A stretch of DNA of 64,000 nucleotides from Anaerolineaceae bacterium. Lineage in GTDB: Bacteria > Chloroflexota > Anaerolineae > Anaerolineales > Anaerolineaceae. The notes under the pieces were generated by a model. That model saw only the letters and a program-made list of their open reading frames with translations. It was not told the origin of the DNA and did no database searches. Where the stretch lies: contig JAENZI010000016.1 in NCBI GenBank assembly GCA_016841365.1, forward strand, positions 1-64,000, read 5' to 3'. Below, piece after piece: positions 1 through 64,000 of the stretch; position 1 is the stretch's first letter, and every line of letters begins with the position of its first letter. The position numbers and the translations under genes are program-made.

Positions 1-48
1 CCTGCCGTGTCTTTCTTTATTATCCCATTATTCAAGTTTCATCATACT

Positions 49-158
49 AATGACAGATGAGATTGCTTCGCCAAAAAGGGCTCGCAATGACAGATGAGAT
101 TGCTTAAGGGATCGCAATGACAGGCGAGATTGCTTCGCCCTTAAGGGCTCGCAATGAC
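49..158. repeat. Three tandem half-units of a REP-like dispersed repeat (AATGACAGRYGAGATTGCTT...GGGCTCGC)
   Basis: Units of 37, 30 and 37 bp starting at 49, 86 and 116, with a fourth partial start at 153; the core matches the elements at 3251, 5019 and 12332. Confidence 0.75.
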
Positions 159-166
159 GGTGGGAT

Positions 167-1747
167 TTACTTTTTCTTTAGTTGCTTGATGACCTGGTCG
201 GCAGCGACCTTCCCCGTGATTAGCGAGACCGGGAACCCCGAGGGGCTGTAGGTCCACTGTCCAGCCTGGTAGATATCCGGCACGGGCGTTTTGACGGAAT
301 TGCTGATCTTGACCAGGCGGTTTTCGGCTGGCATGGGTTCATTGGAAAACGACCACCCGGTGATAGCGCCATCTGCTGTGCCCACGATCTTTTCAATCGT
401 CAGCGGTGTGCTGGTAAAGCGGTCTTCGACGGACCCCGCAAGCCCGGGATAGACCGATCGTTCCAAAACAGCAATCATTTGATCACCCACGAAATCTCGG
501 AAGTCATCCTCGTGACCCAGGCTTCGCAGATGCTTGGCCAGCGCATAATCAAACAGGACGCTGATGATTAGCCCGGTTTTGCCTTCGGGTGCGAGCGTAC
601 AATCCCGCAAGGCAGGAATGGAAATCTCGTATGTTGTCAGCCCCAAATACCGCTCCAAATAGCTTTTGACTTCATCCCACTCAGCGTTGAGTGGCGCTTC
701 TCCTGCCCGTGACTGGCCTGCCCGGCTGGGCGTGTAGAAAAAGTGCTCGGTGGCGATCTGCCCAAAATAGTCAGGGTCGAGGTTGCTTTGCAGGTAGAGG
801 GTGAAGATAGAATTGTTTCCCGCCATATCCGATAGGAAATCGATTCTCTCCTGAATTTTATCAACCATCTTCGGATCGCTGACGGTCTCAAGGTCGATGA
901 TCTTGTAAAGGGTCTTCTGGTCTGCCGTCCAGACCAGGTTGCGATAGGTGAAGGTCTCGCCCTCTGCCGTGCTGACGGTGTGCGCTTCGGGGTCGATGGC
1001 CGCCACTGCGGTATCCGTCTGGATTTCGCCGCCGTGCGCCCGAATGAAATCCGTTAGTTGTTGGATGAAGGTGCCCGTTCCTCCGCGTGGATAGAAGTAA
1101 TCCTGGAAGAGGCTGAAATAGCTGAGGGCAAAATAGGCCGGCGTATCGGTGAAGAAATGCTGGGTGATGATATCTAGCAGCGCCGGGTTGCTGGTGAATT
1201 GCTCCAGGTAAGGCATCACAGCCACATTTTTCTTCGCCACACGGGGCACCGTCATCATATATTTGAACATCCACGGGAACACATGCTTCATGAAATATTC
1301 GCGGTCTTCTTTGATGTCGAGGAACAGGGGATTGTTGATCCCATACTGAATATCGATATCCTTGGTGATCTGCACAATGTCTTTGACGATCTCCGTTATT
1401 TCGTCTGCCGATTCTGGGTAGAGGTTCTTCAGCAGTTGTTCATATTCCGCCAGGCTTTTGGTGTTCTCGATGTTGATGATCTGATCTTCGATGCCGAGGG
1501 AGATGTGGTTTTTGACAAAATCGACCTCGACGCCCAGTTTTTTCAGCATGGGGAAAAGCACGCCCGCATTTTCAAGTGCCCTGATGCCGCCGTCAAACAC
1601 AAAGCCGTCTTTGGTGAAGGAGTTGACCAGGCCCCCGCAGTGATGTTCTTTTTCCAGCAGCAGCACGCTGGCGCCGTGTTTCGCAAGGTAGGCGGCAGCC
1701 GTCAGGCCCGATGCGCCGCCGCCAACGATGATCGTGTCGTATCTCAT
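167..1747 (-). CDS. FAD-dependent oxidoreductase, phytoene desaturase/carotenoid isomerase-like
   Basis: N-terminal Rossmann motif DTIIVGGGASGLTAAAYLAKHGASVLLLEKE; C-terminal YQAGQWTYSPSGFPVSLITGK. Confidence 0.8.
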   Translation of the reverse strand: MRYDTIIVGGGASGLTAAAYLAKHGASVLLLEKEHHCGGLVNSFTKDGFVFDGGIRALENAGVLFPMLKKLGVEVDFVKNHISLGIEDQIINIENTKSLAEYEQLLKNLYPESADEITEIVKDIVQITKDIDIQYGINNPLFLDIKEDREYFMKHVFPWMFKYMMTVPRVAKKNVAVMPYLEQFTSNPALLDIITQHFFTDTPAYFALSYFSLFQDYFYPRGGTGTFIQQLTDFIRAHGGEIQTDTAVAAIDPEAHTVSTAEGETFTYRNLVWTADQKTLYKIIDLETVSDPKMVDKIQERIDFLSDMAGNNSIFTLYLQSNLDPDYFGQIATEHFFYTPSRAGQSRAGEAPLNAEWDEVKSYLERYLGLTTYEISIPALRDCTLAPEGKTGLIISVLFDYALAKHLRSLGHEDDFRDFVGDQMIAVLERSVYPGLAGSVEDRFTSTPLTIEKIVGTADGAITGWSFSNEPMPAENRLVKISNSVKTPVPDIYQAGQWTYSPSGFPVSLITGKVAADQVIKQLKKK

Positions 1748-2670
1748 ACGTTCTCTTTCAGATAAGGTCGGATTAAGGCTTCACTTTTATCATAAACCTG
1801 CTGGCTGATGCTCGCTTTGACGGCATACCAGGCGGGTTTTTCTTCGATGGTCATGTTGAAGAACTTCCCGGTCTCGCCTTCCAATGCTGGTTCTGCCGAG
1901 AGGAAATAAATCGCCTCAGCGGATTGCGCCGGGTCTTTGAGGAATAAATTCAGGATATAGCGCTTATACAGGCGGTAGAAAATGCCGTTATTCATCCCGA
2001 TGTTCGAGCGCACTGCGCCCGGGTGCATCACATTTACATCCACCGCGTGCTCCTGCAATGCATCGGCAAACACGCTGGCGGTGTGCAGTTTGGCGATATT
2101 CGCCGCGCCATAAGCCCATAAGCCGACGTAGGGGCGTTTTTCCCAGTTGAGGTCCTTCAGGCTGAACCCGCCAAAGCGGTGCGCCTCTGAGTTGATAAAC
2201 AACACCCGTGATGGCGCCCCTGCCTTCAGGTTCGGGGTCAACAGCCTGGTCAGCAAAAAGGACGCCAGGTGCATCACGCCGAAGGTCATCTCGAAGCCGT
2301 CATGGGTCAGCCGGCGGCGCCTGTTGAACACGCCCACATTGTTGATCAGCAGGTGGATTTGCGGGTATTTGCCCCGAATCTCTTCGGCGGCGCGTGCCAC
2401 CTGCGCCAGGTCTGCAAAGTCGGCGAGGACGACATCGCTGTCTGCCCCGTATTCTTGAGCCAGTTCTTGCTGCACGGAGGCGGCTTTTTCGGTGTTGCGG
2501 CAGACCATCACCAGATGCGCGCCCCCCTGTGCCAGCCGTTTGGCGGTCTCGTAACCGATCCCCGAGGTGGTGCCTGTGATCACGCACACCTTGCCCTCCA
2601 GCCGGGCATCGGTCGTGCGTTGCGGTTTGAGGCTGTTTTGGATGTATTGGAGCTCTTCAGGAAGTTTCAT
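1744..2670 (-). CDS. Short-chain dehydrogenase/reductase (retinol dehydrogenase-like)
   Basis: TGTTSGIGYETAKRLAQGGAHLVMVCRN, NNVG motif, YxxxK-like AYGAANIAKLH; overlaps upstream CDS by 4 bp. Confidence 0.85.
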   Translation of the reverse strand: MKLPEELQYIQNSLKPQRTTDARLEGKVCVITGTTSGIGYETAKRLAQGGAHLVMVCRNTEKAASVQQELAQEYGADSDVVLADFADLAQVARAAEEIRGKYPQIHLLINNVGVFNRRRRLTHDGFEMTFGVMHLASFLLTRLLTPNLKAGAPSRVLFINSEAHRFGGFSLKDLNWEKRPYVGLWAYGAANIAKLHTASVFADALQEHAVDVNVMHPGAVRSNIGMNNGIFYRLYKRYILNLFLKDPAQSAEAIYFLSAEPALEGETGKFFNMTIEEKPAWYAVKASISQQVYDKSEALIRPYLKENV

Positions 2671-2682
2671 AGATAAACCTTG

Positions 2683-3153
2683 TCATCCGAATAGGCGTTT
2701 CATAAAACGGGGGTAAGCCTTCTTCATCACCGGCACATTGACGAAGATATCGCCCCACAGGTCGTAATAGTCGCGCTGGCGGGTGATGATGCCCGCATCG
2801 TTCAGGGTCAGCTTGGTGCACCCGTAGAGCGTGGTGCTGGGCGTCTTGCGGAAAATCATCGTCATCTCCCATTCCATGAAGATCAGGTCGTCGCGTTGGG
2901 CGATGGCGGTGATGTTCATCTGCAGTTCTTCGCAGCGCTCAGTGAGGCGGTTGCACATGGCGATAAAGTCGGCTTTGCCCTCCACGCGCTGGATGGTGTC
3001 TTCGAAGATGATCTCCTCCGCGTAATAGGGGAAGATGTGGGACCAGTCGGGTTTGCCGCTGGTGTTGTAGGTTTTTGACCACAGGTCGAGGACGAGGTTT
3101 GTGTCCAGAGGTGTGACCGGGGCGTTTTCGGGTTGGGTTAGTTGATCCGTCAT
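2683..3153 (-). CDS. NTF2/SnoaL-like small protein
   Basis: Size and pattern (VLDLWSKTYN..DWSHIFPYYAEEIIFEDTIQRVEGKADF); same orientation as the SDR. Confidence 0.55.
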   Translation of the reverse strand: MTDQLTQPENAPVTPLDTNLVLDLWSKTYNTSGKPDWSHIFPYYAEEIIFEDTIQRVEGKADFIAMCNRLTERCEELQMNITAIAQRDDLIFMEWEMTMIFRKTPSTTLYGCTKLTLNDAGIITRQRDYYDLWGDIFVNVPVMKKAYPRFMKRLFG

Positions 3154-3250
3154 GCAGCGTTTGTTCCTGTTCAGGCGAAATTAATCTCTAAGGTTTATAT
3201 TTTACTTTGAAATTGGCGCTTTTGGCGTTTTTGTCGCAGGAAAATGTATG

Positions 3251-3342
3251 TCATTGCGAACGGAGCGTAGCGGAGTGCCTGCGTAGCGTCCTGTAAGGAG
3301 GCAATCTGAGAAAGGCGAGATTGCTTCGTGCCTCGCAATGAC
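3251..3342. repeat. REP-like palindromic dispersed repeat (TCATTGCGA...GCAATCTGAG...GAGATTGCTTCG...TCGCAATGA)
   Basis: Inverted terminal halves TCATTGCGA/TCGCAATGA. Confidence 0.8.
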
Positions 3343-3447
3343 GGCTGCCACGGACCGCACCCTACGAACATGCAAGCGGTTTTTTTGCTGATGATGGGTT
3401 TTTTAGTTTATAATAAACGAGGATCATCACTGCTTGGGGAAGTAGAA

Positions 3448-3727
3448 ATGAAAAAACTGCTGAATGCCTACCTGAAAGAGATCGCATCAACCGCCATCCA
3501 TGGCGATGCACGCGAGGAATCCTACTATTCTACTTTGGATAAGCTGATGACCGACTTCCCGTTGGAGAAAGGCCGCGCCACCGAAGCAATCATACTAACA
3601 GAACCCACTCTTCGAGCAAGAACGGCTGGCGCGAGAAATTGTTGCCACCAATGCCCAGATCGACCGCCTGGTGTATGATCTCTACGGGCTGACGGAGGAG
3701 AAAATCAAAATTATGGAGGGGAATTAG
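3448..3727 (+). pseudogene. Collapsed remnant of an Eco57I/type ISP-like restriction-modification enzyme: N-terminal ~45 aa joined, out of frame, to C-terminal ~40 aa
   Basis: N-term MKKLLNAYLKEIASTAIHGDAREESYYSTLDKLM; after a frame change, NPLFEQERLAREIVATNAQIDRLVYDLYGLTEEKIKIMEGN* ending at 3727. Confidence 0.6.
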
Positions 3728-3732
3728 AACTA

Positions 3733-4974
3733 ATGGCAGTTAATTGGAGAAAAGATAAGAATCCAAATTTAATTCTGGATAACATTAATAAATTAAAGAT
3801 GATTGGTGATAATGGAAGAATTAGTTTTGGGGGGTTTGATTTTCATAAATCAATAACTCTGTTGTTTAATATTTTGATTTTTGATTCAGAAGTTTCTGAA
3901 ATTGACGCAAGGCAAATTATTTATAAAGCAATTTTCAATGTTGCAAAGGCCTATGATATTACACCGGAAAATCTTCGAGCAGAACTTAACAAGCTTGAAA
4001 ATAAGTTCTTGTCTTTGCCAATAAATAGATATGTGTTAGTAGCTTCATTTTCACTAAGTCAATCAATAACAATGAAAAATGTCCGGCTTGGGAATAATAT
4101 TATTTTCTTTGAACGATTTCTTTCAAAAAATTTTTCTTCCGAAACCAGGAATAGTCTAATTAAAGATGCAGCAAGAGTGTTAAAAGTTGAATTACCTAAG
4201 AATTATTCTTATGTGCGAGTATTTAATTCTTCTAGATCAACAACTTCTGCTATAAATCAAGGATTAGAGGATCTTAATTTTATAAGAGGTATTTTAAATT
4301 GGGTGATAAATAGCTCATATACGATTAGATTGACGCGTGGTGGAAGACCTGATCCAGTAAATAAATTAATTTTAGGGCCAATTCATACGATTCATTCTCC
4401 AGATGGAAGTTTGGTAGGAGATGATCGTTATTGGTATGATCCAAGTTACACTTATCCGATTAAGCCTTATACTCCAAATGAAAACGAACTTCAAATTCTT
4501 TTAAGATCCCAAGTTTCTTTTCGAAAAAAGATCAATAATATCAACTGGTCCGAAATTATTAAGAAAGCATTTGTTAGATATGCGGTAGCGTTGGATAGTA
4601 GAGATTTAACAGCAGCATATTTAAAGCTCTGGGGGGTTCTTGAGTGTTTAGTAAATACAAATAAGCATGAAGTTTTAGTTAGGAGAGTTTCATCAATTTA
4701 TCAAGAGAGAGAATATCATTTACAGGCATTAAATATTTTAAGGGAGTTTAGAAATCTTTATGTGCATACAAATGAAGAAACTGATGAAATTGAAACATAC
4801 CTATATAAATTAAAAAATTATGTTGATAATATGTTTAAACTTCATTTGACAAACAGGCTCAATTTTAATTCAATTGATGAATTAATTGAATTCCTCGATC
4901 TTCCGGTTGATAAAGATATAATATTACATAGGTTAAAGATTTATAAACTAGCTAAAAATTTCCGAAATTATTAA
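3733..4974 (+). CDS. Hypothetical protein with probable C-terminal HEPN (ApeA-like) domain
   Basis: 413 aa, markedly AT-rich; C-terminal RxxxxH motif in LREFRNLYVHTNEE within a helical region. Confidence 0.55.
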   Translation: MAVNWRKDKNPNLILDNINKLKMIGDNGRISFGGFDFHKSITLLFNILIFDSEVSEIDARQIIYKAIFNVAKAYDITPENLRAELNKLENKFLSLPINRYVLVASFSLSQSITMKNVRLGNNIIFFERFLSKNFSSETRNSLIKDAARVLKVELPKNYSYVRVFNSSRSTTSAINQGLEDLNFIRGILNWVINSSYTIRLTRGGRPDPVNKLILGPIHTIHSPDGSLVGDDRYWYDPSYTYPIKPYTPNENELQILLRSQVSFRKKINNINWSEIIKKAFVRYAVALDSRDLTAAYLKLWGVLECLVNTNKHEVLVRRVSSIYQEREYHLQALNILREFRNLYVHTNEETDEIETYLYKLKNYVDNMFKLHLTNRLNFNSIDELIEFLDLPVDKDIILHRLKIYKLAKNFRNY

Positions 4975-4985
4975 TTTGATTTGTA

Positions 4986-5012
4986 TGGTGTGCTCCTTTT
5001 TTGAGCGCACCA
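4986..5012. terminator. Stem-loop GGTGTGCTC-ctttttt-GAGCGCACC
   Basis: Inverted repeat (one G-T wobble) just after the HEPN ORF stop. Confidence 0.5.
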
Positions 5013-5018
5013 TCTCTT

Positions 5019-5081
5019 GTCATTGCGAACGAAGTGAAGCATTCTGAGAAAAGAGAGATTGCTTCGTGCCTTGCAATGACA
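5019..5081. repeat. REP-like dispersed repeat copy
   Basis: GTCATTGCGAACGAAGTGAAGC...GAGATTGCTTCGTGCCTTGCAATGAC. Confidence 0.8.
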
Positions 5082-5309
5082 GGCCATGACAGAAAATTGC
5101 CGGAAGCGGCAAATTTTTGCTTTAAACCTGCCGCTTTTGACGGATTGTAATCTGCCCCCCAATTTGCTAAACTGATACCAGATTAGAACAAGCGTTCTAA
5201 TTCGCCGGACTGCCCGGGTGACCAATGCCCTGACATCACACCCTTACTGCGCTTTGCGTCGCACCCGGGCAGACGGCACCCCGCAACCCGCCAAGGAGGT
5301 TCATCACGG

Positions 5310-5690
5310 ATGACATCGAACAAACGCCCCCCAGCCAGCGAGGTCGGCTTTTATGTAGAGCACTTCACCCGCGCCGAAATGGCAGACCTGGACCGCGCCC
5401 TGAACGAGTCGCTGCGCGGCGAGATCGGTATGCTGCGGGTGGTCATGCGCCGCTTCTTTGAGCGCGCCGCACAGGACGCAGACGACCTGAAAGTGCTGGC
5501 GGATGCGCTGCGTGTGCTGGGTTTGAGCTGCGCCCGGCTGGCAAAGGTGATCCAAACCGAGCGCTCCCTGCAGGATAAGCGCGCTGACGAGCTGGGCGAG
5601 GCGCTCTCGCGCTCGATGGCAGCGGTGCTGGAGGAACTGAGCAGCGCCGGGCTGAACCACGGCGCTAGGGGAGGTGCCCATGGCGGATGA
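5310..5690 (+). CDS. Phage-island helical protein (small-terminase position)
   Basis: 126 aa, overlaps the next ORF; first gene of the head cluster upstream of TerL; role by position only. Confidence 0.5.
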   Translation: MTSNKRPPASEVGFYVEHFTRAEMADLDRALNESLRGEIGMLRVVMRRFFERAAQDADDLKVLADALRVLGLSCARLAKVIQTERSLQDKRADELGEALSRSMAAVLEELSSAGLNHGARGGAHGG

Positions 5691-5958
5691 TGCCAATGCC
5701 CTGCTGACCGAACAGCTCAGGCACGCCAACCACCTGCTGCAGGCGCAGATCCGCGCCCTGCAAGCAGAGCTGGCGCACCATCAAGCGATGAACGCCCAGC
5801 GCCTGGGCGCACTTGAGGAGCAGATGCGCGACCACGAGAAGCGCATCCGCACCGCGACGGAGGGCGTGACCCAGTTCAAGCTGTTTTCGGGGCTGGCTTC
5901 TGGCGGCTCGGGCTTGATGTCGCTGGTCGCCATGCTCAAGGCGTTTTTGGGCGGATAG
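5674..5958 (+). CDS. Coiled-coil protein with C-terminal hydrophobic segment, phage island
   Basis: Heptad-rich LTEQLRHANHLLQAQIRALQAELAHHQ, C-term GLASGGSGLMSLVAMLKAFLGG. Confidence 0.5.
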   Translation: MPMADDANALLTEQLRHANHLLQAQIRALQAELAHHQAMNAQRLGALEEQMRDHEKRIRTATEGVTQFKLFSGLASGGSGLMSLVAMLKAFLGG

Positions 5959-5966
5959 GGGGCTGG

Positions 5967-7499
5967 TTGACAAACCTTGTGGAACTGCTCAAGAAGGTGC
6001 TGCGGGATGTGACGCTGTTTGTGCGCGCTACGGGCGGGTTGAAGCTGCGCCGCTACCAGGATGATGTGGCGCGGGCGGTGGTCAACTCGGTGGTGCACCG
6101 CAAGGGGCTGACATTTGTGGTGATCTTCCCACGTCAATCGGGCAAGAACGAACTACAAGCCCAAATCCAGGCTTACCTGCTGACCCTGTTTTCGAACCAG
6201 GCGCAGGAGATCGTGCAGGTCTCGCCCACCTGGCGGCCGCAGACCGAGAACGCCATGCACCGCCTCGAATCGGTGTTGAGCCGCAACCTGATCGTCAAAG
6301 ACCGCTGGGAGAAGCATTTCGGGCACATCTACCAGGTGGGGCAGGCGCGCCTGGTATTCCTTTCGGGGTCGCCTACCGCCAACATCGTCGGCGCGACAGC
6401 CAACCTGCTGCTCTCGATCGATGAGGCACAGGACATCCTGACCGAGAAATTTGACAAGGACATCGCCCCCATGGCAGCCAGCACAAATGCCACCCGGGTG
6501 TTTTGGGGCACCGCTTGGACGTCGAACACCCTGTTAGCCCGCGAGGAAAAAGCTGCCCGGGCGCTGCAATCTGCGGACGGGGTTCGGCGGGTGTGGCGTC
6601 TGAGCTGTGAACAGGTCGCTGCCGAGGTGCCGCCTTATGGCCAGTTTGTGGCGGAGCAGGTGGCTAAATTAGGGCGAAATCACCCCATGGTGCGCACGCA
6701 ATACTATTCGGAGGATATTGATGCCGATGGGGGTCTGTTCCCGCCTGAGCGGCTGGCGCTGATGATCGGGGTACACCCCCCGCAAACCCAACCCCAGCCA
6801 GGCTGCCTGTATGCCATGACGCTGGATGTGGCTGGTGAGGATGAGTCCACCGGGGAGGAGGCGAGCCAGCTTGCCAACCCGGGGCGGGATGCGACCGCGC
6901 TAACGATCGCCCGGGTCAACCTGGCGACGCTCAAAGACCCTGCCCTGGGCCTGCCCACCTATGAGATCGTCTTCCGGCAGCAGTGGATCGGGGTCAAGCA
7001 CACCGCGATCTATGCCCAGATCCTCAGTTTGGCGTCCACCTGGCGAGTGAAATACCTGATCGCCGATGCCACCGGGGTCGGAGCAGGGCTGACGGCTTTC
7101 CTCTCCCGTTCGCTGGGGGGCAGGGTGATCCCGTTCCAGTTCAACAGCCGCACCAAGTCGGACCTGGGCTGGGCATTTTTGGCGATGGTGGACAGCGGCA
7201 GGCTGAAGGATTACGCGCCACAGGATGGGCAGGGCGGCGAACTGGGGGCGCTACACAGGCAGTTTCTCGAACAGCTCAGCGCCACGCAATACGAGATCCT
7301 GCCCGGCCCGGAGAAAAAGATCCGCTGGTCGGTGCCCGAAAACGCCCGTAACCCTGCCACAGGTGAGCGCATCCACGACGACCTGGTGATCGGCGCCGCC
7401 CTGCTCTCGCAATTGGACTTAATGCCCTGGTCCCACACCAGCCCGGCAGCCGTGGTCACCGCCCGCGACCCGCTGGAGGAGATAGACAGGAGAAAGTGA
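5967..7499 (+). CDS. Phage terminase large subunit
   Basis: Walker A-like FPRQSGKNE, Walker B LLLSIDEAQDI, nuclease-like TLDVAGED and LIADATGVG; TTG start. Confidence 0.85.
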   Translation: MTNLVELLKKVLRDVTLFVRATGGLKLRRYQDDVARAVVNSVVHRKGLTFVVIFPRQSGKNELQAQIQAYLLTLFSNQAQEIVQVSPTWRPQTENAMHRLESVLSRNLIVKDRWEKHFGHIYQVGQARLVFLSGSPTANIVGATANLLLSIDEAQDILTEKFDKDIAPMAASTNATRVFWGTAWTSNTLLAREEKAARALQSADGVRRVWRLSCEQVAAEVPPYGQFVAEQVAKLGRNHPMVRTQYYSEDIDADGGLFPPERLALMIGVHPPQTQPQPGCLYAMTLDVAGEDESTGEEASQLANPGRDATALTIARVNLATLKDPALGLPTYEIVFRQQWIGVKHTAIYAQILSLASTWRVKYLIADATGVGAGLTAFLSRSLGGRVIPFQFNSRTKSDLGWAFLAMVDSGRLKDYAPQDGQGGELGALHRQFLEQLSATQYEILPGPEKKIRWSVPENARNPATGERIHDDLVIGAALLSQLDLMPWSHTSPAAVVTARDPLEEIDRRK

Positions 7500-7735
7500 A
7501 TGGTGAGTGGGGAGTGGGGAGTTGGGATTTGGTAACAGGTATTAGGTATTAGGTATCAGGTAATGGGTGTCAGGTATTAGGTATCAGGTATTAGGGATGA
7601 GGAGACATCTTGCTACACGCTACAAACTGACGACTATCAGCTAACCCTTTCAACTTCCAGCTTAAAGCTTACAGCTATTCGCTACCAGCTACCCGCTACA
7701 AGCTATCCGCTACTTGCCACCCGCTAATAAATAAC
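7500..7735. repeat. Degenerate short tandem repeats: (GGTATTA/C)n followed by (AGCTAYCCGCTAC)n
   Basis: ggtattaggtattaggtatcaggtaatgg... then cagctattcgctaccagctacccgctacaagctatccgctac. Confidence 0.75.
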
Positions 7736-7747
7736 AAGGATAAAACA

Positions 7748-8509
7748 TTGCCCAACACACAATTTGCTTTCGGAATCGACCTTTCCCGCTACAACACCTC
7801 GCCCGACGGCAGGCAGCGGCCGGATTTTGACGTGATCGCCGCGCACCAGCCCGAGGTGACTTTCATCGCCATGCGCGCCGGCATCTCCTGGGGCTACCAG
7901 GACCCGTGGTTTGCCTATTATTTTGCCGAGGCAACCCGCATCAACCGGGTGCGGATGGCTTATCACGTGCTCTACCCGGGCGAATCCGCTTTAGCCCAGA
8001 TGGATAACTTCTTCCGCATCCTGGGTGAGATTGATTTTGACTCTGTCCCGCTGGTGCTGGATTTGGAATTGGACCATGGGCAGACGGTGAGCTGGATCAC
8101 CCAATGCACGGTTGAAGCGCTCGACCTGCTCAAGCGCCGCACGGGGAGCACACCCTTTATCTATTCCCGGGCAGGCTGGGTGAACCAGTTCTTGCGGGTG
8201 CGCGACCTGCCCCCGGTGCATTGGTGGCTGGCGCAATACCGCTGGCCGCGCCCATACCCGCTGTTCACGCCTGAATATGCCTGCCCGCCAGCCCTGCCGG
8301 AGGGCGTATGCACCTGGACGGTGCATCAGACCACCAGCCGGGGTGCCTCGATCGGGGCGCAGGCGATGCACTACATGGACTATAACCGCTGGAACGGGAC
8401 CAAGGCGGACCTGCTGGCGTTTGTCGGTCAGAAAGCGCCCGAGCCGCTGACCTGCCCGGTGGACAGTCAGCCCTGCCCGCGTTTATTTACACAGGATGAG
8501 GCGGGGTAA
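7748..8509 (+). CDS. GH25-family lysozyme (endolysin)
   Basis: FGIDLSRYN, VTFIAMRAGISWGYQD, VPLVLDLEL, PFIYSRAGWVNQFL, WWLAQY, CTWTVHQTT; TTG start. Confidence 0.8.
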   Translation: MPNTQFAFGIDLSRYNTSPDGRQRPDFDVIAAHQPEVTFIAMRAGISWGYQDPWFAYYFAEATRINRVRMAYHVLYPGESALAQMDNFFRILGEIDFDSVPLVLDLELDHGQTVSWITQCTVEALDLLKRRTGSTPFIYSRAGWVNQFLRVRDLPPVHWWLAQYRWPRPYPLFTPEYACPPALPEGVCTWTVHQTTSRGASIGAQAMHYMDYNRWNGTKADLLAFVGQKAPEPLTCPVDSQPCPRLFTQDEAG

Positions 8510-8542
8510 CCAAAATTTTAGGATCTGCGAAAGGAACCTGCA

Positions 8543-9937
8543 ATGCCCAATATCATCAACCGCATTTTATCGCCGCTGATTGAGAAGTCCGTCAGGGAAC
8601 ACCTGTCGATCAGCGAAACGGACAGCACCTTTTTAGTCGGAACACGCCGCTATGATGAAAGCGAACGCGACCGCCTTGAATATGACCGGGGGGCGGTGCT
8701 TGAGCAGTGCTTGGACGCGTGGCGCACCAGCCCCCTGGCACGGCGGATTGTGGAGCTGACCAGCCAGTATGTGGTCGGGACGGGTTTTGACCTGCACTGC
8801 GAGCACCCGCCGACCAGCGCATTTTTGCATGCGTTTTGGCATCACCGCCTGAACCGGATGCCTTCACGCCTGGTTGAAATGTGCGATGAGCTGACCCGCA
8901 CCGGCAATTTGTTCGTGCTGGTCAGCACAGACCGGGCGGGAATGTCCTATCTGCGGGTCATCCCGGCATCGGATATCGACGCGATCACCCCGGCGGAGAA
9001 TGACATCGAACAGCCGGTGAGCTTTACCACCAAAGCTGATCAAGACCTGCAGACGCACACCTACGCCGCCTACGACCCGCTGACGGATAGCCCGGATGGG
9101 GAAGGCGCTTTTCAACCCGTGACGCTGCACTACAGCATCAACCGGCCAGCAGGGGCGCAATGGGGCGAACCGGATCTTGCACCGCTGTTGACCTGGCTGC
9201 GGCGTTATGCGGCTTGGCTGGAAGACCGTGTGCGGTTGAACCGCTTCAGGAATGCCTTTATGTATGTGGTGCGAGGGAGTTTTGTGAGTGAGGAGGCGCG
9301 CAAAGCCCGGCAGAGCCAGCTTGCAGCCAACCCGCCCAGCCCGGGGTCGATTTTGGTATGTGATGAGAGCGAAACCTGGAGCGTGATCACGCCCAAACTT
9401 GAAGCCCAGGAGGCGATGCAGGACGGGCTGGCGATTAAAAAGCTGATCGCGTCGGGTGTCGGGATCCCGCTGCACTTTTTGGCGGAACCGGAAGGCTCGA
9501 ACCGCACCACGGCGGAGAGCGCAGGCGGGCCGACCTTCCGCCGCTTTGAACAGCGCCAGCAGTATTTTCTGTGGCTGGTTGGGGATCTGCTGCAGGTGGT
9601 GACTGCGCGGCGGGCAATGGTCGTGCATTCAGTCGATCCGGGTGCACCGGTTGCCATTTCCGGCCCGGATATCTCTGCGAGGGATAATGTCGCCCACTCG
9701 ATCGCCTCGGTCAACATCCTGAACGCCTTCGAACGCCTGAAGGATATGGGCTTGATCTCGGATCGGGAGCTGCTGCGGGTGCTCTATCGCTTTGCGGGTG
9801 AAGCCGGTGACCTGGACCAGATTTTGGCTGCGGGCTCGGGGGTTGACCAGCGCCAGCCAGGTGAGATGGTTGACGCGATCAGCAAAGACCCGGTTAACAC
9901 CGCCACTGGTGAACCGAAGGCGGCTGTCATGCCGTAG
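8543..9937 (+). CDS. Phage portal protein
   Basis: LARRIVELTSQYVVGTGFDL, ASGVGIPLHFLAEPEGSNRTTAESAGGPTFRRFEQRQ; located between terminase and capsid genes. Confidence 0.75.
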   Translation: MPNIINRILSPLIEKSVREHLSISETDSTFLVGTRRYDESERDRLEYDRGAVLEQCLDAWRTSPLARRIVELTSQYVVGTGFDLHCEHPPTSAFLHAFWHHRLNRMPSRLVEMCDELTRTGNLFVLVSTDRAGMSYLRVIPASDIDAITPAENDIEQPVSFTTKADQDLQTHTYAAYDPLTDSPDGEGAFQPVTLHYSINRPAGAQWGEPDLAPLLTWLRRYAAWLEDRVRLNRFRNAFMYVVRGSFVSEEARKARQSQLAANPPSPGSILVCDESETWSVITPKLEAQEAMQDGLAIKKLIASGVGIPLHFLAEPEGSNRTTAESAGGPTFRRFEQRQQYFLWLVGDLLQVVTARRAMVVHSVDPGAPVAISGPDISARDNVAHSIASVNILNAFERLKDMGLISDRELLRVLYRFAGEAGDLDQILAAGSGVDQRQPGEMVDAISKDPVNTATGEPKAAVMP

Positions 9938-10013
9938 GCGTAGTTCACCAGGTGTGCGCCGCTCGCATCCTGGTATGACACGAGTATCCGATTCAGTCTG
10001 AATATCAATAGAG

Positions 10014-12035
10014 GTGTTTATGAAAAAATCAGAACCAAGAGGGATGACCCAGCATCAGACGCGGTTTTCTGCCACCGGTCATGCGCTGGAACCCGGTAAG
10101 TTTGAGATCCTGTGCATCACCGCTGGGGACGGCAATGGCTGGCACTTCCCGGCAGAGGTGCTCAGGGCGTCGCTGGCGCTGTGGGAGGGCGTGCACTGCT
10201 TTATTGATCATGCCTGGGCTTCCCGTTCCATCCGCGACCTGGCCGGGCAGGTGATCGAACCCCGCTGGGATGAGAGCTCCCGGGGCATCCGCGCCACGCT
10301 CAAGGCTTTCGGTCCGGGCGGCGCCGTCCTTTCCAAATTTGGGCGGGAGGTGCTGGCGGAATCGCACGCGCCAAAAATCGGCTTTTCGGCAGATGTGGTC
10401 TTCAAATCAGAGGGGCGCAAGGTTAGAGAGATCGTTAAGGTGATCTCGCTGGACCTTGTTTTCGACCCGGCGCGGGGCGGAGCATTTTTGCGGGCATTGA
10501 ACAGTGCCGCGCCGCCTGGCAGCGATCCCAATCTGCTGAATGAGACAAAACCACAGGAACCAATTTCAACCCAACTCACACCTTACGGAGGAAAAACAAT
10601 GTCAGACTCAAAAAATGTTGCACAAGAAGTAAAGAAGGATGATCAAGATCGTAAAGATATCCGTCAAACCCAATTGAGCCAGGTGGTTGAGGAATCCCGT
10701 CAAGCGTGTTTGCAGATGTGCGGCTTTATGCTGGAATCGGGCCTGGGGGCCTCAAATCTGCCCAAACCGGTTCAGGCGCGGATCAGCGCGCAGTTCAAAA
10801 ATCGGATCTTTGAAGTGGACGAACTACAGAGTGCGATTGCCGAAAGTCGAACGATGCTTGCTGAGCTGAGCGCTGGGCAGGCGGTGATTGGCCCTGGGCG
10901 CATCAGCGGTATGTATGATGAGCTGGATAAACTGCAGGCAGCGGTGGATGATCTTTTTGGCCTGCCGCGCGCGCAAAAACTGCAGACTGTTTCCGTGCCA
11001 AGGTTGAGCGGTGTGCGTGAGCTGTATCTGATGCTGACCGGCGACCGCGACCTGCACGGCGGTTATTACCCCGACCGGGTACAACTGGCAACTACGGTGG
11101 ATTTTACCGGCCTGGTCAAAAACGCGCTCAATAAGATCGTCACGAACACCTGGGAGATGCTCGGACGGGCGGGCTATGATTGGTGGCAGCAGATCACCTT
11201 GCAGGAGCATTTCACATCCCTCAACAGCATTACGGGCACATTGATCGGCACGGTGGGTGAATTGCCCGTCGTGGCGGAAGGTGCGGAATATACCGAGCTG
11301 CAGGTGGGAGACAGCCCTGAGTCTGCTGATTTTGTCAAATATGGCGGGTATATCCCTCTGACGTTGGAGTTGATTGACCGGGATGAAACCCGCAAGCTGA
11401 AGGCTTATGCCCGCGAGCTGGGTTCTGCTGGTCTGCGCAAGATCTCATCGCTGGTGTCAGCGATCTTCACCGCAAATGCCGGGGTTGGCCCCACGATGGC
11501 GGATACCGGTGCGCTGTTCAATGCGACCGCAGTCACCACAGCAGGCGGGCACGCGAACCTGTCCACATCCGCATTGGATATGGCTGCCTGGGACGCTGCT
11601 TGCACGGCTGTCTATAACCAGCCGATGCTGATCAAGAATGCCGCAGGCTTATATGGCAACGGCCCCAAGATGGCGATTAACCCCAAGTTCTGCCTGGTGC
11701 CGCGTGCACTACAGAACACCGCCTGGCAGATGCTCAAGGGCGAATTCGTGCGGGAAGCCTCTTATGTTTATGACAATGTGCTCAAGGGTTCCGCTGTGCC
11801 CGTCACCGTGCCGGAATGGACGGATGCAGGGGATTGGGCGGCGGTGTGTGACCCGGCAGTCTCCCCGGCGATCTTTGTGGGTGAGCGGTTCGGCATCATG
11901 CCCGAGATCTATGTCGCCGGGGATGAGCTTTCACCAGCCGTCTTCATGAACGACGAACATCGTCTCAAAGTCCGCCACTTCCTCGCCGTCTGGGTTAATG
12001 ACTTTCGCCCGCTCCATAAATCAAATGTGGCGTGA
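10014..12035 (+). CDS. Fused prohead protease-major capsid protein
   Basis: N-terminal protease-like region (HAWASRSIRDLAGQV.., HAPKIGFSADVVFKSEGRKVREI) then coiled-coil/delta region and capsid-like C-terminal domain. Confidence 0.65.
   Translation: MFMKKSEPRGMTQHQTRFSATGHALEPGKFEILCITAGDGNGWHFPAEVLRASLALWEGVHCFIDHAWASRSIRDLAGQVIEPRWDESSRGIRATLKAFGPGGAVLSKFGREVLAESHAPKIGFSADVVFKSEGRKVREIVKVISLDLVFDPARGGAFLRALNSAAPPGSDPNLLNETKPQEPISTQLTPYGGKTMSDSKNVAQEVKKDDQDRKDIRQTQLSQVVEESRQACLQMCGFMLESGLGASNLPKPVQARISAQFKNRIFEVDELQSAIAESRTMLAELSAGQAVIGPGRISGMYDELDKLQAAVDDLFGLPRAQKLQTVSVPRLSGVRELYLMLTGDRDLHGGYYPDRVQLATTVDFTGLVKNALNKIVTNTWEMLGRAGYDWWQQITLQEHFTSLNSITGTLIGTVGELPVVAEGAEYTELQVGDSPESADFVKYGGYIPLTLELIDRDETRKLKAYARELGSAGLRKISSLVSAIFTANAGVGPTMADTGALFNATAVTTAGGHANLSTSALDMAAWDAACTAVYNQPMLIKNAAGLYGNGPKMAINPKFCLVPRALQNTAWQMLKGEFVREASYVYDNVLKGSAVPVTVPEWTDAGDWAAVCDPAVSPAIFVGERFGIMPEIYVAGDELSPAVFMNDEHRLKVRHFLAVWVNDFRPLHKSNVA
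10586..10601 (+). promoter_or_regulatory. Internal Shine-Dalgarno and in-frame ATG inside the protease-capsid ORF
   Basis: cggaggaaaaacaATG; ATG at 10599 is in frame (codon 196), giving MSDSKNVAQEVKKDDQ. Confidence 0.6.
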
Positions 12036-12328
12036 GTATGCTCTGGCGAATAAGTCCTCGACCGTTACTCCTGAAGCGAAGCGAAGAGGAGTAATGACTT
12101 TCGCCCGCTGCATAAATCAAATGTTGCGTAAGTATGCTCTGGCGAATAAGTCCTCGACCGTTACTCCTGAAGCGAAGCGAAGAGGAGTAATGACTTTCGC
12201 CCGCTGCATAAATCAAATGTTGCGTAAGTATGCTCTGGCGAATAAGTCCTCGACCGTTACTCCTGAAGCGAAGCGAAGCGAAGAGGAGTAATGACTTTCG
12301 CCCGCTCCACAAATCTAATGTCGCGTAG
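12000..12328 (+). repeat. Tandem array: 96-, 96- and 101-bp units plus a terminal partial copy, each beginning with the capsid C-terminus DFRPLHKSNVA-stop
   Basis: Unit starts 12000, 12096, 12192, 12293; 60-nt linker identical apart from a 5-bp GAAGC insertion; 36-nt coding cassettes differ only synonymously; stops TGA, TAA, TAA, TAG. Confidence 0.9.
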
Positions 12329-12331
12329 TCT

Positions 12332-12360
12332 TGTCATTGCGACGAAGGAAGCAATCTCTC
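12332..12360. repeat. Partial REP-like dispersed repeat
   Basis: TGTCATTGCGACGAAGGAAGCAATCTCTC. Confidence 0.65.
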
Positions 12361-12484
12361 GTTTATCTTTTAGCCACAAGCTGGGTGCCCTCAAGGCACA
12401 CCAGCGAAGTGCCAGGCGGCAGGAGCCGCCGGCTAAGCTACCAGCTATTAGCTATCAGCTTAACCCTACTCACCAATCACTATA

Positions 12485-12538
12485 GACTGAAGCGGCGTCA
12501 AGCCGCATCAGTCGTATGCCAAATTCACGAGAATTTGG
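12485..12538 (+). other. Two adjacent hairpins upstream of the holin-like gene
   Basis: GACTGAaGCGGC-gtcaa-GCCGCaTCAGTC and CCAAATTC-acga-GAATTTGG. Confidence 0.65.
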
Positions 12539-12556
12539 CCCTCACAGGAGCCACAC

Positions 12557-12766
12557 ATGTCCAAACTCAAACAACTTCTCACATCCCGTAAATTCTGGGC
12601 TGCACTGGTCGGCCTGATCCTGGTGATCGTGAAAGCCTGGCAGCCCGACTTCCCTCTGTCGGAAGAAGACCTGACGACCCTGATCTATGTGCTGGTGGCT
12701 TACATCCTCGGCACAGGAATCGAGGACGGCTTGAGCCGCACACAGGTCATCAAGAAAATCAATTAA
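12557..12766 (+). CDS. Small membrane protein, holin-like
   Basis: 69 aa, FWAALVGLILVIVKAW and LIYVLVAYILGTGIEDG; phage context. Confidence 0.55.
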   Translation: MSKLKQLLTSRKFWAALVGLILVIVKAWQPDFPLSEEDLTTLIYVLVAYILGTGIEDGLSRTQVIKKIN

Positions 12767-12774
12767 CCCTTTAG

Positions 12775-12812
12775 TCCTGGGGGGCTTGCGTTTGCGAGCT
12801 CCCCCAGGAGGG
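12775..12812 (+). terminator. GC-rich hairpin CCTGGGGG...CCCCCAGG
   Basis: Inverted repeat in intergenic gap after the holin-like ORF. Confidence 0.5.
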
Positions 12813-12832
12813 CTTGAATGAAAGGACCTACG

Positions 12833-13042
12833 ATGCCGACCAAACCTGATACTTACGAGATTGCCGCCAGCCTTGCGGGCGGTGAACCGCTTGACTTCAA
12901 ACGCTATCCAGATGGGGGCCTGGTGGTGATTGCACCTAACGGTCAAAAGCTGCGCTTTTCCGCCCGGCAGGTGGCAGCAGCCGCAGCAAAGGTAAAGCGC
13001 GCTGCGACCTTAAAGCCTTCCCGCCCATCCAAATCTTCCTGA
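12833..13042 (+). CDS. Hypothetical small phage-island protein
   Basis: MPTKPDTYEIAASLAGGEPLDFKRYPDGGLVVIAPNGQKLRFSARQV; colinear with the island. Confidence 0.5.
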   Translation: MPTKPDTYEIAASLAGGEPLDFKRYPDGGLVVIAPNGQKLRFSARQVAAAAAKVKRAATLKPSRPSKSS

Positions 13043-13121
13043 TTTGAATGATGCAAAGGCATGTTTTCATCCCCGTCAGCACATTCATAAATTGATTGAT
13101 TTTATAAGAATTGAGGTTTTT

Positions 13122-13550
13122 ATGTCCATCACACTTTCGTCCGTTCGAGACCAGCTCGAACGCCAGCTTTTCGATACCGCTAACCTCACCTGGCCTGCTG
13201 ATGTGCTTGACGAGGCCTTGCGTGCTGCCCTGGCAGACCTTTCGACATCTTATGGTACACCGCTGACCCTGCAAGACCTGGATGGGGCATTGCTCACCAC
13301 ATTCGAAGAGCATGACCTGGCTTGCCTGGTCGCCGGCGGGTCGGCATACTGCCTGCGGTTCCGTCTGACGCGTAAATTTGAAGAAGCCATCCCCAGCACG
13401 GAAACGCCGCTCGACCTTGCCCAATGGGCAACGGACGCGATGGCGCATTTCCAGAGCTTGCTGACGCTGGTGCGCTTGCGTAAATTTCAGCAAAACCTCG
13501 ATCAACCCTATGCCGGCTGGACGTGGGAGGAAGGGAGTGATTTCTCATGA
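13122..13550 (+). CDS. Phage head-tail connector/adaptor-like protein
   Basis: ATG at 13122 in frame with the longer track ORF; helical, size and position typical; overlaps next ORF by 4 bp. Confidence 0.45.
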   Translation: MSITLSSVRDQLERQLFDTANLTWPADVLDEALRAALADLSTSYGTPLTLQDLDGALLTTFEEHDLACLVAGGSAYCLRFRLTRKFEEAIPSTETPLDLAQWATDAMAHFQSLLTLVRLRKFQQNLDQPYAGWTWEEGSDFS

Positions 13551-14878
13551 ACCAGATAGCCATTGGTGAACCAGGGGCATGGACGGTCCTGGACGGTGCC
13601 GGGGTGGCAATGCCCTTCGTCTCGGCTGCGATGATTTTTAACTATTCATCGGAGGAAAGAGTTAGAGAAAGCGTTGAGATGAAATTATCGGGCACACCGG
13701 CGCAGCTTTCCGCAGCACTTGCGGCGATCGAGACCATTCGGCTGCGCGCATTAGCTTATGCGCGGGGTGAATATGTCTCTCCCCAATACCTGCGCTTTTG
13801 GCCTACGGATGCAGACCTTTATTACTACGCCCAAATGGATGATATCTGGATAGAAACCAACCCGGATGCCTATATCACGCGCCAAAAAGGCTCACTGCTG
13901 ATCATCCTGCACTACACGCGCCACAACCACTTTGATGGAGATGAAATCCCCCTGCCCCTCACCGGCCGGATCGGCGAGGACCTCACCACGCCCATCCCCA
14001 TCCTCAACCATACCTCGACCACATCTTCACCCAGCTCTACCCTGCTGGCCAAAGCCGAGCACGCCGTCACGCACCTGCCAGCACCCCTGCGGATTGAGGT
14101 GGCAAACACCCGTCTTTCGACCACCTTCCGTTCGCTGTTCATCGGCCTTTACCACCATCCGACCCATACTGGCGATGAGAACTTCTTTGTCAATGCCGGT
14201 TCCCTCACCGGCGGCACCCTCTACCCCGACGCGGGTGCCATCGACGGCAACTACCGCCGCGTGACCTGGACATCATCCGCCTGGACCGACCTGCTTTCGC
14301 ACCCCATCCCGCCGAATTATGCCGTGGCCGATGACGGCCGCACCTTCCGGCCCATATTGCACCTGCGCAACACCCATGTCTATAACCTGCACCTGCGCCT
14401 GTCGCTGATCCGAGATGGTTCGGTGCTGCAGACCTGCGAACCGGTCTATTCCCCGCCCAACTGCAATTACGTCCTCTTCCCGCCTTTGCAGATCCCGCCC
14501 AACCAGCTATTACGCGAGCTTTCGCCCCTCACACTTGACCTGCAGCTCTCGGGTCTGCGCGAGACCGGTGCGGCGTCCACCCTCGATGTGGACCAGATCG
14601 CCTTGTTCCCCCTGGATGGTGCCGCCTATTTTCAAGGCTTCACCCACCTGGACCAGCACGATGTGCTGATCGACGACAGCCACCGGGGGATCTCGGTGGT
14701 GCGCGATGAGAACACCCACGAGACCGTGGCGCACCTGCGCCAGGGTGGACCCTTGCTTTTATATCCCAACGAGAACACGCGCTTCTTCTTTGCCATGATC
14801 AACAGCAGCAACCTGATCGACATTGACCAGACCGCCTCGGTCCAGATCACATACCGCCCGCGGGTGAGGGTGCTATGA
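13547..14878 (+). CDS. Hypothetical phage structural (tail-like) protein
   Basis: 443 aa, beta-rich; translationally coupled with both neighbours by 4-bp overlaps. Confidence 0.45.
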   Translation: MNQIAIGEPGAWTVLDGAGVAMPFVSAAMIFNYSSEERVRESVEMKLSGTPAQLSAALAAIETIRLRALAYARGEYVSPQYLRFWPTDADLYYYAQMDDIWIETNPDAYITRQKGSLLIILHYTRHNHFDGDEIPLPLTGRIGEDLTTPIPILNHTSTTSSPSSTLLAKAEHAVTHLPAPLRIEVANTRLSTTFRSLFIGLYHHPTHTGDENFFVNAGSLTGGTLYPDAGAIDGNYRRVTWTSSAWTDLLSHPIPPNYAVADDGRTFRPILHLRNTHVYNLHLRLSLIRDGSVLQTCEPVYSPPNCNYVLFPPLQIPPNQLLRELSPLTLDLQLSGLRETGAASTLDVDQIALFPLDGAAYFQGFTHLDQHDVLIDDSHRGISVVRDENTHETVAHLRQGGPLLLYPNENTRFFFAMINSSNLIDIDQTASVQITYRPRVRVL

Positions 14879-16398
14879 GCTACACTATATCTTTTCTCTC
14901 ACGTGACTTTGCGTCGCCGGTCTTCATCGGCTTGCACGCTGAACCCCTGCAGCTCGCCTGGTCAGCCTTTGGCGGCCCAGATTTCGCCAAAATCCAGCTT
15001 ACCGGTCCGGCAGAACTACTGATCGAGGCCGCTGGTTTATTGCGCTGCCCGGTGACTATTTCCGATCAACGTGGCACTAAGGTCTGGTGGGGAGTTGTCG
15101 ACACAATCACAATTCACAGGGACCAGACACAGATCAAGGTCTCACTGGAGGACGTGTTTAACAAGGTCAAAGTGGCGTATTCTTTCATTTCCCCCGACAA
15201 CCGCCTGGGTGACCGGCGCGTGACCGCCTACGCCTCGGATCTTGCTTCGCAGACCGAGTACGGCGTCAAAGAAACCGTCCTGCAGTATGCTGACCTGGAT
15301 GATGTCTATGCCGAGAGCCTGCGCGACACCTTCCTCAACCTGCACGCCTGGCCGAAGTCAACGCTGTCCAGCCTTGAAAGTCCTGCTGCATTAGTCGAAT
15401 TGCACTGCTCGGGTTGGTTCCACACCCTCGGTTGGTCAGCCTATGACAACGCGCAGGGTTTCTTTGCCAACTATGGTCCGGGACCCGGGTCGATCAACTT
15501 TGGCCGCCCGAACTGGCGCCTGCCATCCCAGATGATCAGCACCGGCGACACCTCGCTCAAGGTGAAGTATGTCTACTTCCAAATGCGCCGCAACGGCACC
15601 GCCGCCGGTGAGACATATGCCCGGGTTTACTCGAATTCCGCCGCCACCCCGAGCACCATTCTCGGTGCCTCGGAGGTGGTCTATGCCAGCACATTGCCTT
15701 CGCAAACCTACCAGTGGATCAAATTTACCTTTGCTACCCCCGTGACGCTCAATGCCCACACTGCCTACTGGGTCAGCGCCTATTACCCCGTCACCGATCC
15801 CGTGAACAACATCGTCCTGCGCACCGACGAAAACGCCACCTATTTTCAAGACAATCACTTTGCCAAATACAACGACGCCGGGACCTGGAAATTCATCCCC
15901 AACATCACCTCACCCGGAACCAATCCGCATCTGATCTTTCGTGTGGTGTGTGTGGCGGATACCGGCGAGCAGATCCTCAATACTGCCACCGCTGGCGGTC
16001 AGTTCTTCGAGCGCATCACCGGCCTGACGACCAGCGTCGAGACCTGTCCCTACCAGCGCAATCCTATCTCAGCCCAGAAGCGCCTCGAACACCTGATGAC
16101 CCTCGGCACTGCGGACCACCGAATGGTGCTGGCAAGCGTATCCGCCAATCGCCACCTGTCCTTTTATGAGCAGCCCGACTCATCCACCCCACCCGTCTAT
16201 ATCACCAGGAACGGACGCTTCTATACCTTCCAAGGCATCCCCATCCCACCCGCTCAACCGCCCGTGGGACAGTTTGCCGCATTAGCCAACACTGCCCGGG
16301 TCAGCCATCCCTTTGATCAGCATCGCCTGCCAACATGCTTTGTGCGCAATGCCCTGCTCAACACCATCACTGGTGTGATTCATATCAATAATGAGTAA
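14875..16398 (+). CDS. Phage tail-like protein with an internal beta-sandwich insertion
   Basis: N- and C-terminal tail-like regions flank TSLKVKYVYFQMRRNGTAAGETYARVYS...FTFATPVTLNAHTAYWVSAYYP, resembling extracellular jelly-roll domains. Confidence 0.45.
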   Translation: MSYTISFLSRDFASPVFIGLHAEPLQLAWSAFGGPDFAKIQLTGPAELLIEAAGLLRCPVTISDQRGTKVWWGVVDTITIHRDQTQIKVSLEDVFNKVKVAYSFISPDNRLGDRRVTAYASDLASQTEYGVKETVLQYADLDDVYAESLRDTFLNLHAWPKSTLSSLESPAALVELHCSGWFHTLGWSAYDNAQGFFANYGPGPGSINFGRPNWRLPSQMISTGDTSLKVKYVYFQMRRNGTAAGETYARVYSNSAATPSTILGASEVVYASTLPSQTYQWIKFTFATPVTLNAHTAYWVSAYYPVTDPVNNIVLRTDENATYFQDNHFAKYNDAGTWKFIPNITSPGTNPHLIFRVVCVADTGEQILNTATAGGQFFERITGLTTSVETCPYQRNPISAQKRLEHLMTLGTADHRMVLASVSANRHLSFYEQPDSSTPPVYITRNGRFYTFQGIPIPPAQPPVGQFAALANTARVSHPFDQHRLPTCFVRNALLNTITGVIHINNE

Positions 16399-16510
16399 AG
16401 TTTCTTCCTGGATAGGTTGGTTAAAATTTTACCGATTGCTAAATCCGCGTTATGATTAAGCCTGAAATTGAGCGCATCGAAATTTCTCGCAAAAACAGGA
16501 GGGAAGGCGT

Positions 16511-17833
16511 ATGCCAAAAGGGACTTACACATTTCCGGAAGGGTTTTTATGGGGAACGGCCACTGCTGCCCATCAGGTAGAGGGACGCAATCAGAACAAC
16601 ACCTGGTACGCCTGGGAACAGGAAGAGGGGCGGATCATTGATGGGCATAAATCCGGGTTGGCATGTGATTGGTGGGGCGGTCGCTGGCGGGAGGATTTTG
16701 ACCGGGCACAGGGGGGTAATCAAAACGCCCATCGCTTGTCCGTCGCCTGGAGCCGAATCCAGCCTGCCCCGGATGTATGGGATGAGAATGCTCTGGACCG
16801 CTATCGCGAAATCTTGGTTGGGTTGCAATCACGGAAGATGAAACCGATGGTGACCCTGCATCATTTCAGCGAGCCCTTATGGGTGGCTGAATTTGGCGGG
16901 TGGGAGAATGAAGGCATCGTTGACCTGTTTAGCACTTTTGTCCGAAAGACAGTTGAAGCCCTGAAGCCGTATTGCGACTTGTGGGTGACAATTAACGAGC
17001 CGAACGTGTTTGCGTTTAGCGCATTTATTGAAGGCGTTTTCCCGCCCGGGAAGAAGGATATCAAAACGGCTTTACGAGTGATGCAGCACATGGTCCAGGC
17101 CCATGCCCGGGCATATACCATCATTCACGATCTGCAACCTGACGCCAGGGTGGGCATTGCCCACCATTACCGCGGGTTCAAGCCTGCGTCCTGGCTGCCA
17201 ACAGACCGCTGGACGGCGAATATTTACCATACATTATTTAATGACCTGATCCCGCGCACCCTGAACGATGGTGTGTTTAACACCATTATCAAAAAAGAAC
17301 ACTTCGCTGATGCCGTTGGCACGCAGGATTTCTTCGGGCTGAATTATTACACAACCGAGCAGGTGCGGTTTGACCTGCTGGCACGCAAGGATCTGTATAG
17401 CAAACGGACTTACCCTGAAGGCACAGCCTTAAGCGAAACGGGCTTTATTGCCAACATGCCAGGCGGGATGATGGACAGCGTGCGCTGGGCTTCATCATAT
17501 GGCTTGCCGATCATCATCACTGAAAACGGCGTGGAAGATTCACAGGACAGCCTTCGCTCTCGTTATTTAATAGAACACCTGCACACCCTGTGGGGGGCGA
17601 TGAATACGGATGCGGTGGTGGAAGGTTATTTCCACTGGTCATTAGTGGATAATTTTGAGTGGGAGCGTGGCTGGACTCAACGGTTCGGCTTATGGGGGTT
17701 GGATCGTGAGACCCAAGCCCGCATCCGCCGCCCCAGCGTGAACCTGTATGCAGAAATTTGCCGGATGAACGGTATCTCAGCGGACCTGGTCGAAGAATAT
17801 GCCCCAGAATCGATGGAGCGATTGTTCCCTTAA
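16511..17833 (+). CDS. Glycoside hydrolase family 1 beta-glucosidase
   Basis: FPEGFLWGTATAAHQVEG, TINEPNVFAF, IITENGVED, VEGYFHWSLVDNFEWERGW; SD aggaggg. Confidence 0.9.
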   Translation: MPKGTYTFPEGFLWGTATAAHQVEGRNQNNTWYAWEQEEGRIIDGHKSGLACDWWGGRWREDFDRAQGGNQNAHRLSVAWSRIQPAPDVWDENALDRYREILVGLQSRKMKPMVTLHHFSEPLWVAEFGGWENEGIVDLFSTFVRKTVEALKPYCDLWVTINEPNVFAFSAFIEGVFPPGKKDIKTALRVMQHMVQAHARAYTIIHDLQPDARVGIAHHYRGFKPASWLPTDRWTANIYHTLFNDLIPRTLNDGVFNTIIKKEHFADAVGTQDFFGLNYYTTEQVRFDLLARKDLYSKRTYPEGTALSETGFIANMPGGMMDSVRWASSYGLPIIITENGVEDSQDSLRSRYLIEHLHTLWGAMNTDAVVEGYFHWSLVDNFEWERGWTQRFGLWGLDRETQARIRRPSVNLYAEICRMNGISADLVEEYAPESMERLFP

Positions 17834-17846
17834 TGATTGATGTACA

Positions 17847-19550
17847 TCAATCGATGCCGTAGATGTCAAGCCCGATGCAAGATTTAACCTCGCCATTGAC
17901 CTCGACAAACCAGATGCCGTCTTGAAAGACAGGGTAATCCTCAAGGCTTTCAGCAAGACCCTGCAGCAGTTTTTGAGCTCGGCTTCGGCTGAGATGAGAG
18001 GATGTCCATGTGGCGGACTCTGCCTCATACAGCACGGCTGCATTGCAGGCGAGAACGCCGCCAATCTCATCCCTGAGCCAATCCGGGGTTTGTGCATCCT
18101 GGTAGAATGCCGATAATTTCGACACAGAATCAGCCGACAATAACGCCAAATATCCCGCATCAAGCTCAGGTTCCTGGGCATCACCCGTCCCATCGATCGC
18201 CCGGGTCACATTTTGTTCGACGATGAACCGATCAATGTTGAGGATGTTGATGGTCAGACCAAACCCGAGGATGAAGCAGATCAGGAGGAAAGCCAGGCGT
18301 TCCAGGTTTTTCGTGATCTCGAGGGCGGCAATACCTAATAGCAGTAACCCGATCCACACCATCATCACATGGGCGAGGGTGCGCAGACGGGTGAAACCGT
18401 AAGCAACCTCGTAAAGCGTTAGCCGGGTGTAGGCTGAAGCCAGGATGAGGGCAACCAGGGCAACCAGTGTTAATCCGAATGCTGAAAACAGCCTACTCTG
18501 CTTTTTACCCGCCCGTTTGGTGACCATGCTGAGGATGTAGAACAAAACCACGCTGATCACCGCCACCACAATCAGTTCAAAGAACCCCCGTCGGGCGTAT
18601 TCCGCATAGGTATAACCTTCAGCAGAGATGTTCCTTCCCCCGGAGAAGAGATAGCTAAACTGGAGGATAACGAATAAAAGAAAGAGAAGGTTCACGCCGC
18701 CCAGAACGATATTGGCTTCGATCGAACCCAGGAAGGGAGGGATGATCGGCTTTTTCTGGGCATCGGGTTTGAAGGTTTTGCTCTTTACATAGGCGAAATA
18801 ATAGACTGAAAGTAAAACATAGGCGATAACCAGGATGTAGGCCAGCCTGAAGATTGTATCGCCTAGATTATCAACCCTAAACCACGAGAAAAAGTTCTGA
18901 AGACGGTCATTGAAGATGGGGTCGGCTTGTGAGAGCAGCGAGGCTAATACTGCCAGGATGGGCACAGCGATCAATACCCCGCGCAGATAAGGTGCAGCCT
19001 GTCTGAGGAAAGACTTTTGTCTTCGGCTGTCCTGTGCAGCCGGAATCGGGGTTTGTTCCGGCTCAAGATTTTCAGCCGCATTCTCAGGCTGCTCGGATTG
19101 GGGGGGCGATTTAGGATCATCGTGATTTTTTTTGAAGAACAGGATCGCGCCGCTAAAAAGAGTCAGGAGATATTGAAAGCCATATTCGATGTAATCTCTC
19201 AGGCGGTAGTGATGCCAGGCGCCGTTGCGCAAAGTGATGGAAAATAGCAGCAGCAAACCGATGGTGATCAAGTTGTTGGTTACAGTGGTAAACGGTTCGG
19301 CGCGCACAAAGGTCATCCCGGCAAAAAAGACGATTGGGATCAACAGGATGTAGGACATGAATGGGATGTGCGTTTTCTCAACCCAATACGGAATCAGTCC
19401 AGCAAGGAGGGCAATCAGCACAAACAGGAAGAAGTTGACCCCGTAGGAGGTCTCCCAAAAAAGCTGGTCAAACGCGATGGCTGTGATTAAGGCACCTATC
19501 CAAAAAAGGTGTTTGCGTGTTGTTTTCATAATTTTCCTTTTGATGGGCAA
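17847..19550 (-). CDS. Polytopic membrane protein, DUF4153/DUF4173-like
   Basis: Multiple TM segments; GFTRLRTLAHVMMVWIG, NLERLAFLLI, NIDRFIVEQNV. Confidence 0.65.
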   Translation of the reverse strand: MPIKRKIMKTTRKHLFWIGALITAIAFDQLFWETSYGVNFFLFVLIALLAGLIPYWVEKTHIPFMSYILLIPIVFFAGMTFVRAEPFTTVTNNLITIGLLLLFSITLRNGAWHHYRLRDYIEYGFQYLLTLFSGAILFFKKNHDDPKSPPQSEQPENAAENLEPEQTPIPAAQDSRRQKSFLRQAAPYLRGVLIAVPILAVLASLLSQADPIFNDRLQNFFSWFRVDNLGDTIFRLAYILVIAYVLLSVYYFAYVKSKTFKPDAQKKPIIPPFLGSIEANIVLGGVNLLFLLFVILQFSYLFSGGRNISAEGYTYAEYARRGFFELIVVAVISVVLFYILSMVTKRAGKKQSRLFSAFGLTLVALVALILASAYTRLTLYEVAYGFTRLRTLAHVMMVWIGLLLLGIAALEITKNLERLAFLLICFILGFGLTINILNIDRFIVEQNVTRAIDGTGDAQEPELDAGYLALLSADSVSKLSAFYQDAQTPDWLRDEIGGVLACNAAVLYEAESATWTSSHLSRSRAQKLLQGLAESLEDYPVFQDGIWFVEVNGEVKSCIGLDIYGID

Positions 19551-19806
19551 TCAGGCCCGTGATTTTGATTTAATGTATCGTCGAAGACGACTATCAATCA
19601 GCATTCTAACTCTTTTTGTGGGGTTAATGCTCTCAAAAACTACCAGAAACGGAAAATTTTCAAGTTTTGCTCAGGCGTTCTACGGAAATTTCTAATAATG
19701 ACGATTAAATGTAATATATGATCAGTGCAAAGAAGGATGTATTCCTTAATTGGATATTCTGCTATTGCTGTGTTCTGCTTAGCGGGGCAATTTACTGGAG
19801 TTCAGA

Positions 19807-21048
19807 TCAGTCCAAAGTCTGTTCGGAGGGTGTCGGGGCTGGTGAAGTCCGTTTTTTGCTTAGCCTTGCCGCCAGGAAATAAGCCGCAAAAAGCGCTCCA
19901 TAGACAGCAAACAAGATGACGGGGATGACCTCGAGCGAGATCCGACGTGCCAGCACTCCCATCAGGCTGGGAATGACGGCTGTGCCGAACCCTGTTGCGG
20001 TCATTTGCAAGCCGATGGTGTTGGCTGCATATTGATCGCCTACCCGGGTCTTGGTGCCAGATGTCATGGCAGGGAAGATGGGCGCGATCGAGATGCCGAT
20101 CAGGGCGACCGCGATCACGTTGGCGAACTCAAATGGATTCCAGATCAGAAATCCCGCACCGAGCAGCGCACCTACCAATCCGCCCATCACGAGCTTATTG
20201 ACACCGATCCGGTTAGCAACCAAACCAGCCACAATTCGCCCAATGGTGAAGGTGAACCAGTAACTGCCGGCAAAAAAACCGGCAATTGTCACATCCACGC
20301 CGCGCGACTCGGTCAGCAGGGTATAAGTCCATGTACCAAGCGAGGTTTCAGCGCCAACATATAAAAAGAACAGGAGCACAGACAGCCATACCTTTGGCTG
20401 GCGAAGGGTTTCACCCATGGGCGTTTTATAATCGGTCAGCCGTTTTGTGGGGTTGGCTTCTACAGCCATATCTTTTTTGCGCCACATTGAAATGGTCAGT
20501 GCAAAGCAAACCGCCAGCAAAATTTGGAAAACCCCCACCAAACGGTAGGCAAAACGCCATGATTCAAAATTTGTTAAGCCCAGGGTCATGATGATCGGGC
20601 CGATGGTGATTCCTATTCCCCAACTGGCATGCAACCACTGCATCAACCCTTCGCCAAAGTGCGAAGCGACATAGGTGTTCAACCCGGCATCGATGGCACC
20701 AGCGCCAAACCCGCCAAAGATGCCTAACAAAACCATCATCCACCACTCCGGGACGATTGTATAGCCGATCAGCGCTAACCCGGTCAGCAGACAACTGGCT
20801 GCGAGAATTTTGCCAACACCCAGGCGCGAGAGCAGCATCCCGCTGAGGAAACTGGAGGTCATATACCCGGCTGTGGCTGCAACCAGTAACATGCCGATGG
20901 CATCCAGCGGGATTGAAAAATCAGTGCGAATAGAAGGCCAGCCGACGCCCAACAAACCGTCTGGCAGCCCAAGTGCGATAAAGGCAATAAACGCCAGCAG
21001 GATCAGGGCAAGGTGTGGGTGGTGGATTATTCTTTCATGGAATTTCAT
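19807..21048 (-). CDS. MFS transporter
   Basis: About 12 TM segments, GLPDGLLGVGWPSIR, GFGAGAIDAGLNTYVA. Confidence 0.8.
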   Translation of the reverse strand: MKFHERIIHHPHLALILLAFIAFIALGLPDGLLGVGWPSIRTDFSIPLDAIGMLLVAATAGYMTSSFLSGMLLSRLGVGKILAASCLLTGLALIGYTIVPEWWMMVLLGIFGGFGAGAIDAGLNTYVASHFGEGLMQWLHASWGIGITIGPIIMTLGLTNFESWRFAYRLVGVFQILLAVCFALTISMWRKKDMAVEANPTKRLTDYKTPMGETLRQPKVWLSVLLFFLYVGAETSLGTWTYTLLTESRGVDVTIAGFFAGSYWFTFTIGRIVAGLVANRIGVNKLVMGGLVGALLGAGFLIWNPFEFANVIAVALIGISIAPIFPAMTSGTKTRVGDQYAANTIGLQMTATGFGTAVIPSLMGVLARRISLEVIPVILFAVYGALFAAYFLAARLSKKRTSPAPTPSEQTLD

Positions 21049-21211
21049 AGAATTTCCCTCATACTCAGGTCAGGTTTGATCCGTAACAACCCGGTCAAAT
21101 ATTGCATAAGTATAGCACAGTTGACCTGGTCTTAATTCACAGTTTTTATATAATTAAACTCAAGTATACTTGTAGGAGATTTGGTTACGTTATTGATAAT
21201 TAGGAGAATAA

Positions 21212-22057
21212 ATGAAAAAGGTTGCAATCGTTACAGACAGCACAACCTATTTACCGCAAAGCATCATCGACGGTTTGGGTATTCATGTTGTCCCGCTGAC
21301 GCTGCACTGGGATGACGAGAGTTACCGCGATGGCGTTGACATCCAGGCAGAAGCGTTTTATGAGCGCTTGAGCCAATCCGACACCATCCCAACCACAAGT
21401 CAGACCCCGGTGGAGGTGTTCGACCGCCTGTTCAGGGAATTGCTCGAAAAGGATTATGCGGTGTTTTCAATGTTGATTTCCAGCGGGATCTCAGGGACAG
21501 TAGAATCCGCGCTCCAGGCAAAGAAGAACTTCCCTGGTGCACCTTTGGAGGTGATGGACTCGAAATTTGTGTCCATGGCGCTTGGATTTTTAGTCCTGGA
21601 AGTGGCCCGGGCAGCAAAGGATGGCGCCAGCCTTGAGGAATGTGTTGCTCTGGCTAATGAAACCTATCCTAAAATTGGGGTTTATTTTACGGTTGATACG
21701 CTTAAATACTTAAATAAAGGCGGGCGGATTAACACGGCGAAGCGCTTGCTGGGGGCAGCTCTGGATATTAAACCCATCATGGAGATCAGGGATGGGAAAA
21801 TCGAGCTGGTTGAATCGGTGCGGTCGCGTAAGAAATCTCTGAACCGCATGCTGGAATTGGCTGAAAGGGAGATGGCAGGGCGGGAACCTGTACGCATCTC
21901 AACTTTTCACGCCGCTGCAGAAGAAGATTGCCAGCTATTGATGGATAAAGCCGTCGCCCGATTCAGCCCTGTTGAGACCATCACCACTTATGTCAGTCCG
22001 GTGATCGGCTCGCATACCGGCCCAGGCACCGTCAGCATTGCGTTTATGGCGGGATAG
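21212..22057 (+). CDS. DegV family fatty-acid-binding protein
   Basis: VAIVTDSTTYLP, TTSQTPVEVFDRLF, ISSGISGT, YLNKGGRI, GPGTVSIAF. Confidence 0.9.
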   Translation: MKKVAIVTDSTTYLPQSIIDGLGIHVVPLTLHWDDESYRDGVDIQAEAFYERLSQSDTIPTTSQTPVEVFDRLFRELLEKDYAVFSMLISSGISGTVESALQAKKNFPGAPLEVMDSKFVSMALGFLVLEVARAAKDGASLEECVALANETYPKIGVYFTVDTLKYLNKGGRINTAKRLLGAALDIKPIMEIRDGKIELVESVRSRKKSLNRMLELAEREMAGREPVRISTFHAAAEEDCQLLMDKAVARFSPVETITTYVSPVIGSHTGPGTVSIAFMAG

Positions 22058-22059
22058 GA

Positions 22060-22860
22060 TCAGAGCCAGCCCCGCAAGCTATAGACCATCATCCCGATAT
22101 ATTCTTTCAAGACGCTGGTTGTCAGGCCCAGTGAGCTTGCATTGGGCATCAGGTAGATCAAAAACTCCTCCCATCCAGGTTTGAATGTGGTTTGCCAGTT
22201 TTGCTCTGTGATGGTGAAGTCAACCGGCGCCGGGATCACTGTCAGACCCTGCTTCTCAAACAGGGCTTTTGCTCTGGGCATATGTAAGGCAGAAGTGACC
22301 AGGATGACCTCACTGATATCATTTTCTGCCAATAGCTCTGCTGATAACAGGGCGTCCTCATAAGTGTTTTCAGAATCTGGCTGTTCCCATATCGCTTCCT
22401 CAGGCACGTTTAACAGCATCAATAATTCCGTCATTTCCTCAGCAGGAGTGGAACCCCGATCAGTGGTAAATTCTACATTTCCACCGCTGACCAGGATGAT
22501 GGGCGCGGCACCTTCCGCATACAGGTTAGCTGCATACAACACCCGGTCGCCTGCGCTGTTGATCTCCGTCATAGGTCTCGGTGCGTCAGCAGATTCTGTG
22601 CCGCCACCCAAGAGCACGATGACCTCAGCCTGTGGGGTTGTTTCTGGAGGCAGGCTTTGCCATTCCAGTGAGTGCGCCAGCGCAAAGCTGACCCAGCGAT
22701 TGCCGCCGACCCACAGGAGGATCAGGGCAAGGATCAGAAACCCTCGCCGCCAGGCTTTATGCTTCTCAAGAATGAGCACCAGCAAAAGTAGAATACAGGC
22801 TAAACCGAGCGGGTAGACAAAAAGCGGAAGTAATTTGCTGAAGAAAACAAACATGGACAT
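22060..22860 (-). CDS. YdcF/ElyC (DUF218) family protein
   Basis: VIVLLGGGTESA, PIILVSGG, EDALLSAELLAE, VILVTSALHMPRAKALFEKQG. Confidence 0.85.
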   Translation of the reverse strand: MSMFVFFSKLLPLFVYPLGLACILLLLVLILEKHKAWRRGFLILALILLWVGGNRWVSFALAHSLEWQSLPPETTPQAEVIVLLGGGTESADAPRPMTEINSAGDRVLYAANLYAEGAAPIILVSGGNVEFTTDRGSTPAEEMTELLMLLNVPEEAIWEQPDSENTYEDALLSAELLAENDISEVILVTSALHMPRAKALFEKQGLTVIPAPVDFTITEQNWQTTFKPGWEEFLIYLMPNASSLGLTTSVLKEYIGMMVYSLRGWL

Positions 22861-22872
22861 ACTCCTTATTGA

Positions 22873-24111
22873 TTATGGAGAAAGCTGACGAATTCCTTCT
22901 TGGTCAATCTCAAATGCCAGGTTTGTTACGATGTAAATCCCCAAAGGGCAGCGTCCGGCGTCTGTCTGGTCAGATATGAGTTTCATGATTTGTGCAGTCT
23001 GCGTTTCTGGGCTGCCATGGATCACACCCAGTTCGCATTGAGCGGCTTGAGGGATCTCGGCACGCATTTCGGTAATCAGGTCAATCGCCCCCTGTTCGGC
23101 ATTCAAACGCGGCACATGCCATGGGTCATATTCCGGAGAAAAAGGTGCAGAGAACAGCTTGATCCGGGGCGGGTCATTGGCCTCGAGGATGGCGCTCACC
23201 GGTGCACCTTCCGGCGAGATGTAATCGAACAAGATTTGTTTTCCGGTTTCTGATTCAGGCCATACCACGTAAGGCAGCGCAAGAATGTTTGGCAGGCCAG
23301 CGGCAAGCGCTTCTTTGCCGATCATCGCCAACGCTTCTCGTAATGCTCGGTCATTTTCCAGCAGTTGATATTCAATCTGCGCAGGTGTGAGTTGATCCAG
23401 GCGGGGATGAGCGTAAAAGTGATTGAGGGGTATGGCGCTGTTTTCAATCCCCCAGGCGATGGCTTGTGCGCGGTCCTGCCGCCAGCCATCCTGCACGGTA
23501 AAGATGCCGTTTACATAATGGTTGCTGTAGGGTTTGTCGCCCAGGTTATAAAATAGGGTGACATGAAAATTGAAGTCCGGATGGGATTGAGCAAATGACC
23601 ACAAGCACCCGATACCGGAATATTCGGCAGGCTGACCGTGTTCATCCAACGAGATTTGATCGGCGTAAAACAGGTCATCGATCGTCAGGATCAACGGGCG
23701 TCGGCCTTCTTGCAGATGGATCTCGCCTTGCAGCCAGTCCTCAAGGCTGATCAGCGAGTAGCCAGCCTTATACAGGGCGTCCAGATGCTTGGAGAAATCT
23801 GACAGGCTGGTTTTATATTTTTCGGAGATTGCATTGGGCTGGGGGTTGAAGCGGTGGTACATCAGGATTGGCACCTGGGGCATTATATCCCATACGGTAG
23901 CCGTCAGCGCCATCGGTTCTGCCGTTGGTGTGGGGGGTAACACCTTGGCCTGAGGGGTTGGTGTCGAAGCAGCGCCGGTTGGGTGGGGAGGGGTGGTCAT
24001 TTCAGACTCTATTATCCCTTTAGACTGATTTTGCTGCGTGATGGTTGTGGTATTGCTTAACAGCCCAACCGACACGAGCAAGAAAACGAGTAACCATCTG
24101 AAGATGTGCAT
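22873..24111 (-). CDS. Secreted polysaccharide deacetylase-like protein
   Basis: Signal/anchor, PILMYHRFNP, RPLILTIDDLF. Confidence 0.7.
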   Translation of the reverse strand: MHIFRWLLVFLLVSVGLLSNTTTITQQNQSKGIIESEMTTPPHPTGAASTPTPQAKVLPPTPTAEPMALTATVWDIMPQVPILMYHRFNPQPNAISEKYKTSLSDFSKHLDALYKAGYSLISLEDWLQGEIHLQEGRRPLILTIDDLFYADQISLDEHGQPAEYSGIGCLWSFAQSHPDFNFHVTLFYNLGDKPYSNHYVNGIFTVQDGWRQDRAQAIAWGIENSAIPLNHFYAHPRLDQLTPAQIEYQLLENDRALREALAMIGKEALAAGLPNILALPYVVWPESETGKQILFDYISPEGAPVSAILEANDPPRIKLFSAPFSPEYDPWHVPRLNAEQGAIDLITEMRAEIPQAAQCELGVIHGSPETQTAQIMKLISDQTDAGRCPLGIYIVTNLAFEIDQEGIRQLSP

Positions 24112-24201
24112 AATTTAATTTTACCGAAAGATTAGCGATTAATCGATCATCGGTCAATTGCCTGGCGATCGTTCAGTGGAAAGTATTTGTGGTATCACGT
24201 T

Positions 24202-25095
24202 TTATTGTCCCTGGCTTGCTTCATTTTCAAGCCGGGATTTTGCTAATCTGCAGTAATCAGGGTCAATTTCGTATCCGACGAAGTGGCGCTCATCCATTTT
24301 TGCTGCCAGGCAAGTTGATCCGCTGCCGGCGAAGGGATCCAGCACCACATCGCCTTTGTAGGTATAGAGTTGAATACAGCGATGGGGCAACTCAACCGGG
24401 AATGGTGCGGGATGGCCGATCTTGCGGGCTTGCACAGCCGGGAAATCCCAGACGGACTTGGTCCAGGCGAGAAAATCCTCCTTGCTGATCGTGTTTTCAC
24501 GATCCCCCTGCGGCCGGCGGAAACCCTCTTTGCTGAAAACAAGGATATACTCGTGGACATCACGCAAGACCGGGTTGCTGGCAGACATCCAGCTTCCCCA
24601 GGCTGTAGAGGGGCTGGCGCTGGCGGCTTTGTTCCAGATGACCTCACCGCGCATCAAAAAGCCGATCTCCAACATCTGCTCAATGATGAAACTATGCAGG
24701 GGGAGATAAGGTTTACGCCCCAGGTTGGCGATGTTGATGCAGGCACGCCCGCCGGGCACGAGCACCCGATAGGTCTCACGCCAGACTTGCGACAGCAGAT
24801 CAAGATATTGCTCAAGGGTCAGGTCCTGGTCATATTCCTTCTGAGCGTTATACGGCGGCGAGGTCACCATCAGGTGGATGCTGCTCTCTGGCAGACCGCT
24901 CATCGATTCGCTGGAGGTGCACAGGATTCTGTCTAATAGGTGCGGAGGCACCGGTGTTTCTTTATATATCACTTCGCCGTCTGGTTGCAGATCGGCGTAC
25001 ATCTGGCTGTTGTAGAACCGGGTTGAATCGTGGCTGCGCCGCCCGGGTGAGCCAAAGGCACTGGTTTCTGTGGTGCGGTTTGTGTCGTCTTCCAT
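24202..25095 (-). CDS. Site-specific DNA methyltransferase (beta-class N4/N6)
   Basis: Motif IV TSPPYN precedes motif I LDPFAGSGSTCLAA. Confidence 0.85.
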   Translation of the reverse strand: MEDDTNRTTETSAFGSPGRRSHDSTRFYNSQMYADLQPDGEVIYKETPVPPHLLDRILCTSSESMSGLPESSIHLMVTSPPYNAQKEYDQDLTLEQYLDLLSQVWRETYRVLVPGGRACINIANLGRKPYLPLHSFIIEQMLEIGFLMRGEVIWNKAASASPSTAWGSWMSASNPVLRDVHEYILVFSKEGFRRPQGDRENTISKEDFLAWTKSVWDFPAVQARKIGHPAPFPVELPHRCIQLYTYKGDVVLDPFAGSGSTCLAAKMDERHFVGYEIDPDYCRLAKSRLENEASQGQ

Positions 25096-25240
25096 AATGC
25101 CTTATTATAGTATGAAGCCGATTTTGCCGCGAATCATGCCTAATTGCATGTTGCTCAGAGCAGTTATCTGATGTATATTGATAAAAATAAAGATATTCAA
25201 GACAAAACAAAGCATATCAATGCAGAAAAACGGAGGACCG

Positions 25241-25780
25241 ATGTTAAATACCCATGAAGCAGTACTGGTAATGGTGGACTTTCAAGGCAAGCTGGTCGAG
25301 ATGGTGCATCAATCGGCAAGGGTGCTGCCCAATACCGTGATGATGATCAAAGGGGCAAAAGCCATTGGCGTACCGATCCTGCCGACCGTACAGGTTCCCG
25401 AAAAACTGGGTCCGCTGCACCATGAAATTGCTGCCCTGCTTGATGGCGTTGAGCCCATCGCCAAAGATTCTTTCAGCGCTTATCGTGAGCCTGAATTTCT
25501 ATTGGCTTTGGAATCCACAGGGCGTAAACAGGTCTTGCTGATGGGGATTGAAGCCCATGTTTGCGCGCTGCAAACGGGTTTGGATCTGCTTAACTCAGGT
25601 TTTCAGGTGCATGTGCTGCGTGACGGCGTATTTTCTCGCACAGCCGAAAACCATGCATTAGCATTGGATCGTTTTCACGATGCCGGGGCAACCATCACCA
25701 GCGTTGAGATGGCGCTGTTTGAGCTGATCCGCACATCTCGGCATCCGGCGTTTCGCACCATCTCAAAACTTGTTAAATAA
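25241..25780 (+). CDS. Isochorismatase/YcaC-like hydrolase
   Basis: VLVMVDFQGKL, QVLLMGIEAHVCALQT; start set at MLNTHEAV. Confidence 0.85.
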   Translation: MLNTHEAVLVMVDFQGKLVEMVHQSARVLPNTVMMIKGAKAIGVPILPTVQVPEKLGPLHHEIAALLDGVEPIAKDSFSAYREPEFLLALESTGRKQVLLMGIEAHVCALQTGLDLLNSGFQVHVLRDGVFSRTAENHALALDRFHDAGATITSVEMALFELIRTSRHPAFRTISKLVK

Positions 25781-25873
25781 GCGCATGTAAATTGAGTCAG
25801 CAGGATTCATGACAGCGTGTTAGAATAGGAATTGCACGACTTAACATTCCTTCAGCCTAATCGATGAAAGAGG

Positions 25874-26347
25874 ATGCTTATGTCCACAACCCAGAGACTG
25901 CGTAAATGGCATTTCTTGATGTTGGGGGGAATTCTGATTTTGTTCTCTTATTATTTATGGTATTGGAATTGGCGATTCTTCGGAATCCCGAGCAATCCAC
26001 TTCCTGAGCATTACATGACCATTGCTTCCTTTATTGTTGGTGTATTTATTCTGGGTGTTTTTGTCTATCGGCTGACAAAACGGCAGGTGACGATCATGCT
26101 GATTGGCCTGACGGTGGTGATCCTGCTGGCAGCATTGAGCACGCTGTGGGTATTCCGCACCTACCCGGGTATTTTTGAATTCATCCAGCCGGCTGATTTG
26201 ACCGATGTGGATCAGGCGTATCTTGTTAATTGGCGGGCTTTTTTCCTGGAACCACCTATCTATGCAACCCATGCCGGGTTATTGTTGCTGTGGGTTGAAA
26301 CACTGGTCATGTATCTCATCCGCAAACCTGCGGATCAACCGGCTTGA
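25874..26347 (+). CDS. Hypothetical membrane protein
   Basis: 157 aa with four predicted hydrophobic segments. Confidence 0.55.
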   Translation: MLMSTTQRLRKWHFLMLGGILILFSYYLWYWNWRFFGIPSNPLPEHYMTIASFIVGVFILGVFVYRLTKRQVTIMLIGLTVVILLAALSTLWVFRTYPGIFEFIQPADLTDVDQAYLVNWRAFFLEPPIYATHAGLLLLWVETLVMYLIRKPADQPA

Positions 26348-26564
26348 TCAGGCAATAGGTGGTTCTTACGGGGGTTAATATCTCAGATTATCTCTTTAAA
26401 ATTAATTGCTGGCATATAACGGGGTAATTTTTCTGAGTGTGTGTTTTGAAACGGGATAGTGGCGGTTATAATTCCTGTGTTGTCTAAAAAGACAAGGTAG
26501 TAATTGATTAATTGAGATTGAGATTTGCAGCGCAGATTGCGGAAAATGGAGAATGTGATCAAAT

Positions 26565-27236
26565 ATGGAGTTCTTGAAATCCCCACTTGGCTTCATCATC
26601 TTTAGCATCGCAGGGTGTTTCTTTGCCGTTGCAGGCTCGCTGGTGAGCGGTGCAGCCTATCGCGGCAAAGAGGGTGAGCGCTATTCGCCGCTTAACCACT
26701 TCATCTCTGAATTGGGGGAGGTGGGCGTTTCGCGGCGGGCGTGGGCCTTTAACATCGGCTTGATCCTGTCGGGCTTATGCCTGGTTCTGGGGAGCCTGAG
26801 TTTAGGGTTGATGATCAATACCACCCTTTCGAAGATTGCCATGGGCGTTGGCGTAATCAGCGCGTTCAGCCTGGCGATGGTTGGCGTCTTCCCGATGAAC
26901 AAGATCAAGCCGCACACCATCGCAGCGGTCACTTACTTCAGGTCAGGCTTGGTGATGGTGATCCTCTTCAGCCTGGCGATTGGACTGCAAAACAGCCCAG
27001 AACCGGTGCTTTCGCCCTGGTTCTTTTTGGCAGGCTTGCCGCCAATGATGGCTTTTGGCGGGTTCCTGACCTTGATGGGCAAGACCTCACAGGCTGCGGA
27101 TGAACCGCTTGGCACGCAAGACCTCGTCAGGCCCAAGGTTTGGAAATATGCCATCGTGGAGTGGTCGATCTTTGCGGCAGTCGTCTTGTGGTTTTTGTTG
27201 ATTGCTCTAGGGTTGAGAGCCGCTCTGGGGTTGTGA
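26565..27236 (+). CDS. DUF998-like membrane protein
   Basis: YSPLNHFISELGEVGVSRRAWAFNIGLILSG, six-TM pattern. Confidence 0.65.
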   Translation: MEFLKSPLGFIIFSIAGCFFAVAGSLVSGAAYRGKEGERYSPLNHFISELGEVGVSRRAWAFNIGLILSGLCLVLGSLSLGLMINTTLSKIAMGVGVISAFSLAMVGVFPMNKIKPHTIAAVTYFRSGLVMVILFSLAIGLQNSPEPVLSPWFFLAGLPPMMAFGGFLTLMGKTSQAADEPLGTQDLVRPKVWKYAIVEWSIFAAVVLWFLLIALGLRAALGL

Positions 27237-27336
27237 TCTGCGCTGGCTGGATGGGATAAATACCATGGTTTTGCTTGACAAGACAGGGGGTAAAGGATAA
27301 AATCATGGACACGCTCAAACAAGGGAAGCGTCATAA

Positions 27337-27409
27337 GCCGAGTTAGCTCAGTTGGTAGAGCACGCGACTGAAAATCGCGGTGTCCACAGTTCGATTCTGT
27401 GACTCGGCA
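27337..27409 (+). tRNA. tRNA-Phe (GAA)
   Basis: Full cloverleaf: acceptor GCCGAGT/ACTCGGC, D-stem GCTC/GAGC, anticodon arm CGCGA-CTGAAAA-TCGCG, T-arm CACAG-TTCGATT-CTGTG. Confidence 0.95.
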
Positions 27410-27419
27410 CCTTGTGTTT

Positions 27420-27455
27420 AAAGAGGCTGTTTCCAATCGGAAACAGCCTCTTTGT
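27420..27455 (+). terminator. Rho-independent terminator downstream of tRNA-Phe
   Basis: AAAGAGGCTGTTTCC-aatc-GGAAACAGCCTCTTTgtt, 15-bp stem. Confidence 0.85.
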
Positions 27456-27469
27456 TCTCTGGTGTCTTT

Positions 27470-27660
27470 GTTTTAGCTGGTCTCATTTGTTCTCGCTGGT
27501 CTCATTTGTCCTCACCAGCGAGATTGCATTGCGCTCGGTCAGGAGACCGGCGCAAACAGCCAAGGCCGGCGCAAACTATGAAACTACAGCAAACAGAAGC
27601 GATTCTTCTTGTTCTCGCTGGTCTCATTTGTCCTCACCAGCGAGAAAGCATTTAGCCATT
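27470..27660. repeat. Dispersed repeat family 2, copy A
   Basis: TCTCGCTGGTctcatttgtcctcACCAGCGAGATTGCATTGCGCTCGGTCAGGAGACCGGCGCAAACAGCCAA; recurs at 28.4 and 28.6 kb. Confidence 0.8.
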
Positions 27661-27890
27661 TTGTTTTGAACTGCTCATAAATTAGATTTTCTTACCACCT
27701 TTCACAGATTGAATCCGTACCCAAATTATGCTATAGTGGACTTATATAATATTTCTTAATTTTCCCCATTGTGAAAACATCATATCTGCACCGCTAATAT
27801 ATGCTGCTCATGGAAAAACTTTAGCATCAAATTCCATTGAAGAGATTAGATCAGATTGTGCCAATTTTCTCTTGAGCCGAAAGGTCGTGT

Positions 27891-28271
27891 GTGATGAAAT
27901 TTAAAACATTAATGATCATCAAAGCTGTGGTATGCATTGGTCTTGGGATTCCAATTCTGATCGTACCTAAATTTTTCTATTCTCTTTTTGGTGTGAGCCT
28001 TGACTCTGCGGGTGTAATCCCGGCGTGGGAGTATGGTGCATCCCTGATGGGGAATTTTTTCCTGACCTGGTTTGCACGAAAATCCGAGGAGTCTATCGCC
28101 AGACGCGCATTGATTGTTGGGATGACGGTTTACAATACCATTGGATTTGTTGTCATGTTAATTGCTGTTATTAATGGGTCAGCTAATCTCTTGGGCTGGT
28201 CGGCTGTTGCGCTGTATTTATTCTTCGCGCTCGGTTTTGGCTTTTTTTTGATCAAACCACCCAAGCCGTAA
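27891..28271 (+). CDS. Small membrane protein
   Basis: 126 aa, four hydrophobic segments. Confidence 0.55.
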   Translation: MMKFKTLMIIKAVVCIGLGIPILIVPKFFYSLFGVSLDSAGVIPAWEYGASLMGNFFLTWFARKSEESIARRALIVGMTVYNTIGFVVMLIAVINGSANLLGWSAVALYLFFALGFGFFLIKPPKP

Positions 28272-28426
28272 ACTGTTTTGTTTTTCGCCAAAATTTCATA
28301 GAATAAATCGGTCTTACCATTCATCTGTCCTAGATTGAGCGTGTGTTAAGTGTGGAAAACAACGCGGCCTGAAGGCGCGCCTGATCTTTGTCACCACCAC
28401 ACTAAGATCTGATTTATTACATAGGC

Positions 28427-28745
28427 GCTTTGTTCTCGCTGGTGTCCTCACCAGCGAGATTGCTTTGCGCTCGGTCAGGAGACCGGTGCAAACAGCCAAA
28501 GACCGGCGCAAACAGCCAAGGATCGGCGCAAACTATGAAACCACAGCAAACAGAAGCGATTGGCGGAAACAGAATGAGAGCTTAGTTCCCGCTGGTGTCC
28601 TCGGCAGCGAGATTGCTTTGCATTAGATCGGGAGACCTTTGTTTTCTCTGGTGTCTTTGTTCTTGCTGGTGTCCTCACCAGCGAGATTGCATTGCGCTCG
28701 GTCAGGAGACCGGCGCAAACAGCCAAAAACCGACGCAAACAGAGT
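28427..28745. repeat. Dispersed repeat family 2, copies B and C
   Basis: TCGCTGGTgtcctcACCAGCGAGATTGCTTTGCGCTCGGTCAGGAGACCGGTGCAAACAGCCAAAGACCGGCGCAAAC, then a second copy from about 28583. Confidence 0.8.
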
Positions 28746-28810
28746 TCCGAATTATAATATGCACACAACTTTCTTGATCTTCTCAACCACCATTGTTCAG
28801 GACATTGACC

Positions 28811-29074
28811 ATGTTCGTGATATTCAAAAAACGCCTTGCTATTGATACATCCAGTGAAGCCATCCGCCGGATGACCGACATCCTTGAGGACAACGGGATC
28901 AAATATGAGATTCGTACCATCCGCTCACGCGGCAGCATAGGCACAGCGCTGGATGCGCAAGCCTATGCCCGCGGGAATTTGGCGATGTATAAAGGGTCGT
29001 CGCAGCCATCGATGGTGTATCAGCTCTATGTGGACCGCAAAGATTTTGAACGTGCGAAAGATCTGATTTATTAA
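28811..29074 (+). CDS. Small hypothetical protein, DUF2007-like
   Basis: IDTSSEAIRRMTDILEDNGIKYEIRTI...YQLYVDRKDFERAKDLIY. Confidence 0.45.
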   Translation: MFVIFKKRLAIDTSSEAIRRMTDILEDNGIKYEIRTIRSRGSIGTALDAQAYARGNLAMYKGSSQPSMVYQLYVDRKDFERAKDLIY

Positions 29075-29243
29075 GACTTGTATCACAGCATTTCTTATCG
29101 GCTGATGTTTCAAGGTGCAGTTGTGATGCTTTTTTTTACTCATTCTGGCATTGAATTAGCGACTTCACTTAATTCACTTGTTATTCAACCCCATCTCCCT
29201 TAAAATTAATTTGGTGATCAATTCGGATTACTGAAAGCACGAG

Positions 29244-30281
29244 GTGATGATGCATACAGTCCGTAAGAGCAACCCGTTGTTACGTTTGTGCCTGATTTGT
29301 TTTACCTTAATTTTGCCGGCGATGGTGCTGAGTGCATGCAGGCCGTTATTAGAGGGGGAGACCCCGGTTCCCTCAGATACACCTGAAGTGATCCTGATTC
29401 CTACTCAGACCAGCGAACCGACAGCCACAGACCTTCCCCAGATTGAAGAAACAGAGCCCCCCGAGCCGACTGCGACAGACCTTCCAGAACCCACATCCAC
29501 CAGCACGCCTGCTTTGACCCCAACTGAGGTCCTGGATCCCTTGTATGCGGATATAGTCTTCGTCCCTGCCGGCGAATTTGAGATGGGATGTGACCCGGAC
29601 CACAACGGCGGATTTTCATGCATTGCAGAAGAACTCCCCCTGCACACGGTCTACCTGGATGCCTTCCACATTGACACCTTTGAGGTAACCAACGCACAAT
29701 ACGCACAATGTGTAGATGCCGGGGCGTGTGGACTGCCTAAACAAACATCATCGGAAACACGGGAGATATATTATGACGATCTGGCCTACGCGGATTACCC
29801 CGTGATCTATGTGGATTGGAATGATGCACAAAGTTACTGCACCTGGGCGGGGAAACAACTGCCGACAGAAGCCCAGTGGGAAAAAGCCGCCCGAGGTTCA
29901 ACACCGCTCTCGTACCCCTGGGGGGATGGAGACCCGGGCTGCAGCCTGGTTAATGCATATGACACACCATCCTCAGATTACTGCGTGCGCGATACCAGCC
30001 AGGTTGGCGCATATCCCGATTGCGCCAGTCAATATGGCGCGATGGATATGGCAGGTAATGTGTATGAATGGGTCGCCGATTGGTATGACAGCGAGTATTA
30101 CAACCTTTCGGCTGAAGAAAACCCAACCGGTCCAGATGACGGCACCTACAAGGTGCTGCGCGGCGGCAGTTGGAGCAATCCCTGGTATTACTTGCGCACA
30201 GCCTACCGCTCCTTTGCCAGCCCCTTCCCGTCCTATTATGGGAACAATATCGGGTTTCGGTGTGTGATCCCATCACCCTGA
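29244..30281 (+). CDS. Lipoprotein with formylglycine-generating-enzyme (SUMF1)-like domain
   Basis: Lipobox LSAC, Pro/Thr-rich linker, [61 protein letters not shown]. Confidence 0.9.
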
Positions 30282-30356
30282 TGTATCTTGGCAAATCCTC
30301 CAGGTAAACCCGACAGCTAATGGATAGTCAAAAATTTGAAGGGTAAAGTTAATGTA

Positions 30357-30388
30357 AACAAGGATGCTGATCACTCAGCATCCTTGTT
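30357..30388. terminator. Bidirectional stem-loop between convergent genes
   Basis: AACAAGGATGCTGA-tcac-TCAGCATCCTTGTT. Confidence 0.85.
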
Positions 30389-30430
30389 TTTACTTTTAAG
30401 ATGTTACTTCTAAATTTGTTTGCTTATGTC

Positions 30431-30964
30431 TTAGTCGTTGATGCACTCACCGGTGCCATTCATCCTCTGACCATTGCCGCGGAAGCCGGTATTCATGCCC
30501 ATGCCTCCGTTCATATATCGGCCCGAACCGCGTGACTTAAGCCATTCAGCCTGTTCCTCGGTCAGTGTGCCGTCGGCTACAGCCTGATCATAAACCAGGG
30601 TGCGAACTTCCACCATCAAATCACGGAAATCCTCAAGGGTCAGACCGGTTGAGATGGCAATATCGGCCATGGTTTCGCCTGCTTCGAGGCGTGTGTTGAT
30701 CTCGTCAACGCTCAGACCGAGTTCGTCTGCGAAGGCTGCGATCATTGCATCGTGCAGCAACCCATCCTGAAAACCGTCTTGCAATCTGACGCTGTTGGCT
30801 TCACCCAGCATTGTTCCACCGCCACCACCGCCACCCCGCCCGCCGCGTCCGGTTCGGCTGCTAAGGCCGGTGTTTGGACCGGATTGGGCAAAAACTGCGC
30901 TGGCTGATCCAAACGCAATGGCAACGACTGCCAAAATCACTAAGCTTTTCACTAATTTGTTCAT
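30431..30964 (-). CDS. Secreted small protein with Gly-rich linker
   Basis: Signal peptide ending VFAQ; RGGRGGGGGGG; LTEEQAEWLK segment. Confidence 0.6.
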   Translation of the reverse strand: MNKLVKSLVILAVVAIAFGSASAVFAQSGPNTGLSSRTGRGGRGGGGGGGTMLGEANSVRLQDGFQDGLLHDAMIAAFADELGLSVDEINTRLEAGETMADIAISTGLTLEDFRDLMVEVRTLVYDQAVADGTLTEEQAEWLKSRGSGRYMNGGMGMNTGFRGNGQRMNGTGECIND

Positions 30965-31075
30965 GGTTAATCTCCTTTGTCTTGTTGAACGTAAGTGTTA
31001 CCTTACTTTATACGAGTATTGTATAGCGGAGATGTGTAGGAATTGTGAATTCAAAACGAAATTCTCGTGAAGGTT

Positions 31076-31774
31076 CTAACCTTCTGCCAAAGCCCAATCC
31101 ACTGCCGCTTCTGCATGGATGGTGGTGGTGTCAAAGATCGGAATGGCGACATCTGCCTGTTTGATCAGCAAAGGGATTTCGGTACAGCCAAGAATGACGC
31201 CCTGTGCCCCCTGTGCTTGGAGGTCGGCAATCACTTGCTGATAGGCGCGGCGCGAGTCTGCTTTGATTTCACCTTTCACCAGTTCATCGTAAATGATGCG
31301 GTGGACGATCTCACGTGACCCTTCTTCCGGTATGAGGACCTGCAGGTTGTGTTGTTCCTCCAGCCGGGTTCGGTAGAAGTCGCCCTCCATGGTAAAGCGG
31401 GTGCCCAGCAGCCCGACCCGGGTCAGCCCCTGAGATGTAATGGCAGCCGCAGCCGCATCTGCGATGTGCAGCAGGGGCATGCTGGTGGCGGTTTCGATCT
31501 CGCCTGCCATGCGGTGCATGGTGTTGGTGCAAATCACGAGGAAGTCCGCCCCGCCGTGCTGCAAACGCCTGACAGCGTCGATCATCGCCTGGGTCAGGGC
31601 GTCCCAATCGCCAGCATGCTGCAGGGCTTCGATTTCTGCAAAATCGACCGAATACATCAGGCATTGGGCCGAATGCAATCCACCCAGCCGCCGTTTGGCC
31701 GACTGGTTGATAATCCGGTAGTATTCGATGGAAGATTCCCAGCTCATCCCGCCCAGCAGTCCAATGGTTTTCAT
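31076..31774 (-). CDS. Aspartate/glutamate racemase family protein
   Basis: IGLLGGMSWESSIEYYRIIN, VICTNTMH, GVILGCTEIPLLI. Confidence 0.9.
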   Translation of the reverse strand: MKTIGLLGGMSWESSIEYYRIINQSAKRRLGGLHSAQCLMYSVDFAEIEALQHAGDWDALTQAMIDAVRRLQHGGADFLVICTNTMHRMAGEIETATSMPLLHIADAAAAAITSQGLTRVGLLGTRFTMEGDFYRTRLEEQHNLQVLIPEEGSREIVHRIIYDELVKGEIKADSRRAYQQVIADLQAQGAQGVILGCTEIPLLIKQADVAIPIFDTTTIHAEAAVDWALAEG

Positions 31775-31891
31775 AGGTTCATGTTCTCCTTTGGTTTTGA
31801 GGTTGAAGCTTTAAACAGTTAAATATATTTTACACTTGTTGTGCGCTGTTGATGATAAATCTAATGTTGTTACTGTAGTCGTCATTTAGTC

Positions 31892-31977
31892 AAACCCAGT
31901 AAAAGTATAATCTGCTCCTTTTGAGAAAGGAGCAGATTATACTCTAAACGATATTGGAAATTGTATTTACTGGGTTT
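31892..31977 (-). other. Nested inverted repeats immediately 3' of catalase
   Basis: Outer 12-bp AAACCCAGTAAA/TTTACTGGGTTT encloses an 18-bp stem AGTATAATCTGCTCCTTT-tgag-AAAGGAGCAGATTATACT. Confidence 0.9.
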
Positions 31978-33438
31978 TTATTTGACTTTGTCGAGGGAGA
32001 TGCCTAATGCTTCTGCAACACCCTTGCCGTAATCCGGATCGGCTTTCAGGCAGTTCCCGATGTGGCGGATCTTGATGAATTCTGAACAATCCCCCATATT
32101 ACGGGCGGTGTTCTCAAACAATACTTGCTGTTGTTCTTTGCTCATCAAGCGGAATAGTTTGCCGGGTTGGGTATAGTAATCCGAATCATCTTCCCTGAAG
32201 TCCCAGTTGTCAGCCGCGCCGCGTAATTCCAGCGGGGGCTCTTTGAATTCGGGCTGTGCCTCCCATTCACCAAAACTGTTGGGCGTGTAGGCCAATGTTC
32301 TGCCGGCATTGCCGTCAACCCGCATTTGCCCGTCCCGATGGGAAGGGTGCGACATGGCATTTTTGGGGCTATTGACCGGGATCTGGTGATGGTTGACACC
32401 CAGACGGTAGCGTTGTGCATCGCCGTAGGAGAAAAGCCGGCCTTGCAGCATTTTATCCGGCGAGAACCCAATCCCGGGCACGATCGCAGCGGGGTTGAAG
32501 GCTGCCTGCTCCACATCCTGGAAGTAATTTTCGGGGTTGCGGTTCAACTCAAGCACACCCACTTCAATCAGGGGGAATTCGTCCTTGTACCAGACCTTGG
32601 TCAGGTCAAAGGGGTTGTAGGGAATTTCTAAGGCTTGCTCTTCGGTCATCACCTGGATGAACATCGTCCAGCGGGGGAAGTCACCTTTGGCGATGCTGTC
32701 GAATAAATCGCGTTGATGGCTCTCACGGTCTTTGGCGATAATTGCTTCGGCTTCCGCGTCGGTCAGGTTTTTAATGCCCTGCTGGGTTTTGAGGTGGAAT
32801 TTAACCCAGACGCGCTTGTTGTCAGCATTGATCATGCTGTAGGTGTGGCTGCCGTACCCATTCATGTGGCGGTATGAGAGGGGAATACCGCGATCGCTCA
32901 TCGTGATGGTCACCTGGTGCAGCGCCTCAGGCAGGTTCGTCCAGAAATCCCAGTTGTTTTCTGCGGAGCGCAGATTGGTTTCGGGGTCACGCTTCACTGC
33001 CCGGTTGAGATCAGGGAATTTATGGGGATCACGCAGGAAAAAGACAGGGGTATTGTTGCCAACCAGGTCCCAGTTGCCTTCTTCCGTATAAAACTTCATG
33101 GCAAAACCCCGGATGTCCCTTTCGGCGTCTGCTGCGCCGCGCTCGCCTGCGACCGTTGAGAAGCGCAAAAAACACTCGGTTTCTTTGCCAATTTCTGAGA
33201 AGATTTTGGCTTTGGTGTATTGCGTGATATCGTGTGTCACTGTGAATGTGCCAAATGCGCCAGATCCCTTGGCGTGCATACGGCGTTCAGGGATGACCTC
33301 GCGATCAAAGTGAGCGAGTTTTTCTAGGTACCATACATCTTGCAGCAGCATGGGGCCGCGTGGGCCGGCGGTCATGGCATTGTCGTTTTCTGGCACAGGT
33401 GCACCAGCAGCCGTGGTTAATTTTTTCTTTTCTTCCAT
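31978..33438 (-). CDS. katA: Monofunctional heme catalase
   Basis: [74 protein letters not shown]. Confidence 0.95.
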
Positions 33439-33791
33439 ATTTGCTCCTTTTTATTGGTCTAATATTGATAAGCGGGGCATTTCCCCCTGAGCCGTTTATA
33501 AAACGGCTACTAAATCATCAACATATTTCGGCGTGCTGCGTAAGTGATCCTAATAGACTTGGTCAAGATCATAAAGCAAGCCAGATATTGTGTGATGGAT
33601 AAACTACAAGAATTATATCACAGCACGGCATTTCATTTATTTTTAATAGCCTGTCGAAAAATTCTAAGATTTCCTGAATGGATTTCTGTTGTGATTGATT
33701 GTGAAATTAAAATAGCCGTGATTTTATTCCACCCTACGGGTTGTTTCTCTTTTCACTGACCAAATTACGCAATCCCCCTTAAAAACACGCT

Positions 33792-33841
33792 GAGATGAGC
33801 CTAAATAATTAGCCTTAGGCATTTTTATGAAGGCTCATCTC
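33792..33841. terminator. Stem-loop GAGATGAGCC...GGCTCATCTC
   Basis: 10-bp perfect inverted repeat just 3' of the minus-strand gene at 33849. Confidence 0.65.
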
Positions 33842-33848
33842 GTTTAAT

Positions 33849-34451
33849 CTATCTATTGAAAACGGGTAAATAAACGGTGTCGATACTGAATTCGCCCACA
33901 CACCATACAGGGGCTGTTCCGCCGCATCCCCAGGTGCTGGCGTCCCACGTGCCGATCTCGCCGGGGGCAGTTACCCAATTGGATGCAAGCCTTACGATGG
34001 TGCCGTAGTCGCCGCTGGTTGTGCTGGTCCAGGCGCTGCAATTCGCAATCCCTGCGGTGTTGACTGAAGAGCTGTTATATCCTGTACGTACCCACCCATA
34101 CCAATTTGAGGGCGGACCGAAACCGCTGTCGCCTTTGGTGTAGGCATCGGGGTGATCGTAGTCATATATGAGATTTGAGACATCCAGAATTTCCCACAGC
34201 GTGGCCATGTGAAAGCCTGTTGTGCAGACGGATGGTGCTTCATCAGCCGGGAAATTTACGGAAGTGAGGTAGAAATGTCGACCGCTGTCTTTGGGCAGGT
34301 AAACATCTGCCCTGTCTGCGGAAGTTGATGGATCGTCGTCCTGTGCAGTGGCTGTCTCTGAGAAGGTCAGGCTGACCAGAGTCAGCAAGGCGATCAGTAT
34401 GACAACCCTGATAAATTTTAGCATTTTGTATTTGAAGGGATGTTTTTTCAT
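33849..34451 (-). CDS. Secreted protein, paralog of upstream gene (possible endostatin/DUF1554-like fold)
   Basis: MKKHPFKYKMLKF start with signal peptide; NCSAWTSTTSGDYGTIVRL..W..GGTAPVWC. Confidence 0.5.
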   Translation of the reverse strand: MKKHPFKYKMLKFIRVVILIALLTLVSLTFSETATAQDDDPSTSADRADVYLPKDSGRHFYLTSVNFPADEAPSVCTTGFHMATLWEILDVSNLIYDYDHPDAYTKGDSGFGPPSNWYGWVRTGYNSSSVNTAGIANCSAWTSTTSGDYGTIVRLASNWVTAPGEIGTWDASTWGCGGTAPVWCVGEFSIDTVYLPVFNR

Positions 34452-34456
34452 GATGG

Positions 34457-35164
34457 TCAGTCCTGAATACACCATACGGGGGCCGTGCCACCGCAGCTCC
34501 ATGTGCTTGTATCCCAGGTGCCGATCTCACCGGGCGCGGTCACCCAGTCATGTGCCAGCCTGATAATCGAGCCATACTCTCCTGCTGTGTTGCTTGTCCA
34601 ACCATTGCAATTAGCGAGGCCTGCGGTATTAACTGTAGAATTATTGTAGCCGGTGCGAACCCAGCCATACCAAGATGAAGGAGGACCAAAGCTGCTGTCG
34701 CCCTTTGTGTAAGCCGCTGGGTGGTCATAAGCATAAACCAGGTTAGAGACGTCTAAGATTTCCCAAATCGATGCCATATGATACCCCGCTGAACATGCGG
34801 TTTTGGGCTGACTGCCACTGAAATTTGAACTTGTTATATAGAAACCCTTTTTGCTGTCAGTCGTGGCGAATGTTCCGATGTCCTGACTGAGTGTTACGCC
34901 GACATCATTGACATGGATCCACTCATTATTGGCAGAAAGAACAAAATCATCACCTGGGCTGGGTGGGGGTTCCTCCTGTTCAGTTGTGGCAGGGATTTCG
35001 GTTTGGTCGGAGATGGTTTGCCCGTCATTCGGGTCTGTTTGCTGTGATGATTTTGCGCTTGTGAGGGAGTTTGATAAGATGAGCGCGATGGACACAAGCA
35101 GGGTGATGATGAGTAAGTGATATTTGAGATTTAGTTTTGTCTGGGCGGTTTTTTCAGGTTGCAT
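34457..35164 (-). CDS. Secreted protein, tandem paralog
   Basis: C-terminal ~110 aa closely similar to 33849..34451; N-terminal signal and Pro-rich linker differ. Confidence 0.5.
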   Translation of the reverse strand: MQPEKTAQTKLNLKYHLLIITLLVSIALILSNSLTSAKSSQQTDPNDGQTISDQTEIPATTEQEEPPPSPGDDFVLSANNEWIHVNDVGVTLSQDIGTFATTDSKKGFYITSSNFSGSQPKTACSAGYHMASIWEILDVSNLVYAYDHPAAYTKGDSSFGPPSSWYGWVRTGYNNSTVNTAGLANCNGWTSNTAGEYGSIIRLAHDWVTAPGEIGTWDTSTWSCGGTAPVWCIQD

Positions 35165-35584
35165 TTATGCACCTCCTTAAGGGCAATAAGAACCATTTGA
35201 ATTAATTTTTTATTATATGGATATTGTATATCAAATTTATCTTAATTACAAGAAAAATTGATAATTAATGCCAAATTTTAAGTTTTATTCGGTTCTTTGC
35301 TTTCTCTTAATAAATGAGACGATATGGCGGGTATTGTATGATTAATAAGGATTATTAATTTTTTCGGGTGGGTGCTGATTTATATCTTAAATCATGCAAT
35401 GTCCAGTTGATCATTCAACTGAAATTGGCCAATTTTGTTGAAATTTCTCTGGGGTTTGGAACAACCAAAACAAGTTTCCACAGTCAAATCAATGTGTGGC
35501 AATGCGAAGGCGGTATCACTTTGCAATTTTACGAACATCTAACTATTTTACAGGCGATGGTTTAACAAAAGGTGAGCTAATTGG

Positions 35585-36988
35585 TTAAATGCTTTTTTCT
35601 CTGAACTGATCCATATCCACCATCACATTTCCTAACCTAGCGCCTTCCGCTGCAAAAGCCATCAGGTGGCTTTCGAGTGAATTGCGGGCAGAGGTGAGCG
35701 GAGTCTGTTCGCCTCGCATTGCCTGAATGAAGGTGTTCATCAAGCCATCATCACCGCCGCCGTGCCCGGAGGCTTGCTCAACCTCGGAGGCAAAAGTGAA
35801 ACGTTCAATAGCACCGGACCCATGCTCGTGTACCTCCAGCCAGGATTCGCTATAGCTGAACTTGCCGAGCAGTGTAGCTCGTGATCCATCCACGCGCAGC
35901 ATGCGGCCTTCTTCATGGCTGTGGCCATGCATGGTCAGGGTGGCAGTGATCCCGCTCTCAAACCGCATGCTGACCACCTGGTGATCGACCACGTCATTAT
36001 CGGTGCGGTAAACACAGTGCCCATAGGGCCCTGTGCGCAGCGCGTCCACTACGGCGGCATCGTCTTGGGGGTATTCGGTGATCGTGTTGCGCGGCCAGCC
36101 GCTGTATTCCGTCAACTTGCGGACAGGCGGGATAACTTTGCCAAGCGCTTTAGCAAATTGGGGATGATTGATGCTTGTTTTCCCGATAAACCGCAGCATG
36201 GGATTGTCAGCACGGCTTACGGCTTGTTTGATCGGCAGGCTGTCGAGATAGATGCGCGGGGCATAAAACGTGCATGATTCGGCGGCCGGGCAGCCATCGG
36301 TGCACCGATCTGGGGCACCGGGTGGGGCGTTTTCCGCCTTAAAGTGCCGCAGGTCGCCAAAGGAGCTCAGGTGGGTGACCTTTTCATCGAGGAACCAGTA
36401 AAGCAGGTCAAGATCATGGCAGGATTTTGCCAGGATCATCGGTGCGCTTAGGGCCAGGTTGCGCCAGTTGCCGCGCACGTAACTGTGCGCCATATGAAAA
36501 TAGGAGACGTTTTCTGAATGTGAGATGTTGATCACCTGTCCCAGCCGGCCTGATTGGAAGATTGCTTTGACCTTCTGAAAGAAATCAGTATAGCGCAGCA
36601 CATGGCAAATCATCAACAGGCGGTTGGTTTCCTCAGCCGTGCGGACGATGTGCAGGGTCTCACTGAGCGTGGTCGCGATGGGCTTTTCGAGTAACACATC
36701 ATAGCCTACGTTCAGCGCCGCGATGGTCGAATCGTGATGCATCTCGTCCTGTGTAGCATTGATGACTGCATCGGCGATCTTCCCGGCAGAAAGGGCATCT
36801 TGCCAGTTTGTGAACTGCCGCTCGGGCGAAATGTAATGGTCTGCAGCAAACTGCGCCCGGCGAATTGGGTTAGGTTCGGCGACAGCCACAAAACGGATGT
36901 TTTGGGGATGTGTTTGCCCGTAGCGGCCGTAGGTCTGGGCGCCGCGGTTGCCTGCGCCGAATAAAAGGATGCGGATGGGGTCTGGCAT
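35585..36988 (-). CDS. Gfo/Idh/MocA family oxidoreductase
   Basis: ILLFGAGNRGAQTYGRYG, DVLLEKPIATTLSET, HDLDLLYWFL. Confidence 0.9.
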   Translation of the reverse strand: MPDPIRILLFGAGNRGAQTYGRYGQTHPQNIRFVAVAEPNPIRRAQFAADHYISPERQFTNWQDALSAGKIADAVINATQDEMHHDSTIAALNVGYDVLLEKPIATTLSETLHIVRTAEETNRLLMICHVLRYTDFFQKVKAIFQSGRLGQVINISHSENVSYFHMAHSYVRGNWRNLALSAPMILAKSCHDLDLLYWFLDEKVTHLSSFGDLRHFKAENAPPGAPDRCTDGCPAAESCTFYAPRIYLDSLPIKQAVSRADNPMLRFIGKTSINHPQFAKALGKVIPPVRKLTEYSGWPRNTITEYPQDDAAVVDALRTGPYGHCVYRTDNDVVDHQVVSMRFESGITATLTMHGHSHEEGRMLRVDGSRATLLGKFSYSESWLEVHEHGSGAIERFTFASEVEQASGHGGGDDGLMNTFIQAMRGEQTPLTSARNSLESHLMAFAAEGARLGNVMVDMDQFREKSI

Positions 36989-37080
36989 GATGCTTCTCCT
37001 TGTAGGGTCGATTGCGCTTCGATTATAACACCGGGTGATAAGTGAAATGATAAAATAGGTCTGGGAGAAAGGTGTTTGTC

Positions 37081-37824
37081 ATGGATGACAAATTAATGGA
37101 TGCCATTGAATCAGCAGCATTGAATGCCTGGCCGGCGCCGCGCCAGATGATGTATGATGGATGGTTGTTGCGGTTCACGAGCGGGGAGTCAAAGCGGGTT
37201 AATTCGGTCAATGTACGCTATCCATCAATGCTGCCGTTGGATGAAAAGATCCGGTTCTGTGAAGCAGCGTATGCCCATCAGCGTTTGCCGGTCATCTTCC
37301 GCCTGCCGCAGCCTTTTACCTCTGAAAAGGTGTATCTTGCATTGGAGAGGGCTGGATACCGCGAGTTTGACCCCACTTATGTGTTAGGGCGGGAACTCCA
37401 ACCTACACACACGTTACCCATAGGCGTTTCTGCCCGGGCATTGCCCGCTGTTGATTGGCTTGAACTGCGGGCTTACCTGATGGGAAAACCGCTTGCCGGA
37501 TTGATTCATCATGCGGCGGTATTGGCGGCGATGGCGCCTGAAAGGGCATTGCTGGCGCTGTTTGTGGATGATGTGCCAGTGGCGTGTGGGATGGGTGTCG
37601 TGGAGGGTGAGTTGCTGGGTTATTTCAGTATTTACACCCGCCGAGGTGAGCGCCGTAAAGGTTTTGGCAAGTTGATGATGGACATTCTCGCAGCGTGGGG
37701 CAGGGAACGGAACGCCTCCTATGGTTATTTACAGGTTGAAGGCGATAATGTCCCGGCGTTGAAAATGTATGACACATTAGGCTTTGAGAAGGTCTACGGC
37801 TATTCGTATAGCAAAAAAGAGTGA
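37081..37824 (+). CDS. GNAT family N-acetyltransferase
   Basis: YFSIYTRRGERRKGFGKLMMDILAAWGRERNASYGYLQVEGDNVPALKMYDTLGFEKVYGY. Confidence 0.85.
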   Translation: MDDKLMDAIESAALNAWPAPRQMMYDGWLLRFTSGESKRVNSVNVRYPSMLPLDEKIRFCEAAYAHQRLPVIFRLPQPFTSEKVYLALERAGYREFDPTYVLGRELQPTHTLPIGVSARALPAVDWLELRAYLMGKPLAGLIHHAAVLAAMAPERALLALFVDDVPVACGMGVVEGELLGYFSIYTRRGERRKGFGKLMMDILAAWGRERNASYGYLQVEGDNVPALKMYDTLGFEKVYGYSYSKKE

Positions 37825-37884
37825 AGGATAATTTCCTTTTTCCCAATCACCAATCCCTAATTACTAATCCCCAATTACCCATCC

Positions 37885-39798
37885 CTACTTATTAAACTGC
37901 GTTTCATAAAGATGTGCATACAGTCCGCCTGCTGCCAGCAGTTCTTGATGGGTGCCACGCTCGATGATCTCGCCTTTATCCATCACCAGGATCAGGTCTG
38001 CAGAGAGGATTGTGCTCAGCCGGTGGGCGATCACGATGCTGGTACGGTTGGCATACAGGTTTTCTAATGCCTCCTGGATCAGGGCTTCGGATTCGCTGTC
38101 GAGATGGCTGGTGGCTTCGTCCAAGATCATAATGCGGGGATTTTTAAGCAGCACACGCGCCAGTGCCAGGCGCTGTTTTTCGCCGCCGCTCAGGCGGTAA
38201 CCGCGCTCGCCGACAATGGTGTTGTATCCTTCGGGGAGGTCGGCGATAAAATGATGGATGTTTGCCGCTTTGGTGGCGTTGACCAAATCTTCATCCGATG
38301 CCTCCGGGTTGGCGTACAGCAGATTGGCTTTAACTGTGTCATGGAACAGGTAATTTTCCTGGGTGACCATGCCGATTGTGTCTGCCAGATCATCCAGGCG
38401 CAGGTCGCGGATGTCATGTCCGTCGATCCGGATGGTGCCTGCTGTGGGGTCGTACAGGCGGGGGACCAGGTAGGTGAGGGTGGTTTTGCCTGCGCCGCTT
38501 GGTCCGACCAGTGCGACCAGGTCGCCAGGATGTGCTTTGAAGGTGATCTCTTTGAGTGCCAATTCACGTGCCTGGCTGGCAAAGGCTTTGCTCAGGCTCT
38601 GACGGGTTTGCTCTTCTTCTGATAATATCCCGCCTGCGTTTTCCATCAGGTACGGGCGGTAAACGTCGTTGAGCAGTCCCTTTTGGGTATCGGGATATTT
38701 GAAGGTGACCGTGTCGAATTCGATCTCACCTGCCGCATCTTCTAAGGGCGGGGCATTCGGCTTCTCCATGATGTCGATTGGCAGATCGATCACCTCGAAA
38801 ACCCGCTCGAAACTGACCATCGAGGTGGCAAACTCTACTGGCGCATTGACCAGCCCCTGGAAAGAAGCGTATAAGCGTGAGAGGTAATCACCAAAGGCAA
38901 CGATCGTTCCAAGGGTGAACATGTCCAGGATGACGAGATAGCCGCCCACGCCATACACCAGGGCGGTGCCGACAGCCGTCAGCAGGTGGATGATGACCAT
39001 AAACACGATGCCCAACGTGGCGCGCTGGATCCCGAGCGATTTTACTTCTTCAGCACGCCGGGCAAAACGGCTGATTTCATCATCTCTTCTGCCAAACAAT
39101 TTGACGAGCAAAGCGCCGCCGATGTTCAGGGTTTCGTTCATCATGGCGTTCATACGGGCGTTGGTTTCCATTTGGCGGCGGGCGATCTCCCTGAAGACAC
39201 GACCAAGCCGCCGGGCAGCGATGATAAAGAAAGGAACAATAAGAATGCCCATCAAGGTCAGCTTCCATTCAAGGGTTAACATCACCACCAAGATGGAAAG
39301 TACCTCGATGAAGTTGGTGACCAGTGTGACCAGGGTACGGCTGATGGCGGTTTGGGCACCGACCACATCGTTATTCAGGCGGCTGATCAGTTCTCCTAAC
39401 TGGGTGTGCGTAAAAAAACGCAGTGACATTCGCTGTAAATGCCGGTAAAGCGAAACCCGCAAATCAAAGATCACGCCTTCGCCAATTTGTGAAGTCAGTC
39501 GGCGGGTGACCACCTGGAATGCCCCGCTGATGATCGGTAAGATCAGCAAGCCGACCGCGGCAAAAACTAACCGGTTGATGTCTTTTTCGGGGATGGCATA
39601 ATCGATCAGATGCCGGAGGATTAAGGGGGAAAGGAGTGCCACGCCTGTGTAAACCAGGATGGTGAGCAAACTGCCTACAATCTGCCAGCGGTAGGGTTTG
39701 GCATACACCATAACCCGCTTGATCAATTCCCAAGATAGACGGGGTTTTTCATCATCTGCGTTGATATAACTTCGCCAATTTCTTCGTCGCATGCCCAA
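37885..39798 (-). CDS. ABC exporter (fused permease-ATPase)
   Basis: Six-TM domain; Walker A GPSGAGKTT; RLSGGEKQRLALARVLLKNPRIMILDEATSHLDSESE. Confidence 0.92.
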   Translation of the reverse strand: MGMRRRNWRSYINADDEKPRLSWELIKRVMVYAKPYRWQIVGSLLTILVYTGVALLSPLILRHLIDYAIPEKDINRLVFAAVGLLILPIISGAFQVVTRRLTSQIGEGVIFDLRVSLYRHLQRMSLRFFTHTQLGELISRLNNDVVGAQTAISRTLVTLVTNFIEVLSILVVMLTLEWKLTLMGILIVPFFIIAARRLGRVFREIARRQMETNARMNAMMNETLNIGGALLVKLFGRRDDEISRFARRAEEVKSLGIQRATLGIVFMVIIHLLTAVGTALVYGVGGYLVILDMFTLGTIVAFGDYLSRLYASFQGLVNAPVEFATSMVSFERVFEVIDLPIDIMEKPNAPPLEDAAGEIEFDTVTFKYPDTQKGLLNDVYRPYLMENAGGILSEEEQTRQSLSKAFASQARELALKEITFKAHPGDLVALVGPSGAGKTTLTYLVPRLYDPTAGTIRIDGHDIRDLRLDDLADTIGMVTQENYLFHDTVKANLLYANPEASDEDLVNATKAANIHHFIADLPEGYNTIVGERGYRLSGGEKQRLALARVLLKNPRIMILDEATSHLDSESEALIQEALENLYANRTSIVIAHRLSTILSADLILVMDKGEIIERGTHQELLAAGGLYAHLYETQFNK

Positions 39799-39899
39799 TT
39801 TTAAGTGTCCTCTCTGTAAGCGTGCTTATTGTGCCCTCAAATATACCTTAGATAAAAATAAAAATGCCCGTGATGGGCATTTTTCACTGAATTTCAGCC

Positions 39900-41441
39900 T
39901 TAATCCCGCGGTAAAGAAAAACAAATGCGTGTCCCCGAGTTTGTTTTCGGATCAACCCACATCCGTCCATCGTGCGCCTCAATGATGGCACGTGCCAGAT
40001 ATAAGCCCAAACCAGCGCCTTTTGTTTTTCGGCTGGTTTCAGGGGCGCGATAGAAGCGGTCAAACACGTGGGGGAGGTCGCCGGGAGGGATGCCTGGTCC
40101 TTCATCTTTGACGCAGATAATCACCTGATCCGGCAATACCTGCCCAGTGATTTGGATGACGCCGTCTGGTGCGTATTTGATTGCGTTTGAGATCAAGTTG
40201 GAGAGAACCTGTTCGACCCTGACATCATCCCCCATGATCACTGGGAAATTCTCAGGGAAATCCACGGTAATTTGGTGATCCTGGGTTTGCACCTGGAAGC
40301 GCTCCGCAAGACGATTTGCGACGTCATGCAGGTTGATATCGGTTTGCTTAAGTTTCATCCCACCTGCCTGCAACCGGGAGGCATCTAAAAGGTCTTCAAT
40401 CAGGCGTGTCAGGCGGTCAGCCTCTTCTTCGATCACTTGCAGGCTGTCGTCCATCACATCACGATCCCATTGTACATCGTCGCGACGCAGGGTGCTGACA
40501 TAACCTTTGATCAGCGCTACAGGTGTTTTGAGTTCATGGGAGACAATCGACATGAACTCGCTTTTGAGCTCGTCAGCCTGTCTGAAGCGGGTAATGTCGC
40601 GCACCGTGGCGATGGTGTTGATCAGCGTGCCTTCCGGTGAGATCAGAGGGGCATATGAAATCCCGACAGGGAGTGGTGGTTGTCCGTTGGGGCGCTGGAT
40701 GTCGCCTTCAACATACAGATGGGCTTGCGGTGAAAGCGGCCAGCCGCCAGCCTCAGCCTGGTCGAGGGTGATGCCGTGGGGCGGCTTGACCCATTGGATC
40801 ACTTTACCGTGATCCATGCACATCAATTCTTCCTGTGAAAGGCCATACATGCGTGCGAAGGCGGCATTCGTCCTTTCGATGTTGTGATTGGGGTTGAGGA
40901 TCAGGATTCCGTCGGCTGCTGAATCTAACATGGTATCAATCCGCTGCTTTTCGCGGTTAACCTCGGTGTACAGGAGGGCATTGCGTACTGCAATGGCCGC
41001 CTGGTTAGCAAAACTCGAAAGCAGGGAGCGGTCATTGGCTGAAAACATCCCTCGGTAATTGCGGAAGATATAAATGAAGCCGATCACTTCCTGCTGGGCG
41101 ACCAGGGGCAGCCCTACGGCAGAAAGGTTCCCCATGCTGATCTGCTGAAGCACCTGGTTGATCTCGGGGATCTGGAGGTTTTTGGGGTCTTGAATAGGTG
41201 GGATTTGATCCAGCCAGGAATCAAGGAAACGCTGAATGGCATCTGGCAAGCCGTTGGCAACCGCCAAGGACCAGTGCCCTTCGTTGTTGCTCAAGGCGAC
41301 AAAGCCGGCACTGCCCGCAAGCATCTCGATGGCATATTTGAGGATGCGCCCCAGGAGCTTATCGAGATCAAGTTCTTCAGTCAACGCCCGGGAAATTTCG
41401 AGCAGATAATCCCGCTGGCGCACGCGGATATCAGGTAACAT
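39900..41441 (-). CDS. GAF-PAS sensor histidine kinase
   Basis: H-box SIVSHELKTPVALIKGYVSTL, N-box LSNLISNAIKYAPDG, G-box DEGPGIPPGDLPHVFDRFYRA, KGAGLGLYLAR. Confidence 0.92.
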   Translation of the reverse strand: MLPDIRVRQRDYLLEISRALTEELDLDKLLGRILKYAIEMLAGSAGFVALSNNEGHWSLAVANGLPDAIQRFLDSWLDQIPPIQDPKNLQIPEINQVLQQISMGNLSAVGLPLVAQQEVIGFIYIFRNYRGMFSANDRSLLSSFANQAAIAVRNALLYTEVNREKQRIDTMLDSAADGILILNPNHNIERTNAAFARMYGLSQEELMCMDHGKVIQWVKPPHGITLDQAEAGGWPLSPQAHLYVEGDIQRPNGQPPLPVGISYAPLISPEGTLINTIATVRDITRFRQADELKSEFMSIVSHELKTPVALIKGYVSTLRRDDVQWDRDVMDDSLQVIEEEADRLTRLIEDLLDASRLQAGGMKLKQTDINLHDVANRLAERFQVQTQDHQITVDFPENFPVIMGDDVRVEQVLSNLISNAIKYAPDGVIQITGQVLPDQVIICVKDEGPGIPPGDLPHVFDRFYRAPETSRKTKGAGLGLYLARAIIEAHDGRMWVDPKTNSGTRICFSLPRD

Positions 41442-41562
41442 GGGTTTATTTTATCCCAGTTTTATATAAGGCGTATTAGAACGGAACGGGAAATACAGAA
41501 GGAGGAAAGAATAGTGTTTGAATATGCAGGAAACCCAGGATAATTAAATACCTTGAATATGT

Positions 41563-41585
41563 AGAAAAACTTCATGAAGTAAAAC
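41563..41585. promoter_or_regulatory. Putative operator 1
   Basis: AGAAAAACTTCATGAAGTAAAAC; palindromic core CTTCATGAAG. Confidence 0.5.
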
Positions 41586-41665
41586 TTGACAGATATTGTC
41601 TTATTCGCCCATCATCTGGTTTTCGCCATTTTTTAACAAATTGCTAAAATTCATTAACAAAACTA

Positions 41666-41694
41666 TGGACAAAATCGTAAATTGCTTGTATAAT
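41666..41694 (+). promoter_or_regulatory. Putative sigma70-type promoter of the rpiR/sugar locus
   Basis: -35 TGGACA (41666-41671), 17-bp spacer, -10 TATAAT (41689-41694). Confidence 0.6.
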
Positions 41695-41746
41695 GGCAGC
41701 ATAATTGGAAAACCCAAGCATATTTGAGTGGATTTGAGAATTAATT

Positions 41747-41826
41747 GATTATAAAGAAAAACTTCATGAAGAAAAATCCGATTAAGTTTAGTCGCAAAAT
41801 TATTCGATTATAAAAGAAAACTTCGC
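41747..41826. promoter_or_regulatory. Putative operators 2 and 3
   Basis: GATTATAAAGAAAAACTTCATGAAG (41747) and GATTATAAAAGAAAACTTCGC (41806), sharing the core with operator 1. Confidence 0.5.
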
Positions 41827-41878
41827 AAATGTCTGAACAGGCTATTCAATTTCTCATAATTGCTCAAAAGGAAACCTT

Positions 41879-42703
41879 ATGGTTTTAAATACCATCCGCC
41901 GCTATTATACTGAGATGTTTTCTGCTGAAAAAAAGGTCGCAGATCTTATCCTTGAAAAACCGCAAGATATTGTCAATATGAGCATCTCTGAGTTGGCAAA
42001 AGCGAGCGACACAAGCGATGCAACGATCATCCGAATGTGTAAGCATGTGGGTTTCAGCGGTTATTATCAGTTGAAATTCAGTCTTGCTGCTGAAAGCGGT
42101 CAACAGCAGGTGATTGACGTTGATCATATTAATACGCCGCCGGAAGATGTTGTTGGCTTTTATGACTTCATTTCCGCCAATATTTTCCAGGCAGCGAAAA
42201 ACATCAATATGGATGTTTTGATGGATTGTGTCAAACTGTTGTCGAACGCAAATATGGTCTATTTTGTTGCATGGGGCAATACCTGGGCGGTTGCTTCTGA
42301 CTTTGCCAACCGCTTGAGTCGGTGCGGCATTAAAACATTTATTTCCGAAACGCCTGAGTACTTCATCCGCAACATTTGTTTGGGTGGCGAGGAGGATGTG
42401 CTGGTGGGCATTTCACATTCGGGCACATCCATTCACGTGATTCAGAACATCGAGCTGGCTAAAGAAAGAAATATCAAAACGATCTTGATCACAAATTCAT
42501 TGGATTCGAAGGCAGCAGAAATTTCGGATTATGTTTTGAGTGCCGAGGTGAAAAACCAGCTTTTTTATGATTTTGGAGGCGCATCCCACATTTTTGAGAT
42601 GCTGATTGTGGATGCATTGATTTATTTCTTATTGCGCACCAATGGAACATTTACGAAACGAGCTGATAGGGCTGAGGTCATCTCGTCGCAGTACAAGCTT
42701 TAG
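41879..42703 (+). CDS. MurR/RpiR family transcriptional regulator (HTH-SIS)
   Basis: FSAEKKVADLILEKPQDIVNMSISELAKASDTSDATIIRMCKHVGFSGYYQLK and C-terminal SIS domain. Confidence 0.9.
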   Translation: MVLNTIRRYYTEMFSAEKKVADLILEKPQDIVNMSISELAKASDTSDATIIRMCKHVGFSGYYQLKFSLAAESGQQQVIDVDHINTPPEDVVGFYDFISANIFQAAKNINMDVLMDCVKLLSNANMVYFVAWGNTWAVASDFANRLSRCGIKTFISETPEYFIRNICLGGEEDVLVGISHSGTSIHVIQNIELAKERNIKTILITNSLDSKAAEISDYVLSAEVKNQLFYDFGGASHIFEMLIVDALIYFLLRTNGTFTKRADRAEVISSQYKL

Positions 42704-42718
42704 TGTTGGAGGTATTTT

Positions 42719-44245
42719 TTGGCACACAAATTTATTTTTGATTGTCAACACATCGATAAATCCTTCGGCGGCACCCATGCATTGGATGATGTTGAGTTTC
42801 ATGTAAAAAGAGGCGAGGTACACGCTCTGGTAGGAGAAAATGGTGCCGGTAAATCAACATTGATGAAGATAATCATCGGGCTTTATAAAGCTGATATGGG
42901 TACGATGATGTTTGAAGAGAAGCCTTATGAAGCGAACAGCCCTGCGCATGCCATCCAAATGGGTATTGCAATGATCCATCAGGAACTGAACCCTGAACCG
43001 CATTTAACCATAGCTGAGCATATCTTTCTTAACAGAGAAGATACGATTGGGAAAACGCCGATATTAAACAAGAAGTTGACCAACCAAAAGGCGCAGGAAA
43101 TTTTAGATAAATTCAATTTCCCCTACAATGCAAAAACCTTGATGGGTGAATTGACGCTTGCCCAGGTTCAAATGATTGAAATTATTAAAGCGGTCTCAAG
43201 CGACGCAAAATTGATCATCATGGACGAGCCTACTTCATCTTTGGACAATGAAGAAACGGATCGATTATTTAACACGATCAGAGATTTAAAGAAAGAGGGT
43301 GTGGCAATCATTTATATCTCTCATCGGATCGAAGAAATCTATGAAATCTGTGATTATGTTTCAGTCTTAAGGGATGGGCGGTATGTTGGCAGTGGCAGCG
43401 TTAAAGATGTGACACGGGCTGATCTCATATCGATGATGGTAGGACGAAAAGTTGACAACATTTTCCCAAAGATTGATGTGCCAATTGGGGATGTCGCGCT
43501 CAAAGTCGAAGGACTTACAGGCAACGGTTTTACCGATATCAATTTTGAGGTCCATCGCGGAGAAATTTTGGGTATCTCTGGTTTGGTGGGTTCTGGGAGA
43601 AGTGAAACATTGCGTGCGATCTTTGGGCTCGATCCGAAAGAAAGTGGAAAAATTTTCCTCGAAGGCCAGGAAATTGAGATCGATAGCCCATTTGATGCAG
43701 TTAAAAACGGGATTGCTATGGTTAATGAAGACCGCAAGAATTTTGGCTTATGTCTTTTCCGTTCTATTCGAGAGAACATTTCTCTATCGAATTTATGGCG
43801 TGATCAGCAGGGACTGTATCTACATGTAAATAAAGAGAAGAAAGAAGTTGGTTCGGTCTCGGAAATCCTCAGGGTAAAAGCTGCCAGTATAGAAGATGAG
43901 GCATATTCCTTAAGCGGTGGAAACCAGCAGAAGGTTGTGCTTTCAAAATGGATCATGGCTAACCCCAAAGTCTTGCTGCTTGATGAACCAACTCGTGGTA
44001 TCGATGTTGGTGCAAAGGCAGAGATCCACTCATTGATGTGTGAGTTTGCGTCAAAAGGGATGGCTATTGTGATGGTGTCATCTGAGTTGCCTGAGATTAT
44101 GGGGATGAGTGACCGGATTCTTGTTTACCATGAAGGCAGAATCAATGGTGAGGTGACACGAGAAGAAATCTTGAGCGGTAAAGCAACACAGGAAACAATT
44201 TTAGCGAGAGAATTTGGTGAAAAGGTGGCAGAGGAAGCATTATGA
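42719..44245 (+). CDS. Sugar ABC transporter ATP-binding protein (RbsA/MglA-like)
   Basis: Duplicated ATPase domains: GENGAGKSTLMKI, second half LSGGNQQKVVLSKWI; TTG start with SD. Confidence 0.92.
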   Translation: MAHKFIFDCQHIDKSFGGTHALDDVEFHVKRGEVHALVGENGAGKSTLMKIIIGLYKADMGTMMFEEKPYEANSPAHAIQMGIAMIHQELNPEPHLTIAEHIFLNREDTIGKTPILNKKLTNQKAQEILDKFNFPYNAKTLMGELTLAQVQMIEIIKAVSSDAKLIIMDEPTSSLDNEETDRLFNTIRDLKKEGVAIIYISHRIEEIYEICDYVSVLRDGRYVGSGSVKDVTRADLISMMVGRKVDNIFPKIDVPIGDVALKVEGLTGNGFTDINFEVHRGEILGISGLVGSGRSETLRAIFGLDPKESGKIFLEGQEIEIDSPFDAVKNGIAMVNEDRKNFGLCLFRSIRENISLSNLWRDQQGLYLHVNKEKKEVGSVSEILRVKAASIEDEAYSLSGGNQQKVVLSKWIMANPKVLLLDEPTRGIDVGAKAEIHSLMCEFASKGMAIVMVSSELPEIMGMSDRILVYHEGRINGEVTREEILSGKATQETILAREFGEKVAEEAL

Positions 44246-45249
44246 AAAGCGCAGTGACAAATCTAACAAGTTCGATTATAAGCAGGCTTTCCACAGGAGA
44301 GATCTTTGGGATGCGCCGGGATCTTTTCCTCAAGCGGTATGGGATCACCATGGTATTGCTTCTTATGGTGGTTGGCGTATCTATATTTTCGCCGACATTC
44401 AGGACCACCCGGAATTTGTTAAGTGTATTGGAGCAAATTTCTGTAAATGGTGTTTTGGCGTTAGGAATGGTTTTTGTGATTACATCGGGTGAAATTGACC
44501 TCTCCATTGGATCAATGCTTGCACTTACCGGCGTAATCATCGGGCAGGTGCTGACCGCGACGGAGTCCATGTTTTTGGCGATCGTGGTTTCTGTAATTGC
44601 CTGTGCCATATTTGGCTTTCTCAATGGCTTCCTGGTTGCAAAATTCAAAATGTTCTCGTTTGTGGTGACATTGTCCACCCAACTGGTGATTCGGGGTGTG
44701 GGATACGTCATTTCTCAAGGAAAATCTATGTCCTTGGCTGATCCGAACTTCCGCAAGATTGGGTTAGGCAGAATCTGGGGAGTCATCCCAAATTCTGTTT
44801 TGATTTTGTTGGGGGTCGCAGCGATCGCCTATTTCTTGCTGCACTGGACAAAGTTCGGGAGATACATTTACGCGGTGGGCGGCAACAAACAAGCGGCTTT
44901 GGCCTCCGGTGTGAATGTTTTCTGGACCAAAGTCAGGGCATTCATGATCATGGGGATTGCATCAGGTATTGCTGGTGTTATTCTGACCAGCCGAATTAAT
45001 GCTGCCCAGCCTAATATTGGGATGGGCTATGAAACGGATGCAATTGCTGCCTGTGTGATCGGCGGCGCCTCGTTCGCTGGCGGTATTTCTACTATTCCGG
45101 GCACTCTTGTAGGCATTGTTATTATTGGAGTCATTTATAACGGTATGAACTTATTGCAAATCGACTCCTATTACCAGGTTATCGTCAAAGGCTTGTTGAT
45201 TATTGGTGCAGTTTTACTGGATATGTTCCTGAGCCGAAAACGGAATTAG
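44242..45249 (+). CDS. Sugar ABC transporter permease (RbsC-like)
   Basis: GMVFVITSGEIDLSIGSMLALTG, AVGGNKQAALASGVNV; 4-bp overlap with upstream gene. Confidence 0.92.
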   Translation: MKSAVTNLTSSIISRLSTGEIFGMRRDLFLKRYGITMVLLLMVVGVSIFSPTFRTTRNLLSVLEQISVNGVLALGMVFVITSGEIDLSIGSMLALTGVIIGQVLTATESMFLAIVVSVIACAIFGFLNGFLVAKFKMFSFVVTLSTQLVIRGVGYVISQGKSMSLADPNFRKIGLGRIWGVIPNSVLILLGVAAIAYFLLHWTKFGRYIYAVGGNKQAALASGVNVFWTKVRAFMIMGIASGIAGVILTSRINAAQPNIGMGYETDAIAACVIGGASFAGGISTIPGTLVGIVIIGVIYNGMNLLQIDSYYQVIVKGLLIIGAVLLDMFLSRKRN

Positions 45250-45385
45250 AGATAATTCCAAAAGAAAGGAGAAGCGTTATCGAACCAATTTGCGAAGCTG
45301 ATTTGAATAAGAACACCCCTCGATAAACCTCTTAATCCAAATCAATGGATTGAGAAACCACATTCAAAAAATAAGGAGTAGTAAC

Positions 45386-46360
45386 ATGAAGAAGTTTTTT
45401 GCACTGTTTTTTGTCTTAGTTTTCGCCTTTGTGCTTGTTGCCTGCGGACCCGCAGAAACAGCTGAAACAGGCGGCGAAGAGGCAGAAGCCGAAGACGGTA
45501 TCGTAATTGGCTGGCTGCAGAAGAACACCTCAAACGTTTTCGAAACCTACATCAATGCAGGCGGCGAAGCCTACTTGGATAAAATGGTTGAAGATGGCGT
45601 GATTGAGGATTATGTCACCTTTGATGGCAAGACCGATCCCTCCACTCAAATCAGCCAGGCAAACGACATGGTAAACCTCGGTGTTGATGTTGCCATTCTC
45701 CAGCCCGCTGAGGCTGATGGCAGCGCCCCCGCTTTGCAGGTTTTGGTTGATGCTGGTATCCCCGTTGTCGTTGTGAATGCCCGCACGATTAACACTGACG
45801 AACTCGCCACCTCCTATGTTGGCTCAGATGATGTCAACGCTGGTGAGATCATGGGTCAATTCATAATCGACACCCTTGGTGAATCCGGTAACTATGGGCA
45901 CCTGATGGGCATGATGGGCAACTCTGCTGCTATTCAACGTGCCGAAGGCGTCCACAATATCCTTGACCAATATGAAGGTTGGGTATTGCTTGATGAGCAG
46001 GATGCTGAATGGTCAGGCGACAAAGCCAGCAAATTCACCCAGGACTGGATCCAGATGTATGGTGATGACCTGGATGCAATCATCTGCGCGAATGATGATA
46101 TGTCCGTGGCTGCGAAGAGCGCTGCAATTGCTGCCGGCCGTGCGGATATTGTTGTGATCGGCGTTGATGCAATCGAAGCTGCACTCTCAATGGTGAAAGC
46201 CGGTGAATTGGAAGCCACTGTGTTCCAGGATGGTATTGGACAGGGTGAAGGCGCCGCTCGCACAGCTGTCGAGATCGCTCAGGGTAAAGAAGTTCCAAAA
46301 GAACAATGGATCCCCTTTGTTTTAGTTACCCCTGAAAATGTTGACGAGTTCATTGACTAA
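45386..46360 (+). CDS. Sugar ABC transporter substrate-binding lipoprotein (RbsB-like)
   Basis: Lipobox LVAC, periplasmic binding protein fold motifs, GVDAIEAALSMVKAGELEATVFQD. Confidence 0.9.
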   Translation: MKKFFALFFVLVFAFVLVACGPAETAETGGEEAEAEDGIVIGWLQKNTSNVFETYINAGGEAYLDKMVEDGVIEDYVTFDGKTDPSTQISQANDMVNLGVDVAILQPAEADGSAPALQVLVDAGIPVVVVNARTINTDELATSYVGSDDVNAGEIMGQFIIDTLGESGNYGHLMGMMGNSAAIQRAEGVHNILDQYEGWVLLDEQDAEWSGDKASKFTQDWIQMYGDDLDAIICANDDMSVAAKSAAIAAGRADIVVIGVDAIEAALSMVKAGELEATVFQDGIGQGEGAARTAVEIAQGKEVPKEQWIPFVLVTPENVDEFID

Positions 46361-46378
46361 TCGTTACTAACGAATGCG

Positions 46379-46412
46379 TTATCTGCGGCACGAGAAATCG
46401 TGCCGCAGATAA
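46379..46412 (+). other. Perfect 15-bp intercistronic hairpin with GAAA tetraloop
   Basis: TTATCTGCGGCACGA-gaaa-TCGTGCCGCAGATAA. Confidence 0.95.
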
Positions 46413-46435
46413 TATATCTGAGGAATTGTTCCATT

Positions 46436-47275
46436 ATGCAATTATTAAAAAATAGCGGCTTGCCAATCTACTTAGAAAAAGAGTCGAATAAATTGGCCTT
46501 CACTGCACCATTGCAATTAGGCAGCTATGGTGAAAAAATTGTTGGACAAATGTTAGGCCTTTTGGCAAAAGAAGAAAATTTGGAATTATCCACAAAGTTT
46601 TATGATGTCTACCGCGCCATCCGCTATCCAGACGACGAAGAACGCCTGAAAAGAAATAGATATCAATACGATATTACTTATGTGATGGACGGCTTGGTCA
46701 ATGGCGAATGCAAAAAAACTTCCGGTCATTATCATGGATTTAATCCTCAAAGAACAAATACTTACCCTGAAGTTTATGAAGTTATCGAAGGCACTGCGCT
46801 TTACGTTTTGCAGAGAGCAAAAAATTTTGAGTCAGATCCTGAAGGCATTATTATCGAGGATGTTATCCTCACAGTGGTAAAGGCAGGACAAACGATTATT
46901 ATCCCTCCGAATTATGGGCATTGCTCTATCAATATTGGGGATGGGCCAATGATTTTCAGCAATCTGGCATATATTCCATGCCCGGTAATCTATGATTCGG
47001 TCAGGTATTACCACGGCATGAGCTATTATGTTTTTAAGACTGATGGAGAAGTGAAGGCAGAACTTAATCAGCGATACTCGAATGTGCCCGAACCTAAGTT
47101 TGCTGTAGTTAAGGAAAATGAACGATTGGGAATCAAGTTTGGGCTACCGATTTATCAGAGTTATCAACAGAATCCAGGGGCTTTTGAGTTTCTTGGCAAC
47201 CCGGATGCATACGTTGATGAAATTATGTCAATGCTCGAATATAAAGAGAACTTAAAGGATGCGATTATAGGATGA
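46436..47275 (+). CDS. Cupin-type (archaeal-type) glucose-6-phosphate isomerase
   Basis: GHYHGFNPQRTNTYPEVYEVIEGTALYVLQ, IIIPPNYGHCSINIGDGPMIFSNLAY. Confidence 0.85.
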   Translation: MQLLKNSGLPIYLEKESNKLAFTAPLQLGSYGEKIVGQMLGLLAKEENLELSTKFYDVYRAIRYPDDEERLKRNRYQYDITYVMDGLVNGECKKTSGHYHGFNPQRTNTYPEVYEVIEGTALYVLQRAKNFESDPEGIIIEDVILTVVKAGQTIIIPPNYGHCSINIGDGPMIFSNLAYIPCPVIYDSVRYYHGMSYYVFKTDGEVKAELNQRYSNVPEPKFAVVKENERLGIKFGLPIYQSYQQNPGAFEFLGNPDAYVDEIMSMLEYKENLKDAIIG

Positions 47276-47913
47276 AAAAATTCCAGGTAGCGTTAGATCT
47301 TTTTACTGCGCAAGCCGCTTTGGATGTTCTTGACGAAGTCGGTGAATACGTGGATGTTATTGAGCTTGGTACGCCGCTAGTCATTGCTGAAGGTGCCAGC
47401 TTTGTCAGTCATGTTAAAGAAAAATATCCTGACAAAATTGTTTTTGCAGATATAAAAATCATTGATGGGGGTAATGTTGTTCCCCGTGTGGTCTTTGATG
47501 CTGGCGCTGATATGGTTTCCGTGTTAGCCGTTGGGGACGACAGCACAGTGAGGGGCGCCATTGAATGCGCTCGTGAGTATGGCAAATTGGTCTTGGTTGA
47601 TATGTGTTCTGTGCCGGATATTGCCCGTCGTGGTATGGAAGTGGATAAGATGGCGCCAGATTATGTGTGTGTGCATGTTGGTTACGATATTCAAGACACA
47701 GGCGTCGATCCCATTGAGGAATTACGGAAGCTGCAAGGAGTTCAGTCTGCAAAAGCAATTGCCGGAGGAATTCAACTATCTAATTTTGCAGAAGCGGTCA
47801 ATAGCCCTGCCGATTTGATTATTGTTGGTGGCGGATTGTATAACCAGAAAAACATGCGTGAAATTGCCCAGAAGATGCATGAGATCATTCACCCTGTTTC
47901 GGTGATGAATTAA
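47272..47913 (+). CDS. hxlA: 3-hexulose-6-phosphate synthase (OMPDC superfamily)
   Basis: FQVALDLFTAQAALDVLDEVGEYVDVIELGTPLV, VFADIKIIDGGN; ATGA overlap with upstream gene. Confidence 0.85.
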   Translation: MKKFQVALDLFTAQAALDVLDEVGEYVDVIELGTPLVIAEGASFVSHVKEKYPDKIVFADIKIIDGGNVVPRVVFDAGADMVSVLAVGDDSTVRGAIECAREYGKLVLVDMCSVPDIARRGMEVDKMAPDYVCVHVGYDIQDTGVDPIEELRKLQGVQSAKAIAGGIQLSNFAEAVNSPADLIIVGGGLYNQKNMREIAQKMHEIIHPVSVMN

Positions 47914-47931
47914 TCGCAAAGAAGGAAAAAC

Positions 47932-48492
47932 ATGATTATTACTGACACAGCAGTTAGCGCACTAAAAGAGTTGTCAGATTCGATTAAAAGCGTCAATGAA
48001 GAACGCGTAAAAACATTGATGCAAGAAATTTTGAACGCGAAGAAAATTTATGTCACCGGTGCAGGCCGCTCTCTGCTCATGCTGAGGGGTTTTGCAATGC
48101 GTTTGATGCACATCGGTTTAGAAGTATATGTCGTAGGAGATACAACGACGCCCGCATTTGGAGCAGATGATCTTTTGATTGTTGGTTCGGGTTCCGGTGA
48201 AACACTTGGTGCAGTCAATACGGTGACAAAAGCAAAAGCTATTGGCGGCAGGGTCGCCCTGATCACCATCCGTGAGGATTCTACATTGGCAAAAATGAGT
48301 GATTGTGTGATCACCATCCCGGCTTACACCGATAAGGTAAAAGACGACTCAATGAAAAAACCCATCCTGCCTGGCGGCACTATGTTTGAGCAGGCCATGC
48401 TGGTTCTTGGTGATACGATGATCTTGCCGTTAGCTGAAGAAGTAGGCATCCGCACGGATCGTGCGTTCTCTCGACATGCGAACCTGGAATAA
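47932..48492 (+). CDS. hxlB: 6-phospho-3-hexuloisomerase (SIS domain)
   Basis: AKKIYVTGAGRSLLMLRGFAMRLMHIGLEVYVVGDTTTPAFGADDLLIVGSGSGET, LPGGTMFEQA. Confidence 0.88.
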   Translation: MIITDTAVSALKELSDSIKSVNEERVKTLMQEILNAKKIYVTGAGRSLLMLRGFAMRLMHIGLEVYVVGDTTTPAFGADDLLIVGSGSGETLGAVNTVTKAKAIGGRVALITIREDSTLAKMSDCVITIPAYTDKVKDDSMKKPILPGGTMFEQAMLVLGDTMILPLAEEVGIRTDRAFSRHANLE

Positions 48493-48501
48493 GTAGTTGA
48501 T

Positions 48502-49467
48502 ATGAGCGCCTTTTTTGTGGGAATTGATGTTGGTGGGACCAATATCAAAATCATGGTCATGACCTCTGATCTTGATGTATTGGATTGGTGTGTCGTCCCC
48601 ACTCAAAAGGATTTGGGTTACGAAAAGATCTCCGACAACATCATCCATGCAATTGAAAAGATATTTATCAATCATGGTTTAAATGATCCTGAGGTGAAAT
48701 CGATTGGTATGGGTTTGCCGGGGATTGTTGATAAGCACGCGAATAAAACTGTCCATTTGGCTTATATGGCATGGAATGGGTTCAATCCATGTAAGAAGAT
48801 CGGTGCTCATTTCAATGCACCTTCCTTTATTGATAATGACGGCAGCTTGAACGCCTTTGGTGAATATAAGTTTGGGGTTCACGAAAAATTCTCAAATATT
48901 GTCTTGCTCACATTGGGTACCGGTGTTGGATGTGGTGTGGTTATCGAAGGAAAAATTTTCAGAGGATCCCGGAATTTAGGTGCAGAGCTTGGTCATATGC
49001 AGGTCGAAGTTGAGGGTGCAGAAAATTGTGTTCATTGCGGTCATCCTGGCTGTTTAGAGGCATATTGTTCTGGACTCGCCATGGAAAAATTTGCACTCAG
49101 ACAAATGCCAAATTTTCCGACTTCAATCCTGCATCAATTTATTGAACAAAATCGCGGTGTTTATGACAACGCCATGATTACAAAGGGTGTGCAGGTTGGC
49201 GATGATCTTTGCTGCCAGGTAATGGCGCGTTTTATTAAATATCTTTCTGTGGGTGTTGCCAATGTTATGAAGTTGTTCAATCCCGAGTTGATATTGATCG
49301 GTGGCGGGATATCAAATGCGGGTGATGTCTTGCTGAAACCTTTAGCCGAATCTATCCAGGATTTGGTGTTGCACGAGAGGCAGTTATGCCCTGTAGAAAA
49401 AGCTATCCTTGGTCCGCACGCTGGGATGTATGGCGCCTGTGCTTTTGCTGCTGACAGTATCGCCTAG
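48502..49467 (+). CDS. ROK family sugar kinase
   Basis: FVGIDVGGTNIKIMV, LGTGVGCGVVIEGKIFRGSRNLGAELGHM, Zn-motif CVHCGHPGCLEAYCSG. Confidence 0.9.
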   Translation: MSAFFVGIDVGGTNIKIMVMTSDLDVLDWCVVPTQKDLGYEKISDNIIHAIEKIFINHGLNDPEVKSIGMGLPGIVDKHANKTVHLAYMAWNGFNPCKKIGAHFNAPSFIDNDGSLNAFGEYKFGVHEKFSNIVLLTLGTGVGCGVVIEGKIFRGSRNLGAELGHMQVEVEGAENCVHCGHPGCLEAYCSGLAMEKFALRQMPNFPTSILHQFIEQNRGVYDNAMITKGVQVGDDLCCQVMARFIKYLSVGVANVMKLFNPELILIGGGISNAGDVLLKPLAESIQDLVLHERQLCPVEKAILGPHAGMYGACAFAADSIA

Positions 49468-49530
49468 CTCCCTGCGATTAATGAGTATTTACTTGGTTTG
49501 ATCGCAGGCAGCTTGGAGGAATGAGATAAC

Positions 49531-50850
49531 GTGGATTATCAGGCAATTTATCATGATTACTACCAGAAAATTCCTTCTGACATTAAAGCCTATAAACAGG
49601 GTAATAGACGGCTTGTATTTGGTTACACGAGTGATCTGGACGTTTTGATCTCCTGGGATAATGAAACGTTCAATCGCGTATTAGCGGAGCATCTTGAAGG
49701 TGAACCCGCTGTAAAGAAATTTGAGATCATCGACTCAATGTCAGACTTTGCCAGGATTGTGAGTTATTACATGATCCGTGGCTGGGGGGGAGAGATTGAG
49801 ATCACTAATAATCTCGTGTGTGAAACGCTTGAAGATCTATTTGACATCGATTTTGCGCTTGGCGGGACTTGTGCCCAAGGTTCAACGGCATTAGGGACGG
49901 TTGGATTTCCTTCGGTCGTTCATATCACAGATCGCTCCAAAGAAGTCAGTCGTTTAATGGATGGCTTGGGAATTGAAGTTATTTCTAATAACGGGAAAGT
50001 GCCAATCATTGAGGGAGCAACACAGGATTTACCTGTCAGGCATATGATCCTTCAATATCCAAAAAATGCCAAAATAGTTATTAACCAAAACCTTCACTTT
50101 GCGCCTGTCTCTAACCGCATGATTATGGATTACGACAAAGTCCATAAACATGTCCCCATCGATCCTGATTTCCTTGCTTATTGTGAGAAAAATGCTGAGA
50201 ACATCCTGGCATACAGCTCTTCAGGTTTCAACGCAATCGTTGATCCAATCATAATGAAGGAAAAAGCCGATCAATTGTCTGTCCATTACAAAAAGATCAG
50301 GGACGCTAACCCTGACTGCCTGATTTATTTTGAGAGTGCACATTATATGAACCAGGATGTCAATGACATGGTGTTTGAACGGCTTGCGAATGCGATTGAC
50401 CTGCTGGGGTTGAATGAAGAGGAGCTTGTTCACCACACACAACGCCATGGATTGGATACTGATAAAGATGATCCGGTATCAGTCATTGAAGCGCTCGATT
50501 TTGTAATGGAAAAATACGAGGTTACCGGGATCGTTTTACACACCAAAGATTATGCTATGTATTACGGACATGATCGGCCAGGTGTTGACTTTATCAAAGG
50601 ACTTACGCTTGGGAACCTGATGGCAGGTACGCGGGCGAGAATTGGAAAGTATGGAACTTATGAAGAGTGTGGTGAAACATTAGCACAACTGATAAGCCCC
50701 ACCGGTGTCGCATTTGCTGAAGCGCTTGAGCACATCGAAACTAAATTCAATGCTTATCTGGTTCCCTCACGCTATATGTCTCAACCCACTTTCACGATCG
50801 GTTTAGGTGATACGTTTGTGGCAGGTTTTATGACATCTTTTATTAACTGA
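49531..50850 (+). CDS. ADP-dependent glucokinase/phosphofructokinase family protein
   Basis: GYTSDLDVLI, GGTCAQGSTALGTVG, IYFESAHYMNQDVNDMVFERLANAIDLLGLNEEEL, C-terminal VPSRYMSQPTFTIGLGDTFVAGF; GTG start with SD ggagg. Confidence 0.75.
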   Translation: MDYQAIYHDYYQKIPSDIKAYKQGNRRLVFGYTSDLDVLISWDNETFNRVLAEHLEGEPAVKKFEIIDSMSDFARIVSYYMIRGWGGEIEITNNLVCETLEDLFDIDFALGGTCAQGSTALGTVGFPSVVHITDRSKEVSRLMDGLGIEVISNNGKVPIIEGATQDLPVRHMILQYPKNAKIVINQNLHFAPVSNRMIMDYDKVHKHVPIDPDFLAYCEKNAENILAYSSSGFNAIVDPIIMKEKADQLSVHYKKIRDANPDCLIYFESAHYMNQDVNDMVFERLANAIDLLGLNEEELVHHTQRHGLDTDKDDPVSVIEALDFVMEKYEVTGIVLHTKDYAMYYGHDRPGVDFIKGLTLGNLMAGTRARIGKYGTYEECGETLAQLISPTGVAFAEALEHIETKFNAYLVPSRYMSQPTFTIGLGDTFVAGFMTSFIN

Positions 50851-50924
50851 AAAAGGATTTACTCCGGAAATTTTCCGTTGAATATGGAACAACAATATCA
50901 TCTCAAGTTTTGGAGGAAAAAGCT

Positions 50925-51794
50925 ATGTTAATGAATATGAAAGAACTTTTATCGGTAGCAAATGAGCATTATTTTGCAGTGCCTGCATTTAATATCGGTA
51001 CAGGTCAAATATTGAAGGCTGTTATTGAATGCTGTGAAGAAAAACGTGCGCCAGTCATTTTTGCCATTCATCCTTTAGAGCTAAATTTCCAGGGTGATAG
51101 TTTTTTGGCGAGCTGTCGTGAAGCCGCAAATGCTGCGAGCGTTCCTGTGTGTATTCACATGGACCACAGCTCAAGGTTGGATCAGATATTTCACGCTATT
51201 CGGACTGGTTTTACTTCGGTCATGATTGATGCATCTCATATGAACCTCGAAGAAAATATCGCGATTTCCAAAGAAGTTGTAGCCATTGCCCACCCGTTGG
51301 GGATCTCCGTTGAGGGTGAGTTGGGTACGATCGGAACCACGGCTTATGATTTTGAGGGTGGCACTGATGAGATTCTCTACACCAACCCTGACGAAGCGGT
51401 TAGATATGTTGAAGAAACAGGTGTCGATTGTTTGGCGATTGCTATCGGAACGGCGCATGGCATCTATCCTAAAGACTTTAAACCTGAACTGAAGCTTGAT
51501 CTTCTGAGTGAGATTAAATCAAAAATCGATATTCCAATTGTGTTGCATGGTGGTTCTGCAAACCCTGATAGCGAAATCGCTGAAAGTGTGAAGCGCGGTG
51601 TTAATAAGATCAATATTTCTTCAGACATCAAAGATGCCTTCTACCAACGATTGCGAAAGACGCTGGCTGAGGATTTACACATCCGCGAACCTTTTGAACT
51701 TTATCTTGATGCAATTGAAGCAATGAAAGAAGTGATTTTCCACAAGATCGAATTATTTAATGATGCTGATAAAGCACATTACTATCATCTGTAA
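50925..51794 (+). CDS. Class II fructose/ketose-bisphosphate aldolase
   Basis: YFAVPAFNIGTGQILKAVIECCEEKRAPVIFAI, VCIHMDHSS, GTIGTTAYDFEGG, VLHGGSANPDSE; ATG 50925 behind SD tggagga. Confidence 0.9.
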   Translation: MLMNMKELLSVANEHYFAVPAFNIGTGQILKAVIECCEEKRAPVIFAIHPLELNFQGDSFLASCREAANAASVPVCIHMDHSSRLDQIFHAIRTGFTSVMIDASHMNLEENIAISKEVVAIAHPLGISVEGELGTIGTTAYDFEGGTDEILYTNPDEAVRYVEETGVDCLAIAIGTAHGIYPKDFKPELKLDLLSEIKSKIDIPIVLHGGSANPDSEIAESVKRGVNKINISSDIKDAFYQRLRKTLAEDLHIREPFELYLDAIEAMKEVIFHKIELFNDADKAHYYHL

Positions 51795-51829
51795 AAATTA
51801 GAATAAATTTCACAATCACAAGGAGGATT

Positions 51830-53047
51830 TTGATGAGCAAGTCTCTAAACTTATTACAGAATCAGTTAGAAAAATATCATGGCGTGGCTCGCTTTGTTCC
51901 ACTGTGGCTGCCCCGAACGTTTCTCCCGCCCGGAAGGAGATTGAAACTTCATCCAGACGATCTTTATGGGTTTGGCGTGGACAAAGGCGGAATTTGTGAA
52001 AGATGGTTTTGTTCAATAGGTGTTCCTGGCGCCGATGGAGCCATTGATGAAACAACGGTTAGCCGATTCTATTTGGGCGAAAAAGGCTCAGAACTGCTAT
52101 TCCCTGAAGCAATTGATTTGATGGGTAATGACCTTTTAGGCGCAGAGACAATGCAACGGTTAGGCACATTTAAGATGTTTGCGAAATTATACGATTATGG
52201 TGCCGCCTTACCATTGCACATGCATCCTACTGCTGAATATGCCAATCGGGTTGGGATGAACCAGAAGCCGGAATCTTATTACTTCCCGGCAGAGTTAAAT
52301 AGCATCACCTACGACCATGATTACACTTACTTTGGGTTGCAGCCAGGCACAACCAAGGAGCAATTCCTGGAGTGCATCCGCAACTACAACAAAGGTGATA
52401 ACCATGTGCTTTCACTCAGCCAGGCATACAAAGTAAAGCTGGGGACAGGCTGGTTCTTGCCCGCAGGGATCCTGCATGCACCTGCATCTGTTGTCACGTA
52501 TGAACCGCAATATATCAGCGATTCACTTGTGTTTTACCAGAACATCGTTGAATCGAAATACATCATTGACGATCGAATGAATGATGCCAACATCCCTGAA
52601 GGTTTTACTGGAGATCGGGCAGAATACTTGTTAGAGCTGATTGACTGGGACGCCAATTTCGAAAACTTCCGCATGAAGTTCTACCATGAGCCGATGACTG
52701 TAAAGTCTAAAGATGAAATGCAGGCTGAAGGCTATTATGAAGAGTGGATTTCTTATGGGTCGGAGGATTTCTCTGCGAAACGGTTGGTTGTGTTCCCGGG
52801 GCAAAAAGTCACCATCAAAGATGCGGCTGCTTATGGCTTTATCATGATGCAGGGTTATGGCTGGATTAGCGGTATGGAGATTAATTCGCCGACCATGATC
52901 CGATTTGGTCATCAGACGGCTGATGAAGGGTTTGTGATCAAATCTGCTGCGGCTGAGGGTGTGGTGATTGAAAACCCGAGCGAATTTACCGATCTGGTGA
53001 TGCTTAAGCATTTCAATGGCGATAATGCAGAAGTGCCAATGATCTGA
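51830..53047 (+). CDS. Cupin sugar-phosphate isomerase (mannose-6-phosphate isomerase-like)
   Basis: LPLHMHPTAEYANRVGMNQKPESYYF, KLGTGWFLPAGILHAPASVVTYEPQ. Confidence 0.65.
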   Translation: MMSKSLNLLQNQLEKYHGVARFVPLWLPRTFLPPGRRLKLHPDDLYGFGVDKGGICERWFCSIGVPGADGAIDETTVSRFYLGEKGSELLFPEAIDLMGNDLLGAETMQRLGTFKMFAKLYDYGAALPLHMHPTAEYANRVGMNQKPESYYFPAELNSITYDHDYTYFGLQPGTTKEQFLECIRNYNKGDNHVLSLSQAYKVKLGTGWFLPAGILHAPASVVTYEPQYISDSLVFYQNIVESKYIIDDRMNDANIPEGFTGDRAEYLLELIDWDANFENFRMKFYHEPMTVKSKDEMQAEGYYEEWISYGSEDFSAKRLVVFPGQKVTIKDAAAYGFIMMQGYGWISGMEINSPTMIRFGHQTADEGFVIKSAAAEGVVIENPSEFTDLVMLKHFNGDNAEVPMI

Positions 53048-53123
53048 TGTTGTGAATATGTGTGATGCCGGCTGGTTTGTTGCTGGTTAATCACATCAGA
53101 AGACAGTACCTTCGATATACCGT

Positions 53124-53182
53124 AGAGACGCCTGAAGGCAACAGCGAAACCCCTCGAATTTTGCGGCTGCCAGGGCGTCTCT
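53124..53182 (+). other. Structured intergenic element at the end of the sugar operon
   Basis: AGAGACGCC...GGCGTCTCT outer stem with internal GGCAaCaGC/GCgGcTGCC partial stem, followed by TTGTATTT. Confidence 0.55.
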
Positions 53183-53237
53183 TGTATTTAATTTTATCAC
53201 GAAGGTGATTGTGGTTAGTTTGTGAAGTTAAATAATT

Positions 53238-53278
53238 GTGATCAGCTCATTATTCTTATTGCAAGCTGAGCTGATCAC
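53238..53278. terminator. 12-bp inverted repeat between convergent operons
   Basis: GTGATCAGCTCA...TGAGCTGATCAC. Confidence 0.7.
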
Positions 53279-53389
53279 ATTACAGTGATTGATAAATTAA
53301 CAACACCCGGTCGATTGGAAGATGACTCTAGACTCTCGGCTGATTGGAAAATCTCACCTAAGAAAATTCCATTGAAACCCAGGTGAACG

Positions 53390-54370
53390 TTACCCATCAA
53401 ATCCTGGATAATTTGTAAACCAATCCTCAGGTAATTCTTCAGATGTGTAGAATTTTGTGTATGGCACTGCATACTGGTTGACAATTTCACCCAGTTTCAG
53501 CATGCGGTCACGACCAGTGGATCGTAAGAAGGATTCCCGTTCTTGTTGCGAAACTTCGAGGGCTTCTTTCCAGATCGCACGGCCGGCTAATATGCCGCTT
53601 GCCCCGGCTTTACAGGCGATCTCGGTCTGCTCGGCAAACACAGGGAAATCAACGCCAGCACTTAACAGAACCCATGGAATAGCTGAAGCCTGTGTGAGTG
53701 ATTCACAGGCATCTAACCATAATTTATGGTCCATTTGTGCCCTAACATCAAGGGGGAACTCTGCCTTGTAGATATCCCCACCAATGGGTGAAAGATCTGC
53801 AGCCGCCTGGACGACAACTTCAGTTTTCTCTTCCGGAGATAATTTTGAGATTTCGGGGTCATTGGAGTAAGTCAAAACTTCAAGGAATAAGGGAATATCC
53901 AGACGTTCGCATTCCTCCGAAACCTGGGAAACCAGGTCTTTCATGGCAGTGGCTTGTTCAGCTTTGGGGTGGTAATAGACTAACAATTTGACGGCGGAGG
54001 CGCCCATCCGCTTGATCTGCTCACAGCCCCAATCGTCATTCAGCCGGCTGACTCGATTGTGTGATTCCCCGGCATAACCGCTTGCTTCTACAGTCAGAAT
54101 TAATCCCACCTTACCGGGAAGTGAGTTGCTGACGATGGATGGCCCTGCGCCGATCGAATTGTCGAGCAGGAAGGCGGTTGAATAAGGGGAAAGAGATTTA
54201 ACGATGGCTCGCTTGAAAGCGACCGACTCGGCATAAGGGTCGAGAAGATCACTGAAGGCTTTTCTGAGCACACTTCGATGGTCTAAAGCGAGGATGTTGA
54301 ACACAAATTGCTCATTTGCACATTGGCTCAGGCCGCGTAATTTTCCAAGGGATAGGTTTTTATTTGTCAT
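53390..54370 (-). CDS. Class I aldolase, LacD/YihT-like
   Basis: FNILALDHRSVLRKAF, LLDNSIGAGP, GASAVKLLVYYHP, IYKAEFPLDV, GASGILAGRAIWKEAL. Confidence 0.75.
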   Translation of the reverse strand: MTNKNLSLGKLRGLSQCANEQFVFNILALDHRSVLRKAFSDLLDPYAESVAFKRAIVKSLSPYSTAFLLDNSIGAGPSIVSNSLPGKVGLILTVEASGYAGESHNRVSRLNDDWGCEQIKRMGASAVKLLVYYHPKAEQATAMKDLVSQVSEECERLDIPLFLEVLTYSNDPEISKLSPEEKTEVVVQAAADLSPIGGDIYKAEFPLDVRAQMDHKLWLDACESLTQASAIPWVLLSAGVDFPVFAEQTEIACKAGASGILAGRAIWKEALEVSQQERESFLRSTGRDRMLKLGEIVNQYAVPYTKFYTSEELPEDWFTNYPGFDG

Positions 54371-54393
54371 TGATCATTTACTCCAAATGTAGT

Positions 54394-54924
54394 TTATGGG
54401 TGGGTTGGTATATTCAGATACTTAAGGCATTGGTTTACACACTGTTTCAGGGGGAGGGCGGTATCTACTTTTAGATGCGGGATTTCTAATGGATCTTCCT
54501 CGTCCCTCATCCGCTTATAGAGGCTCAGGTCTCGATTCTGGGCAAGATGCCCCTCGGTAGCGAAATCATGTAAAATCCGTGCTTGTGAAATTTCATCTGC
54601 GCAATAACAATAGATAACACTTAAATTCCAATTGTGTGCCACTGCGAAATCAACCAGTGCATCGACCTGATATTTGTGTGAAAATGGACGACCATCCAAG
54701 ATGATATGACGTTTTTCGTCTTTTTTTATGTAAAAGTCAGCGATTTGCATCATGATATTTACAACGAAATCATCTTGGGATGAAGAATATTCAATTTCAG
54801 ATGCTGGAAAAAGGGCTGCGCGAATTGAATCTTTGTTGAGGATCAATGCGGGCAAATCTTTCGCAAGTTCTCTGGCAATGGTTGTCTTTCCTGAACCAGG
54901 CAAGCCCATCATGGCAATAATCAT
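54394..54924 (-). CDS. P-loop (AAA_33-type) predicted kinase
   Basis: MIIAMMGLPGSGKTTIARELAKDLPALILNKDSIRAALFP. Confidence 0.8.
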   Translation of the reverse strand: MIIAMMGLPGSGKTTIARELAKDLPALILNKDSIRAALFPASEIEYSSSQDDFVVNIMMQIADFYIKKDEKRHIILDGRPFSHKYQVDALVDFAVAHNWNLSVIYCYCADEISQARILHDFATEGHLAQNRDLSLYKRMRDEEDPLEIPHLKVDTALPLKQCVNQCLKYLNIPTHP

Positions 54925-55667
54925 TAAAATGCTCCTGGGTCCACTTCCAACTTATGCAGCCATGAGAAAGTTTCATCTAAATCGGTGCTCTTGAAGGCGA
55001 GTGAACCCGCTATGACACCATCTGCGCCAGCGCCCCTCAATTTTGGAACGGTGTAATCACGTATGCCGCCATCAGCGAAGACTTTGATTTGTTCTTCCAA
55101 GCCTGCTTTAAGAACCATTGATTTAATTTTGTGAACCCGGTCGTAAACAAAGCTTGAGGGCTTGACACCTTTCACCCCCATGGGTGTGCCCATCACCAAG
55201 ACCAGATTGACGAGCTCTAATAATGGTTCAATCGATTCCGGAATAACATCCAATCCAAGCGCTAATCCAGTGGCAACACCTGCACGTCTGGCTGCATCTA
55301 ATGCGGCAGGCGCTTTAGGTCCATTCTCTGCATGCACGGTGATAATGTCAGCTCCTGCAGCAATGAAATCCTCAACATGGTTGAGGGGATCGGTTGTCAT
55401 GAAGTGCACATGGAAAGGTTTTTTGGTTAAAGGGCGAAGTGCAGCGACCAGGTCTGCAAAAAACAGAAAGCCTGGAACAAAGTGTCCATCTGAGACATCG
55501 ATGTGATAAAGGTCGGCATAAGAATCTACCCGCTTAATTTCTTCTGCAAACCGTGTAAAATCCGCCGACCATAAGGATATTTCGACAAGCAAGCGAGATG
55601 AGGGGAATTGGCTCCAGATCAAGCCATTGTCGTTATTTGTTGTTGGGTTATTTGTTACCATAAGCAA
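54924..55667 (-). CDS. Ribulose-phosphate / allulose-6-phosphate 3-epimerase family
   Basis: LYHIDVSDGHFVPGFLF, FHVHFMTTDPLNHVEDFIAAGADIITVHAE, IKVFADGGIRDYTVPKLRGAGADGVIAGSLAF. Confidence 0.85.
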   Translation of the reverse strand: MLMVTNNPTTNNDNGLIWSQFPSSRLLVEISLWSADFTRFAEEIKRVDSYADLYHIDVSDGHFVPGFLFFADLVAALRPLTKKPFHVHFMTTDPLNHVEDFIAAGADIITVHAENGPKAPAALDAARRAGVATGLALGLDVIPESIEPLLELVNLVLVMGTPMGVKGVKPSSFVYDRVHKIKSMVLKAGLEEQIKVFADGGIRDYTVPKLRGAGADGVIAGSLAFKSTDLDETFSWLHKLEVDPGAF

Positions 55668-56165
55668 TACCTCCTGTTAAGAAAGTGAAATTTCTTCCGT
55701 AAATCTTTTTGAGATTAAGGCCGGGATAATATCTTCAAACCCGGGTATTTTTTCTAACAATGGTTTATGTATTTACCTTTGTTTGTTTTAAGCGAATTAA
55801 TCATTCACATAAAAATAAGAGCAATGGAGTGTGCTCTTATATTCTTTCAATTTTGATTGATGCAGAGTATTTTGACTTTTCGAAGTGATAAAGCGGAGGG
55901 ATGGTTAGTTCTTTTTGCGTTATTTTTATATCATTCCGCTCATCAAATTTCATCATTATTACTTCGGTTACTCAACACTCATATTGAGTAGAATTATAAC
56001 CCAAACGAGAATATTTCGCGGTGATTTGGGCAGAAATAATCACAAATTACATTTATAAACTGCTGCCGATTTGCACAAAATCTAACAGGTGGATGACTAT
56101 TGATAAGAACGATTTATTTTGGAAATTAATCGAGTGTTTCTGGGAGAAGGCTTGGTTAATTAAAA

Positions 56166-56197
56166 CAACCGAATGGTGGTTTTCCTCCATTCGGTTG
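56166..56197 (-). terminator. Stem-loop 3' of the aminotransferase
   Basis: CAACCGAATGG...CCATTCGGTTG. Confidence 0.75.
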
Positions 56198-56224
56198 AAA
56201 ATTTGGCGCTATAGCAATCAGTAA

Positions 56225-57550
56225 TTAATTCAGGTGTTTTTTCTCCGAAAGAGTGATGGCTTCTTCAAAGATCTTCAATGCATCATCCACTTCGCTTTGG
56301 GAGGTGGAAAGCGGCGGTGAAAGCCGGATGGTGCTATTCCCGCAGCCCAGGGTTAACAAACCGCGTTCGAAGGCGAAATCGACAATATCATCTCGCAATT
56401 TCACGGCGGGCTCTTTTGATTCCCGGTCTTTAACAAACTCGACGCCAATCATCAGACCGATGCCGCGCACATCACCGATGGATGGATGGCGTACCATGAT
56501 CTCTGCCAGGGCGTCCAATGTGTATTGACCGACATCCTGCGCATTCTGCAGGTATTCGTTTTGGATCAGCTCGATGGTCGCCAGGGCGGCGGCACATGAG
56601 ATGGGGTTACCGCCAAAGGTGTTCCCATGCGAACCCTTTGGCCAGCTCATAATCTCTTTGCGCGTGAGCATCGCGCCCAATGGCATCCCTGAGGCAATGC
56701 CCTTGGCGCTGGTGATGATATCGGGTTTGACGCCAAAGTTTTCAATCGACCACCATTTGCCGGTGCGGCCCATGCCGGATTGCACCTCATCGGCAATCAA
56801 CAGGATGCCATACTTGTCGCAAAGTTCTCGTAAAGCCGGGAAGAAATCAGGCGGCGGCACGATGTAACCGCCTTCGCCCTGAATCGGTTCGATCAGGAAT
56901 CCGGCCAATTCGTCAGGCGGGAGGATCCGGGTCAGGATTTCCTCTTCGATATATCGCACAACCGCTTCGCCATAGCCCTCGCCTTTGCGCTGCAAAATTA
57001 CCGGCCGATATGGATCGGGGAAGGGGACATGTACCACGCCGTTCATTAAAGGAAAGAAGCGCCCTTTATAGTGGGATTTGCTGGCTGTGAAAGAGACTGC
57101 ACCCAGCGTCCGCCCGTGAAAGGCGCCTAAAAACCCAATGAATTGAGAGCGTTGTGAATGGTATCGGGCTAATTTAATGGCTGCTTCAACACTTTCTGTG
57201 CCCGAGTTCGTCATAAAAGAGGCGGACTCTCCGACGAATGGTGAGATTTCGTCAAGTTTTTCCCCCAATTGCACCCAATTTTCGTGGTAATAATCAGAAG
57301 AAATATGAATAAAGCGTTCTGCCTGGTCTTGAATGGCTTTGACAACTCTTGGATGGCTGTGCCCGGTGGCAACAACCGCGATGCCTGCAGCAAAATCCAA
57401 AAAGCGGTTACCATCAACGTCCCAAACCTCAGTGCCTTTGCCGTGATCCATCACGAAAGGGTAGCCCCGGGGATAGGATGCGGAAATATGGGCTTTGTCC
57501 CGGTCGATAATGGCTTTGGCTTTTGGTCCTGGTAATTTGAGCGGTTGCAT
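56225..57550 (-). CDS. Class III aminotransferase (4-aminobutyrate/acetylornithine-like)
   Basis: DVDGNRFLDFAAGIAVVATGHSHPRVV, FLGAFHGRTLGAVSFT, LIADEVQSGMGRTGKWW, PDIITSAKGIASGMPLGA. Confidence 0.92.
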   Translation of the reverse strand: MQPLKLPGPKAKAIIDRDKAHISASYPRGYPFVMDHGKGTEVWDVDGNRFLDFAAGIAVVATGHSHPRVVKAIQDQAERFIHISSDYYHENWVQLGEKLDEISPFVGESASFMTNSGTESVEAAIKLARYHSQRSQFIGFLGAFHGRTLGAVSFTASKSHYKGRFFPLMNGVVHVPFPDPYRPVILQRKGEGYGEAVVRYIEEEILTRILPPDELAGFLIEPIQGEGGYIVPPPDFFPALRELCDKYGILLIADEVQSGMGRTGKWWSIENFGVKPDIITSAKGIASGMPLGAMLTRKEIMSWPKGSHGNTFGGNPISCAAALATIELIQNEYLQNAQDVGQYTLDALAEIMVRHPSIGDVRGIGLMIGVEFVKDRESKEPAVKLRDDIVDFAFERGLLTLGCGNSTIRLSPPLSTSQSEVDDALKIFEEAITLSEKKHLN

Positions 57551-57670
57551 TTGATATACCTCCTGAGTGGTGAGAATCTTGATGCGGAGATTATAACACT
57601 GAGCGTGTGATTGGGAGAGGGGAATCGATTTTCAACTGGATTGATGGGAAGTAGAATTTACAAGCAAAAA

Positions 57671-58606
57671 TTAGGCGAATGTGACTGAATCTCGGGCTAA
57701 CGCCAGCGCACCATATAAGCCGGCGTTATCGCCCAGCGCGGCGCGGGTGATCGTCAGGTTCTGCAAGAAATGTTTTGACAACACCGATTTTTCAACTGTT
57801 TCACGGATTGGGTTCATGATCAGGTCACCTGTCTCTGACACGCCCCCGCCTAAAATCACGATCGATGGATTGAAGATCATCAAGTAGTTTGCGATACCCA
57901 AGCCTAAATAGTAGCCCGCCCGGTTGAATGCCTCGATTGCCAGCGCATCGCCTTGTTTGGCTGCATGGCTGATTGCTTTTGCATCGGGTTTACCTGTTAG
58001 GGAAGAAGCACGGCCTGCTTGAAGTTGCTCTGCTACATAGTTCGCAATCCCTGTGCCGGATGATATCGCTTCAATGTGGCCGCGTTGACCACAGCTGCAC
58101 ATGGGGCCGTCCGACAGGATGGTCACGTGGCCTAATTCTGCTCCGATGCCTTGCTCGCCAAGCAAGAGCTGATCGTGGCAGATCACACCGCCGCCAACAC
58201 CTGTGCTGATAGTAAGGTAGATCACATGGTGATGCCCCTGCCCGGCACCATACCGCCATTCGCCGACGGCGGCCATATTGGCATCATTACCCAGCCGTGT
58301 GCGCACACCAAAATGCGTCTCAATTGTGGCTTGCAGGGGGATGCCTGTCCACTCTTTGAGGTTGGGTGCAGCCAGAATAACGCCTTTTTTAGGGTCCATT
58401 GGCCCTGGTACAGCAATCCCAATAGCCTGGATCGTTTCACCCTGAGGGGTGACATCTTCAATTAAATTGATCAGACGGTCAACAGAAGTTTTTCCGTCCA
58501 CATAGGTGCGGATGCGTTTAATATCACTGGGTTGGTTTTCGTTTTCATGGAAAACTGCGGCGCGCATATGCGTGCCACCAATGTCCATTGCGATTGTGAT
58601 GCTCAT
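57671..58606 (-). CDS. ROK family glucokinase-like protein
   Basis: ITIAMDIGGTHMRAAVF, LTISTGVGGGVICHDQLLLGEQGIGAELGH, CSCGQRGHIEAISSGTGI. Confidence 0.9.
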   Translation of the reverse strand: MSITIAMDIGGTHMRAAVFHENENQPSDIKRIRTYVDGKTSVDRLINLIEDVTPQGETIQAIGIAVPGPMDPKKGVILAAPNLKEWTGIPLQATIETHFGVRTRLGNDANMAAVGEWRYGAGQGHHHVIYLTISTGVGGGVICHDQLLLGEQGIGAELGHVTILSDGPMCSCGQRGHIEAISSGTGIANYVAEQLQAGRASSLTGKPDAKAISHAAKQGDALAIEAFNRAGYYLGLGIANYLMIFNPSIVILGGGVSETGDLIMNPIRETVEKSVLSKHFLQNLTITRAALGDNAGLYGALALARDSVTFA

Positions 58607-58718
58607 GCCGACATTATAACATGGTTAAGATTATCAACCTGAAATTCATTATTTCGAATAACAGATATGAACAAGCCCCGTTGACGTTTAATTGGAATCC
58701 TGCTATGATTTCATTGAT

Positions 58719-60047
58719 ATGCAAGAGAAAAAACAAGGCTTCTTTTCCCGCTTGTGGGAACGCATCCGCCGGGAATCACAGTGGTTTCGGCCAGGGTTGG
58801 GGTATAAACGCTGGCTGATTTTGGTATTAATTGGCACCACACTTTTAGGCTTAGGCCTTGCGCTGATCATTTTAGATGTTTACCGCAACGCGCCTGAGAC
58901 CTGGTGGCTGCCGGCACTGGCATACCTTTCATTAAGATTCTTAGACCGTCCAATCCGGGTGTTGATCTTTGGCGGGATTGGGATAATCTTCGTCTTAATC
59001 GGCATTTGGGGGTCTAACCGCTCGCTCTTACGCCCATTTCTACCACCAGGCAAACCACTGATCGAGGCACTCGATTCTTACCGCCGCCGAGATAGAGGGC
59101 CGCGGGTTGTCGTGCTGGGTGGGGGGCATGGGTTGGCATCTCTTTTGCGCGGGCTGAAAGACTATACCCATAATCTGACCGCGATTGTAACAGTCTCTGA
59201 CGATGGCGGATCATCGGGTGAAATCCGCAAGAATATCGGCATTCTCCCCCCAGGAGACATCCGGAATTGTTTGGCGGCGATGAGCAATAACGAAGACCTG
59301 CTTTCGCAGGTTTTTCAGTATCGTTTTGCCTCGGGGACGGGCTTAGAAGGCCATTCGCTTGGCAACCTACTGATCACAGCGCTGACCGAGATCACGGGCA
59401 GTTTCGAGGAGGCAGTTGCCGAATCGGGCCGGGTTTTGGCGGTCTATGGGCAGGTTTTGCCATCAACGCTGACGGATGTGCGGCTTAAGGCTGATTTGCT
59501 CGATGCTGAGGGCAAGATCTACCACGTTGCAGGAGAAACTCAAATCCGCGAATCAACAGGCTCTGTCCAGCGGGTTTGGCTGGAACCCTCCAATACACCT
59601 GCCTTCCCGCCAGCCATTTCCGCGATCCTCAGTGCGGATTTGATCGTGATTGGACCGGGTAGCCTCTACACCAGTTTGCTACCCAACCTTTTAGTGAGAG
59701 ACCTGGCAGAAGCGGTGCGTGCCAGCCAGGCGATGAAGTTTTTTGTGTGCAATGTTGCCACCGAGCGTGGTGAGACGGATCACTTTAATTGCCTTGATCA
59801 TGTGAGGACAGTGGAAAAGCATGCTGGGCAGGATATGTTCGATCTCGTGATCTGCAATAATCATTTTGAAGGCGATCTGGGTGAGGATGTGGAGTGGGTG
59901 CGGATGGATATGGACTTGCTGGAACATGCCTCCGTCTATTGCGCTGATCTGATTGACCCAACTTTCCCTTGGCGGCATGATTCAAAGCGTTTGGCAAAAA
60001 CGATCACGCAGCTATTTTATGAAAAAACGGGTCCACTGGGTGAATGA
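58719..60047 (+). CDS. yvcK: YvcK/CofD family gluconeogenesis factor with N-terminal TM segments
   Basis: RVVVLGGGHGLASLLRGLKDYTHNLTAIVTVSDDGGSSGEIR, GDIRNCLAAMSN, IGPGSLYTSLLPNLLV. Confidence 0.92.
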   Translation: MQEKKQGFFSRLWERIRRESQWFRPGLGYKRWLILVLIGTTLLGLGLALIILDVYRNAPETWWLPALAYLSLRFLDRPIRVLIFGGIGIIFVLIGIWGSNRSLLRPFLPPGKPLIEALDSYRRRDRGPRVVVLGGGHGLASLLRGLKDYTHNLTAIVTVSDDGGSSGEIRKNIGILPPGDIRNCLAAMSNNEDLLSQVFQYRFASGTGLEGHSLGNLLITALTEITGSFEEAVAESGRVLAVYGQVLPSTLTDVRLKADLLDAEGKIYHVAGETQIRESTGSVQRVWLEPSNTPAFPPAISAILSADLIVIGPGSLYTSLLPNLLVRDLAEAVRASQAMKFFVCNVATERGETDHFNCLDHVRTVEKHAGQDMFDLVICNNHFEGDLGEDVEWVRMDMDLLEHASVYCADLIDPTFPWRHDSKRLAKTITQLFYEKTGPLGE

Positions 60048-60112
60048 TCCGTTGAATTGGTGATACATTTCACTAATTTAATTCACAAGAGATGGTAAAA
60101 TAAATTCGATAA

Positions 60113-61168
<1,056 letters not shown>

Positions 61169-61197
61169 TTTTCGAGTTAGAGAACATTGAATTAAAG

Positions 61198-61238
61198 ATG
61201 CGTAATGTGCTGCTAGTGGATGCACATTACGCATTTTC
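61198..61238 (+). terminator. gap-pgk intercistronic hairpin
   Basis: ATGCGTAATGTGC-loop-GCACATTACGCATtttct. Confidence 0.75.
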
Positions 61239-61259
61239 TATAAAAGGAGCGAGCGTTAA

Positions 61260-62435
61260 ATGTTTAATAAAAAAATGGTAACAGATTTTGATGTGCGAGA
61301 TAAAAAGGTGTTGGTGCGTGTTGATTTCAACGTGCCGATCCAGGATGGCAAAGTGGGGGATGATACCCGCATTCAAGCAGCCTTGCCCACGATCAAGTAT
61401 TTGCTGGAGCATGAGGCTGCTGTGATCTTGTGTTCACACCTGGGTCGTCCCAAGGGCGAGTATGCAGAAGAATTCAGCCTGAAGCCGGTGGCAGAGTATC
61501 TTGGAACGCTGCTTGACGCCAAAGTCATATTTGCGGAGGATTGCATCGGCGAAAAAGCGGAATTGGCTGTCGAAGCATTGCAGACGGGCGAGGTGCTGGT
61601 GCTTGAAAACACCCGTTTCCATGCCGGCGAGAAGAAGAATGACCCGGGAATGGCAAAACAATTAGCCTCGCTGGCGGATCTGTATGTAAATGATGCTTTC
61701 GGCTCAGCGCATCGTGCCCATGCATCCACAGCAGGGGTTGCTGAACATCTGCCGGCAGCAGCAGGCTTTTTGTTGGAGAAAGAAATCAAGTATCTCGGTA
61801 ACACGATTGCCGAGCCGGAGCGTCCCTTTGTGGCGATTCTGGGCGGTGCCAAAGTCAGTGACAAGATTGGCGTGATTGAGAACCTGCTTGAAAAAGCTGA
61901 CAGCATCTTGATCGGCGGCGGCATGGCAAATACCTTCTTCAAAGCCCAGGGATTTGATATGGCGGATTCACTGGTTGAGGATGATGTTTTGGATATCGCT
62001 AAAGAACTGCTGGAAAAAGCCAGCGGGAAGCTTGTGCTCCCTGTGGATGTGGTGATTGCAGATGCCTTTGATGCAAACGCTGTGGAAAAGGTAATGGATG
62101 TCGGCGATGTCCCTGCAGGCTGGCGGATTTTGGATATCGGTCCTCGCACGGTTGCAGCTTTTGCCGAGATTATTAATCAGGCTGGCACCGTGGTTTGGAA
62201 CGGCCCGATGGGCGTGTTTGAGTTTACAAAGTTCGCTAAAGGAACGTTTGAAATCGCTAAGGCTGTTGCCGAGAGCGACGCCATTGGGATTGTCGGCGGC
62301 GGCGATTCTGCTTCAGCCATCAAGAAGTCTGGCCTGGAAGATAAGATCACCCATATATCCACGGGCGGCGGCGCCTCGCTGGAAATGCTGGAAGGCAAAG
62401 TTCTCCCCGGTCTGGCTGCGTTGGACGACAAGTAA
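61260..62435 (+). CDS. pgk: Phosphoglycerate kinase
   Basis: [71 protein letters not shown]. Confidence 0.97.
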
Positions 62436-62457
62436 AATCGATAACATTATCAAACAA

Positions 62458-62496
62458 AGAGCTGCTCATAGAATTTGGGCGGCTCTTTTTTGTTAA
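62458..62496 (+). terminator. Rho-independent terminator after pgk
   Basis: AAAGAGCTGC...GCGGCTCTTTTTT. Confidence 0.75.
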
Positions 62497-62607
62497 ACTG
62501 ATTGTGTGTTGATTACCTGAACTTTAAAATTAGCGAACTTCTTGACACTAAATTTATTTTAATTTATTCTTATTTAAAACCATTTTCTCATCTACTGGAG
62601 GTGTCAA

Positions 62608-64000
62608 TTGAATATCCATCAAAAGCGCTTTTTGTGCATATCGTTACTTGCATTATTGTTCTTGGTGATCGGTGGGTTTGATGAAGTTAAGGCTCTGGGG
62701 ACGGAGATTTTTGTCAGTGTGGATGGGAGTGGGACGGCATGTTCGCAAGCGGCGCCCTGTCTTTTCACTCAGGGTCTGGCGAATGCCGTTCATGGGGATA
62801 CGATCTTTTTCAAGGGCGGCAATTATACCGGCAGTACAGATCCAATTATTGAAGTTACTCAAGGGATATTATTGATTGGCGGTTGGGACGGAGTCGCAAC
62901 GGGTGGTTTGAATATTGACCCTCAAGCATTTCCGACAGTCATTGATGGCGAAGGTGTACGAGGAATATTGGAAATTAATCTGGCTGACGATACTCATCAG
63001 GTGAATATTGAAGGTTTTACGTTGCAAAACGGTTATGCTGACTATGGCGGTGCAATTAATATCAAGGATGGTCGTGTCGAAATTGAAGATAACATTATTC
63101 AAAATAACGCTTCTAATAATTATGGGGGCGGGATTTATGGAAATGCAAAAGATGGGCTAGAGATCATTAATAATCTCTTATCAGGGAATACCGCTGTTTG
63201 GGGCGGTGGGGGCATCCATATTAACAGGTCGTTGAATCCTGAAAAAGCGATCATTGAAAGTAATCTATTTTCAGCCAATTCTACCGGTGCAAGTGGTTAC
63301 GGCGGTGCTATTGAGATTAGCCGTTCTTCTGCATTAATCAATGCGAATATTATTGCAAATACATTCAATACAAGTTCCACAATTTTGATAACAGCTGACG
63401 AATTAGTCGAGGTGACCAACAATCTCATCTACTGGGATACCTATAGTTCAGCGAACGCCAGTGCGCTCAATATTTGGTATGACACGGGAGAAGTGACACA
63501 GGTGGTCAACAATACTATTGTTAATGCTCATTTAGGAGTTAAAGATACGCTTGACGCTGCGGCCAACGTCACCAACAATATCTTTTATGGCTGCTGGAAA
63601 AGCATCCAAACCGTGAGTGATGGGAATGTTGCCGGGTTCAGAAACTTGTTTTTTAATAACACAGATGACCCATTTACCTTAACGAATCCGGTCACCGGTT
63701 TGGATCCCTTGTTTGTTGACCCCACAAATTACGACTATCATATCCAATCAAGCTCGCCTGCAAAGGATGGCGGGGCATCCGTCCCTCTCACCAGTGATTT
63801 TGAGGAAGACATTCGACCTTTGGGAATTGGGTACGATATTGGTGCTGATGAATATAATCACACGCCTATTTTCACAAGTTCCCCCGTTACACAGGCAAAA
63901 GAAGGTGAGGTTTATCAATATTCGATTACTGCCTCAGACCCGGATGTTGCTACAGGGGATGTGCTTATGTTCAGTGCAACAACGAAACCCCCTTGGTTAA
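62608..64000 (+). CDS. Secreted right-handed beta-helix protein with start of an Ig/cadherin-like domain, truncated by the window edge
   Basis: TTG start behind SD ggaggtg; manually read open frame of 464 codons; signal LCISLLALLFLVIGG; NIEGFTLQNGYADYGGAINIKDGRVEIEDNIIQNN; end EGEVYQYSITASDPDVATGDVLMFSATTKPPWL; absent from the supplied track. Confidence 0.85.
   Translation, partial: MNIHQKRFLCISLLALLFLVIGGFDEVKALGTEIFVSVDGSGTACSQAAPCLFTQGLANAVHGDTIFFKGGNYTGSTDPIIEVTQGILLIGGWDGVATGGLNIDPQAFPTVIDGEGVRGILEINLADDTHQVNIEGFTLQNGYADYGGAINIKDGRVEIEDNIIQNNASNNYGGGIYGNAKDGLEIINNLLSGNTAVWGGGGIHINRSLNPEKAIIESNLFSANSTGASGYGGAIEISRSSALINANIIANTFNTSSTILITADELVEVTNNLIYWDTYSSANASALNIWYDTGEVTQVVNNTIVNAHLGVKDTLDAAANVTNNIFYGCWKSIQTVSDGNVAGFRNLFFNNTDDPFTLTNPVTGLDPLFVDPTNYDYHIQSSSPAKDGGASVPLTSDFEEDIRPLGIGYDIGADEYNHTPIFTSSPVTQAKEGEVYQYSITASDPDVATGDVLMFSATTKPPWL

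Follow-up and report, generated by a model that had tools for sequence, protein, structure and literature searches.

The 64,000-nt stretch analyzed here (the window, from an Anaerolineaceae bacterium for which Anaerolineaceae and Pelolinea MAGs were found as relatives) carries a compact phage-like cluster at positions 5310-16398. Its genes encode a terminase large subunit, an endolysin, a portal protein, a fused protease/capsid protein and a holin, together with unassigned products, and neither an integrase nor a tail protein family was recognised in it. The fused gene (10014-12035, forward strand) specifies a head-maturation protease and an HK97-type major capsid protein of the Phage_capsid_4 family (PHROG 29592/133/4523; PF25209, E = 1.7e-25). 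Homologues of the window cluster were found at loci L002-L037 and L045-L124. The capsid gene is present in 99 of the 146 family genomes and in 50 of the 64 good-quality ones, nearly always as a single copy and never with an internal stop, and its tree tracks the genera (11 label changes, the minimum for 12 genera). Six congeneric capsid pairs with 89-93% amino-acid identity gave pS values of 0.45-0.62 and dN/dS ratios of roughly 0.05-0.07; the gene is under strong purifying selection. Because the cluster is intact and nearly always single copy, the capsid tree is congruent with the genera and dN/dS is low, the head-gene cluster looks like a vertically inherited, domesticated, gene-transfer-agent-like system across the Anaerolineaceae. 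A literature search for gene transfer agents in Anaerolineae found no paper.

Directly at the end of this gene, at 12000-12328, the capsid C-terminus is re-encoded in tandem, as a preliminary description of the locus had claimed. Reading the sequence gives four 36-nt cassettes and three linkers in the order C1-L-C2-L-C3-L'-C4, all on the forward strand, and TRF detected the array independently (11996-12327, period 96, 3.4 copies, 94% match). All four cassettes encode DFRPLHKSNVA followed by a stop codon. C1 (12000-12035, TGA) is the translated 3' end of the capsid ORF, C2 (12096-12131, TAA) is an untranslated copy and C3 (12192-12227, TAA) is identical to C2, so that the four copies represent three cassette types and not four. 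Linker 1 (12036-12095) is 60 nt long and identical to linker 2 (12132-12191); linker 3 (12228-12292) has gained 5 nt, a single GAAGC unit in the hairpin loop, and no substitution separates the three, which bears out the earlier account. The last member of the array is C4 (12293-12328, TAG), the most diverged copy, which is followed by its own non-array flank and not by a linker. This flank contains a REP-like interspersed element (12333-12358, GTCATTGCG...GCAATCTC), the motif of which recurs in other intergenic regions. Owing to the 96-nt period, the +1 frame is open through the array (11998-12291), and in that frame the cassette changes are nonsynonymous.

Each 96-nt unit folds into two hairpins, with z-scores of -3.0, -2.8 and -2.5 against shuffled sequences for units 1-3, respectively. 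Hairpin A, present in every unit (12000-12056 in the first), pairs GACTTTCGCC at the start of the cassette with GGCGAATAAGTC in the linker. Hairpin B (12065-12094) consists of TTACTCCT and AGGAGTAA around a loop of GAAGC repeats, and its 3' arm abuts the next cassette; this arm terminates in TAAT, and the same four bases precede the cassette within the gene. Since both hairpins outperform shuffles, the array could be a selected 3'-untranslated device that stabilises or terminates the capsid mRNA, the cassette being kept for the part it plays in hairpin A with the linker. In two relatives from IMG/VR (L047, 4734-4790; L048, 7402-7458) an inverted repeat, TGATTTTAGACC/GGTCTAAAATCA, with one mismatch in L048, likewise encloses the capsid 3' end including the stop codon. 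However, hairpin B is not followed by a T-run, the base exchanged between C1 and C2 at position 15 affects potential pairing with the linker, such an array is missing from most relatives, and selection on RNA structure would not preserve synonymous codons in untranslated copies. We regard such a device as the least probable of the explanations weighed here.

C1 and C2 differ by 3 nt, C1 and C4 by 5 nt and C2 and C4 by 5 nt, and all of these differences are synonymous or exchange one stop codon for another, in agreement with the preliminary description. The probability that random changes in a 36-nt cassette are all synonymous is 0.018 for three changes, 0.001 for five and 1.4e-4 for six; on the statistical base of these 36 nt, drift in dead copies would rarely produce a synonymous-only pattern (about 1e-3 to 1e-4). 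The contrast between variable cassettes and constant linkers is present but weaker than had been implied, as it rests on the one usable pair, C1 plus linker 1 against C2 plus linker 2, with changes at 3/36 and 0/60 positions (p = 0.05 if all sites are considered equal; p ~0.002, by our own arithmetic, if only the ~nine synonymous or stop sites are counted). Over these few sites, the silent differences among cassettes are of an order comparable to those between congeneric capsid genes, and divergence of that level accumulated in place would have left many changes in the 60-nt linkers. The improbability of synonymous-only change under drift in dead copies, together with linkers without substitutions, therefore indicates that the cassettes accumulated their differences as coding sequence in different genomes before they came to lie side by side.

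These observations bear directly on the simplest alternative, a tandem duplication followed by drift in place. Duplication across a stop codon is neutral, a hairpin-free example exists at another gene (see below), and the identity of C2 and C3 shows that some of the units arose by ordinary duplication. The earlier argument that plain slippage is insufficient nevertheless holds for the array as a whole: drift would not have confined changes in dead copies to synonymous ones, the substitution-free linkers adjoin cassettes with a divergence like that of congeneric species, and the array terminates in a cassette where duplication would have left a linker. Duplication with drift is accordingly a very improbable source of the complete structure.

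Two other origins had been put forward, namely an element that restores the gene end and has inserted several times, or recombination with diverged capsid alleles. The former would involve a small hairpin-ended element entering between TTAAT and GAC and supplying a replacement 36-nt gene end. The unit would have a hairpin close to each of its ends and would regenerate its own target, and capsid ends are re-encoded in three genera; confinement of the element to one gene would also account for the missing copies elsewhere. Nonetheless, the searches yielded no positive support for insertion. The linker has no second occurrence in its own genome outside the array and is absent from IMG/VR and from the 146 other family genomes, and no donor for it was found in IMG/VR or the family genomes. 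A linker-side match in one family genome (G023; 83% over 35 nt, E 0.001) was taken as chance, there being no cassette beside it. The pattern of hairpin B, allowing up to 3 mismatches, was found only within the array and thus does not show the dispersal of REP/BIME repeats. No recombinase was recognised among the cluster proteins tested, although a helper could act in trans. The start points of the duplicated stretches differ in the three genera (about -37, -30 and -65 relative to the stop codon) and the adjoining linkers are unrelated, which argues against a fixed insertion site, and the identity of C2 and C3 together with the shared linkers indicates local duplication. We therefore consider an insertion element very unlikely. 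A specific and marginally less probable version would be a minimal two-hairpin DNA element that homes to the capsid end, brings along a synonymous version of the last 11 codons, has inserted repeatedly and has unrelated analogues in two other genera; if such an element had built the array, its way of homing would be new, but the evidence points elsewhere. None of the known element classes considered fits: the integron attC core GTTRRRY was not seen by eye; the changes are not restricted to adenines and lack the template/variable asymmetry of diversity-generating retroelement repeats; and two hairpins per unit recall IS200/IS605-like ends, but at a single locus.

We compared capsid 3' ends and their flanks at about 108 loci. 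The flank after the capsid gene is rich in repeats and hairpins in many relatives, and re-encoded capsid ends were found at only three loci, one each in the window, G068 and G199, every one from a different genus. The cases in the two other genera are independent, and the three share neither linkers nor breakpoints. A fourth locus (L020 in G021) carries a 21-nt duplication across the stop codon. In G068 (L024/L121, G068:C53:1-330) the capsid end, CGCCCGCTGCATAAGTCCAATGTCGCCGGCTGAGAAA, occurs in at least three copies. Every additional copy immediately follows the arm of a palindrome, and the contig breaks off within the array; we looked for a second contig carrying this array and found none. 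As its cassettes are mutually identical, G068 shows duplication only.

In G199 (L101, G199:C13, about 60.9-61.1 kb) a second copy of roughly the final 65 nt of the capsid gene lies 187 nt downstream, and within the duplicated part the copies differ only by CGC/CGT and GCG/GCT, both synonymous. The first copy has AGGTAGGGGCG after it and the second has AGGTACGGGCG, two versions of the post-capsid palindrome of the genus. A REP-like inverted repeat lies between the two copies. Judging from the sequence, the synonymous-only differences and the separate version of the native hairpin after each copy make this locus look like two alleles, each with its own flank, joined end to end.

Such joints could in principle be created by assembly, with the capsid alleles of co-occurring strains falsely joined end to end. 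A chimera of this kind would explain, with no biological event at all, both the synonymous-only differences and the change of flank behind C4. The window genome is in 19 contigs and another of its arrays is broken by ten Ns, indicating that assembly of repeats was difficult, and the G068 contig terminates within its own array. On the other hand, there are three linker-to-cassette junctions, leading into two cassette types, within 329 nt free of Ns, and three false joins involving the same linker are unlikely. The G199 parallel, carried by a contig of 634 kb in an assembly with about 20 contigs, makes a chimera less likely again. We judge an artefact of this kind to be unlikely, although not negligibly so.

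Hairpin-associated illegitimate recombination between capsid alleles, followed by expansion of the unit and allele exchange, is the explanation we favour and consider reasonably likely. Of the two origins proposed in the preliminary description, recombination with diverged alleles is the better supported, and the independent case in G199 strengthens it. A joint between two alleles is favoured because plain duplication of a cassette plus linker would end in a linker, whereas the array ends in C4 with a different flank. First, an illegitimate joint would have connected the downstream flank of one allele (stop codon, linker and hairpin B ending in TAAT) to the last 36 nt of another, at a junction of TAAT with GACTTT, giving a gene end, a linker and a second gene end; the shared TAAT suggests that the joint could have used these 4 nt of common sequence. 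Second, slippage or unequal crossing-over may have multiplied the cassette-linker unit, producing identical C2 and C3, identical linkers and one GAAGC slip. Third, homologous exchange with other alleles, assuming that homology between the capsid alleles of different strains stops at the stop codon, would have replaced the outer C1 and the gene body, and C4 with its right flank was possibly replaced likewise. The alleles represented by C1, C2 and C4 are known here from one genome and not from separate strains, and near-identical cassettes, sought in IMG/VR as same-species alleles, were not found there. As the joint lies after its stop codon, the capsid gene stays intact; the event is neutral and nothing selects against the array. 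The extra cassette copies are probably not used, and the array is probably an unusual but non-functional footprint.

Gene-end duplications at other genes were sampled in stretches of the window genome (G000) and of G199. A screen of 1023 gene proxies over 1.25 Mb turned up a single clear case at a protein gene other than the capsid gene, an FmdB-like gene in G199 (L149, about 6427, G199:C13), the C-terminus of which, LGSDSGGTMDVDI, is re-encoded 58 nt downstream as LGSDAGGTMDVDI; this is a simple tandem duplication without a hairpin, with a Ser-to-Ala change in the copy. Set against three capsid loci in ~108, this one case in ~1000 suggests that the capsid gene end is prone to such events, although few cases are involved, the window array was known before the count was made and the filters were not the same for the two counts. 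TRF detected four arrays with a period of >=40 in the sampled part of the window genome, namely the present one, one after a tRNA-Met gene, one inside a long ORF and a REP array. An intergenic array of about five 136-nt REP-like units lies at L147 (9602-10260, G000:C6). Within the window, a dense set of related 20-90-nt repeats with the motifs CACCAGCGAG and CCGGCGCAAAC occupies 27447-28742, after a tRNA-Phe gene (27337-27411). The tRNA-Met locus (L128, 19096-19480, G000:C3) consists of a tRNA-Met(cat) gene and a period-82 array (about 19160-19480, the one interrupted by ten Ns) of sequence resembling the tRNA 3' end and a terminator hairpin. Its units thus resemble those at the capsid gene in combining a gene-3'-end-like sequence with a hairpin, but an insertion separates the untranscribed copies from the real tRNA end, and the hairpin is a typical terminator with a T-run.

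Among known systems, the tyrT/tyrV region of Escherichia coli (rttR/tpr locus) is comparable in that tandem units lie directly downstream of a gene and include its 3' end; in the capsid array, too, the units run head to tail and contain the end of the upstream gene. In E. coli K-12 we found a 178-nt period and 3.1 copies, the array extending over the final 19 nt of tyrV. There, however, the gene is a tRNA gene and not a protein gene, the unit is 178 nt and not 96 nt long, and the units are annotated with a small RNA and a short protein, while the capsid array is known here from sequence alone. A literature search on the tyrT repeats found no useful paper. Integrative elements at tRNA 3' ends similarly supply a replacement gene end that keeps the gene intact and repeats its end, whereas the capsid locus has the 96-nt unit only, with no element body, integrase or fixed core. 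The hairpin linker with its GAAGC-rich loop also sits, like REP/BIME palindromes, among such repeats in Anaerolineaceae, but it has no copy elsewhere in the genome and never occurs apart from a cassette.

If our reading is correct, the array is a small, readable record of how diverged alleles of a phage-type capsid gene recombined, in which the coding position would have protected each allele until the joint was made. Tandem copies of gene 3' ends, known from an E. coli tRNA gene, would then also arise at the ends of protein genes, beside hairpins.
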